Assembly (NCBI RefSeq): GCF_000337415.1
Contig: NZ_AOJD01000021.1
Location: forward strand, 249-64,248
From: Halorubrum tebenquichense DSM 14210
Lineage (GTDB): Archaea > Halobacteriota > Halobacteria > Halobacteriales > Haloferacaceae
Reading direction: 5' to 3'
Length of the DNA: 64,000 bases
Shown here: in pieces, positions 1-64,000 of the stretch
Position numbering within the stretch: the first letter of the stretch is position 1
Layout: each line of letters begins with the position of its first letter
Translations under genes and position numbers: made by a program
Notes under the pieces: generated by a model
The model's input: only the letters and a program-made list of their open reading frames with translations
Databases searched by the model: none
What the model was told of the DNA's origin: nothing

Positions 1-1424
1 TCCTCGTCGAAGTAGCTCACGAACTTCTCTAAGGCGGCCATCTCCTCGGCGCACGGCGACTCCAGCTCCTCCTCGACGTTCGCGATCGCGGCGTCGACGT
101 CTATCTGGGTGTCCTCCTTGTTCTCGTACATCTCGGTGACGTGGTTGAGGACCTGCTCGCGGTACTCCGCAAGCGCTTTCTCCTGATCGATCCGCGCCGC
201 GTCGAGGTTGGCCTGGCCGACCGAGGTGGGCTCGTGGCTTACGGGCTCGCCGAAGATGTCCTCCAAGTGCGCGGCCGGGTCGGTCGTCACCACGAGCGTC
301 TCGTGGCCCGCCTCGGCGAGCTTCGTCGCCGCCGTCGCGGCGACCGTGCTCTTGCCGACGCCGCCCTTCCCGGTGAAGAAGAGGTACTGCGTCTCCTCGC
401 CGGGCGTCAGCTGTTCGACGACTGCGTCGGTGTCCGCGGTCCCGTCGAAGTCGACCGTCCCGTCGGCGTCCGCGTCGGTCGCCGCGCCGACGTCGACCGT
501 CGCCTCGTCGCCGTCGTAGAGGACGCCGGCCACGTCGGCGAGCAGGTCGAGCCCCGCGATCTCGCCGGGCTGGAGCGGGTACGTCGCGGTCGCGTCGGCG
601 TCGAACTCCTCGCGGGCGCGCTCGATGACGGCCTGCTCGTCCGCGCGCTTCCCCTCGAAGAACGGGTCCTCGCACACCGACTCGGGGAGGTAGCCGTTGA
701 GGATCAACAGCTGCGACTCGATGCCGAGGTCGCCGAGGTCGCCCGCGCTGCGCTCGATCTCGTCGATCGAGGAGTCCTCGGGCTTGCCGACGAACGCGAA
801 CGAGGTGCGCTCGCCGTCCTGAAGCGCGTCGATGGCGCGCTCGTAGTCCTGCTTGCGCTCTCCCATCGACGCGGCGGGGCCGATACAGGTCGATCCGCCC
901 TTCTCCAGTTCGGCGTTCCAGTCGGAGGGGAGCTCCATCAGCCGGATGGTGTGGCCCGTCGGTGCCGTGTCGAAGACGACGACGTCGTACTCCGGGCTGT
1001 CCATGAAGTCGACGAAGTTGTCGAAGGCGGCGATCTCGTCGACGCAGGGGCTGTTGAGCTGCTCTTCGACCGTCCGGATCTCATCGTCGCCGAGCAGCTC
1101 CCGCATCGGCTCGATCGTCTCCTGGCGGTACTCCTCGGCGGCAGCGTCCGGGTCGATCTCGATCGCCGAGAGGTTCTCTATCCCGTCGATCGCGGTGACC
1201 TCGTGGCCGATCGACTGCCCGAAGATGTCCGAGAGGTTCGGTGCGGGGTCGGTCGTGACGAGGAGCGTCTCGTAGTCGTTGTCGGCGAGCCACGTCGCGG
1301 TCGCACAGCTCACCGTGCTCTTGCCGACACCGCCTTTCCCACTGAAGAAGACGAACTCTGTCTCGTCACTGCTCGGTTCGACGACCTCACGCGCGCTCGT
1401 CGCCGTTGACTGTGATTGTGCCAT
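1..1424 (-). CDS. arsA: Arsenite-translocating ATPase ArsA (3' end outside window)
   Basis: Soluble ATPase that drives arsenite/antimonite export. About 474 N-terminal residues are visible and the gene runs off the left edge. Two homologous halves each begin with a GKGGVGKST P-loop (first at residues 29-37, second about 320 residues later). The three metalloid-binding cysteines of bacterial ArsA appear to be present: SPCVDEIAAF (about Cys127), TCIGPA in half 1, and SPCAEEMAAL in half 2. The ATG at 1424 lies just after the arsD stop, so arsD and arsA form one operon read leftwards. Family assignment is secure. Whether an arsenite permease follows cannot be seen. Confidence 0.95.
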   Translation of the reverse strand, partial: MAQSQSTATSAREVVEPSSDETEFVFFSGKGGVGKSTVSCATATWLADNDYETLLVTTDPAPNLSDIFGQSIGHEVTAIDGIENLSAIEIDPDAAAEEYRQETIEPMRELLGDDEIRTVEEQLNSPCVDEIAAFDNFVDFMDSPEYDVVVFDTAPTGHTIRLMELPSDWNAELEKGGSTCIGPAASMGERKQDYERAIDALQDGERTSFAFVGKPEDSSIDEIERSAGDLGDLGIESQLLILNGYLPESVCEDPFFEGKRADEQAVIERAREEFDADATATYPLQPGEIAGLDLLADVAGVLYDGDEATVDVGAATDADADGTVDFDGTADTDAVVEQLTPGEETQYLFFTGKGGVGKSTVAATAATKLAEAGHETLVVTTDPAAHLEDIFGEPVSHEPTSVGQANLDAARIDQEKALAEYREQVLNHVTEMYENKEDTQIDVDAAIANVEEELESPCAEEMAALEKFVSYFDE

Positions 1425-1427
1425 TTA

Positions 1428-1757
1428 TTAGACCTCCTGTGGCGTCGCGCTTCCGTCGATAGCCGCGGTCAGTTCGTCGTACGAGAGGTACTCGCCCTCG
1501 GCGATGATCTGGTCATCGACGACCGTTATCGGAAGGATCGACGGACCATCCTCCTGAACGCGGTCGTAGATCCGCTGGGTTTCGAGGAACTGGTCGATGT
1601 TGTGCTGCATGTTCGCCCGATTGACCTCGAGGTCGTCGAACGCGTCTTCGAGCTGGTCAAGCGCCGCGCTGACCTCGACGAGTTCGTCATCGGGGTCGGG
1701 ACCACAGACGCCGGTGGAGCAACACATCGCTTCTTCGTACAGAGTGAGTTCGGTCAT
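1428..1757 (-). CDS. arsD: Arsenite metallochaperone ArsD
   Basis: 109-residue ArsD that hands As(III)/Sb(III) to ArsA. The vicinal pair Cys12-Cys13 and Cys18 (AMCCSTGVCG) match the metalloid-binding cysteines of E. coli ArsD. The C-terminal cysteine pairs of the bacterial protein are absent. The fold is thioredoxin-like, with the motif SILPITVVDDQIIAEGEY in the middle. The start is the ATG at 1757, immediately before the conserved MTELTLYE sequence; the reading frame extends upstream without family support. It is followed after 3 nt by arsA. Confidence 0.93.
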   Translation of the reverse strand: MTELTLYEEAMCCSTGVCGPDPDDELVEVSAALDQLEDAFDDLEVNRANMQHNIDQFLETQRIYDRVQEDGPSILPITVVDDQIIAEGEYLSYDELTAAIDGSATPQEV

Positions 1758-1854
1758 GAGTGGGTCGGATCTGCTGTCGTCTGAGCCGTCGTTCACGGGA
1801 ACGCGCATCGAGGATGCGCCGCCCGCGACCAATTCGTCTGAACGATCTCTCAAG

Positions 1855-1864
1855 TAAATATAAG
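1855..1864 (-). promoter_or_regulatory. Probable TATA box of arsDA
   Basis: On the minus strand the sequence reads CTTATATTTA, an A+T patch in otherwise GC-rich DNA about 100 nt before the arsD ATG. That implies a leader of about 70 nt. The remaining space to arsR (about 1865-2110) shows no convincing gene on either strand. Confidence 0.55.
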
Positions 1865-2113
1865 TCCTTCGGTCGGGCCGCTCGCGGCGGTCGCGCGACT
1901 GGAGGCCCGGAGCGGTCGAGCGGTACGCTCGGCCGACGAATCCGTCGACGTTCGACGATTCGGTCATTCGGAAGTCGCTCCATCCCGTTGTACCGTTCGC
2001 CCGTGACGGTTCGGCCGGAGGGTCGGCGTTCGTTCCGGTGAAGTCGGCCGCGACAGCGGCCGCGTTCGTCGCCTTCGCTCGAACGCTCCTCGCACGACGT
2101 TACAGATGAACGT

Positions 2114-2137
2114 TTTCTATATCGTCTTGTCGACAAG
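2114..2137 (+). promoter_or_regulatory. arsR-side promoter with palindromic candidate operator
   Basis: TTTCTATAT (2114-2122) is followed 3 nt later by a perfect 12-bp palindrome CTTGTCGACAAG (2126-2137), placed between the TATA box and a start site near 2145. A second weaker TATA-like patch (CTTAATCT, 2167-2174) lies 27 nt before the chosen arsR ATG. The palindrome suits a dimeric ArsR repressor. Binding is inferred. Confidence 0.5.
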
Positions 2138-2196
2138 GGTGCTCGATGAGACCGCGGTTCACAACGCTTAATCTCGTATCGGTTCAACTGTGCCGC

Positions 2197-2592
2197 ATGT
2201 CATCGACCGATCGGCTCCAGCGGTACGTGGCCGACGAGTGCGGTTCTTGTACGGATGAGGACCTCTCTAAGCGGCTCGCGGAGCTTGAGGAGCTGAACGA
2301 GAGCGTCGGCGGTTCCGACTTGGAGACCGACGTCGACCTGCTGTCGGCGCTCGCGAACGAGACGCGGTACAAGATCGTCCGCATGCTCCACGCGGCCGAC
2401 GACGACGAGCTGTGCGTCTGCGAGTTCTCGCCGCTGTTGGACGTGAGCGACAGCGCGATCAGCCACGCGCTCTCGAAGCTCACCGACGCCGGCCTCGTCA
2501 CGCGCCGGAAAGAGGGGAAGTGGCGGATGTACCGCGCCACGCCGCGCGCGAACGCCGTCCTCGTCGCGCTCGACGGCTCGCGGTCGCTCTGA
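2197..2592 (+). CDS. arsR: ArsR-family metalloid-responsive repressor
   Basis: 131-residue winged-helix repressor, divergent from arsDA. The metal-box motif ELCVCEF carries the two helix-3 cysteines typical of As(III)-sensing ArsR. Recognition-helix region SDSAISHALSKLTDAGLV and wing RRKEGKWRMYRA follow. An extra N-terminal CGSC pair (about residues 13-16) could add a third thiolate ligand. The frame is open from 2146, but the family N-terminus (short MSSTDRLQRY-type) supports ATG 2197. It probably regulates arsDA and itself. Confidence 0.92.
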   Translation: MSSTDRLQRYVADECGSCTDEDLSKRLAELEELNESVGGSDLETDVDLLSALANETRYKIVRMLHAADDDELCVCEFSPLLDVSDSAISHALSKLTDAGLVTRRKEGKWRMYRATPRANAVLVALDGSRSL

Positions 2593-2601
2593 GGTCGGTG
2601 T

Positions 2602-2946
2602 TCAGACGCCCGGGACGCCGAGCGCCGTGATTCCGAGGTCCAAGACGCCGTTCAACACGAAGATGGCGGCGAGCGCGGCGGCCCACGCGACCACGCCCAT
2701 GATCGCGGCCTTCACCCAGCCGCCCGGGTAGCGCCACTTGATGACCCACACCCACGCGACCAGCGCGACGAGCGAGCCGATCAGCGGGATCAGCGACCCG
2801 ACCGCCCAAGCGACGGCCCCGATGAGCGCCGTGACCACCGCGTGCGAGTAGTCGTCGACGTCCGCGACGACGCGGCCGCTGACGTAGATTCCCAGTCCAC
2901 CGACCAACAGCGCGACGACGAACGAGACGATCGCTCCCAGTACCAT
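2602..2946 (-). CDS. Small multi-pass membrane protein, unknown function
   Basis: 114 residues, almost entirely hydrophobic, with about four transmembrane helices: MVLGAIVSFVVALLVGG at the N-terminus, then segments around residues 40-60, 62-72 and 85-105. A short charged turn KWRYPGGW separates the second and third parts. It converges on arsR with only 9 nt between the stops. I recognise no catalytic motif and do not assign a function. The ATG at 2946 is the only start that keeps the hydrophobic N-terminus as the first segment. Confidence 0.72.
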   Translation of the reverse strand: MVLGAIVSFVVALLVGGLGIYVSGRVVADVDDYSHAVVTALIGAVAWAVGSLIPLIGSLVALVAWVWVIKWRYPGGWVKAAIMGVVAWAAALAAIFVLNGVLDLGITALGVPGV

Positions 2947-3061
2947 GCGTGTCCCCTCTCGGTTCAGGGGGATATAACGCGGGGGCAGAGTCACCGCGGG
3001 TGACACGTTGAGACGGAGCGCCCGCGCGACGGGCGTTCGGCCCCGGATCGCCCCGAGCCGG

Positions 3062-3736
3062 TCAGTACAGCAGTTCGTCGTCGTTCTCGATCATGTACAG
3101 CGACCGGGCGGCGATGTTGACCGCGTGGTCGCCGACGCGTTCGAGGTCGCGGATCGTGAGGAGAAGCCGCGAGACGTTCCGCATCGTCCCCTCCACGTCC
3201 TCGTCGTCGCGCAGTTCGTCGCGCTCGATGAGGTCGCGGACGACCAGCTCGCTCGCGGCCTCGCAGGCGGCGTCGAGGTCGTCGTCGGCCTCGGCGACGG
3301 CGTAACAGCGGTCGGGGTCCGACTCCGCGTACGCCGCCATCGCGTCCTCCAACATGTCCAGCGTGTCGTCGCCGATGCGCTGGACGTCCACGTCGGGGAA
3401 CACCTCGCGGTCCGCCCGCTTGGCGTACTCGCCGAGGTTCGTCGCGAGGTCCGCGATCCGTTCGAGGTCGGTGATGATCTTGAACGACGCCGCGATGAAC
3501 CGCAGGTCGCCGGCGACCGGCTGCTGGAGCGCGATGAGGTCGGTACACTGCCCCTCCAGTTCGAGGTAGAGGTCGTTGATCTCCGCGTCGCCGGTGATCA
3601 CTTCCTCGCCCAGTTCCTCGTCCTGCCGTTCGAGGGCGTCGAGTCCCATGCGGAGGCGCTCGGCGACCACCTCGCTCATGTAGAGGACGTCGTCGCGGAG
3701 CCCCTCCAGTTTCGTCTGGTACTGTTCGCGTGGCAT
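3062..3736 (-). CDS. phoU: PhoU-type phosphate signalling regulator
   Basis: 224-residue all-helical protein with two PhoU repeats. Each contains an acidic metal-binding helix of the pattern ExxxDxxxx: EINDLYLELEGQ and ITDLERIADLATN in repeat 1, VRDLIERDEL and IRDLERVGDHAVNIA in repeat 2. PhoU restrains Pst phosphate uptake and signalling. No pst genes are next to it here; the upstream neighbour is a divergent peptide-type binding protein. The start MPREQYQTKLE at 3736 matches the usual N-terminus. The upstream extension of the frame lacks homology and would cross the intergenic promoter region. Confidence 0.92.
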   Translation of the reverse strand: MPREQYQTKLEGLRDDVLYMSEVVAERLRMGLDALERQDEELGEEVITGDAEINDLYLELEGQCTDLIALQQPVAGDLRFIAASFKIITDLERIADLATNLGEYAKRADREVFPDVDVQRIGDDTLDMLEDAMAAYAESDPDRCYAVAEADDDLDAACEAASELVVRDLIERDELRDDEDVEGTMRNVSRLLLTIRDLERVGDHAVNIAARSLYMIENDDELLY

Positions 3737-3879
3737 CGTGTTGGCGTATCCGCCACGCCGGACGCACAAAAACACGTCGGCGACGCCGAGAAGCCAGACA
3801 GTATCTCCGGTTGTCCGGCGTACGGTCGAACGCTGCCCGTGAGTTCGGTGTCTTATACGTCGAGACGAAACGGCGGGTC

Positions 3880-5511
3880 ATGTCACGAGAGCTCGACCCG
3901 TCGCGACGGCGGGTGCTGCGCGGCGTCGCCGCCGGGGTGACGGCCGGGACCGTCGCCGGGTGTACCGGCGGCGGCTCCGACGGCACGGCCAACGGGACCG
4001 ACGGCGGAGCGGGCGGCGGCGAGCCGGTCGCCGGCGGGGAACTGGTGTACTCACAGCAGGTGTCGCCGATCGAGTTCGACCCGATCGTCGTCAACGACAT
4101 CTACTCCCAGCAGGTGTGTTCGCAGGTGTTCGAGCCGCTGTACGCCTACGACGAGAGCACGAACCCGGTCCCGCACCTCGCGCGCGGCGAGCCGACCGTC
4201 GAGCGCGACGGGACCCGGTACGTCGTCGAGCTGCGCGACGGACCGCGCTTCCAGAACGGCGACCCGGTCACCGCCGAGGACGTCCGCTACTCGCTGCTCG
4301 CGCCGGTCGAGGAGGAGACCGCGAACGCGCCGGACGTGGAGATGATAGACGCGGTCGCGGTCGTCGACGACCGGACGGTCCAGATCGACCTCCAGTACGG
4401 CTACGGGCCGTTCTACACGCTCGCGCTGACGCGGAACGTGGTACCGGAGTCGGTCCGCGAGGCGGACAAGGAGGCGTTCAACCTCGACGCGCCGGTCGGC
4501 TCGGGGCCGTTCGAGTTCGACGACTGGACCGAGGGCGAGTACGTGGACCTGGTGAAGTGGGACGACTACTGGGGCGAGTCGGAGCCGTACCTCGACCGCC
4601 TCCGATTCGAGCCCGTCGAGGAGAGCACGACGCGCGTCGTCTCCTTGGAGACCGGCGAGTCGGACGTCGCGGACGGGATCACCCCCCAGACGTGGGAGAC
4701 GGTCGAGGAAGCGGACAACATGACGCTCCAGTCGGAGCCGGGCATCTCCTACTACTACATCGCGTTCAACTGTAACGAGGGGCCGACGGCGGACCCGCAG
4801 GTCCGGGAGGCGATAGACTACGCCGTCTCGATGGACCAGGCGGTCTCGAACTTCATCGAGCCGGCCGGCGAGCGCAACTACGGTCCAGTCCCGCTTCCGG
4901 TCGCCGACTCGTGGGACTTCTCCGTCGACGAGTGGGCGGACATCGGTCACGACCGCGACGTCGACCGGGCCGCGGAGCTGCTCGCGGACGCCGGCGTGCC
5001 CAAGGACTACAACTTCCGGATCATCGTCCCCCCGGACGACCTCCGCGAGCAGATCGGCATCTCGGTCTCGAACGGACTGAACGAGGCCGGCTACGAGGCG
5101 GAGGTCCGCCGGTACGACTGGGGGACGTTCCTCGACACCTACGACACCGGCAGCGAGGACGACTACAACATGTACGCGCTCGGGTGGCTCGGCGGGCCGG
5201 ACCCGGACTCATACGTGTACAACCTGTTCCACGACGAGCAGATCGGCGCGACCAACGGGACCTACTACGAGAACGACGAGCTCATGGAGGAGATCATCGA
5301 CGCGCGCCGCGCCAGCGACATCGACGAGCGGCGCGAGCTGTACGAGTCGATCATCCCGACGGTGCTCGAAGACCGGGTCCACCTCCCGAGCTACAGCCTC
5401 CGCGTCTCCATCGGCGTCCGCGACCACGTCGACGACTTCGTCGCCCACCCGCGCTCGCAGTACAACCCGCGGGTCCTGAGCGACTACAACAACGTCTGGC
5501 TCGACCAGTAG
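3880..5511 (+). CDS. ABC transporter substrate-binding lipoprotein (family 5, peptide/nickel type)
   Basis: 543-residue extracytoplasmic solute-binding protein. The N-terminus has a twin-arginine start (SRRRVLRG, residues 8-15) and a lipobox ending at Cys28 (TVAGC), followed by a Gly/Asp/Thr-rich linker. That predicts Tat export and lipid anchoring outside the cell. The body has SBP_bac_5 signatures: LARGEPTVERDGTRYVVELR, FQNGDPVTAEDVRYSL, VGSGPFEF and an aromatic EGEYVDLVKW strand. No permease or ATPase genes of the system are adjacent, so it is an orphan in this window. A TATA-like TCTTATACGT (3851-3860) lies about 25 nt before the ATG, which decides the start. Confidence 0.93.
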   Translation: MSRELDPSRRRVLRGVAAGVTAGTVAGCTGGGSDGTANGTDGGAGGGEPVAGGELVYSQQVSPIEFDPIVVNDIYSQQVCSQVFEPLYAYDESTNPVPHLARGEPTVERDGTRYVVELRDGPRFQNGDPVTAEDVRYSLLAPVEEETANAPDVEMIDAVAVVDDRTVQIDLQYGYGPFYTLALTRNVVPESVREADKEAFNLDAPVGSGPFEFDDWTEGEYVDLVKWDDYWGESEPYLDRLRFEPVEESTTRVVSLETGESDVADGITPQTWETVEEADNMTLQSEPGISYYYIAFNCNEGPTADPQVREAIDYAVSMDQAVSNFIEPAGERNYGPVPLPVADSWDFSVDEWADIGHDRDVDRAAELLADAGVPKDYNFRIIVPPDDLREQIGISVSNGLNEAGYEAEVRRYDWGTFLDTYDTGSEDDYNMYALGWLGGPDPDSYVYNLFHDEQIGATNGTYYENDELMEEIIDARRASDIDERRELYESIIPTVLEDRVHLPSYSLRVSIGVRDHVDDFVAHPRSQYNPRVLSDYNNVWLDQ

Positions 5512-5581
5512 CGGCCCCCCGTCACCGCGCGGCGCGGACTCGGTCGAAGCGTTCAAATCCCGCCGCGACGACGGCCCGCAC

Positions 5582-5716
5582 ATGGAGAACTTGGAAGACA
5601 TCGTCCTCGACGACAACGAGGAGGCGCTCGCGCCCGCCGTGGTGATCGCGACCGTCGCGCTCCTCGCGGTGTTCGTCGTCGGCGTCCTGGTCTCGCTCGT
5701 CGGTCTCGTCGCCTGA
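5582..5716 (+). CDS. 44-residue single-span membrane peptide
   Basis: Tiny ORF MENLEDIVLDDNEEALAP followed by one hydrophobic segment of about 25 residues (AVVIATVALLAVFVVGVLV) and a TGA stop. The acidic N-terminus and single helix look like a real haloarchaeal small membrane protein, not noise. GTTCAAATCC at 5550-5559 is a plausible TATA patch about 27 nt before the ATG. It lies 70 nt after the binding-protein stop and 108 nt before the carbonic anhydrase. Function unknown. Confidence 0.62.
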   Translation: MENLEDIVLDDNEEALAPAVVIATVALLAVFVVGVLVSLVGLVA

Positions 5717-5824
5717 CCGGATCGCCGAACTCGCCGCCCGACCGTATCGCGGCTCTGACGGGGCCGAGCCGAAACCGACCGTTCCGCCCCCGACGTTTTT
5801 GACGCCCCGCGGGGTGGTGACGGT

Positions 5825-6547
5825 ATGGACCGCCGGACGCTCAGGGACCTCCTCGACCGCAACGACGACCACGTCGCTGCGCTCGCGCCCGGGGCCTTCG
5901 ACCGCCACCGCGACGGTCAGCGCCCCGGCGTGGTCTCCGTCTGCTGTTCCGACTCGCGCGTCTCGCAGGAGGGGATGTTCGCCGTCGACGAGCCGGGATT
6001 CCTCTTCACCTCCGGCGCGATCGGGAACAGCGTGAGCGCCCTCGTCGACGGCGAACGGGTCCTCGACGGGAGCGTGGCGTACCCGCTCCGACACACCGAC
6101 ACGGAGGTCCTCGCCGTGGTCGGCCACACCGGGTGCGGCGCGGTCGGCGCGGCGCTCACGGCGGCCCGAACCGGCGAGTATCCGGCCGAACCGGGCGTCC
6201 GCGCGGACGTCGAGGCGCTGGTTCCTATCGTCGAGCGCGGGCTGGACGACCCCGCCGTCGTCGGGCCGGACGCCGACGAGAGCGGCCTCGAACCGGACAG
6301 TGATGCCGGTACCTCGGTTCGCGACCGGCTCGTCGAGTACAACGTCCACGAGCAGGTGGCGTTCGCCCGCGAGTGCGAGGAGGCGGCCGACGCGACGGTG
6401 TACGGCTTCGTCTACGACCTCCACGGCGTCTACGGCGGCCGCGACGGAACCGCCTACCTCGTCAACGCCGACGGAGAGCGCGACCCGGCGGCGCTGCGCG
6501 AGCTCGTCGGCGAGGCGCGCGCGGACCACGTGGCGTCGCTGCTGTAG
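5825..6547 (+). CDS. Beta-class carbonic anhydrase
   Basis: 240-residue enzyme interconverting CO2 and bicarbonate. The beta-class zinc site is visible: CCSDSRV (Cys41, with the Asp43-Arg45 dyad) and HTGCGAV (His101, Cys104). The region after residue 115 contains an acidic insertion (GPDADESGLEPDSDAG), typical of halophilic surface loops. The C-terminal part (VYGFVYDLHGVYGG) matches the family's last strand. CGACGTTTTT at 5791-5800 is a likely TATA element about 28 nt before the ATG. It appears monocistronic. Confidence 0.93.
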   Translation: MDRRTLRDLLDRNDDHVAALAPGAFDRHRDGQRPGVVSVCCSDSRVSQEGMFAVDEPGFLFTSGAIGNSVSALVDGERVLDGSVAYPLRHTDTEVLAVVGHTGCGAVGAALTAARTGEYPAEPGVRADVEALVPIVERGLDDPAVVGPDADESGLEPDSDAGTSVRDRLVEYNVHEQVAFARECEEAADATVYGFVYDLHGVYGGRDGTAYLVNADGERDPAALRELVGEARADHVASLL

Positions 6548-6653
6548 CGCGGGGTCGCCCCGCGACATCGCGTCACGGACGCCGCCGTCGCTCCGCGGAC
6601 CGGGGTGACCGCATCCGACAACCGTTTCACCGCGACGCCCGAACGGGGTTCAA

Positions 6654-7910
6654 ATGGACCGACGCGTCCTGTTCGCGACGCTGATCCTGCTGGCCGGCGG
6701 CGCGACCGGCGTCGGCGTGGCGCTGTTCGCGTTCGTCGGCGTCGACGACGCCACCGCGGAGACCGAGGTCGTCTGGGAGTCCGAACCGGCGGCCGGCGAT
6801 GACGGTAGCGGCGCGGTGATCGCGACGGTCGACGGCGACCCGCTGCTCCTCCGACCGGCGGTCGAGAACGGCTCGCGGGTCGTCAGCGCGGCGGTCGTCG
6901 GGACCGACGAGACCGCCTGGACGGTCCCGGTCTCCGGACCGGACGCCGAGCGCGGGGGCGGCGACGACGACGCGAACGGGAGCAACGACGACCCGATCGG
7001 CGTCAGCGGACTCACCACCGGGACCCTCGGCGGCGACCCCGTCGTGGCGTTCACGACGGCTCCGGGGTCGCTCGTCGTCGTCGACGCGACCGACGGGAGC
7101 CAACGGTTTGCGGTCGACCTCGGCGGTCCCGGCGGGCTTCGACCCGCGATCGGCGACCTCACCGGCGACGGAGATCGAGAGATCGCGGCGGCCGCGACCG
7201 ACGGACGCGTCCGCGCCGTCGACCGCGAGGGCGACTCCGTCGCCGAGGCCTCGCTGTCGGGCGAGGTCACCCGCCGACCGCTCGTCGTCGAACCCGACGC
7301 CGAGGCCGGCGAACGCGGCGGCCTCGCGGTGCTGACGAGCGCCGGCGACCCGGCGACGGTCCACCTGCTCGACGAGACTGGCGAGGCGCGCTGGACGACG
7401 ACGCCGAGCGTGAACCCGCTGAGTTGGAACGCCGCGGACAGCCGCGACGGCCCCGTGCTCGCGCTCGGCGGCGCGAACGGGGACTTGGAGACCATCGAGG
7501 TCAGCGACGGGTCGAACCGCTACGAGGTCGGGCTTCAGGACCTCCCGGTCGAGGTCGGCGACGCGGATCCCGGGACGGTGTACGTCGGCGGGGCGGGAAG
7601 CGTGTGGGCCGTCGACCTCCTCGACGGCGAGGTCGTCTGGAAACAGCAGTACGGCGCGTCGACCCGGATCAACGAGCCGGGCGTGGGCGACGTCGACGGG
7701 GACGGGGAACTCGCTCCCGTGGTGGTCAACCGCGCCGGCGAGGTGCTCGCGATGACACAGCGCGGCGAGGTGATCGCCCGCGGCGGTCCAGAAGCGGTCG
7801 TCTACGCCGGGCCGCTGTTCGCCGACGTCACCGGCGACGGCGACGACGAGGTGATCGTGGTCGCCGACGACGGGACGGCGGTCGCGCTCGACACCCGATC
7901 CGACGGCTGA
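6654..7910 (+). CDS. Secreted/membrane-anchored FG-GAP/PQQ-type beta-propeller protein
   Basis: 418 residues. A short N-terminus MDRR and a hydrophobic segment (about residues 5-28) look like a signal anchor, so the rest is probably extracellular. The body is built of repeats with Asp-rich calcium-type loops of the FG-GAP kind: DLTGDGDREIAAA, DVDGDGELAPVVV and DVTGDGDDEVIVV. Propeller blades also match the PQQ-like pattern (VWAVDLLDGEVVWKQ). No catalytic residues were recognised. A role in ligand or surface binding is plausible but not shown. The neighbours give no functional hint. Confidence 0.8.
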   Translation: MDRRVLFATLILLAGGATGVGVALFAFVGVDDATAETEVVWESEPAAGDDGSGAVIATVDGDPLLLRPAVENGSRVVSAAVVGTDETAWTVPVSGPDAERGGGDDDANGSNDDPIGVSGLTTGTLGGDPVVAFTTAPGSLVVVDATDGSQRFAVDLGGPGGLRPAIGDLTGDGDREIAAAATDGRVRAVDREGDSVAEASLSGEVTRRPLVVEPDAEAGERGGLAVLTSAGDPATVHLLDETGEARWTTTPSVNPLSWNAADSRDGPVLALGGANGDLETIEVSDGSNRYEVGLQDLPVEVGDADPGTVYVGGAGSVWAVDLLDGEVVWKQQYGASTRINEPGVGDVDGDGELAPVVVNRAGEVLAMTQRGEVIARGGPEAVVYAGPLFADVTGDGDDEVIVVADDGTAVALDTRSDG

Positions 7911-8070
7911 CGCGTCGGATACTTTATAATCGCCGTACGATCAAAAATCGGCAGACAGCGGTCGCTTCGAAGAGGATATTCACCGGAAACGCGGTGTGTC
8001 GGCTGAGCGAGAGCTACGCCGGGAGGCGAGCGGTGCGTCTCGGCGAAAAAATCCGAACGCGGAACGGCGG

Positions 8071-8550
8071 TTAGTGGTCTTCGTCCTCGTACACCCACGC
8101 GGCGGTGTCGAGGTCGTAGTCGACGAGTTCCTCGTCGTCGAAGAACAGGTCGATCTCGCGCTCGTTCGCGCCCTCGTCCTCGTGGTCCGACGCGTGGATC
8201 ACGTTGTGGCCGAGGTCCAAGCCGAAGTCGCCGCGGATCGTGCCCGGGGCGGACTCGGCGGGGTCGGTCTCGCCGACCATCGCGCGGACCTGTCGGGTCG
8301 CGTCCGCGCCCTCCCACACCATCGCGAAGACGGGGCCGGAGGTGATGAACTCGACGAGGCCGTCGAAGAACGGCTTGTCCTCGTGTTCACCGTAGTGGTC
8401 TTTCGCGAGCTCCTCGTCGAGCTGGACGAACTTCCCGGCGACGAGCTTGAGCCCGCGGTCCTCGAAGCGAGAGACGATCTCGCCGATGAGTCCGCGCTGG
8501 ACGCCGTCGGGCTTGACCATCACGAAGGTCCGCTCGTCGTGGTGGCTCAC
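8071..8550 (-). CDS. ndk: Nucleoside diphosphate kinase
   Basis: 159-residue enzyme transferring the gamma phosphate between nucleotides through a phosphohistidine. Motifs: [18 protein letters not shown] at the N-terminus, and the active-site segment as [11 protein letters not shown], where the His in NVIHAS is the phosphorylated residue. The start is a GTG at 8550 that overlaps the rpl24e stop (CAGTGA) with GGAGG upstream. The ATG further up lies inside rpl24e and would add unrelated residues. It is the last gene of the rpl7ae-rps28e-rpl24e-ndk operon, an arrangement widespread in archaea. Confidence 0.97.
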
Positions 8551-8741
8551 TGGTCGTCGCCTCCCGCGCGGTTGCCTTCCTCGGTCCACTCGAGGTCGCG
8601 CGCCTCGCGGCCGAGGAGGTAGTTCTTCTCCGCCTTCGAGTCGACGAAGTGGAGGATCTGTCCGTCCTTCTTCACGAACATCGTGCCCGTGCCGGGCTCG
8701 ATCTCCTCGCCGGTGTAGTCACAGGTGCGTGTCTCGACCAT
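8547..8741 (-). CDS. rpl24e: Large-subunit ribosomal protein L24e (eL24)
   Basis: 64 residues, standard length for archaeal L24e. The N-terminus is [21 protein letters not shown], followed by [21 protein letters not shown]. Archaeal L24e is a zinc-ribbon protein, but here only one Cys (Cys7 in TRTCDYTG) is present in the usual zinc site, so metal binding is probably lost or altered. The stop overlaps the ndk GTG by 4 nt, implying translational coupling. It sits 3 nt after rps28e. Confidence 0.96.
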
Positions 8742-8744
8742 TGG

Positions 8745-8969
8745 TTATCGACCTCCGATGGAGTCGGCGTCGCGCTGGGTCTCCCGCAGCTGGAGCACGT
8801 CGCCCAGGCGGACGGGACCCAGAACGTTCCGGGTGATGATCCGGCCCTGGTTCGATCCCTCCTGGATGCGGCACTTGACCTGCATGGCCTCGCCGTGCAT
8901 CCCGGTTTTGCCGACGACCTCGATGACCTCCGCGGTCGTCGAGTCGCCGGTGCCCTCTTCTGCGCTCAT
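8745..8969 (-). CDS. rps28e: Small-subunit ribosomal protein S28e (eS28)
   Basis: 74 residues. The OB-fold core contains [26 protein letters not shown] and the very conserved C-terminal part [27 protein letters not shown] short acidic extension ([11 protein letters not shown]) precedes the core, as often seen in haloarchaea. It is the second gene of the L7Ae operon with 6 nt to rpl7ae. Confidence 0.97.
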
Positions 8970-8975
8970 GGGAGG

Positions 8976-9338
8976 TTATCGAAGCTCCGCGACCTTCTCG
9001 CCGATGTCCTCGACGTCGTCGGCGGCGTCGCCGGCGTCGACGACGGCGGCGGCGGCCGAGCCGACTTCGAGGCCGGCGGCCTGACCGACTTCGTCCTGCG
9101 TGTCGACGAAGACGACCGGGATCCCCTTCTCCTCGGCGAGTTCGGGGAGGTGCATCACGATCTCTTCGGGGGAGACGTCCTCGGCGACGATGACGAGGTC
9201 GGCGTTGCCGCGCTCGACGGCTTTGGTCGTCTCGTTGGTTCCTTTCTTCACTGTACCGGTGTCTCGGGCGACCTCGAGCGCTTCGAGGGATCGCTCGGCG
9301 AGGTCGGCTGGGGTGTCGTAGTCTACGTAAACGGGCAT
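8976..9338 (-). CDS. rpl7ae: Ribosomal protein L7Ae (eL8), K-turn RNA binder
   Basis: 120-residue RNA-binding protein of the 50S subunit. In archaea it also acts in box C/D and H/ACA sRNPs and RNase P by binding kink-turns. Signature motif: [27 protein letters not shown] with [15 protein letters not shown]. The start is ATG 9338 ([13 protein letters not shown]); the frame is open 14 codons further upstream without homology. First gene of the operon with rps28e, rpl24e and ndk. A TATA-like box lies about 115 nt upstream, so the transcript should have a leader of about 90 nt. Confidence 0.97.
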
Positions 9339-9452
9339 ATGTTGTTCACCTATCCTCCGCGCGGGCTCGCGTGCTCGCACCGTGGTCGGTCCCTAACGGC
9401 ACGGCACATCATCAACCCCACAGAGGCTGTGAAGCGACGTAGTCCGGACATC

Positions 9453-9460
9453 CATAAAAG
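9453..9460 (-). promoter_or_regulatory. Probable TATA box of the rpl7ae operon
   Basis: Minus-strand CTTTTATG preceded by an A/G patch. It is the only good TATA match between rpl7ae and the divergent phosphatase gene at 9627, which has its own CTTTTTAAG at 9588-9596. The implied leader before rpl7ae is long enough for autoregulation, but I saw no convincing kink-turn. Confidence 0.5.
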
Positions 9461-9626
9461 CGCTTTCAATGTCCTGCGCGTGTGCGAGCGGGGATCACGG
9501 GGCGAACTCGCGGACCGGATGGAGAAGCCGACGGTCCGGTGCGGATCCCCCGGAACGGAACCGATAGAGTGCGCGATCGGACTCCGCGCTTTTTAAGCCC
9601 GACTCGCGCCTCCCTTCGCGTATCGA

Positions 9627-11036
9627 ATGGTCCGTCTCGTTCACTACTCCGACATCGAGAACGTCTTCGACGACCCGGAGCGGGCGGCCCGCCTCGCCGG
9701 TCGGATCCGGGCGCTCTCCGGCCCCGACGCCGCGGTCGTCGCCACCGGCGACACGACCGCGCCGGGCGTCCTCTCGCTCGTCGCGACCGGCAGGCAGGTC
9801 CTCGACTTCTACGAGGCGACCGACACGCTCCTCGACACGTTCGGTAACCACGAGTTCGACTACGGGCCGGACGCGCTGCGCGACCTCGTCGCGGACGCGC
9901 CGGCGACGTTCGTCTCCGCGAACGTGCGCGACGAGGACGGCGAGCCGTTCGGCCGCGACGAGGGCGTCGTCCCGTGGGCCGTCCGCGAGGTGGACGGCGA
10001 GACCGTCGGGTTCGTCGGCGTCACCGACCCCGCGACCGACTCGCTGAACCCGATGGCCGCCGACCTCTCGTTCGACGAGCCCGTCGCGGCCGCCGGAGCG
10101 GCGCTCGCGGAGATGCGGGCGTCGGTCGCCGACGCGGACGGGGGGGAGGGCCTCGACCACGTCGTCGTCCTCTCGCACCTCGGCGCGGGCGACGACGACC
10201 TCGCCCGCGAACTCGACGTCGACGCGGTCCTCGGCGGCCACGTCCACAGCCGTCGGAACGAGAGGGTCGCGAACACGCTGCTGGTCCGACCGGGCGTCAA
10301 CGGCGAGGCGGTGGCCGACGTCGACCTCGACGCCGAGCCGCCGACGGCGACCCTCCACGAGCCGGAGGGGGCCGAGCCAGCGCCCGGGTTGGCGGACGCG
10401 CTCGCCGAGCGGATGGCCGCGGCCGACTTGGACGAGGTCGTCGATACGGTCGCGGAGCCGATCGAGCGCTCCGGCGAGGTGGTCCACGGCGGGGAGTGCC
10501 GCGTCGGCAACTTCGTCGCGGACGCGTTCCGGTGGGCCCACGACGCCGACGTCGGCCTCTCCAACGCCGGCGGCCTCCGGCAGGGCGACCCGTTCGAGGG
10601 CGACGTGACGAAGGCGGACCTGATCAGCCTGATCCCCTTCGAGGAGCCGGTGGCCCTCGCCTCGGTCACCGGCGGGGAGCTCCGCGACGTGCTGCGCGAG
10701 ATGGCCGCGCCGGAGGTCGACTTCGGCGAGGACGACTGGTGGCACGGCCACGTCTCGAACGCTCGCCTCGTCTGGGACGCCGACGCCGAGCTAATCTTAG
10801 AGGCCACCGTCGACGGCGGGCCGATCGACCCCGACGCGCGCTACACGGTCGCGGTCTCCGAGTACCTCCTCCACTCCGAACACGAGTTCCCCACGCTCTC
10901 CGAGCGCCACCGGATCGACGAGGCCGACATCCAGTACGAGGTACTCGCCGCCTACGCCCGCGAACGCGGCATCGACCCCGAGGTGGAGGGCCGCATCGAG
11001 ATCCGGAACCGCGCCGCCGCGAGCGACGACGACTGA
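9627..11036 (+). CDS. Metallophosphatase / 5'-nucleotidase family protein (cytosolic)
   Basis: 469 residues with two domains of the UshA/5'-nucleotidase family. The N-terminal calcineurin-like domain has HYSDIE, TGDTTAPG, FGNHEFDYG, VLSHLGAGDD and GGHVHSR. The C-terminal substrate-binding domain starts near residue 275 with CRVGNFVADAFRW and SNAGGLRQGD. The first metal motif is HYSDIE where the family usually has HxNDxH or HxSDxH. There is no signal peptide, unlike the periplasmic relatives, so it should act in the cytoplasm on nucleotides or related phosphoesters. Substrate unknown. Confidence 0.88.
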   Translation: MVRLVHYSDIENVFDDPERAARLAGRIRALSGPDAAVVATGDTTAPGVLSLVATGRQVLDFYEATDTLLDTFGNHEFDYGPDALRDLVADAPATFVSANVRDEDGEPFGRDEGVVPWAVREVDGETVGFVGVTDPATDSLNPMAADLSFDEPVAAAGAALAEMRASVADADGGEGLDHVVVLSHLGAGDDDLARELDVDAVLGGHVHSRRNERVANTLLVRPGVNGEAVADVDLDAEPPTATLHEPEGAEPAPGLADALAERMAAADLDEVVDTVAEPIERSGEVVHGGECRVGNFVADAFRWAHDADVGLSNAGGLRQGDPFEGDVTKADLISLIPFEEPVALASVTGGELRDVLREMAAPEVDFGEDDWWHGHVSNARLVWDADAELILEATVDGGPIDPDARYTVAVSEYLLHSEHEFPTLSERHRIDEADIQYEVLAAYARERGIDPEVEGRIEIRNRAAASDDD

Positions 11037-11070
11037 GCACGGCCGCGACGGCATCTGTTTATAAACAGGT

Positions 11071-11390
11071 GCGGTGGCGCGTGCCGACGAGCGCCCAGAG
11101 GGCGCGAGTCGCACGCGCGAGGGAGTCGCTGGCCCCGGAGCGGAGCGGAGGGTGCCAGCGACGAGGCTGGGGAGGAACGAGGTGCGGTGCTGTGGGGGGG
11201 CGGGACTCGAAGGGGCAGCCGGGAGGCGGGCGTAGACGACACAAGGACCGCAACGAGGGAGCGACAGCGACCGAGTGAGGACCACAGCGAGTGTACGCCC
11301 GCCTCCCGGCTGGGGCTTCGGCGGTGTTCGTGTCGATCAAGAGTTTATAAACAACTACTGCGTCATACAGCCGAGCGGCTGGGGCTTCGG
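11071..11390 (+). ncRNA. Dispersed structured-RNA candidate, copy 1
   Basis: Fills much of the 451-bp gap between the phosphatase stop and the folD stop. From the 5' end: GCGGTGGCGCG; outer stem GCGCGTGC/GCACGCGC with inner hairpin GCGCCC-AGA-GGGCGC; stem GTCGCTGGC (11125-11133) with GCCAGCGAC (11154-11162); conserved single strand GGGACTCGAAGGGGCAG; a perfect 19-bp stem 11216-11234 with 11294-11312, extended past a GGG/GGG internal loop by CGAAG/CTTCG; then two tail motifs CTGGGGCTTCGG at 11310-11321 and 11379-11390 (spacing 69). It is similar to three other copies in this window. No protein reading is conserved between copies, whereas the pairing is. Transcription is not shown. Confidence 0.65.
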
Positions 11391-11487
11391 CGGTGTTTAC
11401 GGTCGACCCACTATCGGCTAGTTATATTCGACCGTTCGACCACTTATAAACATCAAACGCGAGAGAGCCGTTCGAGTCCGCTCCCTC

Positions 11488-12381
11488 TCAGTCCAAGTTC
11501 ACGTCGACGCCGGTCTGGATCCCCGCCGCCTTCACCGTGTTATAAAGGAGCATCGCGCGCGTCATCGGGCCGACGCCGCCGGGCACGGGCGTGATCGCTC
11601 CCGCGACCTCGCTCGCCGACTCGTAGTCCACGTCGCCGACCAGTTCGTACCCCTTCTCCGTGTCCGCGTCGACGCGGTTGATCCCCACGTCGATCACGGT
11701 CGCGCCCGCCTTCAGCATCGAGCCGTCGACGAACTCCGGGATGCCGGCGGCGGCGACGACGATGTCCGCGTCCGCCAACTTCGCCTCCAGGTCCTCGGTC
11801 CGCGAGTGACAGACCGTGGTCGTCGCGTTCCCGACGGGACTCTTCTGGATCAGCAGGTTCGCCATCGGCTTGCCGACGATGTCGGAGCGGCCGACGACGA
11901 CCGCGTCCGCGCCCTCCGTCTCCACGTCGTAGGCGTCGAGCAGCTTCTGGACGCCGTGCGGGGTACAGGGCTTGAACCGGGCGTCGCCCGCGACGAGGCG
12001 GCCGACGTTCTCCGGGTGGAAGCCGTCCACGTCCTTCTCCGGGTCGATCCGGCGGAGGACGGTCCGCTTGTCGACGTGGTCCGGCACGGGCATCTGGACC
12101 AAGATCCCGTGGACGTCGTCGCGCGCGTTGAGGTCGTCTATCGTCTCGTACAGCTCCTCGGCCGGCGCGTCGGCGTCGATCTCGACGTGGATCCCTTCGA
12201 TCCCGACCTCCTCGCAGTCCCGCTGTTTCATCGAGACGTACGTCTCGCTGGCCGGGTCGTCGCTCATCAGCACCGTGGCCAGCCCCGGTTCAACGCCCGC
12301 GTCGGACAGCCGCGCCACCTCGTCGGCGACCGTCTCGCGCACGTCCGCCGCGACCGCCTCGCCGTCGATCGTCTCGGTCAT
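11488..12381 (-). CDS. folD: Bifunctional methylene-THF dehydrogenase / methenyl-THF cyclohydrolase FolD
   Basis: 297-residue enzyme converting 5,10-methylene-THF to 10-formyl-THF using NADP. It has the catalytic Lys52 in the YVSMK motif, QMPVPDHVD, the family signature PCTPHGVQKLL, the NADP-binding loop VVGRSDIVGKPMANLL and the C-terminal TPVPGGVGPMTRAML. The ATG at 12381 gives the normal family length. CTTTTACC about 25 nt upstream (12402-12410 region, minus strand) is a likely TATA box. It converges on the structured repeat at 11071-11390. It probably serves the same folate pool as folA and thyA further right. Confidence 0.97.
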   Translation of the reverse strand: MTETIDGEAVAADVRETVADEVARLSDAGVEPGLATVLMSDDPASETYVSMKQRDCEEVGIEGIHVEIDADAPAEELYETIDDLNARDDVHGILVQMPVPDHVDKRTVLRRIDPEKDVDGFHPENVGRLVAGDARFKPCTPHGVQKLLDAYDVETEGADAVVVGRSDIVGKPMANLLIQKSPVGNATTTVCHSRTEDLEAKLADADIVVAAAGIPEFVDGSMLKAGATVIDVGINRVDADTEKGYELVGDVDYESASEVAGAITPVPGGVGPMTRAMLLYNTVKAAGIQTGVDVNLD

Positions 12382-12488
12382 GCGCGACCGTCGGCGGCCC
12401 CGAGGTAAAAGTGACGCGGGATCGTGGTCATCGGAGCCGTTTCGAACTCGATTCGATCCGAGAACACGGATCGGTTTTCGAAACGGGG

Positions 12489-13280
12489 CTACTCGGGGAA
12501 CAGCTCTTCTTCGCGCTCGACGGCGTCGATCGCGGCGACCTCCTCGTCGGTCAGCTCGAGGTCGGCCGCGGCGAGGTTCGCGCGCAGGTGCGCCTCGCTC
12601 GACGCCTTCGGGATCGCGACCACCGGATCTTTCGCGGTCGCCCACGCGATCGCGACCGCCTCGGGCGTCGCCCCGTGCGCCTCGGCGACCTCGACGACGG
12701 CGTCTATCTCCCGCACCCGGCCGCCGGCGAGCGGCGAGTAGGCGACGACCGGATAGCCGTGGTCGCGGGCGTGGTCGAGCAACTCCGGCCGATAGAAGAG
12801 CGGGTGAAGCTCCGTCTGATGGGCCGCGAGGGGCGCGTCGAGGCGTTCGACCGCGCGGTCGAGGTCCGCGAGTTCGAAGTTCGACACGCCGACGTTGCGG
12901 ACGAGGCCTTCGTCGACGAGTCGGTCGAGCGCGGGCAGCGTCGCGTCCGGGTCGTAGTCGCCGCGCGGCCGGTGGACGTACAGCAGGTCGAGGGCGTCGA
13001 CGCCGAGGCGGTCCGCGCTCTCGCGGGCGGCGGGCGCGACGGCGTCGGCCGCGAGGTCGTCGATCCAGAGCTTCGTCGCCACGGTCACGTCGTCGCGGCC
13101 GAGGGGCTCGTCCGCGCCGTCGTCCGCTGCCAGCCCTGCGGCGAGCCCCTGGCCGACGACCGCCTCGTTGTCGTAGATCCGCGCGGTGTCGAGGTGGCGG
13201 TAGCCGAGAGCGAGCGCGGTCGCGACCGCGTCGGGGTCGTCGATTCCCATCGTTCCGAGACCGACGGGCGGGAAGTTCAT
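12489..13280 (-). CDS. Aldo/keto reductase
   Basis: 263-residue NADPH-dependent reductase of the AKR superfamily with a (beta/alpha)8 barrel. The catalytic tetrad is visible: Asp31 and Tyr36 in HLDTARIYDNE, Lys70 in VATKLW, and His103 in YVHRP. VRNVGVSNFELADL and AIPKASS match the cofactor-binding strands. Physiological substrate unknown. It lies between folD (same strand, 107 nt downstream) and the proline-rich mini-ORF on the opposite strand. A second, unrelated-subgroup AKR occurs at 52266. Confidence 0.9.
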   Translation of the reverse strand: MNFPPVGLGTMGIDDPDAVATALALGYRHLDTARIYDNEAVVGQGLAAGLAADDGADEPLGRDDVTVATKLWIDDLAADAVAPAARESADRLGVDALDLLYVHRPRGDYDPDATLPALDRLVDEGLVRNVGVSNFELADLDRAVERLDAPLAAHQTELHPLFYRPELLDHARDHGYPVVAYSPLAGGRVREIDAVVEVAEAHGATPEAVAIAWATAKDPVVAIPKASSEAHLRANLAAADLELTDEEVAAIDAVEREEELFPE

Positions 13281-13363
13281 GCCCGAATGTCGGTCCGGTC
13301 GCGAGTAAATCCCTCCGTCTCCGCGCGGCGGGAATTTTACCTCGTCGGGCGTTCGAAACTGAA

Positions 13364-13531
13364 ATGTCTATGCGAGTGCCTCCCCCGCCCTCCGATCCCC
13401 TTTCGGCCGACCGCCCCTCCACAGTCGACCGTCCCTCTCCCACCGACCGCCCCTTCACAGTCGACCGCCCCTCCCCCGCCGACCGCCCCTCCCCCGCCGA
13501 CCGCCCCTTCCCCACCGGCTGGAGCGAATGA
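13364..13531 (+). CDS. Proline-rich hexapeptide-repeat mini-protein (candidate)
   Basis: A 55-residue ORF from ATG 13364: MSMRVPPPPSDPLSA, then six hexapeptides of the type DRPSPA/DRPFTV (residues 16-51), ending TGWSE. Its TGA stop overlaps the ATG of the next gene (ATGA at 13528-13531). A TATA-like AATTTTAC (13333-13340) stands about 27 nt before the ATG, so it would be the leaderless first cistron of the transcript for 13528. The repeat keeps frame because the unit is 18 bp. Function unknown. The alternative is that it is only a repeat-bearing leader. Confidence 0.5.
   Translation: MSMRVPPPPSDPLSADRPSTVDRPSPTDRPFTVDRPSPADRPSPADRPFPTGWSE
13409..13516 (+). repeat. Six-unit 18-bp tandem repeat
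   Basis: Six contiguous 18-bp units beginning GACCGCCCCTC, with unit ends alternating between ACAGTC and CCCGCC/CCCACC types; units 4 and 5 are identical. The array lies inside the mini-ORF at 13364-13531 and encodes its hexapeptides. Slippage or unequal crossing-over would change the copy number without shifting the frame. Confidence 0.9.
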
Positions 13532-14085
13532 GTCGGGACGGGACCTGGTCGTTCCCGACCGCCACGGGCCACGTCGAGGTCGCCCCCGGCGAGATCCGGG
13601 TCCGGCGGCGGCTGCGGACCGCCGTCGATCACGCCGGGCAGGCGTTCGCGAGGGGGCGGCTCGGCCCGCTCACGGACGCGTTCGGCTGGACCGGCGTCGG
13701 GGTACTGTTCACCCTCCTCGGCGCGGTTCCGCGGCTCCTGTCGGCCGGCAGCGGGAGCGAGCCCCTCTGGGCGGGCGGGATCGCCGCAGTCACCGTGATC
13801 GGGACTCTCGCGGCGTCGATCGCGGGGAACCGCCGCACGACGGTGCCGCTCCGCGCCGTCGAACGCGTCGAGTTCGGCGGCGACGAGGTTGTCGTGGTCC
13901 ACGAGCCGGACGACGGGGAAGACGACGAGCCGACCGAGACGGAGATCCGGCCGCGCTCGGAGGACGCGCGCGCCGACGCCGCGCTCGCGTTCCGGCTCCG
14001 GGGGGTCGACGTCCGCGGCGTCGACGGGGACGACGCCGTCTCCCGGACGGCGGTCGACGCGCCGAAGACGGAGCTATTAGAGTGA
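13528..14085 (+). CDS. Membrane protein with two helices and a PH-like cytosolic part
   Basis: 185 residues. An N-terminal beta-type segment (WSFPTATGHVEVAPGEIRVRRRL) precedes two transmembrane helices (about residues 53-70 and 80-100). A C-terminal acidic region follows, with VPLRAVERVEFGGDEVVVVHE, the pattern of bacterial PH-like domains. It is the second cistron after the mini-ORF by ATGA overlap. The stop converges on the gene at 14087 with almost no spacer. No specific family name recognised. Confidence 0.72.
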   Translation: MSRDGTWSFPTATGHVEVAPGEIRVRRRLRTAVDHAGQAFARGRLGPLTDAFGWTGVGVLFTLLGAVPRLLSAGSGSEPLWAGGIAAVTVIGTLAASIAGNRRTTVPLRAVERVEFGGDEVVVVHEPDDGEDDEPTETEIRPRSEDARADAALAFRLRGVDVRGVDGDDAVSRTAVDAPKTELLE

Positions 14086-14086
14086 G

Positions 14087-14866
14087 TCAGCGCGTCACGG
14101 ACACCGTCCGCTCGACGACCTCGTACCCCTGCGCGGCGAGCGCGGGGGCGTAGTACCGCTCGGCGACCCGCGCCTGCGGGAGCCGGCGGAGGTCGAACCG
14201 GCGCGTCGGGCGCAGTTCGACGTCGACGACGCTCCCGCCGTCGGCCGCCTCGCGAACCGTCGCGGCGTACGACCCCCACGGCCGGTCGTCGACCGTACCG
14301 TCGACGTCGACGGTCGCGACGGCGTCGCCCGGCGAGGCGTCGTCTGGGTCGGCCTCGTCGGCTCCGTCCCCTGCGGCCCGCACCTCGGTCTCGAAGTCGA
14401 GCGCGACGCTCCGGAGTCCGAGCAGGTACGAGAACTCGTAGGTCGCACGGGTTCCGGTCGGGGGGTCCGGGGCGGCGGTGGCTGTCTCGGTCGGCCGGTC
14501 GGGGGCGTCACCTCCATCCGCTCGCACGTCGTCGGCGACCCCCCACTGGAACGCGAGGACCGGTGGTCTCTCCGAGGCGAACTGCCGGACGACCGCCTCG
14601 GGCGAGGCGTCCGTGCGGAGGCGAGTCGTCCCGGACCGGCGGTACACCGGCAGGCGGAGAGCGACGACCAGCACCGCCCCGACCGCGATCCCCGGCCAGA
14701 ACGAGAGCGCGGCGACGGCGGCGAGGAACGCCCCCACGACGAGCAGCGCGAGGGTCCAACTGACGGCGCGCTCGGCGCGGCGGTAGCCCCGCACGGCGTC
14801 GTCGAGCGCGTCGCGGTCGGTCGGCGGCGGCGTTCGGGCGTCGGAGGGACTGGAGGGATCGGTCAC
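14087..14866 (-). CDS. Haloarchaeal membrane-anchored protein, unknown function
   Basis: 259 residues from the GTG at 14866 (VTDPSSPSDART...). Two transmembrane helices occupy about residues 30-75 (WTLALLVVGAFLAAVAAL and IAVGAVLVVALRLPV). A soluble C-terminal domain follows, with PEAVVRQFASERPPVLAFQWG and a strand-rich YEFSYLLGLRSVALDFE. The frame is also open to an ATG at 14938 directly after the upstream stop (TGAATG). I prefer the GTG because the extra 24 residues are Arg/Ser-rich and unlike the rest. It probably shares a transcript with the HAD gene upstream. Confidence 0.7.
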   Translation of the reverse strand: MTDPSSPSDARTPPPTDRDALDDAVRGYRRAERAVSWTLALLVVGAFLAAVAALSFWPGIAVGAVLVVALRLPVYRRSGTTRLRTDASPEAVVRQFASERPPVLAFQWGVADDVRADGGDAPDRPTETATAAPDPPTGTRATYEFSYLLGLRSVALDFETEVRAAGDGADEADPDDASPGDAVATVDVDGTVDDRPWGSYAATVREAADGGSVVDVELRPTRRFDLRRLPQARVAERYYAPALAAQGYEVVERTVSVTR

Positions 14867-14938
14867 GCTCCGAACTCGGGGAGACGGAAAATCAGAATTT
14901 CGGTCTCTGACCGATCGCCCGCCCGATCGCCGCCGCAT

Positions 14939-15631
14939 TCAGGCCCGGTCTCGCTCGTCGTCCTCGTCGGCGGGCGCTCGCCCGCAGATGCTCACGAGGT
15001 CGTGGAGGTCGTCGATCTCGTAGGTCGGGTGGCAGGCCAGTTCCGTCGACCGCCGGTGCGGGCGGCGGACGAACGCGGAGTCGATGCCGGCGTTGTCGGC
15101 CGCGCGGACGTCCGACTCGTTGTCGCCGACGAAAAGCGCCGTCTCGGCTCCGAGATCCTCGAGGGCGCGCTCGATGTAGTACGGGGAGGGCTTCTTGCGC
15201 GAGAGGCTGGCCACCGAGGGCTCGCGGCCGTACGCGACCTCGAAGTGGCCGCGCAGCCCGAAGTGATCGAGGAGCGCGTCGACGGTCGCCTGCTGGTTCG
15301 AGGAGACGACGCCGAGCGAGGCGTCGAGCGCGCGGAGGGCGTCGACGTCGTCGTACGGCGTCTTGCGCCCCTGCCGGGCGGCGTCGATCTGGGCCGCCGC
15401 CGCGGTCTCGTCCCTGACGCGCCAGAACTCCGTCGGGTCCACGCCGTAGCGCTCGCAGATGTCGGTCAGGGTCGCGGGGTCGACGCCGACCGCCACGTCG
15501 TCGACGTGCGCGAGGTCGGGGTCCTCGACGCCGAGGCTCACGAACGCGTCCCAGGCGGCCTCGCGGAGCGTGTCGAACGGCGTCCGCCCGACCAACACCC
15601 CGTCGTTGTCGAGGACGACGGCGTCGTACAC
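14939..15631 (-). CDS. HAD-superfamily hydrolase (phosphoglycolate phosphatase-like)
   Basis: 230 residues. Motif I is VVLDNDGVLVG (nucleophile Asp8, acid/base Asp10), motif II is LGVVSSNQQ, motif III is the Lys in SLSRKKPSP, and motif IV is ALFVGDNESDVRAADNAG. A helical cap lies between residues 15 and 85. This layout fits small-molecule phosphatases such as phosphoglycolate phosphatase; the substrate cannot be read from sequence. The stop is followed directly by an ATG of the next gene on the same strand. Confidence 0.9.
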   Translation of the reverse strand: MYDAVVLDNDGVLVGRTPFDTLREAAWDAFVSLGVEDPDLAHVDDVAVGVDPATLTDICERYGVDPTEFWRVRDETAAAAQIDAARQGRKTPYDDVDALRALDASLGVVSSNQQATVDALLDHFGLRGHFEVAYGREPSVASLSRKKPSPYYIERALEDLGAETALFVGDNESDVRAADNAGIDSAFVRRPHRRSTELACHPTYEIDDLHDLVSICGRAPADEDDERDRA

Positions 15632-15709
15632 GCCTCACTCTGCGTCGCTAACGGGCAAAAAGGTTTCACACCCCGACACTCGGCGTTCCGAACGCCGGCT
15701 GTCGGACAC

Positions 15710-15850
15710 TCAGACCCCGAACAGGTGGACGAACAGCCCCGCGAGCAGCACGAGCGTCCCGACGATCACGCCGACGAACGGGATCGGGACCGGCAGCGGG
15801 ATCACGATCAGCGCGACGCCGAGCGCGATCAGCGCGGTCGAGAGCTTCAC
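15710..15850 (-). CDS. 46-residue two-helix membrane peptide
   Basis: Starts at GTG 15850 (VKLSTALIALGVALIVIP) and has a second hydrophobic stretch (FVGVIVGTLVLLAGLFVHLFG), joined by a Pro-rich turn PLPVPIP. The whole protein is a hairpin in the membrane. It is conserved in style with other haloarchaeal small membrane proteins. Function unknown. The frame runs open further upstream with Arg-rich sequence that I regard as non-coding. Confidence 0.66.
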   Translation of the reverse strand: MKLSTALIALGVALIVIPLPVPIPFVGVIVGTLVLLAGLFVHLFGV

Positions 15851-15976
15851 GGGCGAACACCGTCCGCGACGCTCAAATATCTTCAGGTGGATTCCGACCG
15901 TCGGACGACGCGTCCGGGAACACGCCACGACCCCCGCACTTTCAATACCCGGCCGGTCGAAGACTCAGATTGGACC

Positions 15977-17116
15977 ATGAACATCTCTGATATCGCGGTG
16001 TCGGAATACGTCGAGGTCGACGTCGATGAGCGGCTCGCCAAGGTCCGTTCTATCTTCGAGCGAGAGAACCCCAAGGGGATCGTCGTCGTCGAGGACGGCG
16101 AGTACGCGGGCGTCGTCGGGGAGAAACAGCTCATGCGCTCGCGCATGGAGGACGACACGAAGGTGTCGGCGGTGATGAAACCGGCCCCCTCGGTCGACCG
16201 CCACGAGGACGTCCGTGAGACCGCGCGACTCCTCGTCGAGGGCGACGTGAAGATCGCGCCCGTCTACGAGGGCGAGAAGCTCTACGGGATCGTCACGGTC
16301 GACCAGATCTTAGAGGCCGTCATCGAGAGCCTCGACGCGATCACCGTCGGCCAGATCGCGACAGAGGACGTGATCGGCATCGGCGAGACGGAGAGCGTCG
16401 GCCGCGCGATCAACCGCCTCCGCGAGAACGGCGTCTCCCGGCTCCCCGTCCTCGACGAGGGCGGCGACCTCGTCGGCGTCGTCACGACGAACGACATCGT
16501 GGAGTTCGTCGTCCGCGACCACGAGCGACAGGGCAGCGGCGACCGCGCGGGCGACATCGACCGGATGCTCGACATCCCCGTCTACGACATCATGTCGAGC
16601 CCCGTCGTCACCGCGACCGAGGACGAGACCGCCCGAGCGGTCGTCGAGCGCATGTTCGACAACGAGGTCTCCGGGCTGGTCGTCACGCCCGCGGCCACCG
16701 ACAACGTCGCCGGCATCGTGACGAAGACGGACGTGTTGCGCGCGCTGACGTTCACCGAGCAGGACTCGATGGACGTCCAGATCACGAACGTCGACCTGCT
16801 GGAGGGGACCTCCCGCGAGCACATCGTCGAGTCCATCGAACAGGCCGCGGACAAGTACGCGGACATGCACGTCATCCACGCGCACGTCCGGCTCCACGCG
16901 CACAAAGAGAAGCTCCGCGGCACGCCCCTCATCCAGTGTCAGATCCGCCTCCGAACCAACGAGGGGCAGGTCGGCGGCTCCGGCGAGGGGTACGGTGCCG
17001 AACACGCGTTCCACGTCGCGCTCGACAAGCTGGAACGGAACGTCCTCGAGATCAAGGGCGTCAACGCCGACGAGGAGTACCGCGGTCAGCTCCTGCGGAA
17101 GCTCGGCGAGCTGTAA
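15977..17116 (+). CDS. Four-CBS-domain protein with C-terminal ribosome-hibernation-factor-like domain
   Basis: 379 residues. Two Bateman modules occupy about residues 5-118 and 125-265, with typical CBS ends such as GIVTVDQILEAV, GVVTTNDIVEFV and GIVTKTDVLRAL. The last 100 residues (VQITNVDLLEGTSREHIVESI, MHVIHAHVRLHAHKEK, PLIQCQIRLRTNEGQV, AEHAFHVALDKLERNVLEIKG) resemble the beta-alpha-beta-beta-beta-alpha fold of HPF/YfiA. CBS domains sense adenine nucleotides. Inference: a nucleotide-controlled ribosome inactivation factor. ATG 15977 is chosen because CBS 1 starts there; upstream is non-coding. Confidence 0.88.
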   Translation: MNISDIAVSEYVEVDVDERLAKVRSIFERENPKGIVVVEDGEYAGVVGEKQLMRSRMEDDTKVSAVMKPAPSVDRHEDVRETARLLVEGDVKIAPVYEGEKLYGIVTVDQILEAVIESLDAITVGQIATEDVIGIGETESVGRAINRLRENGVSRLPVLDEGGDLVGVVTTNDIVEFVVRDHERQGSGDRAGDIDRMLDIPVYDIMSSPVVTATEDETARAVVERMFDNEVSGLVVTPAATDNVAGIVTKTDVLRALTFTEQDSMDVQITNVDLLEGTSREHIVESIEQAADKYADMHVIHAHVRLHAHKEKLRGTPLIQCQIRLRTNEGQVGGSGEGYGAEHAFHVALDKLERNVLEIKGVNADEEYRGQLLRKLGEL

Positions 17117-17282
17117 CCGGTAGCACCCGATTTGCGGACGCGTGCCGGCCCGCCCTCGGCGCTCGTCCGTCGACCGCAACGGATCGAGTTTCGACCGTCG
17201 ACCCCGGTCGTTCCGGCACCTGAAGTCATCGTCGCCGGGACGGGGCGTTTCTCGGATCGCTTTCCGCACCGACAGCCGTCGG

Positions 17283-17996
17283 TTATCCGTCCGCGCCCTC
17301 GGCGAGCCCGTCGGCGACGATCCGGAACGTGGCGGTGTCGCCCGCGGGCTTCGATCGGTGTTTTTCGAGTGTCGCCCGGCGGTTCCCGCCGCGGAACCGG
17401 TCGACGCGGACGATCGCGCCGGTCCAGTGGTTGAGCGTGTTGCCGCCCAGCGCGCGGTCGCGGTCGCCGTCGGGGTCGGTGAACACCTGGTTCGTGATCA
17501 CGACGGCGACGTCGTGCCGCCGGGCCAGAGAGAGGAGGTGCGTCACCTGCTTCGCGACCTTCCGGAGCGACTCGCCGCCCTCGGTGTCGCCGGCGCGCTC
17601 CAGTCGGTAAAAGCCCGTCGCGGAGTCCAACACGATCAGCTCGACCTCCTCGGCGAGCTCCTCGGCGTCGCGGACCGCCTCGCGCTGGTCGTCGAAGTCG
17701 TACGCCTCGGAGATAACCAGCCGCGAGGCGAGCGCTTCGAGGGCGTCGTCGCCGTCGCCGTCACCCCGGTCGAGCCGGCCCTCGGCCAACTGCTCGAAGC
17801 GGTCGATAGAGAGCCCCTCGGTGTCGATGTAGAGGGCGCGGTCGCCGCGGGCCGCGACCTCGACCGCCGCCGAGAGCGCGAGGTTCGTCTTCCCCGCGGC
17901 CGGCGGGCCGTACACCTGCGTGACGACGCCGCGCTCGAAGCCGCCGCCCAGCAGCTCGTCGACCGGGCGACAGCCGGTCGGGATCGGATCGCTCAC
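17283..17996 (-). CDS. radB: DNA repair and recombination protein RadB
   Basis: 237-residue RecA-family paralogue limited to archaea; it assists RadA in recombination. Walker A is GPPAAGKT (residues 30-37), Walker B is VELIVLDSATG, and the lid/L2 region is HDVAVVITNQVFTD with GGNTLNHWTGAIVRV. It lacks the N-terminal helix-hairpin-helix domain of RadA, as expected. The start is GTG 17996 in the usual MSDPIPTGC context. TATTTAAATG (minus strand, 18021-18030) lies about 28 nt upstream, consistent with a leaderless message. Confidence 0.95.
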   Translation of the reverse strand: MSDPIPTGCRPVDELLGGGFERGVVTQVYGPPAAGKTNLALSAAVEVAARGDRALYIDTEGLSIDRFEQLAEGRLDRGDGDGDDALEALASRLVISEAYDFDDQREAVRDAEELAEEVELIVLDSATGFYRLERAGDTEGGESLRKVAKQVTHLLSLARRHDVAVVITNQVFTDPDGDRDRALGGNTLNHWTGAIVRVDRFRGGNRRATLEKHRSKPAGDTATFRIVADGLAEGADG

Positions 17997-18215
17997 TAGA
18001 CGGCAGTTCGGCCGCGCTCGTATTTAAATGGTCGATCGCGGCGGCGACGGCGCGGTACGCGCCGCTCGCCGTGGTGATACGCGCCGCTCGCCGACGGCAG
18101 CGCCGTCACTCGTCGGGCGGTGATAAGTGTGAGAGAAACGGAGATGGCGTCGATCGCGTCGAGCGACGGCCGAAATCCGGTAGTGCGTGCGGACCTGTCG
18201 TCCGCTACGTGGGGG

Positions 18216-18422
18216 TTAGTTGCGGACGAGGTTCGTCGCGCGGGGTCCCTTGGGGGACGATTCGATGTCGAATTCCACTTCCTGACCCTCCTCGAGGTCC
18301 GGGCCGCCGACGTCTTCCATGTGGAAGAACACGTCTTCGTCGTCGTCGAGGTCGCCGTCGTCAGTCGAGATGAAACCGTAGCCGCCAGTGTCGTTGAAGA
18401 AATCAACCTTACCGTTTGCCAT
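18216..18422 (-). CDS. cspA: Cold-shock-domain protein
   Basis: 68-residue single CSD protein that binds single-stranded nucleic acid. RNP1 is GGYGFIST and RNP2 is DVFFHMED, in the context MANGKVDFFNDTGG and PKGPRATNLVRN. ATG 18422 gives the standard size. The 219-bp gap to radB (17997-18215) contains only the RadB promoter and GC-rich sequence with no supported gene. The 207 bp upstream to the SCO gene hold promoters of both divergent genes. Confidence 0.95.
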   Translation of the reverse strand: MANGKVDFFNDTGGYGFISTDDGDLDDDEDVFFHMEDVGGPDLEEGQEVEFDIESSPKGPRATNLVRN

Positions 18423-18630
18423 TGCAAATAAACGTACAGCCCGTTCGGGGATAACCCTTGCGAGGGTCACGGTACCACGGAGGTTCCGGACGTTCGTCTA
18501 TCCGGGAAGCGCCGAATACCGCCACGTTCCGGGGCGCTCCGGCCGACGTTGCGACGCGCCCGGTCGTGTTCACCGCGTGCCACCAGCCGCGGGGTTCATT
18601 TACGCGCGACCACGTAAGTCGGACAACGAC

Positions 18631-19356
18631 ATGGACCGCCGCCACTTCCTCCGCTCGCTCGCCGGGACCGGCGTCGTCGCCGGCACGACCGCAACGGCCG
18701 GCTGCGCCGGCGTCCTCGGCGACGGCGACGCCGACGGCTCCGACGACGCAAGCGGCGAGAGAACGATCCTCGGCCCGCCGGAGCAGAGCCGGGGCGACCC
18801 GGTCCATCCGATCCGCGGCGAGGAGATGCCCGAGTTCACCATCCCCGACCCGATCACGGGCGGGGAGGTATCGACGGCGCAGTTCGAGGGCGAGCGCGCG
18901 TTCATGTGGACCTCGTTTTACACGAGCTGCCCGGACGGCGTCTGTCCGGCGCTCATCCTCCGGCTCCGACGAGCGCAGGAGCTCGCCGCCGAGGAGGGCC
19001 TGAGCGACGAGGCGGCGTTCCTCGCGCAGACGTTCGACCCGGAGCGCGACACCGCCGACGTCCTCCGGGAGTACGCCGGCCCGCGCGGCGTCGACCTCGA
19101 CGCCGGGAACTGGCATTTCCTCCGTCCCGAGAGCTACGATGCGGGGGTCGAGCTGATGGACGAGAACTTCGGGCTGGAGATCGAGAAGGTCCCGGACGAG
19201 GAGAACCGGTACGAGAACCTGGAGTACACGTTCCCACACTACGGCCTGATCCTCCTCGTCAACAAGCGGGGCATCGTCGAGCGGGCGTACCCGCGCGGCT
19301 CGGCGACGGAGGTCGAGCAGATCGTGAGCGACTTCGAGCGGGTGGTCACGGCGTGA
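18631..19356 (+). CDS. SCO1/SenC-family copper/thiol lipoprotein
   Basis: 241 residues. Tat motif RRHFLRSL (residues 3-10) and lipobox Cys25 predict an outward-facing lipoprotein. The thioredoxin-fold body has Cys100-PDGV-Cys105 and a conserved His203 (FPHYGLILLVNKRG), the positions that bind copper in SCO proteins delivering Cu to cytochrome oxidase. The cysteine motif is CX4C rather than the classical CX3C. Its stop overlaps the start of a TlpA-like gene, and a CcdA gene follows, forming a three-gene redox operon. Confidence 0.88.
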   Translation: MDRRHFLRSLAGTGVVAGTTATAGCAGVLGDGDADGSDDASGERTILGPPEQSRGDPVHPIRGEEMPEFTIPDPITGGEVSTAQFEGERAFMWTSFYTSCPDGVCPALILRLRRAQELAAEEGLSDEAAFLAQTFDPERDTADVLREYAGPRGVDLDAGNWHFLRPESYDAGVELMDENFGLEIEKVPDEENRYENLEYTFPHYGLILLVNKRGIVERAYPRGSATEVEQIVSDFERVVTA

Positions 19357-19949
19357 GGCGACGGGACCTGTTGGCGGGCGTCGCGAGCGTGGGGGTCCTC
19401 GGCGGCGCGGGCGTGGTCGCGAGCGGCGGGGTACCGGACTCGCTCGACGGCTCAGCCCCCGACGGGAGAGGCGACGTAGCCGACGAGAACGGGGGCGGCG
19501 GCGACGACGAACCGGGACCGGTCGAGCCGGTGACCCTACAGACGGTCGACGCCCCGGGGAGCCGCGACGGCGAGGTGACGCTCCCGGCTCCCGACCGCCC
19601 GACGTTCGTCGACTTCTTCGGGACGTGGTGTCCGCCCTGCGCCGAGCAGATGCCCGACCTCGCCGCGGCCCACGAGCGGATCGGCGACGAGGTGCTGTTC
19701 GTCTCGGTGACGACGGAGCCGGTCGGCGAGGCCGTCAGCGAGGAGACGATAGTCGAGTGGTGGAACGAACACGACGGCGACTGGCTCGTCGCCGCCGACA
19801 TCGCCGCCGAGCTCGCCGCGCGGCTCAACGTCGGCGGCTACCCGAGCGCGCGCGCAATCGACGCCTCCGGACGGGTCCGCTGGGCCACCTCGGGGACGCA
19901 CACGGCCGAGGAGTTCGTCGAGGGCATCGAGCGGGCGCTCGACCAATGA
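19353..19949 (+). CDS. TlpA/ResA-like thiol-disulfide oxidoreductase
   Basis: 198 residues from GTG 19353, which overlaps the SCO stop (GTGA). N-terminal RRRDLLAGVASVGVLGGAG is a Tat-type signal. An acidic linker follows, then a thioredoxin domain with active site W92-C93-P-P-C96 (FFGTWCPPCAEQMPD) and the cis-Pro loop NVGGYPSARAI. It likely reduces disulfides outside the membrane for cytochrome c or copper-site assembly, recharged by the CcdA protein encoded next. No lipobox cysteine was found in the signal. Confidence 0.9.
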   Translation: MRRRDLLAGVASVGVLGGAGVVASGGVPDSLDGSAPDGRGDVADENGGGGDDEPGPVEPVTLQTVDAPGSRDGEVTLPAPDRPTFVDFFGTWCPPCAEQMPDLAAAHERIGDEVLFVSVTTEPVGEAVSEETIVEWWNEHDGDWLVAADIAAELAARLNVGGYPSARAIDASGRVRWATSGTHTAEEFVEGIERALDQ

Positions 19950-19983
19950 CGGGGCCTCGGAGGACGGCCGGACGGATCGACCG

Positions 19984-20649
19984 ATGACCGACGTCTCGCT
20001 CGCGACGAACGTCCCGTTCGCCGTGACCGCGGGCGTGGCGACGTTCTTCTCGCCGTGTGCGTACCCCCTCCTACCGGGGTACGTCGGCTTTTATGTCAAC
20101 TCCGTCGAGGCCGACTCCGCGTCCGTCGTCGGCGCGGGCGTGCGCGGCGTCGCGGCCGCGATCGGGGTGCTGGCGACGTTCGCGCTGCTCGCCGGGGCCA
20201 CCGTCCGGGTCGGCTACTCGACGCTGTCGAACATCACAGTCTTCGAGACGCTCGTCGGCGGCCTGCTCGTCGTCTTCGGGCTGCTCGTCGTCGCCGGGCG
20301 AGCGCCGTCGATCTCGGTGCCGCTGCCGGAGCGCCGCACCGGCATCTTCGGATTCGGGCTGTTCGGGGCGGGCTACGCGCTCGCCGGCGCGGGCTGCGTC
20401 GCGCCCGTGTTCCTCGGCGTCGTCGCCCGCGCGATCGCGCTCCCGTCGGAGACGGCCGTGCTGGTCGTCGGCGTCTACGCCGGCACCGTCGCCGTCCTGA
20501 TGGCCGCGACCACGGTCGCGACCGGCGTCGGCCTCGTCAGCAACGCGAACCGGGTGATGGCTCACGCCGGCCTGTTAAAGCGGATCGCGGGCGCGGTGAT
20601 GGTCGCCGCCGGGATCGGACAGCTGTACCTCTCGCTGGTCGTGTACTGA
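19984..20649 (+). CDS. ccdA: CcdA/DsbD-type membrane thiol transporter
   Basis: 221-residue polytopic protein with about six helices. The redox cysteines are Cys25 in FFSPCAYPLLPGYV and Cys138 in ALAGAGCVAPVFLG, at the ends of helices 1 and 4 as in CcdA. It carries electrons from cytosolic thioredoxin across the membrane to the TlpA-like partner encoded 34 nt upstream. With the SCO gene this forms a small cassette for cytochrome c or CuA maturation. Confidence 0.93.
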   Translation: MTDVSLATNVPFAVTAGVATFFSPCAYPLLPGYVGFYVNSVEADSASVVGAGVRGVAAAIGVLATFALLAGATVRVGYSTLSNITVFETLVGGLLVVFGLLVVAGRAPSISVPLPERRTGIFGFGLFGAGYALAGAGCVAPVFLGVVARAIALPSETAVLVVGVYAGTVAVLMAATTVATGVGLVSNANRVMAHAGLLKRIAGAVMVAAGIGQLYLSLVVY

Positions 20650-20776
20650 GTCCGTGGGCGGGGCCGGGGACGAGCCGCCGCACGCTCCGTGGAACTGACA
20701 GTTGTCTCTCCCGTAGATTCTTACCCGATAGCGTCGAATCCTCCCACGACCGAACCGACGGTTCGGTCCCCGCACG

Positions 20777-21433
20777 ATGAATCTCGATCAGTTCACCGCC
20801 GAGAACGCACCGACGGACAGCGCGGAACCGTTCCAGCGCGAGAACAGCTACACCTTGGACGTCGCGGTCGCCGGCACGGTCATGGCGAAGGCCGGGTCGA
20901 TGGTGGCGTACACGGGCGACGTGTCGTTCACCGGGAAGGCCTCCGCGGAGGGCGGACTCACCGGCTTCCTCAAGGAGGCGGCCACGGGCGAGGGGACGCC
21001 GATCATGGCCGTCGAGGGCGACGGCCACGTCTACTTCGCGGACAACGGCAAGAAGGTACAGGTGATCGAACTCGGTGCCGACGAGTCGATCACGGTCAAC
21101 GGCGAGGACGTGCTCGCGTTCGATGAGTCGCTCTCCTACGAGATCAACACCATCGACAGCCTCGCCGGCGCGCTCGCCGGCGGGTTCAGCAACGTCTACC
21201 TCGAAGGGCCGGGGTACGTCGCGCTCACCACCCACGGCGATCCCATCGTCTTGGAACCGCCGGTGGCGACCGACCCGAGCGCGACCGTCGCGTGGGGCGG
21301 CACCTCGCCCGACGTGGAGGTGAACCGGAGCCTCTCGGACATGATCGGACAGGAGTCGGGCGAGCGCTACCAGATGCGGTTCGACGGCGACGACGGGTTC
21401 GTCGTCGTCCAGCCGCGCGAGGAGCACGCCTGA
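20777..21433 (+). CDS. AIM24-family protein
   Basis: 218 residues, rich in beta strands. Features of the AIM24/TraT-like family: EPFQRENSYTLDVAVAGTVMAKAGSMVAYTGDV, the Gly-rich KASAEGGLTGFLKEAATGEG loop, and the second half VNGEDVLAFDESLSYEINTI with FSNVYLEGPGYVALTTHG. The family forms a double-stranded beta-helix, and its molecular role is not settled. No signal peptide. The ATG at 20777 is supported by the MNLDQF start and family length. Confidence 0.88.
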   Translation: MNLDQFTAENAPTDSAEPFQRENSYTLDVAVAGTVMAKAGSMVAYTGDVSFTGKASAEGGLTGFLKEAATGEGTPIMAVEGDGHVYFADNGKKVQVIELGADESITVNGEDVLAFDESLSYEINTIDSLAGALAGGFSNVYLEGPGYVALTTHGDPIVLEPPVATDPSATVAWGGTSPDVEVNRSLSDMIGQESGERYQMRFDGDDGFVVVQPREEHA

Positions 21434-21466
21434 GTCCCGCAGAGAGGTCCGACCCGGGGCGCGACG

Positions 21467-22822
21467 CTATCGCGCCGCCAGCCAGTCGGCGAAGTCGCCA
21501 GTGAGGAACCCGGCGTAGTCGACGATCCCGAGGTACAGCGAGACGATCACGACGATCACGATCGGGATCCGAACGGCCCAGATCCACGCGTCGCCGAGCC
21601 CCCCGAGGTCGCCGATCCCCTTGCGGAGTTCCTCGCGGCCGACGTCCGGGATCACCCAGCCGACGAACAGCGCGAGCAGCAGCGACCCGAGCACGAGCAG
21701 GATGCCGTCCGCGAGCAGGTCGTATAAATCGAGGAATATCAGGTCGACGGTGACGGGCACGCCGAGCAGGAAGACCGCCACGCCGACCGCGGCGGACGCC
21801 GGGATCCGGGCGACGCCGACCTCGTCGATCAGGTACGAGACCAGCACCTCGAGGATGCTGATCGCGGAGGAGAGCGCCGCGATCCCGACCATCCCGAAGA
21901 AGACGACGCCGAGGATCCGGCCGCCGGGGATGCCGGCGAACGCCGACGTGAGGCTCACGAAGATCGCACCGGGACCGCCCGTTCCCGGCTCGATTCCCAC
22001 CGAGAAGAGAACGGGGAAGACGACGAAGCCGACGAGGACGGCGACGAGCGTGTCGAGCGTCGCGATGATCCCCGCGTCGGCCGCGAGGTTCCGGTCCTCG
22101 CCGAGGTAGGAGGCGTAGGTGATCATCACGCCCATGCCGAGCGACAGCGTGAAGAACGCCTGTCCGGCGGCGGCCGGCAGGATCTCGGTCCAGTTGGCCG
22201 CGATCGTTCCGAAGTCGGGCGAGAGGTAGTAGGCGTACGCCGCGCTCGCGCCGTCGAGGGTGAAGCCGTAGGCGGCGAGGCCGAGCAGGAGGACGAGGAT
22301 GGCGGGGACCATCACCTTCACGCTCAGTTCGATCCCGCGCCGGACGCCGGCGGCGATGATGCCGATGACGCAGAGCATGAAGACGGCGTGGAAGAGGAGG
22401 GTGTCGAGCCCGGTCGACACCGTGCCGAACAGCGCCTCGGCCTCGGCGGGGTCGGTGAGGGTGAACCCCTCGGTGATCCCGATGAGCGTGTACCGCAGGA
22501 ACCAGCCAGCGACGACGCTGTAGTACGAGAGGATGATGAATCCGGTGACGACGAACAGCCAACCGGCGTACGACCACGCGCCGCTGCCGAGTTCGCGCAG
22601 CGCGCCGACCGGGTTCCGGTCGGTCCGCCGCCCGATGACGAACTCGACGAGGATCGCCGGGAACCCGATCAGCGCGACGAACGCCAGGTAGGTGATGAGA
22701 AACGACGATCCGCCGTACTGGCCGGTGATGAACGGGAACCGCCAGATGTTCCCGAGTCCGACCGCGCTGCCGACCGCGGCGAGGATGAACCCCGCCCGCG
22801 TCGCCCATGTCTCGCGTGCCAT
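21467..22822 (-). CDS. Sodium:neurotransmitter symporter (NSS) family transporter
   Basis: 451 residues, LeuT fold, about 11-12 transmembrane helices. The sodium/substrate site is in helix 1: RAGFILAAVGSAVGLGNIWRFPF, and the unwound helix 6 region is ALSSAISILEVLVSYL. It probably imports an amino acid with Na+, which fits a halophile. Substrate not predictable. The start MARETWATRAG at 22822 is the canonical NSS N-terminus. An upstream-extended frame from 23128 is rejected. It is divergent from the flavoprotein at 22968. Confidence 0.93.
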   Translation of the reverse strand: MARETWATRAGFILAAVGSAVGLGNIWRFPFITGQYGGSSFLITYLAFVALIGFPAILVEFVIGRRTDRNPVGALRELGSGAWSYAGWLFVVTGFIILSYYSVVAGWFLRYTLIGITEGFTLTDPAEAEALFGTVSTGLDTLLFHAVFMLCVIGIIAAGVRRGIELSVKVMVPAILVLLLGLAAYGFTLDGASAAYAYYLSPDFGTIAANWTEILPAAAGQAFFTLSLGMGVMITYASYLGEDRNLAADAGIIATLDTLVAVLVGFVVFPVLFSVGIEPGTGGPGAIFVSLTSAFAGIPGGRILGVVFFGMVGIAALSSAISILEVLVSYLIDEVGVARIPASAAVGVAVFLLGVPVTVDLIFLDLYDLLADGILLVLGSLLLALFVGWVIPDVGREELRKGIGDLGGLGDAWIWAVRIPIVIVVIVSLYLGIVDYAGFLTGDFADWLAAR

Positions 22823-22967
22823 TGGTACCGGAGCAATTCCGTTGGGGCGTAAAAACGTGTCTCTCCGGCGCTGACACAGATAATGAACGTTCCTGATCGT
22901 TCGTCCAATCCTCTGCGTACCGAGCGGCGACCGTGAATTTAATAGCCGGACGGCCACCTCACGGGGT

Positions 22968-24356
22968 ATGGAACGCGTAGACGTCGCGATCGTGGGTGGC
23001 GGTCCGGCGGGGTCCTCCGCAGCGCACGCGGCCGCCACCGGCGGCGCTGACGCGCTCGTACTCGAGAAGGGGGTCCCCCGGGCCGACCGGGACCGGCTCG
23101 GTCCCGACTCGACCGACGCCGCGGGCATCCTCGACTACTGGGTCGACATCATGGGGGTCCACCCCGACGAGTTCGACGACGGGGTCGTTCAGCGCGAGCT
23201 GAACCGCGCGGAGTTCCGCGGTCCGGAGGAGGCGGCGACGCTCGAGTCGACCGGCATCGACTCCTCGTACGACAAGTTCGGCTACACCTTCCAGCGCGCG
23301 CGCTTCGACGACTGGCTCCGCGACCGCGCCGAGGAGGCCGGCGCGGAGTACCGGGCCGGGGTGTCCGTCCGCGGCGTCGACACCGACCTCTCGGCGACGC
23401 CCGGGAGCGACGACCTCCGTCACACGCTCGAACTCGCCGACGGGGAGACGGTCGGCGCGGACTTCGTGGTGCTCGCCGACGGGCCACAACGGACCGTCAC
23501 GAACCGGGTCCTCGACGAGTACCTGCCCGCGGACGCGCAGGCCTCCGAGCGGCTGGCCTCCCGGACCGCGAACCACATCGCGTATCAGGAGTACCGGCGC
23601 GTCCCCGACGAGGTCTTCGAGGAGGTGAACGACGCCCTCGTCTTCTGGTGGGGCGTGATGCCCGGCGAGACCGCCTACCCGTGGATCTTCCCGAACGCGG
23701 ACGGCGTCTGCCGGGTCGGGCTCACGATGCCGATCGGGCTCGACATCGACGAGTTCGACCGCGACGCGTACGCGCTGCTCGACGAGGACGACGAGTCGAT
23801 CCCGCAGGGCGGCGAGTACGTCCGTCGACTGCTGGAGTGGCAGTACGGCGACGAGTACGACATCGAGGAGGACTTCCCCGTCGTCGAGGAGGCCGGCAAG
23901 CGGGACGGGACGGAGACCTATCCGATCTCGTCGACGCGACCGATCGACTCGCCGGTCGAGGCCGGCGTCGCGGTCGCCGGCGGCGCGATGGGGACGACCT
24001 CTGCGTTCCACGAGGGCGGCGACCACGTGGCGGTCCGCACCGGCGCGATCGCCGGCGAACTCGCGGCCGAAGGGGATTTAGCCGCGTACAACCGCCGCTG
24101 GAAGGAGGCGATCGGCGACGAGGTCGTCCGCAACGTGACGATGGCCGACATGGTCGCCGACTACGACCCGGACGACTGGGACCGGATCATCGGGGCGGCC
24201 GACGCGATGCTCGCCGCCGGAACGAGCGACGGACTGCTGTCGCAGCCGTACCGCTCCGGCTGGGAGTCGGCGAAGCTCCTCCTCGGATACAAGTGGAACA
24301 AGCGGCGCGTCAAGCGGGACTACGTCGGCATCGAGGAGAGCGAGTACGTCTACTGA
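22968..24356 (+). CDS. Geranylgeranyl reductase-like FAD-dependent oxidoreductase
   Basis: 462 residues. It has the FAD-binding Rossmann start VDVAIVGGGPAGSSAAHAAA, DKFGYTFQRARFDDWL (substrate-domain entry), and the second FAD motif VAGGAMGTTSAFHEGGDHVAV. Members of this family reduce isoprenoid chains in archaeal lipids or quinones. This one is longer and more divergent than the standard digeranylgeranylglycerophospholipid reductase, so a different isoprenoid or quinone substrate is possible. GAATTTAATA (22935-22944) is a TATA box about 28 nt upstream. Confidence 0.85.
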   Translation: MERVDVAIVGGGPAGSSAAHAAATGGADALVLEKGVPRADRDRLGPDSTDAAGILDYWVDIMGVHPDEFDDGVVQRELNRAEFRGPEEAATLESTGIDSSYDKFGYTFQRARFDDWLRDRAEEAGAEYRAGVSVRGVDTDLSATPGSDDLRHTLELADGETVGADFVVLADGPQRTVTNRVLDEYLPADAQASERLASRTANHIAYQEYRRVPDEVFEEVNDALVFWWGVMPGETAYPWIFPNADGVCRVGLTMPIGLDIDEFDRDAYALLDEDDESIPQGGEYVRRLLEWQYGDEYDIEEDFPVVEEAGKRDGTETYPISSTRPIDSPVEAGVAVAGGAMGTTSAFHEGGDHVAVRTGAIAGELAAEGDLAAYNRRWKEAIGDEVVRNVTMADMVADYDPDDWDRIIGAADAMLAAGTSDGLLSQPYRSGWESAKLLLGYKWNKRRVKRDYVGIEESEYVY

Positions 24357-24395
24357 CGCGCCGCGTGCGCGTCGACGCCGCCCCGCCCGGTTCGA

Positions 24396-25523
24396 CTACC
24401 GGATCACGGGAGCCGCGAGCTCCACCGGTTCCGGCTTGATCCCCGCCACGTCGACCGGCTCGGCCTCGTGGCTCGGCCACCGGCCCGTCTTGGTGAGCCG
24501 CTCCGTCAGGTCCGCCGCGACGAGGTGCGTGTCCTCGCTTTTCGTCCCCCGAACCGTCGGGTTCCACGCGTAGCCCATCGATCGCCGGACCGGCTCGTCG
24601 CCGTCGGGCGTCGCGATCCACTCCCGACCGGCGAACCCGGCCGCGCCGCCCTGATGGTGATTCTCCCACTCGTCAGGGAAACCGACCGCGTCGTACGCCT
24701 CCCGAATCGCCGCGAAGACGTCGCCAGCGGTGTCCGGCCCGTCGGCGTCGCCGTCGGTGAGGGTCCCGGCCGCGCCGGCCTCGGTAGCGCGGATCGCGGT
24801 CGCCTCGACGCGCGCCGCGGCGCGGTGCCGCTCCTCGAACCAGTCCGGGGCGTCGAAGGCGACGGTCCGCGTCATCGAGGCGTACAGCCCCGCGCGCTCG
24901 CCGGTGACCGAGACGAGGGCGTAGTCGCCGAGCGCCGCGTCGGTCGGTGTGAAGTGGCGGTACGACTGGGCCCGCTCCGCGCCGCCGACGAGCACGACCG
25001 GGGTGTCCACGTCGCGCGAGGCGAGCGAGATGTCGATGCCGGCCGCGACCTCGTACTCTGGGTCCTCCGGTTCGAGGTTCCGGCAGACGGTCTCGACGGC
25101 GGCGGCGATCTCGCGGCCCAGTTCGCGGTACCGCTCGACGTCGTCGTCGGTGAGGGGCTGGCGCAGGCGGCTCCCGTCGACGGTCTCGAAGCCGGGGACG
25201 TCGAAGTCCGCGGCGGCGGGCGCGGGCGACCGCTCGGCGACCGCCTCGGCGAGCGAGCCGGCGTGCCACGGGAACGACTCGACCGCGAACGCCTCCGGGA
25301 GCTCCTCGTCGGCGAGCCGCTCCGCCTCGATGGAGTCGGTGATCACGCGGAGGTCGCCGTCGTAGCCGGCGGCCGCGACGCCGGTCGTCGCGTCGGCGTC
25401 GACGACGTTGTCGCCGCCGGTGAGCCACGCGAACCCGTTGGGGCGCGCGAACCAGACCGCTTCGAGGCCGCGCTCGGCGAGGTACGCGTCGAGCCTGTCG
25501 GTGCGGGCGGAGAGGTCGACCAT
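24396..25523 (-). CDS. M24 (creatinase/aminopeptidase P) family protein with degenerate metal site
   Basis: 375 residues with the creatinase-type N-terminal domain (VDLSARTDRLDAYLAERGLEAVWFARPNGFAWLTGGDN) and a pita-bread C-terminal domain. Of the five metal ligands of M24 peptidases, the two Asp positions read Ser (VSVTGERAGLYASMTRT), the His is kept (HHQGGAAGF), the first Glu is Asn (AWNPT), and the last Glu is kept (KSEDTHLV). A two-metal peptidase mechanism is therefore unlikely; creatinase itself lacks the metal. Start ATG 25523 fits the family N-terminus. Convergent with the flavoprotein. Confidence 0.85.
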   Translation of the reverse strand: MVDLSARTDRLDAYLAERGLEAVWFARPNGFAWLTGGDNVVDADATTGVAAAGYDGDLRVITDSIEAERLADEELPEAFAVESFPWHAGSLAEAVAERSPAPAAADFDVPGFETVDGSRLRQPLTDDDVERYRELGREIAAAVETVCRNLEPEDPEYEVAAGIDISLASRDVDTPVVLVGGAERAQSYRHFTPTDAALGDYALVSVTGERAGLYASMTRTVAFDAPDWFEERHRAAARVEATAIRATEAGAAGTLTDGDADGPDTAGDVFAAIREAYDAVGFPDEWENHHQGGAAGFAGREWIATPDGDEPVRRSMGYAWNPTVRGTKSEDTHLVAADLTERLTKTGRWPSHEAEPVDVAGIKPEPVELAAPVIR

Positions 25524-25768
25524 ACCGACGGGTTCTCGCCGAATCAGTAAAACCGGTCGGAACCGGTCAGGGTCGGTCGGCGCTTGGAATCGGCCGGATC
25601 TCGGACCGCAACGGACCGTAACGGGCGCGGAGTCGGGAAGCCTGTGGGCCGGGCGTCGCCACCGCGCCGTCTTCCGATCGGTTCGCCCCACGCCCCCGAC
25701 CCGAAGCCCGAAACGAAAGGTTCAATTACGTTCCACGGAAACGACGAGATGCGTCAGTAAGCCCCCTC

Positions 25769-25843
25769 GGGTTGGTAGTCTAGTCCGGTTATGACACCTC
25801 CTTGACATGGAGGAGGCCGGCGGTTCAAATCCGCCCCAACCCA
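25769..25843 (+). tRNA. tRNA-Val (anticodon GAC)
   Basis: 75-nt cloverleaf. The acceptor stem GGGTTGG pairs with CCAACCC and the discriminator is A. The anticodon stem CCTCC/GGAGG encloses the loop TTGACAT with anticodon GAC. The T-arm is GGCGG-TTCAAAT-CCGCC. CCA is not encoded. There is no intron. TTCAATTACG just upstream (about 25721) may be the promoter. The 245 bp between the M24 gene start and this tRNA hold nothing else I can support. Confidence 0.97.
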
Positions 25844-25977
25844 CTTTTGTCGACACCGCAACTGCGAGCGATAGCGAGCAGTCCGTGTCGACAAAGTGGT
25901 GCCGCGGATTTGAAGCAGGGAACACAGCGAGCGCCAGCGAGCGGTGTGACCGAGGTTCAAATCCGCCCCAACCCACT
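25822..25977 (+). repeat. att-like duplication of the tRNA-Val 3' end
   Basis: The last 22 nt of the tRNA plus 2 nt (25822-25845, starting GGTTCAAATCC) are repeated exactly at 25954-25977, 132 bp away. An 11-nt fragment of the same T-arm is also present inverted at 25904-25914 (GCGGATTTGAA). Between them lies a perfect 11-bp inverted repeat TTTGTCGACAC (25846-25856) / GTGTCGACAAA (25885-25895). Integrases commonly use tRNA 3' ends, so this looks like attL/attR of a lost or minimal element. No integrase gene is present. The stretch from 25978 to 26232 shows no gene. Confidence 0.75.
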
Positions 25978-26232
25978 CCGAGTCCTCGCAACAGCGAATG
26001 ACGGCATCGCGTCGCAGATATCTGAGTAACGTCGTAGCGTCTGGACTGCGCGGCGGTCGGACAGATTTGTTGACTATCGGACCTTTCTCGGTCGTTCTCA
26101 CCGCTGACGCACGCTCCCGCTGTGAACTCAACGGGAATCGGCGTGAGTCGTCTCAACGCGAAGGACTGATCCGCCCGTTGAGCGCGGATCGATGCGAAGT
26201 TTCTTTTACTTCACCCCGGAGGATCCGGGTAG

Positions 26233-26949
26233 ATGAGTGACCGAGGCGGTCGAGCGCCGGACGGGTCCGAATCGCCGATTTCGAACCGTGACGCGGCGGA
26301 TTCTCTCGCTCCGACGGCGTCGGAATCGGCCGCCCCGACCGCCGACGGCGCGGCGTCGGCCGGGCGACTGGTCGTCGTCTGCGGACTGCCCGGCGTCGGC
26401 AAGACGACCGTCGCCGAGCGGATCGCCGACCACGTCGACGGCCGGATACGCCGGACCGACGTGATACGGAAGGAACTGTTCGACGACCCCGCGTACACCG
26501 ACGCGGAGACGGAGGCCGTCTATACGGAACTTCTCGCTCGGGCGCGCGAGGACGTCGACGCCGGCGAGGCCGTCGTCCTCGACGCGACGTTCGCGGACGA
26601 CCGGTTCCGAGCGGCGGCCCGCGAGGCGGCCGCCGAGACCGCGGCGGCGTTCGACCTCGTCGAGGTCGCCTGCGACGAGGGCGTCGTCGAGCGGCGGATC
26701 GAGCGGCGGGACGGGATCAGCGACGCGGACTTCGAGATCCACCTCCACTTCAAGGAGTTGTTCGACGATATCGCCGGCGACCACGTCGTCGTCGACAACT
26801 CCGGGACGGAGGCGGAGACGTTCGCGCAGGTCGACGCCGCGTTCGCCGACGACGGCTCGGCCGAGGACGACGATGTCGAGGACCCGCACGCGGGGGACCC
26901 GCACGCCGACCCCGACGAGCGGTCCGCCGCGGTCACCGACGCGGAGTGA
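26233..26949 (+). CDS. P-loop kinase-like NTPase
   Basis: 238 residues. A disordered Ser/Ala-rich N-terminus (1-43) precedes a P-loop GLPGVGKTT (residues 51-59) and a small-molecule-kinase core: [31 protein letters not shown] (Walker B region) and [27 protein letters not shown]. This is the zeta-toxin/gluconate-kinase-like AAA_33 pattern. The C-terminal 35 residues are acidic with [12 protein letters not shown]. Substrate unknown. ATG 26233 lies downstream of a TTCTTTTACTTC patch that may be its promoter. Confidence 0.83.
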
Positions 26950-27034
26950 GGCCGTCCGGTGTGCGAACGAGTGGCGTGACGAGCGGGCGCACACGTCTCA
27001 AATCACTTATACGGGCGAACGCACAACGGGAGGT

Positions 27035-27319
27035 ATGAGCGAAGAATCCGGGCGCAAGAATCTGCGGATGCCCAACGACGACGAAGTGTTCGCCGTGGTG
27101 ACGGAGCACCTCGGCGGCAACCACGTTCAGCTGCGCTGCGCCGACGGCGTCGAGCGACTCGGCCGGATCCCCGGTCGGATGAAGTACCGCACGTGGATCA
27201 GCGAGGGCGACGTCGTGCTCGCCGAGCCGTGGGACTGGCAGGACGAGAAGGCGAACGTCGAGTGGCGGTACGAGGACGAGGACGCCGACCAGCTCCGCCG
27301 CGAAGGCCACATCCAGTAA
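27035..27319 (+). CDS. eif1A: Translation initiation factor aIF1A
   Basis: 94-residue OB-fold factor that binds the A site of the 30S subunit during initiation. Motifs: [49 protein letters not shown] and [14 protein letters not shown]. The ATG at 27035 has GGGAGGT directly upstream and a TATA box CACTTATACG (27004-27013), so a very short leader with a Shine-Dalgarno-like sequence is possible. The 85 nt before it separate it from the P-loop kinase gene. Confidence 0.96.
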
Positions 27320-27500
27320 TCCGAGATCTCCGGGTCGCGCCGTGCGACCGTCTACACGCCGCGTTCTCTGTCTCCCCTTCGACGTTTCCCTCCGTCCGCG
27401 GTGAATCCGCTTTCCGACGCGCGGCCGTCTCGACGACGACTCTCTCGTCCGGGCCGCCGAAACCGACACCGTGAGAACGATCGAACACGACGGCGACGAT

Positions 27501-28613
27501 ATGACCCCGAGAGAGCTCCGCGCGGACGTCCCGGCCCTCGGCGACGCGGCGTACTTCAACTTCGGCGCGCACGGGCCCAGCCCGGAGTACGTGGTCGAGG
27601 CCGCCGGCTCGTTCGTCGCGGACCACGAGTACGGCTCCGCGACCACCGACCCCTACGAACACGCCTTCGAGACGTACGAGGAGGTGCGCGAGCGGATCGC
27701 GGCGTTCGTCGGGGCCGACCCCGAGGAGGTCGCCCTGACCGAGAGCACGAGCGACGGGATCGCCCGCGTCGCGAGCGCGATCGACTGGGAACCGGGCGAC
27801 GTGGTCGTCCGCACCGACCTCGAACACCCGGCGGGGGTCCTCCCGTGGAAGCGGCTCGAACGCGAGGGCGTCGAGGTGCGCGTGCTGGAGACCGACGAGG
27901 GGCGCGTCGACCGCGACGAGTACGCGGAAGCGGTGACCGACGCCCGGCTGGTGTGTTTCAGCGCGATCACGTGGACGCACGGCACGCGGCTCCCGGTGCG
28001 GGACCTCGTCGAGATCGCCGACGACGCCGGCGCGTTCACCCTCGTCGACGCGGTCCAGTCGCCCGGACAGGTGGCGATGGACGTACACGAGTGGGGGGCC
28101 GACGCGGTCGCGGCCGCCGGCCACAAGTGGACGCTCGGCCCGTGGGGGGCCGGCTTCCTCTACGTCGACCGCGACGCCGCGGCCGACCTCGCGCCGCGCG
28201 CGGTCGGCTACCGGGGCGTCACGGACCCAGAAGGCGACGAGATCGAGTTCAAGCCCGGCGCGGGGCGCTTCGAGGTCGGGACGACGACCGCCGCGGCTCA
28301 CGTCGGCCTGGTCGAGGCGCTCGACGCGATCGACGCCGTCGGGATCGACGCGATCGAGTCGCGGATCGCCGACCTCACCGACCGGCTGAAGGCGGGCGTC
28401 CCGGACGACCGACTCCTCAGCCCGGACGCGCACGAGTCCGGGCTGGTCACGGTCGACGTGGACGACCCGGAGGCGACCGTCGACCGGCTCGCCGACGAGG
28501 GCGTGATCGTCCGTTCGCTCCCGCACCCCGACGGGATCCGGGCGTCGGTCCACGCCGTCTCGACCGAGGCGGAGATCGACCGGCTCCTCGACGCGCTCGA
28601 CGCGGAGTGGTGA
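27501..28613 (+). CDS. Class V aminotransferase / cysteine desulfurase-like PLP enzyme
   Basis: 370 residues. The PLP lysine is in AAGHKWTLGPWGAGFLY. Other fold-type I signs are TESTSDGIARVASAI, SAITWTHGTRLPVRDL, FTLVDAVQSPGQVAMD and, near the end, DEGVIVRSLPHPDGIRASVHAV. It most resembles the isopenicillin-N-epimerase/aminotransferase V subgroup. No conserved catalytic Cys loop typical of true desulfurases is obvious, so an aminotransferase or racemase role is more likely. ATG 27501 is preferred over GTG 27471 because MTPRELRADVP begins the family sequence. Confidence 0.87.
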   Translation: MTPRELRADVPALGDAAYFNFGAHGPSPEYVVEAAGSFVADHEYGSATTDPYEHAFETYEEVRERIAAFVGADPEEVALTESTSDGIARVASAIDWEPGDVVVRTDLEHPAGVLPWKRLEREGVEVRVLETDEGRVDRDEYAEAVTDARLVCFSAITWTHGTRLPVRDLVEIADDAGAFTLVDAVQSPGQVAMDVHEWGADAVAAAGHKWTLGPWGAGFLYVDRDAAADLAPRAVGYRGVTDPEGDEIEFKPGAGRFEVGTTTAAAHVGLVEALDAIDAVGIDAIESRIADLTDRLKAGVPDDRLLSPDAHESGLVTVDVDDPEATVDRLADEGVIVRSLPHPDGIRASVHAVSTEAEIDRLLDALDAEW

Positions 28614-28702
28614 GCGGAGAGGGGTGCGCCGTCGCGGCGACGGGAGCGGGCGACGCCCAGCGCGACCGGACGCGTTTTAGCGCTCGGCACACGACATCGC
28701 AC

Positions 28703-29263
28703 ATGGGGTTTCACACGTTCGACGCCGACGGCGCTGACCGGTTGGAGCGGGCGGCGGTGCGGTACCGCTGGGTGTCCGCTGAGGAGGTCGTCGGACCGTT
28801 CGCGGGCGACGAGTCCGGCGTCCTCGCCGACCTCGGGAGCGGCACCGGGTTCTACACCGACGACGTCGCCGAGCGCGCCGAGACCGTCTACGGCGTCGAC
28901 GTCCAGCCGGAGATGCACGAGTACTACCGCGAGAAGGGCGTCCCCGAGAACGTCGAACTGGTCGCGAGCGACGTCGCCGACCTCCCGTTCGCGGACGGCG
29001 AACTCGACGGCGCGTTCTCGACGATGACCTACCACGAGTTCGCGAGCCCGGAGGCGGTCGCGGAGGTCGCGAGGGTGGTCGAGACCGGAGGACCGCTCGT
29101 CGTGTTCGACTGGACGGCCGACGGCGACGGCGAGCACGGGCCGCCGGTCGACGAGCGGTTCGCCGCCGACGACGCCGTCGCGACGCTGGAGGCGGCTGGG
29201 TTCGAGGTCGACTCCGCGTCGACGCGCACGGAGACGTTCGGCGTCGTCGCCCGGGCACCGTAG
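28703..29263 (+). CDS. Class I SAM-dependent methyltransferase
   Basis: 186 residues. Motif I is VLADLGSGTGFYTDDVA, the acidic end of strand 2 is VYGVDVQPEM, motif II/III is LVASDVADLPFADGELDGAFSTMTYHEF, and the post region is VVETGGPLVVFDW. The size and Met11-type pattern suggest a small-molecule methyltransferase; acceptor unknown. It follows the class V PLP enzyme on the same strand by 89 nt with its own short spacer, so co-transcription is possible. Confidence 0.88.
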   Translation: MGFHTFDADGADRLERAAVRYRWVSAEEVVGPFAGDESGVLADLGSGTGFYTDDVAERAETVYGVDVQPEMHEYYREKGVPENVELVASDVADLPFADGELDGAFSTMTYHEFASPEAVAEVARVVETGGPLVVFDWTADGDGEHGPPVDERFAADDAVATLEAAGFEVDSASTRTETFGVVARAP

Positions 29264-29355
29264 GCGACCGTCGAATCGGGAAACGAGCGGCTCAGCGTCC
29301 GATTCGAACGTTCGTGAAGAAATACCGTTAGGTGCGTCCGGCCCGTAGGCGAGGT

Positions 29356-30465
29356 ATGTCCGCTCGTTCCCGACCGGCGGCCGCGGCCGCAACCGCGCTC
29401 GTCCTGCTCGCGACGGTCGCCGCGCGACCGGCCGCGGCCCACGTCGACTACGTCACCGAGGAGCCCGGCGACCCGCTCGACGCGGTGACGTTCGTCGCCG
29501 ACGTGCTGTCGGACCCGTTCAACGCGGCCCTCTTCGCCGGATCCGGGCTCGCCGCGCTCGTCGGGCTCGCCGTCTACCTGTGGGTGCGGCCCACCATCGT
29601 CGACGTGGTCGTCCTCCGCGAGACGCTCGCCGGCTACGGCGACCTCGTCCCGTGGATGCTGCGGCTCGCGGTCGGGCTTCCGCTCGTCGGTGCCGGCTTC
29701 CAGGGGTACCTGTTCGCGCCGACGCTCTCGTTCGACCCCGGAACGAGCCCGCTCCTCCGGGTGCTCTTCATCGGCCTCGGCTTCTCCCTCCTCTTCGGGC
29801 TCGCGACGCGGATCGCGTCGGCGGTCGGGCTGGCGACGTACGCGTGGGTGTTCCTCGCCGTCGACTCCTCCGTCGTCCTCGCGGTGGAGTACGTCCCGGT
29901 GTTCGCGGCGCTCGCGATCCTCGGCGGCGGGCGGCCGAGCGCCGACGACATGCTGTTGGAGGTCGCGAGCACGCCGGGGTCGTACTACGGGCGGATCGAC
30001 CCGGTCCACCACCTGAAGGCGTTCCTCGACCGGTCGACGGCCCCCTTGCGGCGGTACGTGCCGACGGTGCTCCGGGTCGGGATGGGCGTCTCGTTCGTCT
30101 ACCTCGGGCTGATCCAGAAGCTCGCCGACCCCGGGAGCGCGCTGCTCGTCGTCGAGAAGTACGACCTCACCTCGTTCGTGCCGGTCGACGCCGGGCTGTG
30201 GGTCGTCGGTGCCGGGGTGACCGAGGTCGCGGTCGGGCTGGCGCTCGTCGCGGGCTTTTTCACCCGCGGCGCGGCCGCGCTCTCGTTCGTGCTGTTCACC
30301 ACGACGCTGTTCGGGCTCCCCGACGACCCCGTCCTCGCGCACGTCGCGCTGTTCGGCATGGCCTCCGCGGTGTTCACGCTCGGAGCCGGCCCGCTGTCGT
30401 TCGACCGCTGGTTCGGTCGCCCCGCGCTCGGCGACGACGAGGAGCCGATCGCGCCGGCGGACTGA
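29356..30465 (+). CDS. DoxX-family membrane protein
   Basis: 369 residues with an N-terminal signal or helix (ALVLLATVAARPAAAH) and about nine further hydrophobic segments. The C-terminal half (from about residue 235, VPTVLRVGMGVSFVYLGLIQKLADP) is a DoxX/DUF417-type four-helix unit with VAVGLALVAGFFTRGAAALSF. The N-terminal half seems to be a related duplicated unit (LRLAVGLPLVGAGFQGYLF). DoxX proteins are linked to quinone or thiosulfate redox reactions, but the role here is unknown. Confidence 0.82.
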   Translation: MSARSRPAAAAATALVLLATVAARPAAAHVDYVTEEPGDPLDAVTFVADVLSDPFNAALFAGSGLAALVGLAVYLWVRPTIVDVVVLRETLAGYGDLVPWMLRLAVGLPLVGAGFQGYLFAPTLSFDPGTSPLLRVLFIGLGFSLLFGLATRIASAVGLATYAWVFLAVDSSVVLAVEYVPVFAALAILGGGRPSADDMLLEVASTPGSYYGRIDPVHHLKAFLDRSTAPLRRYVPTVLRVGMGVSFVYLGLIQKLADPGSALLVVEKYDLTSFVPVDAGLWVVGAGVTEVAVGLALVAGFFTRGAAALSFVLFTTTLFGLPDDPVLAHVALFGMASAVFTLGAGPLSFDRWFGRPALGDDEEPIAPAD

Positions 30466-30512
30466 CGGTCCGGTCGGCGGTGTTTAAGTCGCTCTCGCGC
30501 GGTGGGACGGGT

Positions 30513-31799
30513 ATGCGCGTCGACCTCGGCAACGCCCTGGAGACGACCCCGGGGCTCACGACGGAGACGCTGGACAGACTCGACGAGCGCGTCGCGGCCG
30601 CACACGAGCGGATCACGGCCGGCATGGCCGACGACGAGTTCGGGTACGCGGCGCTGGCCCTGCCGGAGACCGCCGATCCGGACGAGATCTACGCCGCGGT
30701 CGACGGGTTCGACCGCCCCGAGGCGGTGCTGACGGTCGGTATCGGCGGGAGCGCGCTCGGCGCGGCGACGCTCGCGACGGCGCTCGAAAGCGACGTGGAC
30801 GCCTACGTCCTCGACAACGTCGACCCCGACGACGCGCGGGCGCTGCTCGCCGACCTCCCGCTTGCGGACACCGTCCTCAACGTGGTCTCGAAGTCGGGGA
30901 CGACCGCGGAGACGCTCGCGAACTTCCTCGTCGTCCGCGAGGCGATGGCCGACGCGGGCGTCGACTGGACCGACCGCACCCTCGTCACCACGGGCGAGTC
31001 CGGGAACCTCCGGGAGCTGGCCGACCGCCACGACCTGCCGTCGCTGCCGGTCCCGGGCGGCGTCCCCGGCCGCTTCTCGGCGCTGTCGACGGTCGGCCTC
31101 GCGGTCGCGGCGCTCCAGGGCCACGACGTCGAAGCCGTCCTCGCGGGCGGCCGCGACGGGATGGCGTCGCTGTCGGGGTCGCTGTACGAGTCGCCCGCCT
31201 ACGCGTACGGCGCGGCGACGTACGCGCTCGCGGAGCGCGGCGCGCGCACCAACGCCGTGATGCCGTACGCCGAGTCGCTGGAGACGTTCGCGGAGTGGTT
31301 CGCGCAGCTGTGGGCCGAGAGCCTCGGGAAGGACGGGCTGGGCCAGACCCCCGCCCGGGCGCTCGGCGCGACCGACCAGCACTCCCAGCTTCAGCTGTAC
31401 CGCGCCGGGCCGCCGGACAAGCTGGTGACGCTCGTGCGCCCGACCGAGCGCGCCGACGTGCCGATTCCCGAGACCGACCTCGACGGGCTGGCGTACCTCG
31501 GCGGCTCGTCGCTCGGCGGGCTGCTCGACGCGGAGTTCGAGGCGACCGAGGCGAGCCTCGCGGCGGCCGACGTGCCGAACGTGCGCGTCGAGGTCGACCG
31601 GGTGGACGAGCGCTCCCTCGGGGAACTGCTCTACGGGATGGAGGCGGCCTGCGTGCTGTACGGCGAGCTCGCGAGCGTCTCGACGTTCACCCAGCCCGCG
31701 GTCGAGTGGGGGAAGAAGGCGGCCCGCGGGCTGCTCGGCGGCGGCGACTTCCCGGAGGCGGACGCCGTCACGGAGAAGCGCGAACTGCGAGTGGAGTGA
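30513..31799 (+). CDS. pgi: Glucose-6-phosphate isomerase
   Basis: 428 residues, the short archaeal/bacterial form. SIS-type sugar phosphate sites: LTVGIGGSALGAATLATAL, NVVSKSGTTAETLANF, and the active region GVPGRFSALSTVGL with ALGATDQHSQLQLY and FTQPAVEWGKKAARG (catalytic Glu/Lys area). It interconverts glucose-6-P and fructose-6-P, mainly for gluconeogenesis and sugar nucleotide synthesis in haloarchaea. TGTTTAAGTC (30481-30490) is a TATA-like element about 28 nt before the ATG. Confidence 0.95.
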   Translation: MRVDLGNALETTPGLTTETLDRLDERVAAAHERITAGMADDEFGYAALALPETADPDEIYAAVDGFDRPEAVLTVGIGGSALGAATLATALESDVDAYVLDNVDPDDARALLADLPLADTVLNVVSKSGTTAETLANFLVVREAMADAGVDWTDRTLVTTGESGNLRELADRHDLPSLPVPGGVPGRFSALSTVGLAVAALQGHDVEAVLAGGRDGMASLSGSLYESPAYAYGAATYALAERGARTNAVMPYAESLETFAEWFAQLWAESLGKDGLGQTPARALGATDQHSQLQLYRAGPPDKLVTLVRPTERADVPIPETDLDGLAYLGGSSLGGLLDAEFEATEASLAAADVPNVRVEVDRVDERSLGELLYGMEAACVLYGELASVSTFTQPAVEWGKKAARGLLGGGDFPEADAVTEKRELRVE

Positions 31800-31915
31800 C
31801 GCCGCCGGAACGACCGCGTCGGCGGGGGTGACGCCGCCGACCGCTCGTCGACGGCGACGTGTCGAGACCGTTCCCTTCCGGTGCGACTAAACCGCCGCGA
31901 GCCGTACCGCCGGCG

Positions 31916-32650
31916 ATGAGCGACGACCCCCTCGCGGCGGCGGTCGGCGAGCGGCTGACTCGCGTCGCGAGCGCGCTGTTCGCGATCGTGTTCGCGTTCC
32001 TCGTCGCGAACGCGGTCACCGTGCCGGGAACGGATCTCGCCGCCGCCGCGGGACTGGTGTCGGAGGGATCGAACGGCTACCGACTGCTCCAGACGCTGCT
32101 CCAGTTCGCCGGGTTCGGCGTCGCGGTCGCCGGGTACCTCGCCGTCACCGATCAGTGGGACCTCGCCCGCGTCTCCCGGCCGACCGCCCGCGAGGCGGGG
32201 ATCATCGTCGGCGGCGGCGTCCTCCTCTTCGGATTCCAGTACGGGGCCCTGTTCGCGCTCGATCAGGTCGGCCTCTCCACCGGCCAGAACCAAGCGGTCG
32301 TCCCGGGCGGCGACCCGGTCACCTACTACCTCGCGATGATCGCGGTGTCGCTCGCGGTGGTCGGCCCGGTCGAGGAACTGCTCTTCCGCGGCGTCGTTCA
32401 GGGCGGGATCCGGCGCGCGTTCGACGCCGTCCCGGCGATACTCATCGCGAGCGTCGCGTTCGGGCTGATCCACCTCCCCGCGGTCTCCGGGACGGCGGGC
32501 GAGCAGTGGGCGTACGTCGGCGTCGTCGTCGTGTTGGGGGCGGTCCTCGGCGCGTTCTACGAGTGGACGGACAACGTGGTGGTCCCCGGGCTGGTACACG
32601 GCGTGTACAACGCGGTCACCTACGTGGTGCTGCTCGCGCAGGTGGTCTGA
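31916..32650 (+). CDS. CPBP-family intramembrane metalloprotease
   Basis: 244 residues, about seven helices. The family motifs are present: E153-E154-LLFR158 (EExxxR), FGLIHLP (FxxxH) and HGVYNAV. These form the intramembrane glutamate/histidine site of the Abi/CAAX-protease family. Its target may be prenylated or secreted proteins, or bacteriocin-type peptides; unknown. ATG 31916 gives the cytosolic N-terminus MSDDPLAAAVGERL. Convergent with the nurA gene 30 nt away. Confidence 0.9.
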   Translation: MSDDPLAAAVGERLTRVASALFAIVFAFLVANAVTVPGTDLAAAAGLVSEGSNGYRLLQTLLQFAGFGVAVAGYLAVTDQWDLARVSRPTAREAGIIVGGGVLLFGFQYGALFALDQVGLSTGQNQAVVPGGDPVTYYLAMIAVSLAVVGPVEELLFRGVVQGGIRRAFDAVPAILIASVAFGLIHLPAVSGTAGEQWAYVGVVVVLGAVLGAFYEWTDNVVVPGLVHGVYNAVTYVVLLAQVV

Positions 32651-32680
32651 CGGGCGGAACGCGACCCGGTCCCGACGCCG

Positions 32681-33973
32681 CTAAAACTCCGCTTTCCCCC
32701 ACCGGAGGTCGTCGTAGGTCGCCTGCTGGTCGCTGCCGAGCCGCTCCTCGAACTTCCGGCGGAGCGCCGCCTTCTCCGTGGCCGAGATCCGCGCCAGCTC
32801 GTCCGCCTTCGCGACCGGCTCGGGGGGCCCGCGCGTCGCCGCCACCTCGGCGACGATCTGCCGGGTGAGCCGCTCGCGGAGGTCCGGGTCGCGCGTGAAC
32901 GCGTACGGGGCCTCCAGCTTGTACGTCACGTCGGTGCGGGGGTCGTAGACGACCATGAACGTGACCTCGTACAGCTCGGCGTCCAGCTCGCGGTCGACGC
33001 CGAGCGCGTCCCCGTCGGCGGCCATCGGGGCGTCCGCGCCGCCGCGGCTCCGGAACCACGTGGTGAAGGTGAGGTCGTCGTCGAGCCGCGCGCCGCGGTC
33101 GGCGGCGCGGTCGCCGCCCGCGTCCGTCCCCGCGGAACCCCCGTCGGGCTCGCGCCGCTCCAGCAGCCGCGTGAACAGCGCGGTGTCGTCGGGCCACGGC
33201 GACTCGACGCCGGCGCGCGCCAGCGCCCGGACCGCGGTGCCGCTCGCGGGGTTCTTCACGAACCCGGCCAGCGGCACGTCGCGCTCGACGAACCGCTCGA
33301 CGAGGCGGACGTACTTCTCGATCACCCCGCGCGGCTTCGCCTCCCGTGCGAGTTCGCCGAGTTCGGGGTCGCGGTCCGCCCACGTGAACAGCTCCTTCGG
33401 GTAGATCGGACCGTCGAGGACGAGCAGGTCGTCGACCTCGTCCGCGTGGTCGAGCGCGTGGGTCCCCTCCGCGAGGTATAAGCCGAGGGCGTGGACGACC
33501 CGCTCCGCGTAGCGGTTCACCCGGGGGACGTGGAACACCCGCTGGCGGGTGTGGCCCTCGTCTCGCTTCGTCCACTCGCTGTCGAAGCCGGCGGTCGAGT
33601 CGCCGGCGTGGACGGTGGCGACGATGGTGCGGTCGCGGTGGAGGTCCAGATCCGTCGGCGAACTCGCCATCGCCGCGTGCGCGACGTCGACGACGAGCCC
33701 GTTCTTGAACGTCGTGGGGTTGATCGTGCCCGAGTCGAGCCCGTGGACCGTCTCGAACGGGCGCTCGGCGAGCGCGACGTCGTCGATGTCGGTCCGGCGG
33801 CGCTCGTGGTCGCCGAGCGCCTCGATCACGACCCGACCCTCGCGGCGGAGCTCGGGGAGCCACTCGCGCCAGACGCGCTCGGCGAGGTCGTCGTGGTCCG
33901 TCGCGTCCACGTCGCCGCCGATGCCGTACGCGAGCTGCGCGATGTTCTCGACGTGGATCGGATCGAGCGTCAC
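32681..33973 (-). CDS. nurA: NurA-domain DNA repair nuclease
   Basis: 430 residues. The NurA catalytic entry is VHGLDSGTINPTTFKNGLVVDVAHAAM, whose Asp is the conserved metal ligand. Later motifs are VLDGPIYPKELF, VPLAGFVKNPAS and PYAFTRDPDLRERL. NurA works with HerA and Mre11-Rad50 in end resection; no herA is seen here. The start is GTG 33973, since CATAAAAGT on the plus strand (33997-34005, TATA on the minus strand) is 26 nt away. The upstream part of the open frame would include the promoter. Confidence 0.87.
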   Translation of the reverse strand: MTLDPIHVENIAQLAYGIGGDVDATDHDDLAERVWREWLPELRREGRVVIEALGDHERRRTDIDDVALAERPFETVHGLDSGTINPTTFKNGLVVDVAHAAMASSPTDLDLHRDRTIVATVHAGDSTAGFDSEWTKRDEGHTRQRVFHVPRVNRYAERVVHALGLYLAEGTHALDHADEVDDLLVLDGPIYPKELFTWADRDPELGELAREAKPRGVIEKYVRLVERFVERDVPLAGFVKNPASGTAVRALARAGVESPWPDDTALFTRLLERREPDGGSAGTDAGGDRAADRGARLDDDLTFTTWFRSRGGADAPMAADGDALGVDRELDAELYEVTFMVVYDPRTDVTYKLEAPYAFTRDPDLRERLTRQIVAEVAATRGPPEPVAKADELARISATEKAALRRKFEERLGSDQQATYDDLRWGKAEF

Positions 33974-34210
33974 GACCGTAGACCGGGCCGGACCGACATA
34001 AAAGTCGTCGGCTCGGTGGCCGCGGGGAGACGAACGCCCGGACGAAGCCGTTCGACTACCGTGGAACAACCGGCAAGACTATTCGCCGACCGGTGGCCGA
34101 TCGGAGGAACCTGTTATTGCGTCTTCAGCTACGCTCCGGCGTCCAAACGGCAGTATCAGAGATAATACTCGGAGGCGATGTGCTTTTATTACATACGACA
34201 ATCGACGCCT

Positions 34211-36118
34211 ATGGGAGAGACTGCGAGCGGCGTACCTTCGGAGGGATCGGGCGGGCTGGCGGAGAGCGTCCGGGACGTGATCCGGTACATCCCGGACGGC
34301 ACCTCGATGCCCGAGGAGATGTGGGCACCGCGACACCGGAACATCCTGATCGCCACCCTGGTTCAGGTCCCGTTCCTGATCGGGCTGGGGCTCTACGACG
34401 GGACCGAATCGTTCACCGGAGCGCAGATCCCGGCGACGCCGCTGTGGATGCTCGGGGGGTTCGTCGCCGTCATCCTCGCCACCGCCGCGCTGGCGAGCTG
34501 GTCGCGGCTCGGCCGCCGCCAGCGGACGGTCCTCACGGCGTTCAGCCTCATGACCGTCTCGATGGCGATGGTGAAGCTGTCGGGCGGGTACATCGAGGCG
34601 CACTTCAGCTTCTTCGTGTTTATCGGGATACTCGCGCTGTACGAGGACTGGCTCCCGTTCGCCGTCGGCGTCGGGTACGTGGCGGTCGGCCACGGGGCGT
34701 TCAGCCTCATCGACTCGAGTCTCGTCTACAACCACACCGCGGCGATCGAGAACCCGATCGTCTGGGGCGGAATCCACGCGTTCTTCGTCCTCGGGCTCGC
34801 CGGCGCGCTGATGGTCAACTGGTACTCGATCGAGAAGTCGCGGGAGGCGGCCCGCGAACAGCTCGAACTGGCGGAGCGGAAGCAGTCGGAGATCCAGGAC
34901 GTCGAGGCGGCGAAGGCCGAGGTCGAGGAGCGCCGCGAGGAGGTCGAGCGGCTGAACAGCCACTTGGAGACGAAGGCCGACGACTACAGCGCGGCGATGG
35001 ACCGCGCGGCCGACGGCGACCTCACGGTTCGGCTCGACACGGAGAGCGAGAGCGAGGCGATGGCGCAGATCGGCGCGGCGTTCAACGGCATGATGGACGA
35101 CATCGACGAGGCGATGGGCGAGGTCCGGTCGTTCGCCCGGGACGTGTCGACCGCGAGCGAGAACACGGTCCGCGGCGTCGAGACGGCGAGCGACCGGAGC
35201 GAGACCGTCAGTCACTCCGTCACCGAGATCGCGGAGGGGGCGGACGAACAGCGCGAGATGCTCCGACAGGTGTCCGACGAGATGAACGACCTCTCGGCGA
35301 CGATCGAGGAGGTCGCCTCCTCGACCCAGACGGTCGTCGACGTCGCCGAGCAGACCGCGGAGATCGCCGACGACGGCGAGGAGACCGCCGAGGCCGCCAT
35401 CGAGCGCGTCGAGGAGTCCCGCGAGGCGCTCGACTCCGCCGCGGGAACGGTCCAGCAGCTCGACGAGCGGATGGAGGACATCGGCGAGATCGTCGACCTC
35501 ATCGGCGACATCGCCGAGCAGACGAACCTGCTCGCCCTGAACGCGAACATCGAGGCCGCGCGCGCCGGCGGGAGCGGCGGCGGCAGCGACGGGTTCGCGG
35601 TCGTCGCCGACGAGGTGAAACAGCTCGCCGAGGAGACGCAGGACGCCGCCACGGAGATCGAAGAGCTGATCGGCGACACGCAGGCGCAGACCGAGGGGAC
35701 GGTGACGGCCGTCCGGAGCGCCGAGGAGAACATCGCGGCGGGTGCCGAGGCCGTCGAGGACGCCGCGGACGCGTTCTCGCAGGTGTCGGACAACGCGCGA
35801 GAGACCGACGAGGGGATCCGAGAGATCAGCCGCGCCACCGACGACCAGGCCGCCAGCACGGAGGAGACGGTGTCGATGGCCGAAGAGGTCGCGGGGATCA
35901 GTCAGTCGACCGCGGACGAGGCCGACGCGGTCGCCGAGGCCGCGGACGAGCAGTTGGCCGCGATGAGCGACGCGACGGCGGAGGCCGGGTCGCTCGCGGA
36001 GCAGGCCGAGCGGCTCGGATCGCTCGTCGGCGAGTTCGACGTCTCCGGCGACGAGGCCGACCCCGGATCCGGTCCGGGAGCGACCGTCGCGGTCGGCGAC
36101 GGCGGACAGCCGGAGTAA
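34211..36118 (+). CDS. Membrane chemotaxis transducer (Htr/MCP) with multi-helix sensor
   Basis: 635 residues. The N-terminal 215 residues hold about six helices, including [26 protein letters not shown] with conserved His, a pattern that recalls the sensor of the HtrVIII-type aerotaxis transducer (inference). A HAMP-like segment (about 255-300, [17 protein letters not shown]) and a long coiled-coil signalling domain follow. The hairpin tip is [23 protein letters not shown], the CheA/CheW contact. The last 20 residues are a flexible acidic tail. CTTTTATTA (34183-34191) is the TATA box about 24 nt upstream. Confidence 0.93.
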
Positions 36119-36178
36119 GTCCGGCGGCGGTCGGTTCGGTACGGTTCGGTACGGTTCGGTGCGGGTCTTTTCGGCGGT

Positions 36179-36610
36179 TCAGGGCCGGTCGGCGTCCGAT
36201 TCGGACCAGAGGGTTTCGAGGACCGGCAGCGCGCGCTTCACCTGCGCGCCGTCCTCGACGAACACCAGCGTCCGGGGCGGGCGCGACGCCTTCGGACGGA
36301 CGCGGAGGTCCGCCTCGGTCGCCGCGGTCGCGGCCGCTTCCGGGGCGGCGATCGCCTCGATCCGCGCGCGGTCCGGCTGGACGAACACCTCGGCCACGGG
36401 GTCGAGGAGGGTGTCTGCGTCCCCCGCGTCGCGGTCGTCTCCGCGCGCCCCGGCCGCGATCCGGTACGCCAGCGCACCGTCGGTCGTCGCCTCGACGTCC
36501 GGGTCGGCGTCGACGACCGTCAGGCCGCGGAGTCGGCTCTCGTTGCCCGTCACCTCGGAGGCGAGCAGCTGTGCGATCCGGACGCCGTCCGTGAGGCGGT
36601 CGGCGACCAT
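36179..36610 (-). CDS. Haloarchaeal protein, unknown, co-transcribed with DUF2240 gene
   Basis: 143 residues. Begins MVADRLTDGVRIAQLLASEVTGNESRLRGLTVVDADPDVE. The middle is strand-rich (LAYRIAA, VAEVFVQPDRARIE) and the C-terminus is FVEDGAQVKRALPVLE. No transmembrane segment or catalytic motif recognised. Its ATG follows the DUF2240 stop directly (TGAATG), so the two are probably translated together. Just beyond its stop (36119-36165) is a GGTTCGGTAC microsatellite. Confidence 0.75.
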   Translation of the reverse strand: MVADRLTDGVRIAQLLASEVTGNESRLRGLTVVDADPDVEATTDGALAYRIAAGARGDDRDAGDADTLLDPVAEVFVQPDRARIEAIAAPEAAATAATEADLRVRPKASRPPRTLVFVEDGAQVKRALPVLETLWSESDADRP

Positions 36611-37132
36611 TCAGGCCGCCTCCGGGTCGTCGCTCGTCTCGGCCGCATCGTCCGTCTCGCCTGCGGCGGCCGCGTCCTCGCCCGCCTCGGCCGCGAGTTC
36701 CTCGCGCACGTCGGCCGCGAGGCGGTCGACGGCGGCCCCCTGTTCGCGGGCGTAGAGGACCGCGGCGGCCTCGATGGTGATCGCCAGCGCGCGCTGCCGC
36801 TCGTTGATCGCGGCGACCGCGCGCTGCTTCTCGACGCCGGTCGCGACGACCGCGTCGAGCGCGCTCTCGAAGGTGGACTGCTCGCGGAGCACCGACTCGT
36901 CCGGCGTGAACCCCTCCGGGACGGTCACCTCCGCGGGGTCGAACTGCGGGACGAGGTCGCCGTCCTCGGACGCGAGGAGGCCGCGTCCGAGCGCGACGTC
37001 GACGAGCCGCTTCGCCTGATCGGGCGAGAACCACTCCCGTTCCAGCGACAGGGCGACGACGAACTCCCCCTGACCGAGCCGGTCCCGGGCCTCGGTCTTG
37101 AACGGGGCGGCGACGGCGACCTCCAGGCTCAT
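36611..37132 (-). CDS. DUF2240 family protein
   Basis: 173 residues. N-terminal MSLEVAVAAPFKTEARDRLGQGEFVVALSLEREWFSPDQAKRLVDVALGRGLL resembles a winged-helix module, which is the hallmark of this archaeal family. The C-terminal half is helical with an acidic Glu/Ala tail. A role in nucleic acid binding is likely by fold but unproven. Translationally coupled to the 143-residue gene downstream. Confidence 0.8.
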   Translation of the reverse strand: MSLEVAVAAPFKTEARDRLGQGEFVVALSLEREWFSPDQAKRLVDVALGRGLLASEDGDLVPQFDPAEVTVPEGFTPDESVLREQSTFESALDAVVATGVEKQRAVAAINERQRALAITIEAAAVLYAREQGAAVDRLAADVREELAAEAGEDAAAAGETDDAAETSDDPEAA

Positions 37133-37376
37133 GTGAGACGGACGGCGCGGCGGGCGCGTAAACGTGTCGGACCCGGGGTCGCGACCGGCCGCGGGTCAGG
37201 TCGACGGGCGGAGGCGCTCCCCGTCGACCCGACGGCCGACGGCGAGCGCGACGGCGGGGATGCTGTCGATCAGGTACGACGCGGACGGTTCCGCGGTTAG
37301 GGGGAAGCGAGCGGTTCCGCGGTCAGGAAGGGTGTCCGAGCCGGGCCGAGCGGCGGACCGAAGCGAGGAGCGAGTG

Positions 37377-38840
37377 TCAGTCGTCGCCGCCGGGAGTCGG
37401 GGTCGCCGTTTCGCCGGGACCGTCGGCCGAGACCGGGTTCACGTCGATGGTGAAACCGGTCAGCGCCATGCCGAACAGCACGAGCGGCGAGAAGAACGCG
37501 AACAGGAAGTACGGCGCGTACTCCACCGTCGGCACGCCGGTGGCGCTCGCCATGAAGACGGCCCCCGCGTGCCACGGGAACAGCGCGCCGGTCGGGGTCC
37601 CGGCGGCCTCGACCGCGCGGGAGAGCTGGTCGCTGTCCAGCCCGAACTCGTCGTAGGTGTTCCGGAGCGTGACGCCCGGGAGGACGATGCTCATGTACTG
37701 CTGGGCCGTGAGCGCGTTGATGAAGATCGCCGAGATGCCGGTCCCGGCGACGAGCGCCCCCGGACTGCGCACCGCCGACGTGAAGGCGTGGGCGATCACC
37801 GCGAGGACGCCCGTGCGCTCCAAGATCCCGCCGAGCGAGAGCGCGGCGACGACGACCGTGATCGTCCACGCGGAGCCGGTGAGCCCGCCGGTCGCGAGGA
37901 GTTCGTTCACCGTCTCCGAGGCCGACTCGGGCGCGGTGCCGTACATGAACGTCTCCCACGCGGCGACGAAGCCGGCCCCCTGAAGGAAGATCGTCGTGAG
38001 CGCGCCGGCGAAGACGCCGGCGACGAGGGTCGGGAGCGCGGCGTAGCCGCGCAGCGCCAGCCCGAAGGTGACGACCAGCGGGACGAAGGCGACGGCGGTG
38101 ATCGCGTACGTCTCGGTGAGCCCGTTCTGGATGTCGGTGATCCGGCCCACCGGGATGGACCCGCTGATCTGGAGTCCGACCGCGGCGAACGCGACCACGG
38201 CGAGTCCGAAGGCGACCGCGGTGCCGGTCCGCATCCGGCGGATGTGCGCGTACAGATCGGTGTTGGTGACGCCGGCCGCGAGGTTCGTGGTGTCGGAGAG
38301 CGGCGACTGCTTGTCGCCGGCGTACGCGCCCGAGAGGACGGCCCCGACCGTCATCGGGGCGGGGACGCCGAGTCCCGCGCCGATGCCGACGAAGGCGACG
38401 CCGAGCGTCCCCACCGTGGTCCACGAGGAGCCGATGGCGAACGCGACGACGGCGGCGAGGACCGCGGCCGCCGGGAGGAACGTCGTCGGCGAGAGGATCT
38501 CCAGCCCGTAGTACATCAGGCTGGGGATCGTGCCGGCGCTGACCCACGTCGCGATCAGCCCGTAGATGGTGAAGATGATGAGGATCGCCTGCAGCCCCAT
38601 CACGAGTCCGTTCGCGATGCCGTCGAACAGGTCGTCCCAGTCGTAGCCGAGCCACAGCCCGAACGCGCCGACGAAGGCGATACTCCAGAGGAGCGGCGGG
38701 TGCGGGTCGAGGCCGAGGACGGCCGAGCCGATGCCGAGGAACGCCACGACGGCGAGGACCGGGACCAGCGCCGCCGCGAAGCTGGGGCGGCGGTCCGGGT
38801 CGAGGTCCTCGTACGCCGTCGGCGTGAACGAGCGTGCCAT
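37377..38840 (-). CDS. nhaC: NhaC-family Na+/H+ antiporter
   Basis: 487 residues, about 11-12 helices. NhaC signs are FAIGSSWTTVGTLGVAFVGIG, GAVLSGAYAGDKQSPLSDTTNLAAG (the ion-path motif), ISAIFINALTAQQYMSIVLPG and PTGALFPWHAGAVFMA. It exports Na+ or exchanges a malate/lactate-type anion, as some NhaC proteins do. ATG 38840 is the family start; the upstream-open frame contains A/T-rich promoter DNA (CATACTTATG near 38868). The 198-bp intergenic region serves this gene and divergent nog1. Confidence 0.94.
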   Translation of the reverse strand: MARSFTPTAYEDLDPDRRPSFAAALVPVLAVVAFLGIGSAVLGLDPHPPLLWSIAFVGAFGLWLGYDWDDLFDGIANGLVMGLQAILIIFTIYGLIATWVSAGTIPSLMYYGLEILSPTTFLPAAAVLAAVVAFAIGSSWTTVGTLGVAFVGIGAGLGVPAPMTVGAVLSGAYAGDKQSPLSDTTNLAAGVTNTDLYAHIRRMRTGTAVAFGLAVVAFAAVGLQISGSIPVGRITDIQNGLTETYAITAVAFVPLVVTFGLALRGYAALPTLVAGVFAGALTTIFLQGAGFVAAWETFMYGTAPESASETVNELLATGGLTGSAWTITVVVAALSLGGILERTGVLAVIAHAFTSAVRSPGALVAGTGISAIFINALTAQQYMSIVLPGVTLRNTYDEFGLDSDQLSRAVEAAGTPTGALFPWHAGAVFMASATGVPTVEYAPYFLFAFFSPLVLFGMALTGFTIDVNPVSADGPGETATPTPGGDD

Positions 38841-39039
38841 GAACGGCCATATTTCCTTGAAGCATAAGTATGGCTCGAAATATGAGCGAATAGTATAACG
38901 ATCGTTCATCGGTGTCTCCGCTCGGCGTCGACTCCCGAGCCGTTCCTCCGAGACTCGGCGCGTCCGACCGTGTGCCGCCGTGTCGCGGCGGTCCGCGAAC
39001 GGACGGTCTTATACGGGTCCGCGGTCAAGTCGGGGCAAC

Positions 39040-40023
39040 ATGATATTTGAGGGCCTCCCGACGACCCCCCGCTCGGAGGAACTCGTCGACAAGGCGTTCT
39101 CGCGGGCGGCTCGGGCCGGGCGCGCGAAGCGCGGCCACGAGGCGCAGGAGTCGATGCTGCGGACCGCCGGCAACGTGCTCTCGGACAACTTGGAGAACGT
39201 CGTCACCTCGTGGCCCGACTTCGGCTTCGACGTCGACCCGTTCTACTACGAGCTGGCGGACGCCATCGTCGACGTGGACCGCCTCCGACAGGCGCTCTCG
39301 CAGGTGATGTGGGCCAGCCGCCAGATCGAGGACCTCCGCGACGAGTACACGACGAAGATCCGCGACTCCGACGTCGACACCGCGCGGAAACACCGCAAGC
39401 AGGCGTTCGCCCGCATGGCGGACGTGATGGATCAGATCGGCGACGACCTGCGGTACATCGGCGACTCGCGGGACCAGCTGAAGGTGCTGCCGGACATCCG
39501 GCCCGACGAGCCGGCCATCGTCGTCGCCGGCTACCCGAACGTCGGGAAGTCCTCGTTCGTCAACCGGGTCACCCGCGCGTCGAACCGGATCGCGGAGTAC
39601 CCGTTCACCACGAAGGGGATCCAGGTCGGCCACTTCGAGCGGGACCACGTCCGCTACCAGATCGTCGACACGCCCGGCCTGCTCGACCGCCCGGAAGACG
39701 AGCGCAACGACATCGAGCGGCAGGCGGTGAGCGCCCTCGAACACCTCGCGGACGCCGTCGTCTTCGTGATCGACCCCTCCGGCGACTGCGGCTACCCGCT
39801 CGACGTCCAGCTGGAGCTCCGCGAGGAGGTCCGCGAGCTGTTCGGCGCGGACGTGCCGCTGCTCACGGTGGCGAACAAACACGACCGCTTCGAGGCGGTC
39901 AAGGCGGAATCCGTCGACGCGACGATGAGCGTCACGGAGGACGAGAACGTCGAGGATGTCCTCGATCTGGCCGTCGACGCGGTCGGCTACGAGCCGGACC
40001 TCCCCACCCGCGACGGGGAGTAG
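39040..40023 (+). CDS. nog1: NOG1-type OBG-family GTPase
   Basis: 327 residues, GTPase acting in large-subunit ribosome assembly. The N-terminal helical domain (1-155) contains EDLRDEYTTKIR and KHRKQAFARMADVM. The G domain has G1 GYPNVGKSS (164-172), G2 FTTKG, G3 DTPGLLDRP and G4 NKHD. It lacks the long C-terminal extension of eukaryotic NOG1, as in other archaea. CTTATAC (39008-39014) is 28 nt before the ATG, giving a leaderless start. Confidence 0.94.
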   Translation: MIFEGLPTTPRSEELVDKAFSRAARAGRAKRGHEAQESMLRTAGNVLSDNLENVVTSWPDFGFDVDPFYYELADAIVDVDRLRQALSQVMWASRQIEDLRDEYTTKIRDSDVDTARKHRKQAFARMADVMDQIGDDLRYIGDSRDQLKVLPDIRPDEPAIVVAGYPNVGKSSFVNRVTRASNRIAEYPFTTKGIQVGHFERDHVRYQIVDTPGLLDRPEDERNDIERQAVSALEHLADAVVFVIDPSGDCGYPLDVQLELREEVRELFGADVPLLTVANKHDRFEAVKAESVDATMSVTEDENVEDVLDLAVDAVGYEPDLPTRDGE

Positions 40024-40097
40024 TCGGGCGGACTTCTCTTCGTTATCCCTTTCGTCGCGCAGTCACCGAAAAGAGCGATGCGACCGGGCGCGTCCCG

Positions 40098-40850
40098 TCA
40101 GGCCGGGACCGCCTCGTACACGACGTTCACGGAGACGGTCACGCTCACGTCGCCCGTCTCGACCGCCGTCGAAGCGCCCCCGGACGCGTCAGCGCCGTCC
40201 GCGGCCCCGGTGTACGACTCGGCGACGTACGGCCGCGACCGCGACTGCGCGGTCGACACCTCGTAGACGCCGGACACCTCCAGCCCGCTCGCGTTGGCGA
40301 GCGCGCCCGCGTCGTCGTCCGCGTTCGCCATCGCCGTCTGAATCGCCTCCTCGCGGACCTCGCGCTCGCGCTCCTCGCTCAGGCCGAACCGGATCCGCTG
40401 GACCTCGTCCGCGCCCGCGTCGACCGCCACGTCGATGACCTCGCCGACGGCGTCGACGTCGTCGAGTTCGATCACGTACCGGTGGGAGCCCTCGTACCGC
40501 GTGCGGTTCGGGTCCTCCCGGGTCTCGTAGCTCTCGCGGACGTCGTACTCGTCGGTCCGGATCGCGTCGTCGTCGAGCCCCCAGTCCGTCAGCGCGCCCC
40601 GGAGTTCCTCCTCGCCGGCGTCCAACTCGTCGCGGACCGCCGCGGCGTCCTCGCCCGTCGCGGTCACCGCGACGCGGAGCGTGGCGCGGTCGGGTGCCGA
40701 GGTCGCCTCGCCCGCGGCGGTCACGGTGATGCTCCGCTCCAGTTGCGCCTCGTCGCCGTCGGCCGGCGCGGCGGTCCCCGCGAACCCCGAGCAGCCGGCG
40801 AGCGCGACGAGCGCCGCGATGCCGATGAGTGCCGTCAGTCGCCTGTCCAT
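40098..40850 (-). CDS. SIMPL-domain (DUF541) lipoprotein
   Basis: 250 residues. N-terminal signal with lipobox LVALAGC (Cys20) predicts lipid anchoring. The SIMPL domain spans about residues 38-248: SITVTAAGEATSAPDRATLRVAVTATGED, TDEYDVRESYE and IQTAMANADDDAGALANASG. Family members are oxidative-stress or signalling associated but not defined enzymatically. CTATAAAAC (40874-40882) places a TATA box about 26 nt before the ATG. Confidence 0.88.
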   Translation of the reverse strand: MDRRLTALIGIAALVALAGCSGFAGTAAPADGDEAQLERSITVTAAGEATSAPDRATLRVAVTATGEDAAAVRDELDAGEEELRGALTDWGLDDDAIRTDEYDVRESYETREDPNRTRYEGSHRYVIELDDVDAVGEVIDVAVDAGADEVQRIRFGLSEEREREVREEAIQTAMANADDDAGALANASGLEVSGVYEVSTAQSRSRPYVAESYTGAADGADASGGASTAVETGDVSVTVSVNVVYEAVPA

Positions 40851-40908
40851 ACCGACCGATCGACGGGGGAGACCTATAAAACGCCGATAGCGCAAAGAGC
40901 CGTTTTCG

Positions 40909-43137
40909 CTACTCGTCGCCGCGGGCGCGGTCGTCGGCCGCGTCCTCGGCGGCCTCCTCTTCAGCGGCCTCCTCCTCGGCCGCCTCCTCGTCGACCTCGT
41001 CGTGGTCCACCACGTACGTGTCGTCGAGGTGGGGCTGTTCGTCCTCCGGCTCGTCCCCGACGGGCGTCTCGTCGCCGCCCGCATCGTCGCCGTCAAGCGC
41101 GTCGTCGACGGCCGCGTCCGCGGCGTCGGACTCCTCGGCGTCGGACACCTCGTCGCCGTTTCCGGCGTCACGGTCGTCGCCGTCCCCGCCGTTTCCGGCG
41201 TCGCCCCCGTTCTCGCCGTCGACGACGCGGCTCTCGACGGCGCGTACGTCGGTCCCCTCCGACCGCTCCGGGTCGCGCTCGACGCCGCCCGACATGTCGG
41301 TCGCGCGGCGGCCGGAGCCGAACAGCCGCTCGCGCAGCGATCGAGAGCTCGGCCGCTCGGTGAGCAGCACCGAGGCGTCGACCTCGTGGATCACGTCGAG
41401 GTGGAGCGAGTTCGAGACGAGCCGCGAGAGCAGCCCCTTTTCCGTGGCCCCGATGATGACGAGGGTCTTGTCTGCGGCCGCCCGGCAGATGCCGTCCTCG
41501 ACGTCGCCGCCGTCGTCGACGACGAGCTCCGCGTCGTCGAGGCCGTGTTCCTCCGCCCACGCCGCGAGGAACGCCTCGCCCCGCCCCCTGTCCGCGGGGT
41601 CGTCGACCACGTGGAGCAGCGTCACCTCGGCGTCGGCGGTGTCCGCGAGCACCCGCGCCACCTCCGCGCTCAGGTCCGAGTCCGGGCCGCCGGAGGTGGG
41701 GATGAGGATCCGGGAGGTGTCGAGGTCCTCCTCGTTGAGGATGAGGAAGTCGCAGGGGAGCTGGTTCGTCAGCTCGTCGATCGGGCGCTCGGCGCGGGCG
41801 GCGCTCCACAGCTGGTCGTCGCCCCACCCCATCAGCACCGAGTCCGGACGCGTCCGCCGAGCCATGTTGAACACCTCCTCGAACGAGCGGTGTGAGATCA
41901 CCGTCGACGTGGACACCTCGACATTGTAGTCCGCCGCCGTCGACCGGAGGTTCGCCATCCCCTCGGCGGAGGCGTCCGCGATCCGCTGTCCCGCGTCGCC
42001 GGAGGACAGCGACATGCGCTCGGGCGCTTGGACGACGTGGACGATGTGGACGACGCCGTCATCGTGGCTGCTCGCGAGCCGCGCCGCCAGCTCGACGACC
42101 GGCCCGTCGGTCCGCGGGTTCGTGATCGGCACCATGACGCGGTACCCCTCGCCCGCGAACAGCGTCGCCTCGGTGGCGTCGAGGATGGGGACGTACGACC
42201 GCCCGGCCGCCCGACCGAACACCCACTCGGGCACGGTCAGCCGACGGCTGACGCCCTCGAAGCGCGCCTCCTCCAGCCGCTCCTCGCTGGTCTGGAAGTA
42301 GTTGACGAGCGTGACCAAGACGACGCCGCCGATGGTGTTCCCGAGCAACACCGGGAGGACGAAGCCGACGAGGCCGGAGTAGAGGCTGATCTCCGCGCCG
42401 TACAGCGGGATGCCGTACTGGAAGAACAGGTACACGACCTCGGTGAAGGAGACGACGACGTGGAACAGGTCGCCGAGCGGGATCGCGAGGAACGCGAGGT
42501 AGACGACGAGCATCCGGCTCATCGAGTCTGTGGAGGCGAAGCCGACCCAGACGACGCCGGCGACGATCAGTCCGGCCATCGCGGCCTTGAAGAACAGCGG
42601 GACGAACGGGACGCCGAAGCCGCCCTCGGAGATGTACCGCGCCGCCTCGACGGTGTCGCCCGTGAAGACGCCGCCGTACGAGAGGACGGCCGCGCCGACC
42701 ACGCCGCCGACGAAGTTGCCCGCGAGGACGATCGTCCAGTGGCGCAGCAGGGTCGGGAGGCTCGCGAGCCGTTCGAGCGTGAGCGCCACCGGCGGCAGCG
42801 TGTTCTCGGTGTACAGCTGGTAGCCGCCGATGATGATGTAGATGAACCCGAGCGGATAGAGGAGAACGCTGAGTATCGGGTGGGAATCGGTCGCCGCCGT
42901 CAGCGAGGCGTACAGCATGAACGTGATCGTGATCGCCAGCCCGGCCGCGAGACCGCTGAAGAACAGCTCGCGGCTCCCCGAGGTCACCTCCTCGTCCGCG
43001 GCGGCGATGATCCGCTGGAACACCTCGTCGGAGGAGAACCGGTCCCTGACCGCCTCGCCGACCGCGGGCGCGCCGCTCCGGGACCGCTCGACGACCTCAC
43101 GCATCGAATCGTCGTCGGGTTGCTCTGAATCGGTCAC
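40909..43137 (-). CDS. Formate/nitrite-transporter channel fused to two universal-stress-protein domains
   Basis: 742 residues. The FNT domain (about 50-290) has six helices, with FSGLAAGLAITITFMLY, AGNFVGGVVGAAVLSYGG and GNTIGGVVLVTLVNYF. Two USP-like domains follow (about 330-480 with VMVPITNPRTDG and DSVLMGWG; about 485-620 with ILIPTSGGPDS, TLLHVVDDP and VIIGATEKGLLSRLV). The C-terminal 100 residues are an acidic tail with EEEAAEEEAAED. It likely passes a small anion under nucleotide or stress control. Substrate unknown. GATAAAAAGC (43159-43168) is the TATA box. Confidence 0.9.
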   Translation of the reverse strand: MTDSEQPDDDSMREVVERSRSGAPAVGEAVRDRFSSDEVFQRIIAAADEEVTSGSRELFFSGLAAGLAITITFMLYASLTAATDSHPILSVLLYPLGFIYIIIGGYQLYTENTLPPVALTLERLASLPTLLRHWTIVLAGNFVGGVVGAAVLSYGGVFTGDTVEAARYISEGGFGVPFVPLFFKAAMAGLIVAGVVWVGFASTDSMSRMLVVYLAFLAIPLGDLFHVVVSFTEVVYLFFQYGIPLYGAEISLYSGLVGFVLPVLLGNTIGGVVLVTLVNYFQTSEERLEEARFEGVSRRLTVPEWVFGRAAGRSYVPILDATEATLFAGEGYRVMVPITNPRTDGPVVELAARLASSHDDGVVHIVHVVQAPERMSLSSGDAGQRIADASAEGMANLRSTAADYNVEVSTSTVISHRSFEEVFNMARRTRPDSVLMGWGDDQLWSAARAERPIDELTNQLPCDFLILNEEDLDTSRILIPTSGGPDSDLSAEVARVLADTADAEVTLLHVVDDPADRGRGEAFLAAWAEEHGLDDAELVVDDGGDVEDGICRAAADKTLVIIGATEKGLLSRLVSNSLHLDVIHEVDASVLLTERPSSRSLRERLFGSGRRATDMSGGVERDPERSEGTDVRAVESRVVDGENGGDAGNGGDGDDRDAGNGDEVSDAEESDAADAAVDDALDGDDAGGDETPVGDEPEDEQPHLDDTYVVDHDEVDEEAAEEEAAEEEAAEDAADDRARGDE

Positions 43138-43269
43138 TGCCGGAGGCCACGGAGCCCCGATAAAAAGCCCTTGCTCTTCCGTTCACCCGGGGGAGAACGA
43201 CCGGACTGCGGCGGGGTGTGCGGTCGGCGACGTTCGGGGGGTAGAGGGCCGTGCGGGGTCGCCGCGGAC

Positions 43270-44562
43270 TCAGGCGCGCTCGACGGTCACCGTGCGGACC
43301 TCGACGGCGACCTCGCCGCCGACCACGGTCTCGATGCGGCCGTCGAGCGCGGGCGCGATGCCCTCGACGGTGCCGCCGGGCGGCGCGCCGACCGTGACCA
43401 CGACGCGGTCGGTCTCGAGCGGCGGGACCGTCCCGGTCCGCTCGACGCTCAGTTCGAGCAGTTCGAACTCCGAGTTCAGCGCCGCCAGTTCGTCGCTCGC
43501 GGCGGCCCGGATGTCGCTCTCCGTGGTTGAGGCGACGTACGACTCGTAGGTGACGCCGCCGAGGAACACCGAGAGCAGCGCGATGGCGACCGCCAGCACG
43601 GCGACGCGCTTGAGGAACGCCGCGCGCGCGTCGTCCTCGCGGAACCACCGCTGCGGGCGGTACCCCTCGTACCACAGCATGACCAGCGCGGAGAGGTTGA
43701 TGGAGAGGACGTTCACCGCGACGATGACGCCCGCGCCGACCACGAGCCGCGGAATCTGGAAGGCGATCCCGATCCCGACCGCGGCCGCGGGCGGGATCAG
43801 CGCCACCGCGATCATCACGCCCACGAGCGTCGCCGAGACGCCGGTCATCAGCGAGACGATGCCCGCCACGCCAGCGCCGACCGCGACGACCAACACGAGG
43901 ACGTTGGGCGCGAGCCGCTCGGACACCTCCGCGAGTTCGAGCGGGTCGAGCCCCGGCGGGACCAGGGCGAGCGAGCGCAGCGCGAACGCGAACAGCGTGG
44001 CCGCGAGGACGGCGACCCCGACGCCGAGCACCTGCATCCGCACGCCGCGCCGGAACAGCGCCTCGTCGTCGACGACGGTCCCGATGGCGGCGGACATCGC
44101 CGGCCCGATGAGCGGCGCGATCACCATCGACCCGACCACGGTGGCAGGGGAGTCGAGCAGCAGGCCCGCGGTGGCGATCACCGCCGAGATGACGGTCATC
44201 AGCACGTACGTGCCGAGCCCCGAGGCGAGGTCGTCCGCCTTGGCCTGAAGCTCCTCGCGGGAGATCCGGTCGCCGCCGCGCTCGGCGTCCTCCTCGTACG
44301 CGTCTTCGAGCGCCTCGAACCGCCGGGAGATGACCGTCTCGGCCGCGACGATGACGGTGTAGGTGCTCTCGTCGATCCCCGCCTCGCGGAGCCGTTCGAG
44401 GACCGGTTCGACCGCGGCCGTCGGCAGCGGGAACGTCGCGACCGCGGTGTACTCCCGTCCGCTGGTCTCGTCGGTGACGACGTAGTCGACCCCCTCGTCG
44501 TCGAGCGCGCGGACGACCGCCGCGCGCTTGCCTGCCGGAATCATGACCTGAACGAGTCGCAC
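43270..44562 (-). CDS. DUF389 / TIGR00341 family membrane protein
   Basis: 430 residues. The N-terminal soluble domain (1-100, MRLVQVMIPAGKRAAVVRALDDEGVDYVVTDE) is ACT-like. A core of about six helices follows, with the DUF389 signature GSMVIAPLIGPAMSAAIGTV and GVSATLVGVMIAVALIPPAAAVGIG. The C-terminal domain is a small alpha/beta unit after another helix. Function is not established. It lies directly downstream-to-upstream of the FNT-USP gene on the same strand (132 nt). TATA-like CTTATAAGG (44586-44594) is 26 nt before the start. Confidence 0.88.
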   Translation of the reverse strand: MRLVQVMIPAGKRAAVVRALDDEGVDYVVTDETSGREYTAVATFPLPTAAVEPVLERLREAGIDESTYTVIVAAETVISRRFEALEDAYEEDAERGGDRISREELQAKADDLASGLGTYVLMTVISAVIATAGLLLDSPATVVGSMVIAPLIGPAMSAAIGTVVDDEALFRRGVRMQVLGVGVAVLAATLFAFALRSLALVPPGLDPLELAEVSERLAPNVLVLVVAVGAGVAGIVSLMTGVSATLVGVMIAVALIPPAAAVGIGIAFQIPRLVVGAGVIVAVNVLSINLSALVMLWYEGYRPQRWFREDDARAAFLKRVAVLAVAIALLSVFLGGVTYESYVASTTESDIRAAASDELAALNSEFELLELSVERTGTVPPLETDRVVVTVGAPPGGTVEGIAPALDGRIETVVGGEVAVEVRTVTVERA

Positions 44563-44669
44563 GGTCGCCGGTCGCGCCGGCGGCCCTTATAAGGTGGGAA
44601 CGGCGCGGTCGCCGCGAGCCGCGAGAAACGGAACTTTAATGCGCGAATCGCCCGCACCTCCAGCCAAGA

Positions 44670-44921
44670 ATGATCTCGCCGCTGGTCATCGACACGTTCC
44701 TGCTCGATTATCACCTCGGGCACGTCATACTGTTCGGGCTCGTCGCCTCGCTCCTGGGAGCCGCGCCGCTGAAGTCGCAGAAGATGTTCGCGTCGATCTT
44801 GGCCGTCTTCGGCGTCGTCTTCCTCGCGGCACCGTACACGACGATGCCGGCGACCTACGTTCTGGTCGGTATCCCGCTCATCTTGATCGGCACGCTGCTG
44901 TGGACGATGTCCAGCAGCTGA
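44670..44921 (+). CDS. Small three-helix membrane protein
   Basis: 83 residues with about three helices: YHLGHVILFGLVASLLGAAPL, MFASILAVFGVVFLAAPY and YVLVGIPLILIGTLLWTM. A conserved-looking loop LKSQKMF joins the first two. No recognised function. TATA-like CTTTAATG lies near 44634. A T-tract (45064-45070) between this gene and thrB may end its transcript or belong to the thrB promoter. Confidence 0.76.
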   Translation: MISPLVIDTFLLDYHLGHVILFGLVASLLGAAPLKSQKMFASILAVFGVVFLAAPYTTMPATYVLVGIPLILIGTLLWTMSSS

Positions 44922-45092
44922 GACCGGTCTTCTTCCGAGCGTTCCCGCCCCCTCCTCCGGCGTTCCCGTCCCTTTCCCCCAGCTCCCGTCCCTCACCCTC
45001 GTCGTTCCGACGACGAGTGCGATCGGTCGCGTCGCGGTTTCGGTTCCTGTTCGATCCCGCTTCTTTTTTTGCCCCCGGCGACACTCCCCGCC

Positions 45093-45974
45093 ATGGTAAC
45101 GGTACGGGCCCCCGCGACGAGCGCGAACCTCGGCAGCGGCTTCGACGTGTTCGGGACGGCCCTCTCGCGGCCGGCGGACGTCGTCACGGTGGAGAAGGCG
45201 GCCGAGACGACGATCGAGGTCACGGGCGTCGGCGCGCAGTACATCCCGGAGGACCCCGAGAAGAACACCGTCGGAGCCGTCGTCGAGGCGCTCGACGCGC
45301 CGGCGCGGATCCACATCGACAAGGGCGTCCGCCCGGCGTCCGGGCTCGGCTCCTCGGCCGCGAGCGCCGCGGGCGCGGCGGTCGCGCTCAACCGGCTGTA
45401 CGACCGCGGGCTCTCCCGGAAGGAACTGGTCCCGATCGCCGCGGAGGGCGAGGCGGTCGTCTCCGGCGTCGCGCACTCGGACAACGTCGCGCCCTCGATC
45501 CTCGGCGGCTTCACCGTGACGACCGCCGAGGGGACGCGGTCGGTCGACGCCGCGATTCCCCTCGTCGTCTGCCTGCCGGACGTCGCGGTCTCGACCCGGG
45601 ACGCGCGCCGGGTCGTCCCCGAGACCGCCCCGATGGACGACCTCGTCGAGACGGTCGGCAACGCGGCGACGCTGGCGATCGGGATGTGCCGGTCGGACCC
45701 CGACCTCGTCGGCCTCGGCATGGACGACCCCGTGGTCACCCCCGAGCGCGCCCGCCTGATCACGGGCTACGACGAGGTGCGCGAGCGCGCCTTCGACGCC
45801 GGAGCCACGGGGGTCACCGTCAGCGGGGCCGGGCCCGCGGTGATCGCGGCCTGCCGCGACCGCGACCGCAGGAGGGTCGCCGCCGCGATGCTCGACGCCT
45901 TCGACGGGGCGGGGATCGAGGCGCGCGCCTACCAGAGCCGGATCGGCCGCGGTTCGACGATTCTCGACGAGTAG
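45093..45974 (+). CDS. thrB: Homoserine kinase
   Basis: 293-residue GHMP kinase phosphorylating homoserine on the way to threonine. The start is VTVRAPATSANLGSGFDVFG and the ATP loop is PASGLGSSAASAAGAAVALN. The motif GVAHSDNVAPSILGGF and the C-terminal GVTVSGAGPAVIAACRD complete the family set. ATG 45093 (MVTVRAP) is the standard start. No other threonine genes are next to it. Confidence 0.95.
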   Translation: MVTVRAPATSANLGSGFDVFGTALSRPADVVTVEKAAETTIEVTGVGAQYIPEDPEKNTVGAVVEALDAPARIHIDKGVRPASGLGSSAASAAGAAVALNRLYDRGLSRKELVPIAAEGEAVVSGVAHSDNVAPSILGGFTVTTAEGTRSVDAAIPLVVCLPDVAVSTRDARRVVPETAPMDDLVETVGNAATLAIGMCRSDPDLVGLGMDDPVVTPERARLITGYDEVRERAFDAGATGVTVSGAGPAVIAACRDRDRRRVAAAMLDAFDGAGIEARAYQSRIGRGSTILDE

Positions 45975-46009
45975 TCGGCGGACGCGACGCGTCGCGCGAT
46001 CGTACGGAA

Positions 46010-46054
46010 CCCGGGCGAGGCCGACCGCGCGGAGCCCGGGCGAGGCCGACCGCG
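46010..46054. repeat. Two-copy 25-bp tandem repeat
   Basis: The 20-bp sequence CCCGGGCGAGGCCGACCGCG occurs at 46010-46029 and 46035-46054, period 25, between the convergent stops of thrB and the HTTM gene. No function is evident. It may act in bidirectional termination or be slippage-derived. Confidence 0.8.
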
Positions 46055-46056
46055 GT

Positions 46057-47688
46057 TCACTCGTTTTGAACGAACTCGCCCGAGCAGTCGTACTCGATCA
46101 TCTCGAACTCGTTGGCGGCCTGAACGCTCCCGTTGTACGGGTCGGTCCGCTCGTACAGCTGGTAGACCGTAAGGTTCTCGACACCCGTCGCGTGGGTCCG
46201 ATTCCACTCGGCACAGAGGTAGTTCGCGAGGTACGAGCGGTGCTTCTCGTTGTCCCCCGAGTAGACGTTCGAGAGGTACTTGCGCCAGCGCGCGGAGGGG
46301 TAGGTCGCGTCGACGTCCGGCGGCCGGTCCATGGAGACCTCGCCGTCGTGGAGCACGTCGCGTTCGCTCCCGTTTTCGAGGACGCCGGGCGCGGCGAACC
46401 ACCGCGTCGTGCGGACCGGCTCGGGCGCGAACATCTTCCAGTGCTGGTCCATCTCGACGGCCTCTAACACCTCCTCGCCGCGGTCCGGAACCTCGCCGTA
46501 GCCGACCGACTGCGCGCTCGAGAGGACGATCAACACGACGAAGAAGACGGGAATGACCGTCGAGAAGAGCGGACGGCTCCGTTCGACGCCCGCCCGGACG
46601 CCGGCCGAGAGGCCGGCGAGCCGGTCGCCCCGCGTCGGCCGGAGCAGCGACCGGTCGAGGGAGGCGACCGTCCCCCCGACGGATTCGAGCCGCGCGCGCC
46701 ACCGATCGAGGGCCGCCGACGGCCCGAACCGGGCGACCGCGCGCGCCGCGGCGTCCCAGACCGGCGTCTGGTAGAACGGGACGAAGCCGACGACGGCGAT
46801 GATTGGGAACAGGTCGATCCGCATCGTGACCGCCATCCCGAGGTGGGTGCCGACGAACAGCGATGCGACCGCGGCGCGCGGAAAGCCCGTGAGGAGGATC
46901 AGAAGCGGCGAGGCGAAGAGCAGGACAACCCACACGTACGTGGCCGCGCGCAGCAGTCCGGGGAACGCCGTGATGTGGTCGCCGAGGAGGTAGGTGAAGT
47001 GGTCCGCCTGCATGACGTACGCGACCGCCTCGCCGCCCATCCAGAGGTCCCCCTCTAGCTTGTGGACGCCGTTCGTCACGTACATCACCAGCATCTGGAG
47101 GAGCAGTCCAAGCGAGGCGACCGTCGCCACGGCGGGCCCGCGCCGCCCTCCGGCTGAGGGATCGGGTTCCGACGCCGCCTCGTCGGCGTCCGCTCGCCTG
47201 ACCGCGTCGACCGACCAGCGCGCTCCGAGTGGGAGGAAGATACCCCAGAAGAGCAGCATCGGTAGCAGGGCGTCGCCCGCGTTCAACACCATCGGGTTCC
47301 GGACCTGGAGAGAGAGGAGCAGCAGCCACGAGACGGCCGTCGCGAGCCGCGTCCGGTAGCCGACGGCCAGCGCGAGGGCGACGACGCCCGCGACAGCGAA
47401 CAGCGACGCGACGGCCCACGGTTCGCCCGAGAGCGCGTGGAGCGAGTACACCTCCGAGTAGTCGGCGAACAGCGCGCGCCGCGGCAGCACGCCGTAGTCG
47501 GTGTAGAAGGCGGAGAGCGACCGCGAGCGACGGAGCAGATCGGCGATCAGCACGGCACCGAGCCCGGTCCGGAAGGCGGCGAGCGCGCGCGGATCGACCG
47601 AACTCCGCGCGGCGACCGCCGCCGAGACCCGTCGAACGACGGCCGAGAACCGCGACCGGACGGTCGCGAGAGAGGGGGTTCGAGCCAT
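46057..47688 (-). CDS. HTTM (VKGC-like) domain membrane protein
   Basis: 543 residues. The HTTM region spans about residues 30-330 with many helices: ALAAFRTGLGAVLIADLL, FYTDYGVLPRRALF, RNPMVLNAGDALLPMLLFWGIFLPLGARWS, YVTNGVHKLEGDLWMGGEAV and the last core motif HLGMAVTMRIDLFPIIAV. A C-terminal extracytoplasmic part contains DQHWKMFAPEP. This family is related to vitamin-K-dependent gamma-carboxylase. It is divergent from a DCC thioredoxin gene, a recurrent HTTM partner. ATG 47688 follows an AGCTTATTCC patch. Confidence 0.88.
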   Translation of the reverse strand: MARTPSLATVRSRFSAVVRRVSAAVAARSSVDPRALAAFRTGLGAVLIADLLRRSRSLSAFYTDYGVLPRRALFADYSEVYSLHALSGEPWAVASLFAVAGVVALALAVGYRTRLATAVSWLLLLSLQVRNPMVLNAGDALLPMLLFWGIFLPLGARWSVDAVRRADADEAASEPDPSAGGRRGPAVATVASLGLLLQMLVMYVTNGVHKLEGDLWMGGEAVAYVMQADHFTYLLGDHITAFPGLLRAATYVWVVLLFASPLLILLTGFPRAAVASLFVGTHLGMAVTMRIDLFPIIAVVGFVPFYQTPVWDAAARAVARFGPSAALDRWRARLESVGGTVASLDRSLLRPTRGDRLAGLSAGVRAGVERSRPLFSTVIPVFFVVLIVLSSAQSVGYGEVPDRGEEVLEAVEMDQHWKMFAPEPVRTTRWFAAPGVLENGSERDVLHDGEVSMDRPPDVDATYPSARWRKYLSNVYSGDNEKHRSYLANYLCAEWNRTHATGVENLTVYQLYERTDPYNGSVQAANEFEMIEYDCSGEFVQNE

Positions 47689-47836
47689 GTGCGTGTGATG
47701 AGGCCTCGTAGGGAGGGACGGACAGATATCGGAATAAGCTTTCCGCACGCCGGACCGAGTCGGTCCGTCCGGGCGCGGGACGCGGCCCGATCGCACCGGA
47801 ATCCTGAACTGCGGCGGCGGCGTACGGTTACAGGTG

Positions 47837-48253
47837 ATGGACGGGGACATCCCGGAGGACGCCGCGGTCATCCTCTTCGACGGCGTCTGTAACCTCTGTA
47901 GCGGGTTCGTACAGTTCGTCGTCCCCCGCGACCCGGAGGGGAAGTACCGGTTCGCCTCCCTCCAGTCCGATGTCGGACGGGAGCTGCTGGCCGAACACGG
48001 GCTCCCGACGGACGAGATCGAGTCGATCGTCCTGATCGAGGACGGCGAGAGCTACGTGAAGTCGGCGGCGGTCATCCGGATCGCGGCCGGGCTCGGCGGC
48101 CGCTACCGGCTGCTCTCCCCGTTCCGATACGTCCCCGCGCCGGTCCGCGACCGCGTATACGACTTCGTCGCCGAGCATCGGTACCAGTGGTTCGGCAAGA
48201 AAGACCGGTGTATGATCCCGTCGGGGAACGTGGAGTCGCGGTTCGTCGAGTGA
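47837..48253 (+). CDS. DCC (DUF393) thiol-disulfide oxidoreductase family protein
   Basis: 138 residues. N-terminal ILFDGVCNLCSG contains the CxxC (Cys18, Cys21) and the DGxCxxC signature of the DCC family. Then FASLQSD, SIVLIEDGESYVKSAAVIRIAAGLGG and the C-terminal helix WFGKKDRCMIP. Thioredoxin-like fold, probably redox active. It is paired head-to-head with the HTTM gene, which suggests a shared pathway. GTG 47834 is an alternative start one codon upstream. Confidence 0.92.
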   Translation: MDGDIPEDAAVILFDGVCNLCSGFVQFVVPRDPEGKYRFASLQSDVGRELLAEHGLPTDEIESIVLIEDGESYVKSAAVIRIAAGLGGRYRLLSPFRYVPAPVRDRVYDFVAEHRYQWFGKKDRCMIPSGNVESRFVE

Positions 48254-48262
48254 TGGCGGCGG

Positions 48263-48832
48263 TCAGTCCGCGCCGCGTCGCTCGTAGGTGACGAACGCGA
48301 GGTCCCCCTCCGTCTCGCGGTCGACCTCGGTCCACGACTCGGCGTCCCACTCGGGGAAGCGAACGTCGCCGTCGGGACGTTCGGGGATCTCGGTTATCAC
48401 CATCCGGTCGGCGGTATCGAGGAACTGCTCGTACACCGTCGCGCCGCCGATGACGTAGACGGCGTCGACGCCGCGGGCGGCGGCGTCCGCGGTCGCGCGG
48501 GCGAGCGCCTCGTCGAGGTCGTTGGCGACGACCGCGCCGTCCGGGAGGTCGGCGTCGTCCATCGGTCGGGTCGTCACCACGACGCTGGTTCGGTCGGGGA
48601 GCGGGCCGCCGATCCGCTCGGCGATCCCCTCGTAGGTCGTCCGGCCGACGATCACCGGGTGGTCGGTCGTGACCCGCTTGAAGTGCGCCAGGTCCGCGGG
48701 GTAGTGCCACGGCATCCCGTCGTCACCGCCGATGACGCCGTTCTCGGCGACCGCGGCGACGAGGACGAGGTCGGGGGCCGACTCGGCGTCCGGGTCGACC
48801 GCGTCGTCCCCGTCGTCTCCGTCGCCCGCCAT
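48263..48832 (-). CDS. folA: Dihydrofolate reductase
   Basis: 189 residues. The DHFR core starts near residue 22: LVLVAAVAENGVIGGDDGMPWHYPADLAHFKRVTTDHPVIVGRTTYEGI, with VVTTRPM, VYVIGGATVYEQFL and a C-terminal FVTYERR. The first 20 residues are an acidic extension. Its ATG overlaps the thyA stop (TGATG), so it is coupled to thyA. The pair recycles dihydrofolate produced by thymidylate synthesis. It converges on the DCC gene with 9 nt spacing. Confidence 0.96.
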   Translation of the reverse strand: MAGDGDDGDDAVDPDAESAPDLVLVAAVAENGVIGGDDGMPWHYPADLAHFKRVTTDHPVIVGRTTYEGIAERIGGPLPDRTSVVVTTRPMDDADLPDGAVVANDLDEALARATADAAARGVDAVYVIGGATVYEQFLDTADRMVITEIPERPDGDVRFPEWDAESWTEVDRETEGDLAFVTYERRGAD

Positions 48833-49860
48833 CACTCCGCGACCGCGAACGAGATGCCGTCCGCGGAGTCGTAGTCGACGAGTTCGACGTCGTCGTAGGT
48901 CAGCTCGTCGAGCGGCTCGTCGGCGATCTCGATCCGCGGGCGGTCGCGGGGCGTCCGCGAGAGCTGTTCGAGCAGGCCGGGGACGTGGTCGTACCCCTCC
49001 TGCCCGTTCGGCTCGTCGGGCGCGGTGCGCTCGACCCAACTTTTCACGTCGAGGTACCCCTCCTTGCTCTCGACGTTCGCGAGCCGCTCTTGGACGTATC
49101 GGAGGTTGTTGGCGTACCACTTCCCGCGGTCGCCGCGGCCGCAGTAGACGTGGGCGTCGACGACGGTGTGGCCGAACTCGCCGACCTCGAAGCCGGTCCG
49201 CTGCGCGAGCGCGTTCGCGAGGAGAGCGTACGCCGCGATGTTGAACGGGACGCCGAGCGCGATGTCGCCCGAGCGCTGGGTGAGGTGGAGGTTGAGCCGG
49301 CCGTCCTGGACGTTCACCACGAAGGTGTAGTGACAGGGCGGCAGCGTCGACACCGCGGCGTTCGCCGGGTGCCACGCGTTCACGACCATCCGGCGCGAGT
49401 GCGGGTTCTCCGCTAAGGTGTCGAGGACGTACTGGATCTGGTCGAACGTGCGGCGTTCCGTCCCGTCGTCGGCCTCCTCTACCGTGACCCAGCGCTGCGC
49501 GTCGTCGGGCCACGTCTCGCCGGGGAGCGCGGCGTCCTCGTCCGGGACTGGGTATCGTCGCCAGAACCGGCCGTACGCGGTGTCGAGCTTCCCCTCCTCG
49601 TCGGCCCACGCGTCCCAGATCTTCGTCTCCTCGCGGAGGTTCCGGATGTGCTCCTCGCCGGAGAGGTACCACAGCACCTCGTGGATGAGCGAGTTCCACC
49701 GGTAGCCGTCCATCTTCTTCGTGGTCAGGAGCGGGAAGCCCTCCGCGAGGTCGATCGTGTACTGCCCGCTGAACGTCGCGACGGTGTCGACGCCGGTCCG
49801 GTTCGGCTTGTACGTGCCGGTCGAGAGCGCGTCGTCGACGAGGTCGAGGTACTGTTGCAT
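48832..49860 (-). CDS. thyA: Thymidylate synthase
   Basis: 342 residues converting dUMP to dTMP with methylene-THF. Conserved: YLDLVDDALSTGTYKPNRTG, LLTTKKM, LWYLSGEEHIRNL, catalytic Cys176 in STLPPCHYTF, RSGDIALGVPFNIAAYALL and HVYCGR near the end. There is an insertion of about 30 residues between the LDTAYGRFW region and the nucleotide site, common in archaeal forms. ATG 49860 is the family start. An upstream in-frame extension is not supported. Confidence 0.96.
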   Translation of the reverse strand: MQQYLDLVDDALSTGTYKPNRTGVDTVATFSGQYTIDLAEGFPLLTTKKMDGYRWNSLIHEVLWYLSGEEHIRNLREETKIWDAWADEEGKLDTAYGRFWRRYPVPDEDAALPGETWPDDAQRWVTVEEADDGTERRTFDQIQYVLDTLAENPHSRRMVVNAWHPANAAVSTLPPCHYTFVVNVQDGRLNLHLTQRSGDIALGVPFNIAAYALLANALAQRTGFEVGEFGHTVVDAHVYCGRGDRGKWYANNLRYVQERLANVESKEGYLDVKSWVERTAPDEPNGQEGYDHVPGLLEQLSRTPRDRPRIEIADEPLDELTYDDVELVDYDSADGISFAVAE

Positions 49861-49961
49861 GGTGGGGTGCGCGCGCCGGGACCGGTCCGGTCGCCGGCGC
49901 GGACTGTTGTCGGATGAAACGAGTCGGGACACCTAATAACGTTGATCCAGCCGGCGACGAT

Positions 49962-50561
49962 TCACCGATACCGCTCGGGGAGGTACGGGTCGAGCGCGTC
50001 CGGGAGAACCGGGATCAGGAGCGCCGCGATCTCGGCGAGGCGTCGGCGGAGGACGGTGTACACGAGCGCGACCGCGAGCGTGCCGATCACGACCGCGCGG
50101 AGCGGCGGCTCGACTAAGAGGAGGAGGGGGACCGACAGCCCGGCGGAGAGCGCGAGGTCCTCGACCGCGCCGTCGTATCTGACGCCGCGGCGCGGGGCGA
50201 TCCACGTCCCGCGATGGTGGTCGTACACCGCGCGGTCGGAGTTCCCCTCCCACGGCCGCAGCTCCAGCCCGCCGCCGTACATGTCGGCGACGCTGTGGAC
50301 CGCCGCGCCGAGGAGGAAGAGGGCGGCGGCCACGGTGGCCGCCGAGGTGGCCAGCACGGCCGCGAGGAGCGCCGGGACCGAGAGGACGGAGTAGTAGACC
50401 GGGTAGTGGAGCGTCCGCCGGTGGCCGGTGTACATGTCGAGGTCGGGGAGCAGCCCGCCGAGGAACCCCGCGGCGAACCCCACAGGGGCCAGCTCCGGTG
50501 CCGTCCGCACCAGCGGGGCCGCGAGCAGCATCCCCGCCAGCACGTGGGTCGGGAGCATCAT
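49962..50561 (-). CDS. DUF457/YdjM-like membrane-bound metal-dependent hydrolase
   Basis: 199 residues, about five helices. Family residues: MLPTHVLAGMLL (His6), GFLGGLLPDLDMYTGHRRTLHYPVYYSVL and HSVADMYGGGLELRPW. His/Asp clusters facing the membrane surface suggest a metal site like that of phospholipase D-type DUF457 hydrolases. Substrate unknown. ATG at 50561 or 50558 (MM) can serve as the start. It is divergent from the aminotransferase at 50683. Confidence 0.88.
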   Translation of the reverse strand: MMLPTHVLAGMLLAAPLVRTAPELAPVGFAAGFLGGLLPDLDMYTGHRRTLHYPVYYSVLSVPALLAAVLATSAATVAAALFLLGAAVHSVADMYGGGLELRPWEGNSDRAVYDHHRGTWIAPRRGVRYDGAVEDLALSAGLSVPLLLLVEPPLRAVVIGTLAVALVYTVLRRRLAEIAALLIPVLPDALDPYLPERYR

Positions 50562-50682
50562 CGTATCGGAACGCAGGCGACAGGAACTTATGAGGGTGTC
50601 GAGCGACGCGGTCCTCGGAGAGGGGCCGTCGCGGGCGCGGTCCCCGCGCTCCGTTTATGTTCGCCCGGCCGAACGGGGGCGT

Positions 50683-51768
50683 ATGCTCATGACGCCGGGA
50701 CCGACCGCGGTCCCCGAACCGGTGCGCGAGGCGATGTCCCGCGAGCTGATCAACCCCGACGTGGACCCGCGGTTCCGGGAGATTTACGACCGGGTCACGG
50801 ACCGGCTCGCGACGGTCTACGGCGTCGACCTCGACGTCTCCGCCGCCGACGGCGGCCGCGACGTGGTCGTCCTCGGCGGCGAGGGAATCCTCGGACTGGA
50901 GGCGGCGGTCGCCTCGCTCGTCGAGCCCGGAACCGAGGTGCTGTGCCTGTCGAACGGACTGTACGGCGAGGGGTTCGCCGACTTCGTCGAGTCGTACGGC
51001 GGCGAGGCGACGCTCGTCGACGCGCCCCGCGACGAGCCGCTCCCGCTCGACGCGCTCGACGAGGCGCTGGCGGCCGACGACGCCGACTTCGACCTCGCGA
51101 CGGTGGTCCACTGCGAGACGCCGACGGGGACGCTCAACGACGTGGGGGCCGCGCTCGACCGTCTGGAGGCCGCGGACGGAGAGATACTCACGGTGGTCGA
51201 CGCCGTCTCCTCGCTCGGCGGCGTCCCGGTGCCGACCGACCGGATCGACGTCTGCCTCGGCGCGTCACAGAAGTGTCTCAGCGCCCCGCCGGGGCTGGCG
51301 ACGGCCGCGGTGAGCGACCGCGCGTGGGCCGCGATGGAGGCCCGCGACCCGCACTCGCTGTACGCGAACTTCCTCCCGTTCCGCGACGTGAGCGACGGGT
51401 TCCCGTACACGCACCTGACGACCGAGGTCGTCGCGCTCGACGCGGCGCTCGACCTGTGGCTGGACGAGGGACTCGACGCGGTGCAGGAGCGACACGAGAC
51501 GGCGGCGAGGCGGTGTCGCGAGCGCGGCGCGGAGTTGGGGCTGGAGACGGTGCCGGACCCGGAGCGCAGTTCGCCGACCGTGACCGCCTTCGAGGTCCCG
51601 GGGCGGGCCGCGGTGCTACAGGAGCGTCTGCGCGAGGAACACGGCGTGCTGCTCGCGACGGGGCTGGGTGAGGGTGCCGAGGACATCCTCAGGGTCGGCC
51701 ACATGGGCCACAACGCCCGCGTCGACCGCGTCGACGAGACGATGGACGCCCTGGAAGCGGTTTTGTGA
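50683..51768 (+). CDS. Class V alanine-glyoxylate / serine-pyruvate type aminotransferase
   Basis: 361 residues of PLP fold type I. N-terminal MLMTPGPTAVPEPVREAM is the hallmark of the AGT/SPT subgroup. The PLP lysine is in GASQKCLSAPPGLA. Others are CETPTGTLNDV, VVDAVSSLGGVPVP and the C-terminal RVGHMGHNARVDRV. Possible substrates are alanine, serine or phosphonates. GTTTATGT (50653-50660) is 27 nt before the ATG. The gene end is followed by a structured repeat in opposite orientation. Confidence 0.92.
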   Translation: MLMTPGPTAVPEPVREAMSRELINPDVDPRFREIYDRVTDRLATVYGVDLDVSAADGGRDVVVLGGEGILGLEAAVASLVEPGTEVLCLSNGLYGEGFADFVESYGGEATLVDAPRDEPLPLDALDEALAADDADFDLATVVHCETPTGTLNDVGAALDRLEAADGEILTVVDAVSSLGGVPVPTDRIDVCLGASQKCLSAPPGLATAAVSDRAWAAMEARDPHSLYANFLPFRDVSDGFPYTHLTTEVVALDAALDLWLDEGLDAVQERHETAARRCRERGAELGLETVPDPERSSPTVTAFEVPGRAAVLQERLREEHGVLLATGLGEGAEDILRVGHMGHNARVDRVDETMDALEAVL

Positions 51769-51811
51769 CTCTGGGTTGACGCGACTCTCTCCGAGGACAC
51801 GAGCGAGACCG

Positions 51812-52172
51812 CCGAAGCCCCAGTCGCTCGGTGATACGTAGTTACCAACGCGGACACGACTACCGAAGCCCCAGTCGCTCGGTGATACGTAGTTACCAAC
51901 GCGGACACGACTACCGAAGCCCCAGTCGCGAGGCGGACAGACGCTCGCTGCGCTCCTCGCTCAGTCGCTACCGCTCCTTCGCTGCGGTGCTTGCGTCGCC
52001 TCTGTCCGCCTCGCGACTGCCCCTTCGAGTCCCGCCCCGCCACAGCACCACAGCCTCACGCCTCCCCAGCCTCGTCGCTGGCGGTCTTCGCGTCGCTCGA
52101 CCGCCAGCGACTCCCTCGCGCGTGCTGCTCGCGGCCGCCTTCGGCGGCACGCTCACAGGCACGCGCCACCGC
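51812..52172 (-). ncRNA. Dispersed structured-RNA candidate, copy 2
   Basis: Read on the minus strand from 52172. It has the same order of parts as copy 1: GCGGTGGCGCGTGCC, hairpin GCCGCC-GAA-GGCGGC, a 13-bp perfect stem GTCGCTGGCGGTC/GACCGCCAGCGAC, the invariant GGGACTCGAAGGGGCAG, and a 19-bp perfect stem (52001-52019 with 51923-51941). The main stem starts CAGTCG rather than CAGCCG. The 3' tail has three motifs CTGGGGCTTCGG at exact 51-bp spacing (plus-strand ends at 51914, 51863 and 51812), and the first two 51-bp units are identical. It accounts for most of the 497-bp gap between genes. Transcription unproven. Confidence 0.68.
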
Positions 52173-52265
52173 GATCGAGAACGGTGTCGAGAGGCGGGGA
52201 GTGGGCGTCGAAACTCGGATGCCGCCTCCGGAACGCCCTTGTCCCCACCCCGGTCAGATCGGCGC

Positions 52266-53252
52266 ATGAACCACCGAGAACTCGGCGGCGTCGGCGGCGT
52301 TAGCGAGGTCGGCTACGGGGCCTGGCAGATCGGCGGCGACTGGGGCGAGGTCACCGAAGCGGAGGCGGTCGCGGCGGTCGAGGCCGCCCGCGACGCCGGG
52401 ATCGACTTCTTCGACACCGCCGACGTGTACGGCGACGGCCGGTCCGAGCGGATCGTCGGCGAGACGCTCGCGGACGAGGTCGCGGCCGGCGACGTGACGG
52501 TCGCGACGAAGGCGGGCCGCCGGCTCGACCCGCACGAGGCGGAGCGGTACACGGAGGAGAACCTCCGCCGGTTCGTGAATCGGTCGCGCGAGAATCTCGG
52601 AATGGAGACGCTGGATCTCGTCCAGCTCCACTGCCCGCCGACGGACGTCTACTACCGGCCGGAGACGTTCGACGCGCTGGCGACGCTCGCCGACGAGGGG
52701 CGGATCGCGAGCTACGGCGTCAGCGTCGAGCGCGTCGAGGAGGGGCTCAAAGCGATGGAGTACCCCGGCGTGGAGACGGTCCAGATCATCTTCAACCCCT
52801 TCCGGCAGCGTCCCGCGGAGCTGTTCCTGCAGGAGGCCGCCGCCCGCGACGTGGGCGTGATCTGTCGAGTCCCGCTCGCCTCCGGGCTGCTGACCGGCGC
52901 GCTCTCGCGCGACGACGAGTTCCCCGAGGACGACCACCGGAACTTCAACCGCGAGGGCGAGGCGTTCGACGTGGGCGAGACGTTCGCCGGCGTCCCCTTC
53001 GAGGCGGGCCTCGACGCGGTCGACGCGCTCGGCGAGCGCCTGCCCGACGACCGGCCGCTGCCGGAGTTCGCGCTGCGCTGGATCCTCGACCACGACGCGG
53101 TCTCGACCGTGATCCCGGGGTCGACGACGCCCGAACACGTCCGGTCGAACGCGGCCGCGAGCGAGGCCGACCCCCTCTCCGAGGCCGAACGCGAGGCCGC
53201 GGCCGACGTGTACGACGAACACGTCCGCGAGCACGTCCACCAGCGCTGGTGA
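52266..53252 (+). CDS. Aldo/keto reductase (AKR, tas-like)
   Basis: 328 residues, (beta/alpha)8 barrel. The tetrad is Asp50 and Tyr55 (DFFDTADVYGDGRSE), Lys82 (VATKAG) and His in VQLHCPP. NADPH-site segments are YGVSVERVEEGL, PLASGLLTGAL and STVIPGSTTPEHVRSN. Closest in style to the YakC/Tas oxidoreductases; substrate unknown. The upstream frame is open through the repeat element but has no coding signal, so ATG 52266 is the start. Confidence 0.9.
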   Translation: MNHRELGGVGGVSEVGYGAWQIGGDWGEVTEAEAVAAVEAARDAGIDFFDTADVYGDGRSERIVGETLADEVAAGDVTVATKAGRRLDPHEAERYTEENLRRFVNRSRENLGMETLDLVQLHCPPTDVYYRPETFDALATLADEGRIASYGVSVERVEEGLKAMEYPGVETVQIIFNPFRQRPAELFLQEAAARDVGVICRVPLASGLLTGALSRDDEFPEDDHRNFNREGEAFDVGETFAGVPFEAGLDAVDALGERLPDDRPLPEFALRWILDHDAVSTVIPGSTTPEHVRSNAAASEADPLSEAEREAAADVYDEHVREHVHQRW

Positions 53253-53342
53253 GGCGGGGGCCGGGAGAAGATCCCCGGCGACCGCGGCGGCGAAACGCGT
53301 CCCTTTTTCCGCGCGATCGCGACCGGATCGGCAGAGACGACC

Positions 53343-54965
53343 GTGGAGCGCGACGGCGACGACAGCACGACGGATCCCGACGAGGGGCGCGAGCGCGACG
53401 GGGAGTCCGCCGACCGCGCGGGCGACTCGGCCTCGGAGAGCCGCGCGAGCGGTCCGATCCCCGACGACGAGCGCGAGGCCTTGGAGACCATCGCCCACGG
53501 GGCGGTGCTCACCTCGGGCGGGGTCGCGGGCCAGCGGGCGCTGACGGCCGCGACCGAGTTCGTCCTGACGCGGGGACTCGGGCCGACCGCCTACGGCGTC
53601 TACGCGCTGGCGTGGCGGATCGCGCAGTTGTGCTCCCGGCTCGTGACGTTCGGGAGCGTCCCCGCCATCCAGCGCTACCTCCCCGAGTACGCGGACGATC
53701 CGGGGCGGCGGAGCGCCGTCGCCGGCCTCGCGTACGCGACGACGGTCGGGTTCGGAGTCGCGTTCGCCGCCGGGGTCTGGGTCGCAGCGCCGGCGATTAA
53801 CGCCCGGACAGTGACGGAGCCGGCGTTCCCGGGCACGATGCGCGCGTTCGGGGTCCTCGTCGGGCTGCTCGGCGTGGTGATGGTCGCGTCCGCGCTGTTC
53901 CGCGCGGTCGGGTCGGCCCGCGGCGAGATCCTCTTCAACAAGCTGCTCCGTCCCGGCGTCCGGCTCGTCGGCGCGCTCGCGGCGCTCGCGCTCGGCTACT
54001 CGGTCGTCGGCGTCGCGGGCGCGATCGTCGCCGCGACCGCGGTGCTCGCCGCGGCCGCCGTCCCGCTGTCCGCGTCGGTCACCGGCGTCAGACCGTCGAT
54101 CCGGGGCGTTCGGGGGGAGGCGCGGCGGTTCTACGACCACGCGGCCCCCGTCGCGATGAGCAGCCTCGGCAAGGTGTTCCAGAACCGCGTCGACGTGCTG
54201 CTCGTCGGCGCGCTGCTGACGGCGACCGCGGCCGGGGTGTACAACGTCGTCCTCGTGGTGATCGCGGTCGCGTGGATCCCCCTGCTCTCCTTCAACCAAC
54301 TCCTCCCGCCGGTCGCCTCGGAGCTGTACGCGAGCGACCGGACCGAGACGCTCAACGCCGTGTACGGCTCCGTCACGCGACAGATCGTCACCGCGGTCGT
54401 CCCCGTCATCGCCGTGATCGCGGTGTTCGGCCGAGAGATACTGGGGCTGTTCGGCGACCCGTACGTCGCCGGCTACCTGCCGCTCGTCGTCTACCTCGGC
54501 GGCGTGTTCGTCGGGAGCGCGGTCGGCGCGACAGGGTGGCTCCTCATGATGACCGACCACCAGTACGCTCGGATGGCGCTCGACTGGCTGCTCGCGGTCC
54601 TCAACGTCGGCTTGACGTACGCGTTCGTCGTCCGGTACGGGCTCGTCGGGGCCGCGCTCGGCACGTCGCTCGCCATCGCGGTTCAGAACGGGATTCAGGT
54701 CGTGCTCCTGCGACACTTCGAGGGGCTGTGGCCGTTCGACCGAACCTTCCTCCCGCCGCTCGCGGCCGGCGGCGTCGCCGTCGGCGCGATGTACGCCGTC
54801 CGCGCGCCGCTCGACGGGGCGACCGCGGTCCTCGCCGGCGCTCCGGTCGGGCTCGCCGCGTACGCGGCGTCGCTCGCGGTCCTCGGGGTCGACCCCCGCG
54901 ACCGGTTCGTCGCCCGGCGGCTGGCGGGGCGGTACCGGGCCGCACTCGCGGAGCGGTTCGGGTAG
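53343..54965 (+). CDS. Polysaccharide flippase (Wzx/MATE-like MOP superfamily)
   Basis: 540 residues. An acidic cytosolic N-terminus of about 45 residues is followed by some 13-14 hydrophobic helices. Family segments include TSGGVAGQRALTAATEFVLTRGLGPTAYGVYALAW, FYDHAAPVAMSSLGKVFQNRVDVLLVGALL and AGYLPLVVYLGGVFVGSAVGATGWLLMM. It would flip lipid-linked sugar precursors for S-layer glycosylation or exopolysaccharide. GTG 53343 is the first start after the upstream stop. No glycosyltransferases are next to it. Confidence 0.9.
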   Translation: MERDGDDSTTDPDEGRERDGESADRAGDSASESRASGPIPDDEREALETIAHGAVLTSGGVAGQRALTAATEFVLTRGLGPTAYGVYALAWRIAQLCSRLVTFGSVPAIQRYLPEYADDPGRRSAVAGLAYATTVGFGVAFAAGVWVAAPAINARTVTEPAFPGTMRAFGVLVGLLGVVMVASALFRAVGSARGEILFNKLLRPGVRLVGALAALALGYSVVGVAGAIVAATAVLAAAAVPLSASVTGVRPSIRGVRGEARRFYDHAAPVAMSSLGKVFQNRVDVLLVGALLTATAAGVYNVVLVVIAVAWIPLLSFNQLLPPVASELYASDRTETLNAVYGSVTRQIVTAVVPVIAVIAVFGREILGLFGDPYVAGYLPLVVYLGGVFVGSAVGATGWLLMMTDHQYARMALDWLLAVLNVGLTYAFVVRYGLVGAALGTSLAIAVQNGIQVVLLRHFEGLWPFDRTFLPPLAAGGVAVGAMYAVRAPLDGATAVLAGAPVGLAAYAASLAVLGVDPRDRFVARRLAGRYRAALAERFG

Positions 54966-55060
54966 CGTCGTCCGGAGGCTCGCCGGCGACCGGTGAGCGG
55001 CGAGCGGCCGCCGGCCGCGGACCGCGACGATTTATGAGCCGACCGCGACGTAAGGTGTGT

Positions 55061-55996
55061 ATGCAAACGATCGACCGCGGGTCGGCGGGGTCGGCCCGCG
55101 TCGCGATCGTCGGCGGGATCCACGGCGACGAGCCCGCCGGCGTGCGGATAGTGAGACGCCTCGCGGACGAAATCGGTCCGGTCGAGGGCGGCGACGAGCG
55201 GACCGCCGGCGACGGAACGACCGACGGCGAGGCGGAATCGGAGGGGCTCGTCCGGCTCATCATCGCCAACGAGCCGGCGGTAGCGGCCGAGACGCGCTAC
55301 ACGGACGCCGACCTGAACCGGGCGTTCCCGGGCGACGCCGACAGCGACGAGTACGAGCGCGCGCTGGCGGCCCGGCTCGCGGCCGAGCTGGAAGGGTTCG
55401 ACGCCGTGCTCGCGCTCCACACCTCCCACAGCGCGCCGCCGCCGTTCGCCATCTTCAGCGACCTCACGGAGTCGGTCCGGCGCACGGTCACGGGGCTGCC
55501 GGTCGACCACGTCGTCGACGCGAGCGGGCTGCGGTCGACGACGCTCGACTCCACGGTCCCGCACACCGTCTCGATCGAGGTGGGCAGGCAGGGCAGCGAG
55601 GAGGCGGTCGAGTTCGGCTACGAGGCGTGTCTCGCGTTCCTCCGCGTCCACGGCGCGCTCGCGGACGAGCCGCCGACCTTCTCGGAGACGACCGTGGTGG
55701 CCGGCCGCGAGGAGGTGCCGAAGGGGGGCGGAGAGCCCCACGTCCACTTCGCGAACTTCGAGCCGATCCCGGAGGGCGCGGTGTTCGCCGAGGACGACGT
55801 GTACACCCACCGCGTCGAGGAGCCGGGGGTGGTCCCGATCCTCGCCAGCGAGCGCGGCTACGACGACATCTTCGGCATGTACGGCCACGTCACCGGCGTC
55901 GTGAAACCGCCGGGGGAGGGCGAGAACCGCGTGTACCCGATCGACGAGGGGGACGAGAGGGGCGAGGGGGACGTGGGGGACGACGCGGACGAGTGA
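55061..55996 (+). CDS. Succinylglutamate desuccinylase / aspartoacylase family hydrolase
   Basis: 311 residues, M14-like zinc hydrolase. Zinc ligands: His21 and Glu24 in GGIHGDEPAG, and the later LHTSHSAPPP His. Also TDADLNRAFPGDAD (substrate carboxylate site) and SIEVGRQGSEE. The C-terminal beta domain carries HFANFEPIPEGAVFAEDD. The Asp/Glu-rich tail is low complexity. The substrate is an N-acyl amino acid or related amide, not defined. GATTTATGAG (55029-55038) is the TATA box about 27 nt upstream. Confidence 0.9.
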   Translation: MQTIDRGSAGSARVAIVGGIHGDEPAGVRIVRRLADEIGPVEGGDERTAGDGTTDGEAESEGLVRLIIANEPAVAAETRYTDADLNRAFPGDADSDEYERALAARLAAELEGFDAVLALHTSHSAPPPFAIFSDLTESVRRTVTGLPVDHVVDASGLRSTTLDSTVPHTVSIEVGRQGSEEAVEFGYEACLAFLRVHGALADEPPTFSETTVVAGREEVPKGGGEPHVHFANFEPIPEGAVFAEDDVYTHRVEEPGVVPILASERGYDDIFGMYGHVTGVVKPPGEGENRVYPIDEGDERGEGDVGDDADE

Positions 55997-56066
55997 GAAA
56001 CGGACCGGGAGAGAACGGGACGAACCGAAACTGACGGAGGCGGCGCGAACGGAACGCTCGTCGTCG

Positions 56067-56444
56067 CTACTTGGCGGTCGGCGTGATGTCGCCGACGGCG
56101 TCCATCACCTGGACCGCGGCGCTGGCTGCGAGGCCGCGGGCGACCTCGTCGGTGTCGGACTCGGCGATGCCGGCGTCGAGGTCCTCGGGGTCCGGCGTGA
56201 ACCCGGCGGACACCGGGTGGCCCGCCGGCGGGTTGACGGCGACGGTCGCCTGCGGGCCGTTCGCGCCGACGGACAGTTCGGAGCCGACGGCGTAGCTGTC
56301 GGGGAGATACGATTCGGTTCGCGAGACGATGCCGGCGACCGCGCGCCGGAGCTGCCGTTCTTGGTCCGGAGAGAGGTCGACGGCCGCGGGCGAGCCCGCG
56401 TCCGTCACACCCGGTGCCCCGGCGTACGGGTTGTTGCCGTTCAT
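56067..56444 (-). CDS. DUF5811 family protein
   Basis: 125 residues. Conserved-looking features: MNGNNPYAGAPGVTDAG at the start, QERQLRRAVAGIVSRTESYLPDSYAVGSELSV, and VAVNPPAGHPVSAGFTPDPEDL. No membrane segment. The family is haloarchaeal and has no assigned role. It lies 73 nt downstream of pdaD on the same strand, and co-transcription is possible. Confidence 0.82.
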   Translation of the reverse strand: MNGNNPYAGAPGVTDAGSPAAVDLSPDQERQLRRAVAGIVSRTESYLPDSYAVGSELSVGANGPQATVAVNPPAGHPVSAGFTPDPEDLDAGIAESDTDEVARGLAASAAVQVMDAVGDITPTAK

Positions 56445-56517
56445 TCGAAGACACGACTCGTACGCGGCAACGAGTCAAAAAGGCGTCGGCGGCGGCGACC
56501 GGAGCCGGCCGCCCGCG

Positions 56518-57063
56518 TCACAGGACCGGTTCGGACTCGCCGTAGGCGGCGATCACCACCGCGGTCGCGTAGCGGTCCGGCTCGGCGGCGACCGTCTCGA
56601 CGCGCGTCTCCCGGTCCGGAAGTTCCCAGTCGCGGAGGTCGGCACCCGAGTCGAGACCCGCCCGGATCCGGTCGCGGACGCCCTCCGGGTCCTCGCCGGT
56701 CACCTCGTAGAACAGGCCGGGACCGGGACCGGTCGCCCACCCCAGCCCCGCGACCGCGTCGGGGCGGCGGCGGGGCGCGCGCTTCGACTCGGCCCCCTCG
56801 GCTCCCGCGCGGCCGCCCTCCCGGAAGTCGACCGCGTCGCCCGGGCCGACCGTCCGGCGCGCCTCGACGACCGTGAGCCGGTTCCCCGCGGGACCCAAGT
56901 CCGGTGCTTCGGAGACCGCCTCGACGGTCGCCTCGGCGGGGACGACGGAGGAGACCGCCACGAGGTTGTAGTTGTGGAGGTTCGCGTCCGCGAGCGCGGC
57001 GTCGTAGGAGGCCATCGCCGTGTCGGCGACCCCGACGCCGCCGGCGACGTGGATGGTGTTCAT
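56518..57063 (-). CDS. pdaD: Pyruvoyl-dependent arginine decarboxylase
   Basis: 181-residue proenzyme that self-cleaves to form a pyruvoyl group and makes agmatine for agmatidine/polyamine synthesis. Probable cleavage at Ser38-Ser39 in NYNLVAVSSVVPAEA, then ARRTVGPGDAVDFREG, a long Arg/Ala-rich insertion (about residues 85-100), GLGWATGPGPGLFYEVTGED and C-terminal YATAVVIAAYGESE. In archaea agmatine is needed for tRNA-Ile modification. The upstream 75 nt separate it from a structured repeat. Confidence 0.9.
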   Translation of the reverse strand: MNTIHVAGGVGVADTAMASYDAALADANLHNYNLVAVSSVVPAEATVEAVSEAPDLGPAGNRLTVVEARRTVGPGDAVDFREGGRAGAEGAESKRAPRRRPDAVAGLGWATGPGPGLFYEVTGEDPEGVRDRIRAGLDSGADLRDWELPDRETRVETVAAEPDRYATAVVIAAYGESEPVL

Positions 57064-57137
57064 CGACGACAGATCGGCGACGGGCGCGGTAAGGGGTTAC
57101 GAAGCGGGTCGGACGACCGTCTCGAACGGAGTCGACT

Positions 57138-57442
57138 GCGGTGGCGCGCGCCTGCGAGCGTGCCGCCGAAGGCGGCCGCGAGTCAGCACGCGCGAGGGAG
57201 TCGGCGGCGACCGAAGGGAGCCGCCGACGAGGCTGGGGAGGCGTGAGGTGCTGTGCGGAGCGGTGCGGGGTGGGACTCGAAGGGGCAGCCGCGTGGACGA
57301 AGACGCGCGACGTAAGGACCGCAAGGAGCGAGCGGAGTGAGCGACTGAGGACCGCAACGAGCGCATCGAGTCCTCGCGGCTGGGGCTTCGGTAGTCGTGT
57401 TCACAACATCACCCGCGTCGTAGCGAGCGGCTGGGGCTTTGG
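57138..57442 (+). ncRNA. Dispersed structured-RNA candidate, copy 3
   Basis: Same architecture in the 449-bp gap between pdaD and pan: GCGGTGGCGCG at the 5' end, hairpin GCCGCC-GAA-GGCGGC, stem GTCGGCGGC (57200-57208) with GCCGCCGAC (57220-57228), invariant GGGACTCGAAGGGGCAG, and a shorter main stem CAGCCGCG (57286-57293) with CGCGGCTG (57375-57382), then a mismatch and GGAC/GTCC. Tail motifs are at 57380-57391 and 57431-57442 (51-nt spacing; the second reads CTTTGG instead of CTTCGG). This is the most decayed copy. Confidence 0.6.
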
Positions 57443-57512
57443 ACGTGTCCGCTGTCAATAATTCGTCGACAGAAACGCTACAGAACTCAAAATCGACCGC
57501 CGGCCGACACGT

Positions 57513-58736
57513 CTAGTACTGGTAGTTGATGACCTGCTCGTCCTCGGTGTCGGCGTCCCGAAGCTTGTCGCGGGCGGCCTCGAAGTCCGCCTGCCGCACC
57601 TCGGTGCGACCGTCGCGGATGGCGAACATCCCGGCCTCGGTCGCCAGCGAGGCGATGTCAGCGCCGCTGTACCCGTCGAGGTCGCTCGCGACGACGCCGA
57701 GGTCGATGTCGTCGGCGACGTTCATGTCCCGCGTGTGGATCTCGAGGATGCGCTCGCGGCCCTCCGGGCCGGGCTCGGGCACCTCGATGAGGCGGTCGAA
57801 GCGGCCGGGGCGGAGTATCGCCTCGTCGAGCATGTCGAAGCGGTTGGTCGCGGCCATGATCCGGATCTCGCCGCGGTCGTCGAAGCCGTCCATCTCCGAA
57901 AGGAGCTGCATCATCGTCCGCTGGACCTCGGCGTCGCCCGAGGTCTTCGAGTCGGTCCGCTTGGCGGCGACGGCGTCGATCTCGTCGATGAAGATGACCG
58001 CGGGTTCGCGCTCGGCGGCGAGTTCGAACAGGTCGCGGACGAGCCGCGCGCCCTCGCCGATGAACTTCCGGACGAGCTCCGAGCCGGCCATCTTGATGAA
58101 CGTCGCGTCCGACTCGTTGGCGACCGCCTTCGCCAGCATCGTCTTCCCGGTGCCCGGCGGGCCGTGGAGGAGGACGCCGCTCGGGGGTTCGACGCCCACC
58201 TTCTCGAACTGCTCGGGGTTTTCGAGCGGGTCCTCGACCGCCTCGCGGACCTCCCGGATCTGGTCGTCGATCCCGCCGATGTCGGCGTAGGTGACGTCCG
58301 GGGACTCGGTGACCTCCATCGCCTGCGCCCGGGAGTCGGTCTCGTCGTCGAGCACCTGCTGGACCGCGAAGGAGTCGTTGATCGCGACGCGGTCGCCGGG
58401 ACGGAGGTCCTCGTCGAGCCGCGAGGCGGCCTGCGTGAGCACCTCCTGGTTGTTGCCGTGCTGTTTGATGACGACGCCGTCGTCGGTGATCTCCTCGACG
58501 GAGGCGATATACAGCGAGGAGGTCTTCAGCACCTCGTTCTCGCGTTTCAGCTGCTCGACGTCGTCCTTCAGCTCGCCGCGGCGTCCCTCGGCGTCGGCGA
58601 GCCGGTCCTCTAATTCCTCGTTCACCTGAACGATCCGCCGGAAGTGCTGGCGGATCGCTTCCAGCCGCTCCGCGTCGCTCATCTCGGGGTCGAGCTCCAA
58701 CCGCGGGCGGTCGGGCAGTGAGGGGCTGTGAGACAT
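57513..58736 (-). CDS. pan: Proteasome-activating nucleotidase
   Basis: 407-residue AAA+ unfoldase that feeds the 20S proteasome. Coiled coil at about 20-75, OB domain at about 76-125, Walker A GPPGTGKT (192-199), Walker B AVIFIDEIDA (about 246-255) and Arg-finger region LRPGRFDRLIEV. Pore loop is KFIGEGARLVRDLFELA with FIKMAGSELV. The C-terminus ends NYQY, which is not the exact HbYX consensus. The 260-bp gap upstream contains promoters for this gene and the divergent HalX gene. Confidence 0.95.
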   Translation of the reverse strand: MSHSPSLPDRPRLELDPEMSDAERLEAIRQHFRRIVQVNEELEDRLADAEGRRGELKDDVEQLKRENEVLKTSSLYIASVEEITDDGVVIKQHGNNQEVLTQAASRLDEDLRPGDRVAINDSFAVQQVLDDETDSRAQAMEVTESPDVTYADIGGIDDQIREVREAVEDPLENPEQFEKVGVEPPSGVLLHGPPGTGKTMLAKAVANESDATFIKMAGSELVRKFIGEGARLVRDLFELAAEREPAVIFIDEIDAVAAKRTDSKTSGDAEVQRTMMQLLSEMDGFDDRGEIRIMAATNRFDMLDEAILRPGRFDRLIEVPEPGPEGRERILEIHTRDMNVADDIDLGVVASDLDGYSGADIASLATEAGMFAIRDGRTEVRQADFEAARDKLRDADTEDEQVINYQY

Positions 58737-58919
58737 TCGTTATGCTCGGATAAGATGCGGGCGTAAATGTGCCTTTGGGTCACGGAGAGACCGTTGGCTC
58801 GGCGAGCGCGACGCCGCGGGCCCGATCGTCGCGCGCCTCTCTCGCGTGGGCGACAGCCGGATATCAGATCGAGTAATCAGAGGTGAAGTTTTTAACTCAA
58901 GACGGGGCAAGGCCACCGT

Positions 58920-59000
58920 ATGGACGCACGCACGGCGGACGGACGCGCCGGCCCGGCACTCGCGAACCGAGAGCCGCGGACCGGGAGGACCCTCCCATGA
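58920..59000 (+). CDS. 26-codon leader ORF coupled to the HalX gene (candidate)
   Basis: ATG 58920 opens a 26-residue Arg/Gly-rich ORF ending RTLP with TGA 58998-59000, overlapping the HalX ATG (ATGA). A TATA box TTTTTAAC (58889-58896) is 28 nt upstream, so a leaderless transcript would begin exactly at this ATG. The HalX start would then be reached only by coupling or by an internal Shine-Dalgarno (GGGAGG), which is itself in the inverted repeat GGGAGGACCCTCCC. It may be a regulatory leader. Confidence 0.42.
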   Translation: MDARTADGRAGPALANREPRTGRTLP

Positions 59001-59554
59001 CGGAGGCTCCGGACGCGACCGTCCTCGCAGTCGACGACGAGCCGGACCTCGCGGAGCTGTACCGGGTGTACCTCGACCCGGCCTACGACGTACGGATCGC
59101 GACCGGCGGTCAGGAGGCGATCGACGCGATGGACGACGCGGTCGACGTCGTCCTCCTCGATCGCCGGATGCCCGACATGTCGGGCCACGAGGTGTTATCG
59201 GAGATCCGCGGCGAGGGGTACGACGCCCGCGTGGCGATGCTGACCGCGGTCGAGCCGGACGTCGACATCGTCGAGATGCCGTTCGACGACTACAAGACGA
59301 AGCCGGTCACCAAGGAAGACCTCCTCACGCTCGTCGAGGTGCTCCTCCACCGGGCCGCCTTCGACGAGCAGAGCCAGGAGTTCTTCGCGCTCGCCTCGAA
59401 GAAGGCGGCGCTGGAGGCCGCCGGCACGACCAACTCCGAGGAGTACGAGGAGCTCATCGAGCGGATGGAGTCCGTTCGCGTCGAGGTCGACGACACGCTC
59501 GATCACCTCTCCGCGCGGGACGCGTTCGTCGAGGTCCCCGGCGAAGTGCCGTAG
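58997..59554 (+). CDS. HalX-domain response regulator
   Basis: 185 residues. Receiver domain (about 8-118) with acidic pocket DDEPD, phospho-acceptor Asp in VVLLDRRMPDMSG, Thr in VAMLTAV, and Lys in DYKTKPVTKEDLL. The C-terminal HalX domain (about 125-180, FFALASKKAALEAAG, EEYEELIERMESVRVEVDDTLDHL) is specific to haloarchaea and lacks a classical DNA-binding helix. No histidine kinase is adjacent, so the partner is unknown. Start ATG 58997 overlaps a candidate leader ORF. Confidence 0.92.
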   Translation: MTEAPDATVLAVDDEPDLAELYRVYLDPAYDVRIATGGQEAIDAMDDAVDVVLLDRRMPDMSGHEVLSEIRGEGYDARVAMLTAVEPDVDIVEMPFDDYKTKPVTKEDLLTLVEVLLHRAAFDEQSQEFFALASKKAALEAAGTTNSEEYEELIERMESVRVEVDDTLDHLSARDAFVEVPGEVP

Positions 59555-59581
59555 CGCGGGGCGCGACCGCCCACAGGCCGA

Positions 59582-59866
59582 TTACTCGATTCGAAGGTCG
59601 CCGTCCGTTCCCGATTCGCTGGCGTCTTCGTCCCACTCCAGTTCGAACTCGACGCTGAGCTCGCCCGGCCCGTCGGCGGGCCCCTCGCGCTCCGCCTTCA
59701 CCTCGAAGGTCGGGCGGGCGGGCGGGTCGAGGGTCGTCGACTCGTCGCCGCGCGCCAGCGTGATGGCGTCGCCCGCGTCCAGCGAGTCCGCGACCGTTCG
59801 AAGGTACGCGGCGATCTCCTCGCGGCTCCGGCGGCGCTCCGACTCGAAGAGGACTTCCTCTGTCAT
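59582..59866 (-). CDS. amphi-Trp domain protein
   Basis: 94 residues. The N-terminal helical part (MTEEVLFESERRRSREEIAAYLRTVADSLDAGDAITL) and a following amphipathic strand region (LSVEFELEWDEDAS) match the small amphi-Trp family of haloarchaea. The conserved Trp is in FELEWDED. No function is known. It converges on the HalX gene with 27 nt between stops. Confidence 0.85.
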   Translation of the reverse strand: MTEEVLFESERRRSREEIAAYLRTVADSLDAGDAITLARGDESTTLDPPARPTFEVKAEREGPADGPGELSVEFELEWDEDASESGTDGDLRIE

Positions 59867-59965
59867 ACCCGCCCGTAGGCGGCGGCGGAAGATAAACCTC
59901 GCCGCGCCGCGGTTCGGAAGCGCCGCCCCGGACCGTTTTGTGGTACCGGGTCGAACTCCCGCGGT

Positions 59966-60379
59966 GTGTCCCTCCCCGACCCGCTCCGCACGGCCGTCGC
60001 CGTCGCCGTCTACTGGACGGCGATCGCCCTCGGCGGGAGCGTGCTCCTCGCCGCCCCGACGAGCCCGCTCGTCACGATCCCGGTCCTCGGCGGCGGCGCG
60101 GTCGTCGCGCACGCGGCTCGCGCCGACCGGCTCGTCGAACTCGGCTACGCGGTCGGGACGATGTGGGTCGCCGTGCTCGCGCTGTCGCTCGGCGGTGGCG
60201 TCGTCGATTTGGTCGCGGCTCCCGACGGACAGATCGCGCCGCTGGCGGACTACCCGGTCCCCGCCGCGATCGGGACGGTCGGGCTGTTCGGCGTCCTCCT
60301 CGTCGCGTACGCGGCGTTCCTCCGCCGGAGCGCCGAGCGCGACGCCGCCGAGTCCGGGGGGAACCGGTCGACTCCTTAG
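59966..60379 (+). CDS. Four-helix membrane protein, unknown function
   Basis: 137 residues from GTG 59966. About four helices: TAVAVAVYWTAIALGGSVLLAA, LVTIPVLGGGAVVAHAA, VGTMWVAVLALSLGGGVVDLV and AIGTVGLFGVLLVAYAAFL. The short charged tail ends GGNRSTP. The stop TAG (60377-60379) lies within a 28-bp sequence duplicated from the neighbouring aminopeptidase gene, so the last residues may be recently altered. No recognised family. Confidence 0.7.
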   Translation: MSLPDPLRTAVAVAVYWTAIALGGSVLLAAPTSPLVTIPVLGGGAVVAHAARADRLVELGYAVGTMWVAVLALSLGGGVVDLVAAPDGQIAPLADYPVPAAIGTVGLFGVLLVAYAAFLRRSAERDAAESGGNRSTP

Positions 60380-60556
60380 AACCCGTCCTCGAAGACGAAC
60401 GTCCCAGTTACACCTTCTTCCCGGCCTCGCTCCGCTCGGCCGGCAAAAATCTGTACCAAAAAACCGCACACCCGAGGACGACCAATCGACCCGAACGAAG
60501 ATCAATCAACCCGAACGCCGACCGCCTCAGAACCCGTCCTCGAAGACGAACGTCCC
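60378..60556. repeat. 28-bp direct repeat flanking the convergent gene ends
   Basis: A 28-bp sequence starting AGAACCCGTCCTCGAAGACG is found at 60378-60405 and exactly at 60529-60556. The right copy is the 3' coding end of the M29 aminopeptidase (minus strand, FVFEDGF plus stop region). The left copy is non-coding on that strand. Between them is an unusually A-rich spacer with CAAAAATCTGTACCAAAAAA (60444-60463), which on the minus strand gives a T-rich terminator, and a second short repeat ACCCGAACG (twice). Confidence 0.9.
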
Positions 60557-61606
60557 GTTCCGCTGGACGACCTCGCCGTCGACCTCGATGACGGAGTCCT
60601 CGCTCATGTCGACGATCATGTCGACGTGCTCGGCGGACTCGTTGACCGCGTTCTCCTCGCCGACCGTCTCGGGGTACGCGGAGCCGACCGCCATGTGGAC
60701 GGTGTCGCCCATCTTCTCGTCGAACAGCATGTTGTAGGTGAACCGGTCGATCTGGCGGTTCATCCCGATGCCGAGTTCGCCGAGGTGGCGCGACCCCTCG
60801 TCGGTGTCGAGGATACCGGAGAGGAGGTCCTCGTTGCGCTCGGCGGAGTGCGAGACGACCTCGCCGTCCTCGAAGCGCAGGCGGACGCCGTCGATCTCAC
60901 GGCCGTAGCGGTACAGCGGGAGATCGAAGTGCACCTCGCCGTCGACGCCGTCGCGCGTCGGCGCGGTGAACACCTCGCCGCCCGGGAGGTTCGCCTCGCC
61001 GTAGTCGTTGAGCGTCGAGTTGCCCGACACGTCCAGCGTGAGGTCGGTCTCGTCGCCCGACGCGATCCGCACCTCGTCGGCGTCGTCGAGGATCTCGACC
61101 ATGTTCGACTGGAACTCGCGCTGTTCGTCCCAGTCGAGGGAGACGGCGTCCCAGACGAAGTTCTCGTACGCCTCGGTGCTCATCCCGGCGAGCTGCGCGT
61201 GGCTCGCGGTCGGGTACTGGGTGAGACACCACGTCTTCGAGAGGCGCGTCCGCTTGACGTCCTCCATCGCGCGGTTGTACGCGGCGTTCGTCTCGGGGTC
61301 GACGTCGGCGTCCTCGGTGGCGTTCGCGCCGCCGCGCGCGATGACGAAGGCGTCGGCCTCCTCGTAGAGCGCGCGCCGGTGGCTCGGCTCCGTGAACTCG
61401 TCGGCGGAGCGCTTGAAGGCACGCTGGGCGCGCTTCGAGTAGTTGAGGTACACCGGGTTCGCGCCGCGGTCGCCGCAGACCTCGTGGAGCGCGACCGCGA
61501 GGTCCTCGGCCTCCTTGGGCAGCTGGATGACCACGTCGTCGCCCGACTCGATGCCGGTGGAGTGGTCGGCGATGATCTCGGCGTGTTCGCGTACGCGTGC
61601 GTCCAT
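60527..61606 (-). CDS. M29-family aminopeptidase
   Basis: 359-residue thermophilic-type metalloaminopeptidase (AmpS/AmpT). Domain signs: MDARVREHAEIIADHSTGIESGDDVVIQLP, LAVALHEVCGDRGANPVYLNY, NLPGGEVFTAPTRDGVDGEVHFDLPLYRYG (metal-site Glu), HLGELGIGMNRQID and the closing DTVHMAVGSAYPET with HVDMIVDM. It removes N-terminal residues from peptides, possibly downstream of proteasomal breakdown. Start ATG 61606 is the family start; longer open frames upstream are antisense artefacts of the M48 gene region. Confidence 0.93.
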   Translation of the reverse strand: MDARVREHAEIIADHSTGIESGDDVVIQLPKEAEDLAVALHEVCGDRGANPVYLNYSKRAQRAFKRSADEFTEPSHRRALYEEADAFVIARGGANATEDADVDPETNAAYNRAMEDVKRTRLSKTWCLTQYPTASHAQLAGMSTEAYENFVWDAVSLDWDEQREFQSNMVEILDDADEVRIASGDETDLTLDVSGNSTLNDYGEANLPGGEVFTAPTRDGVDGEVHFDLPLYRYGREIDGVRLRFEDGEVVSHSAERNEDLLSGILDTDEGSRHLGELGIGMNRQIDRFTYNMLFDEKMGDTVHMAVGSAYPETVGEENAVNESAEHVDMIVDMSEDSVIEVDGEVVQRNGTFVFEDGF

Positions 61607-61741
61607 GTCGTCGGGTTTCGCGGCCGGGGAATTACCGCTTTTCCTTCCGGCGCGTCGGGCGGGGGACCGCGAGAGCCGCGAGGACCGCCGCGACGCGCCC
61701 CGGCCGCAACGCGTTTGCCCCGCCGCCGCGTAGTCCCGTGT

Positions 61742-62728
61742 ATGTCTCGGCTGGCGTTCCGCGGGGCCGCGGCGGCGGTCGGCGTCGTCCTGCTCGCCGC
61801 CTACCTGACCGCGGCGCTGTTCGTCGCCGACCTGCTGCGGGCGGTCTGGGCGGCCCGCCCCGACCTCCCGGTCCTCCTCGCGCTGCTGGCCGCCGGCGCG
61901 CTCGGCTCGGCGTACCTCAGTTACCGGGTCGGGACCGCGCAGGTTCTCGCGAGCCTCGACGGCGACCGGCTGCCCCGGGAGCGCGCGCCGGACCTCCACC
62001 GTCGGGTCGACGCGCTCGCGGCCCGGATGGAGGTCGCGCGGCCGACGCTGTACGTCACGGACACGCGCGCGCCGAACGCGTTCGCGGTCGGCGGCGGGTC
62101 GGGCGGCGGCGCGCTGGTGGTCGACCGGTCGCTGTTCCGGCTGCTCTCCGCCCGCGAGATCGAGGCCATCCTCGCGCACGAGCTGGCACACTTGGAACGG
62201 CGCGACGGGTTCGCGGTCGCGATGGCCGACGGGATCGGGCGCTCGGCGGTCGGACTCGCCACCGTGGCCGCGCTGCCGGCGCTGCTCGCGCTGTCTGGGC
62301 TCGCCGCCGCCTCGGCGTGGATCCGGGGTCGACCGAGCGACCGGTCCGGACCGTTCGCGCGGCTCCACCGCGCGCTCGCCGGGGGGCTGTTCGCGGGGTT
62401 CGTCCTGACGACGCTCCTCTCGCGGTCGCGGTCGCGCAAGCGGGAGTTCGCCGCGGACGACCGCGCGGCCGAGGTGACCCGCGACCCGATGGCGCTCGCG
62501 CGGGCGCTCCGCCGGATCGAGCGCGCGACCGAGCCGACGTGGCCACTCGCGCCGTTCTCGACGCACAAGCGGACCGAGGACGCGGCCGAGCGGTGGCTGT
62601 CGACCCACCCGGCGACGGACGAGCGCGTCGAGCGGTTGCGGCGACGGGCCGAGTCGCAGGGGCCGACACGGCGGATCCCGGCCGGGCCGTCGGGCCGAAC
62701 CGGCAGGCGCGAGCGAGCGTATCGGTGA
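61742..62728 (+). CDS. htpX: HtpX-like M48 membrane metalloprotease
   Basis: 328 residues. Two N-terminal helices (about 8-35 and 42-62) are followed by the zinc motif HELAH (146-150) in ILAHELAHLERRDGF. The third ligand Glu is in KREFAADDRAAEV. Another helix pair lies between them. It degrades misfolded membrane proteins in the HtpX model. The C-terminus is Arg-rich (RRIPAGPSGRTGRRERAYR). ATG 61742 is 30 nt after a GC-rich spacer. The structured repeat copy 4 begins 30 nt after the stop. Confidence 0.92.
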   Translation: MSRLAFRGAAAAVGVVLLAAYLTAALFVADLLRAVWAARPDLPVLLALLAAGALGSAYLSYRVGTAQVLASLDGDRLPRERAPDLHRRVDALAARMEVARPTLYVTDTRAPNAFAVGGGSGGGALVVDRSLFRLLSAREIEAILAHELAHLERRDGFAVAMADGIGRSAVGLATVAALPALLALSGLAAASAWIRGRPSDRSGPFARLHRALAGGLFAGFVLTTLLSRSRSRKREFAADDRAAEVTRDPMALARALRRIERATEPTWPLAPFSTHKRTEDAAERWLSTHPATDERVERLRRRAESQGPTRRIPAGPSGRTGRRERAYR

Positions 62729-62757
62729 GTCCGGCGTCCCACGGTCCCCAAATTCGT

Positions 62758-63113
62758 GCGGTGGCGCGTGCCTGCGAGCGTGCCGCCGAAGGCGGCCGCG
62801 AGGCAGCACGCGCGAGGGACGCGGCGACCGGAGCGAAGCGAAGGGAGCCGCGAGGCTGGGGAGGCGTGAGGCGCGGTCGCTGTGCGGGGCGGGACTCGAA
62901 GGGGCAGCCGGGAGGCGAGGCGCAGGCGACGTAAGCACTGGAAGGAGCGAGCAACGCGAGCGACTGAAGCGCGCAACGAGCGTGCGCCTCGCCTCCCGGC
63001 TGGGGCTTCGGTGGTCTCAGTCGCTGATTTCGTTGTCCTCTAACGAGTGTCTGGGGCTTCGGTGGACTCAGTCACCGAGTTCGGCGTCCCGTAATAACCA
63101 TCTAAGACTTCGC
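62758..63113 (+). ncRNA. Dispersed structured-RNA candidate, copy 4
   Basis: Begins 30 nt after the htpX stop and converges on the DUF6293 gene. Parts: GCGGTGGCGCGTGCC, outer stem GCGCGTGC/GCACGCGC with inner GCCGCC-GAA-GGCGGC, stem CGCGGC (62820-62825)/GCCGCG (62847-62852), invariant GGGACTCGAAGGGGCAG, and a perfect 20-bp main stem (62905-62924 with 62983-63002). The tail motif occurs at 63000-63011, 63051-63062, and as a decayed third unit (CTAAGACTTCGC) at 63102-63113, each exactly 51 nt apart. Transcription unproven. Confidence 0.66.
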
Positions 63114-63123
63114 TGACCGCGTC

Positions 63124-64000
63124 TCAGGCGATGTCGCGGTCCTCGTCGGCGTGCGCGCGGACCCACAGCCGGCCGATCCGGGAGAGGCTCGTCCGGTAGG
63201 ACTTCCCGTGTTCCTCGCGCTCGATGTACCCCTTCCCGCCGGGGCCGAGCCGGTCGACGTTGTAGATGACCTTCGAGCGGAACGAGTCGGTGTACTCCTC
63301 GTTGAGCTCGTCGGCGAGCGTCTCCGCCAGCTCCGAGACGGACTCGAACTCCCCGTGTTCGCCGAGCGTGAACAACACCAGCTCCTCGAACGGCTTGACG
63401 TTCTGGAAGGAGGCGACCGGGAGCTCAATGACGTGGCTGTCGCCGATGCGCTTCGCGCCGATGGTCGTGCCGCGCTCGTCGAACTCCGCGAGCAGGTCGG
63501 TGGTGCTCGCCAGCCGGTCGGAGACGCGGTCGGGGTCGACGCCGGCCTCGGCGAGCGCGTCGTCGCTCCCGGCGTCGAGGTCCCGCAGGAGGTCCCGCGT
63601 CGCGCGCAGCTCCTCGGCGAGTTCGGTCTCCAAGTACTTCTCGGGGGCCGTGTAGTAGGTGTGGATGCGGTCGCGGTCCGCCTGTCGCTCGACCATGATC
63701 GAGTGGGCCGCGGTCGCGAACGCGAAGGAGACGGGACGGGGCATCGAACAGAGGTTCACCCACACCTCGCGCTCGTCGGCCGGGGCGGCGGGCTCGTCGC
63801 CGTCCGCCGTCGGCGCGCCGTCGCGGTCCAGCTCCGCGTTGATCAGGTCGTAAGCGCGCTCGAAGGCGGCGTCGTAGTCGTACACGTCGGTCAGCTTCTC
63901 CCGTACCGTCTCCGCGCCGAGCAGGTTCCGGAAGTCCTGTTCGAGCTTCCGCGCGATGTTGCGCGAGTACTCGACGTTGCCCTCGCTGCCGACCGTCCCC
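63124..64000 (-). CDS. DUF6293 / HFX_2341-type regulator with CARF-like N-domain (5' end outside window)
   Basis: About 291 C-terminal residues are visible; the N-terminus lies beyond 64000. The visible part starts TVGSEGNVEYSRNIARKLEQDF and includes VWVNLCSMPRPVSFAFATAAHSIMVERQ with IHTYYTAPEKYLE, typical of this haloarchaeal family whose N-terminal Rossmann domain resembles CARF domains. The C-terminal winged helix spans about the last 80 residues (SVSELAETLADELNEEYTDSFRSKVIYNVDRLGPGGKGYIERE). A ligand-sensing DNA-binding protein is likely. The ligand and targets are unknown, and no CRISPR genes are seen here. Confidence 0.82.
   Translation of the reverse strand, partial: GTVGSEGNVEYSRNIARKLEQDFRNLLGAETVREKLTDVYDYDAAFERAYDLINAELDRDGAPTADGDEPAAPADEREVWVNLCSMPRPVSFAFATAAHSIMVERQADRDRIHTYYTAPEKYLETELAEELRATRDLLRDLDAGSDDALAEAGVDPDRVSDRLASTTDLLAEFDERGTTIGAKRIGDSHVIELPVASFQNVKPFEELVLFTLGEHGEFESVSELAETLADELNEEYTDSFRSKVIYNVDRLGPGGKGYIEREEHGKSYRTSLSRIGRLWVRAHADEDRDIA

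What the first reader, a model, noticed from the sequence alone, without database searches (positions are those of the whole stretch)
11071..11390. Undescribed dispersed RNA element with covarying helices (four copies)
Copies at 11071-11390 (+), 51812-52172 (-), 57138-57442 (+) and 62758-63113 (+) share order and invariant blocks (GCGGTGGCGCG, GGGACTCGAAGGGGCAG, CTGGGGCTTCGG). Paired regions differ yet stay complementary. The inner hairpin is GCGCCC/GGGCGC in copy 1 and GCCGCC/GGCGGC in the others. The second stem is GTCGCTGGC/GCCAGCGAC, GTCGGCGGC/GCCGCCGAC or CGCGGC/GCCGCG. The main stem is 19, 19, 8 (interrupted) and 20 bp with different sequences. Such compensatory change suggests selection on an RNA fold, not on protein or DNA sequence. 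I cannot match it to a named family.
Basis: partly seen in the sequence, partly recalled or inferred. Interest (0 to 1): 0.88.

Follow-up and report, generated by a model that had tools for sequence, protein, structure and literature searches.

The report
Class-wide structured mobile repeat in haloarchaea
The four spots are members of a large, apparently undescribed family of non-coding elements found across salt-loving archaea, which keep one precise hairpin fold (probably with a four-stranded guanine knot) while their letters change, and which in some genera are carried by small jumping DNA pieces.

Summary
The window's four copies belong to about 107 core matches in this Halorubrum-like genome. 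The 3' domain (hairpin P3) is found in 180 of 242 sampled Halobacteria genomes (59 of 74 genera), in none of 164 other genomes of the phylum by exact pattern, and not in Rfam. P3 covariation is strong: 97% of cells paired against 64% in shuffles; 24 of 33 pairs compensated in the full hairpin. Inside the changing helices a GGG/GGG internal loop stays unpaired and invariant. GGGYGGG lies directly upstream in 193 of 206 copies, giving four three-G tracts, a candidate quadruplex-duplex. In two other genera the module sits in 204-260 bp MITEs with IS6-family terminal repeats and 8-bp target duplications. Halorubrum copies lack such ends, are intergenic, and mostly stay at orthologous sites. So the fold is under constraint and its family is partly transposon-borne. 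Wobble asymmetry points to the + strand as the folded strand. RNA against single-stranded DNA, transcription and function are not shown. Double changes outnumber single ones 45:5 in orthologs, so whole-hairpin exchange or template switching contributes to the covariation.

The parts
11070..11321 (+). Copy 1, whole fold (5' module P1/P2, linker, 3' module P3)
   Evidence: R1 match to 11202-11321 102.5 bits
11058..11065 (+). TTTATAAA (TATA-like) just upstream of the 5' end of copy 1; similar spacing in many copies
   Evidence: TATA-like starts cluster at -21 to -11 from the 5' anchor
11077..11118 (+). P1: GCGCGTGC (11077-11084) / GCACGCGC (11111-11118), enclosing hairpin cassette GCGCCC (11091-11096) / GGGCGC (11100-11105)
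   Evidence: many different perfect cassette stems in the family
11125..11162 (+). P2: GTCGCTGGC / GCCAGCGAC
   Evidence: family-wide pairing 95.8% vs 75.4% shuffled for the GTC type
11163..11175 (+). Conserved linker block GAGGCTGGGGAGG
   Evidence: 96.9% identical between orthologs
11198..11204 (+). GGGCGGG, first two G-tracts of the candidate quadruplex
   Evidence: GGGNGGG here in 193/206 copies and 29/36 copies of other genera
11208..11320 (+). P3: outer helix CGAAG/CTTCG, GGG/GGG internal loop, 19-bp arm, conserved distal hairpin
11310..11390 (+). 3' tandem unit (69 nt) ending in a second CTGGGGCTTCGG; contains TTTATAAA 11344-11351
51914..52173 (-). Copy 2, whole fold; perfect 19-bp P3 arm CAGTCGCGAGGCGGACAGA
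51812..51925 (-). Copy 2 3' tandem units: three CTGGGGCTTCGG at 51-nt spacing
57137..57391 (+). Copy 3, whole fold; interrupted P3 arm (GACGAAGAC type, also found in other genera)
57380..57442 (+). Copy 3 3' unit (51 nt)
62757..63011 (+). Copy 4, whole fold; 20-bp P3 arm
63000..63062 (+). Copy 4 3' unit (51 nt)

Best explanation
The copies belong to a class-wide family of non-coding intergenic elements of Halobacteria. The constrained unit is a one-strand fold: GGGYGGG followed by a long hairpin whose basal helix (GAAAG/CUUUC or equivalent) and arm flank an invariant GGG/GGG internal loop. Shown: dispersed copies, covarying helices, the invariant unpaired G-tracts, class-wide range, intergenic sites, retention at orthologous sites in Halorubrum, and carriage of the core by IS6-family MITEs with terminal inverted repeats and 8-bp target duplications in two other genera. 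Inferred: the four three-G tracts form a quadruplex stacked on the hairpin. The + strand works as RNA in read-through transcripts (or an own transcript from the adjacent TATA), where the knot stabilises or blocks, much as REP/ERIC/BOX repeats do in bacteria. The Halorubrum copies descend from transposon-borne ones and were kept after losing their ends. Helices stay complementary through selection on the fold, helped by exchange of whole hairpins between paralogs.
For: Covariation: outer P3 97.1% paired vs 63.5% shuffled, score 0.831 vs 0.183, slid versions at most 0.147; full P3 97.8% vs 78.5%, 24/33 pairs compensated; P2 95.8% vs 75.4%. G-tracts: GGG/GGG invariant in about 97% or more of copies in Halorubrum and at least 94% elsewhere; GGGNGGG upstream 193/206 and 29/36; the exact G-tract pattern in 64/116 class genomes and never in the reversed control. 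Range: 180/242 genomes, 59/74 genera; 0 of 164 other-phylum genomes by pattern. Folded strand: G.T vs A.C 33:9 and 16:4. Mobility elsewhere: MITEs with GGTCGTGTTTAG-type ends and perfect 8-bp duplications, a 697-bp IS with the same ends and an IS6 transposase (NF033587, E 3e-54). Constraint beyond transposition: core-deleted MITEs still carry target duplications (L321); 23 of 26 comparable sites occupied in a sister species, core 96.3% identical vs 65.6% in adjacent sequence; element or remnants beside the same gene in about 20 of 30 Halorubrum genomes, always the same orientation. Archaeal G4s exist in Haloferax volcanii DNA and RNA (PMC12873603).
Against: No transcript, probing or quadruplex data. 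The quadruplex needs a ~90-nt hairpin in one loop and competes with the basal helix; a protein-binding GGG loop would fit equally well. Gene context shows no strong rule (right neighbour convergent 43 of 68), so no cis-regulatory role is evident. Among Halorubrum copies no convincing terminal repeats or target duplications were found (3 unrelated hits in 210), so descent from the IS6 MITE rests on the shared core only and could run the other way (IS6 ends captured the core). Double changes exceed single ones 45:5 between orthologs and G.U pairs are rare, which points to hairpin exchange or template switching rather than stepwise compensation. Identity of retained orthologs is biased upward because both copies were found by the core.
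Confidence: 0.5

Rival explanations
1. Purely selfish DNA: a non-autonomous repeat whose inverted arms stay complementary by DNA mechanisms (template switching that copies one arm onto the other, gene conversion between copies), with no selection on an RNA.
For: MITE ends and target duplications in two genera. Double changes 45 vs single 5 at orthologous sites. Rare G.U. Inverted P3 interiors (L114 scored on both strands; further cases) and one copy with the loop made complementary (GAAGCCCCAG, L226:14438) show such events occur.
Against: Template switching would erase the GGG/GGG loop and the tandem GA loops, yet the loop is kept in nearly all copies across the class. GGGYGGG lies outside the palindrome and is as conserved. 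Mismatch asymmetry by strand. Core-deleted MITEs move without it.
Confidence: 0.25
2. The folded strand is single-stranded DNA: the hairpin with its G-tracts is a recognition or replication structure (as in IS200/IS605, REP/RAYT or integron attC systems), used by a HUH or tyrosine enzyme for spread in Halorubrum, where IS6 ends are absent.
For: Rare G.U; GNA-type tri-loops and GA-rich steps that are also very stable in DNA (own knowledge); tandem 3' units; dispersed copies without terminal repeats, as in haloarchaeal PATEs (PMC3119063).
Against: No candidate enzyme was linked to the copies. Halorubrum copies mostly stay put between sister species. IS605-type termini were not seen, but not tested systematically.
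Confidence: 0.12
3. Independent non-coding RNA gene family with its own promoter (TATA at the 5' end) making about 250-nt RNAs that bind a protein partner.
For: TATA-like motif starting 11-21 nt upstream of the 5' anchor in many of 140 copies; precise, class-wide fold; conserved intergenic sRNAs without assigned function exist in Halobacteria (PMC7002113).
Against: With the usual archaeal spacing the start would fall inside the conserved 5' block. Copies in other genera often lack the 5' module. About 100 diverged copies per genome is unusual for an RNA gene.
Confidence: 0.13

Closest known systems
Haloarchaeal transposase-free mobile repeats: MITEs, PATEs and SMRs of Haloquadratum walsbyi (PMC3119063)
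   Same: Short, non-coding, dispersed, mostly intergenic repeats in haloarchaea; the IS6-ended members have terminal repeats shared with a transposon and target duplications, the definition of a MITE.
   Different: Halorubrum members have no terminal repeats or target duplications; the interior is a covarying fold kept across the class, which those repeats are not reported to have; relation to IS605 ends (PATEs) was not tested.
IS6-family insertion sequences of Halobacteria (PMC7986276)
   Same: MITEs in genera g2 and g45 share the ends of a 697-bp IS with an IS6 transposase and make 8-bp duplications.
   Different: The interior is unrelated to the transposase gene, and most family members carry no such ends.
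Bacterial intergenic structured repeats: ERIC, BOX, REP/BIME, Correia elements (own knowledge)
   Same: Many intergenic copies, modular parts, stem-loop folds, partly non-autonomous mobile origin, possible role in transcripts.
   Different: Sequence unrelated; archaeal; an invariant G/G internal loop plus upstream G-tracts; depth of compensatory change.
G-quadruplex-forming sequences in archaea (PMC12873603)
   Same: Conserved runs of three or more guanines; G4s are formed in Haloferax DNA and RNA.
   Different: Here two of the tracts sit in an internal loop of a covarying hairpin; no such composite was found in the papers searched.

Membership tests
Any Rfam 15 family | Score at or above the family's gathering threshold | tested here: not met
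   Only a tRNA in the window; best weak hit on copy 4 is mir-1269 at 18.3 bits against a cutoff of 100
IS6-family MITE | Terminal inverted repeats shared with an IS6-family element | tested here: not met
   Window and other Halorubrum copies: no such ends. Members in g2 and g45: met
IS6-family MITE | 8-bp target duplications | tested here: not met
   Halorubrum: none convincing. In g2/g45: AGACTGTA, CCGACCGC, CCGAGCCA, GTACCACA, GAACAGAG perfect
IS6-family MITE | Parent IS with intact transposase in the same genome | tested here: inconclusive
   Found in G074 and G091 (217 aa, NF033587 E 3e-54 and 1.7e-51); not searched in Halorubrum
Structured RNA family | Compensatory base changes beyond controls | tested here: met
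Structured RNA family | The strand is transcribed | not testable with these tools
   No RNA data for these genomes
G-quadruplex | Four conserved tracts of at least three G | tested here: met
G-quadruplex | K+-dependent four-stranded fold | not testable with these tools
   Needs circular dichroism, NMR or reverse-transcription stops
PATE (IS605-derived) | Near-terminal palindromes matching an IS605-type transposon | not tested
   No comparison with IS605 ends was made
ERIC/BOX/REP-like repeats (as a way of working) | Many copies, intergenic, stem-loop fold, no gene | tested here: met
   107 core matches; the 69 sampled copies lie between predicted genes; fold as above

The most novel reading that the evidence does not exclude
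A class-wide quadruplex-duplex RNA: transposon-borne cores that halophilic archaea kept and multiplied to about 100 chromosomal copies as a distributed set of potassium-dependent RNA (or nascent-transcript) structures, the fold being maintained after the transposon ends decayed.
Probability: 0.2. Interest if true: 0.9.

Novelty: new variant of a known kind. Interest (0 to 1): 0.68.

Why it matters
Most sampled genera of a whole archaeal class carry these elements, Halorubrum at about 100 per genome, and neither Rfam nor the papers searched describe them. The element joins three topics in one testable object: how transposon-borne DNA becomes a maintained structured element, whether compensatory change in repeats reflects RNA selection or copying between arms, and whether quadruplexes have fixed roles in cells with molar potassium. 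It also warns that covariation in multi-copy hairpins can come from hairpin exchange.

Tried and rejected
Target-site duplication around Halorubrum copies: shared stretches between flanks barely exceed shuffled pairings, and a search for any 12-bp inverted ends plus 8-bp duplication gave 3 unrelated hits in 210.

Terminator or 3'-UTR element: neighbour orientations are close to background.

Coding 3' units: unit lengths are multiples of three in 124 of 133, but every forward frame has stops in 39 to 72 of 124 units.

Virus or phage origin: no match in phages or viral contigs.

First covariance model R1 was built with a hand-written structure shifted by two columns; counts on its alignment are therefore invalid and replaced by A5, A6 and R2. 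R1 still found the class-wide relatives because of its sequence profile. Alignment A4 was misaligned at the 3' ends and not used for counts.

Literature by sequence string and by topic: nothing describing this family; most subscription papers are not in the library.

HEARO, omega and bridge RNAs were considered because of the transposon link; there was no Rfam hit, but association with IscB or IS110 genes was not tested systematically.

Full report
What is there. Each of the four places holds the same 250-260 nt anatomy followed by short tandem units. From 5' to 3': an invariant block GCGGTGGCGCG(T/C)GCC; helix P1 enclosing a variable hairpin cassette; the block GCGAGGGA; helix P2; the block GAGGCTGGGGAGG; a variable G-rich linker; GGGYGGG; then ACTCGAAGGGG and a long hairpin P3 that closes with GGGGCTTCGG. 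After it come units of 51-69 nt that repeat CTGGGGCTTCGG and often hold TTTATAA. The basal helix CGAAG/CTTCG, the loop GGG/GGG inside it and GGGYGGG were not noticed.

How many and where. The genome has 107 core matches with up to two mismatches against 4 for the reversed control. In Halorubrum the exact two-block pattern is in 27 of 52 genomes with up to 62 copies; a BLAST search with copy 4 and its flanks finds element matches in most of the 39 Halorubrum genomes sampled, and model R2 in all 30 Halorubrum genomes sampled. R2, built from the corrected alignment, finds the 3' module in 180 of 242 Halobacteria genomes and 59 of 74 genera at E up to 1e-4; counts per genome in that run are capped and are not copy numbers. 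The exact G-tract pattern is in 64 of 116 class genomes and in no reversed control, and in none of the 164 genomes of other classes of the phylum. Named hosts in the plasmid collection include Natrinema, Halobaculum, Haloarcula, Halorussus, Haloterrigena and Halopiger. In Halorussus the 5' and 3' modules occur separately (L243, L244 against L245), so the Halorubrum element is a composite. The 69 sampled copies of this genome lie between predicted genes; right neighbours are convergent in 43 of 68, a weak bias.

Fold. For 46 diverse sequences trimmed to the outer 17 pairs, 97.1% of cells pair (63.5% after shuffling partners, 0 of 500 as high), the covariation score is 0.831 (0.183 shuffled; at most 0.147 when slid by 1-3 columns), and 14 of 17 pairs change on both sides. 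For the full hairpin (26 sequences, RNAalifold structure) 97.8% of cells pair against 78.5%, and 24 of 33 pairs are compensated, including the inner two-base helices between GA-rich loops; that structure was derived from the same alignment, which favours it against slid versions. P2 of the GTC type pairs in 95.8% against 75.4% shuffled. The basal helix switches between CGAAG/CTTCG, GAAAG/CTTTC, GGAAG/CTTCC and AAAAG/CTTTT, while the three G/G positions inside it stay G/G in 97% or more of copies in Halorubrum and 94% or more elsewhere. GGGNGGG stands directly upstream in 193 of 206 Halorubrum copies and 29 of 36 others, the single base between being a pyrimidine almost always. This gives four three-G tracts, GGG-Y-GGG-N7-GGG(G)-hairpin-GGG(G). 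That they form a quadruplex is inference; quadruplexes have been detected in Haloferax DNA and RNA (PMC12873603).

Which strand, and what kind of evolution. In the P3 arms G.T mismatches exceed A.C (33:9 and 16:4), and GA-type loops make sense only on the + strand, so that strand appears to be the one that folds; this does not separate RNA from single-stranded DNA, and a strand-biased mutation process could contribute. Comparing 22 orthologous copies with sister genome G015, the core is 96.3% identical, the linker block 96.9%, the arms 85.5% and adjacent sequence 65.6%. Within pairs, 45 double changes stand against 5 single ones. Several orthologous sites carry entirely different hairpin types. 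So whole hairpins are exchanged, or arms copied, between or within copies; cell counts of covariation are not independent events. Inverted hairpin interiors (L114) and one copy whose loop became complementary (L226) show that DNA copying events happen. Against a purely mutational origin of the complementarity stands the survival of the G/G loop, which such copying would remove.

Mobility. Of 26 comparable sites, 23 are occupied in G015; the other three have different intervening DNA, not clean empty sites. At the site of copy 4, element or remnants lie beside the same gene in about 20 of 30 Halorubrum genomes, same strand, with loss in the rest. No terminal repeats or target duplications were found in Halorubrum. 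In genera g2 and g45 the picture differs: elements of 204-260 bp bounded by terminal repeats GGTCGTGTTTAGTT, with perfect 8-bp duplications, contain the 3' module, and in g2 a 697-bp element with the same ends encodes a 217-aa IS6-family transposase (NF033587, PF13610). Versions of 107-125 bp that lost most of the hairpin exist, one with a perfect duplication (L321), so the hairpin is not needed for IS6 transposition. In G074 many copies keep the core while the ends are eroded, although the search for cores biases this view. The simplest reading is a core dispersed by IS6-family transposition in some lineages and retained without ends in others; that the core came first and was captured by IS6 ends is not excluded.

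What it does. Shown: constraint on a one-strand fold and on unpaired G-tracts, in a dispersed intergenic family. Inferred, with moderate confidence: the fold acts in RNA that runs through these intergenic regions, as a stable knot, in the manner of ERIC, BOX or REP repeats. The alternatives (purely selfish DNA, single-stranded DNA substrate, autonomous RNA gene) are listed with their refuting tests.

Known or new. No Rfam family matches, and no paper in the searched library gives these sequences or describes such a family. Haloarchaeal MITEs, PATEs and SMRs are a known kind (PMC3119063); a class-wide, covarying, G-tract-bearing core inside them is, as far as could be searched, a new variant.

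Noticed in passing
3' tandem units of Halorubrum copies, e.g. window 51812-51925: Unit lengths are 51, 54, 57, 63, 66 or 69 nt: 124 of 133 are multiples of three although the units are not consistently open in any frame. Unexplained.
   Followed up: partly
3' units and P3 arms of Halorubrum copies: The base before CTGGGG in the downstream unit tends to agree with the P3 arm of the same copy (39 G with G and 20 A with A in the two matching classes), so downstream units may be alternative partners for the 5' arm or recent local duplicates.
   Followed up: partly
L001, L160 (10478, -), G015 ortholog of the L167 copy: Chains of other hairpins (e.g. GAGAATCTTCGATTCTC, CCGGGCTTCGCCCGG) are inserted between P1 and P2 of some copies: apparently a second repeat family using this element as target.
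   Followed up: no
L114 3638-3756; G015:C1:126757; G008:C46:27640; G125:C3:2347686: The P3 interior is inverted between its arms, keeping the outer helix and G loop.
   Followed up: partly
L226 14438-14556 (G015): A natural copy with GAAGCCCCAG in place of GAAGGGGCAG, making the GGG loop a perfect helix: a ready-made loop mutant.
   Followed up: no
G061, G125, G142, G145, G152 (family f3, genus g20), places: A subfamily keeps GGGTGGGACTGAAAGGGGC...GGGGCTT but has a different, nearly constant interior (ACGCCGCTGGCG...CCCCTATCCGAACG).
   Followed up: no
L265, L267, L276, L280, L310, L326: In several genera the modules come as head-to-head pairs with about 25-30 nt (CGGCTGGCCAACCGG-like) between them.
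   Followed up: no
G000 contigs C34, C40, C56 (first bases): Contigs of the draft assembly begin inside copies of the element, so copy number is probably underestimated.
   Followed up: no
window 17920-18005 and 29372-29459: ARAGORN calls tRNA-Asp and tRNA-Arg here, but Rfam supports only the tRNA at 25769-25843; probably false calls.
   Followed up: no
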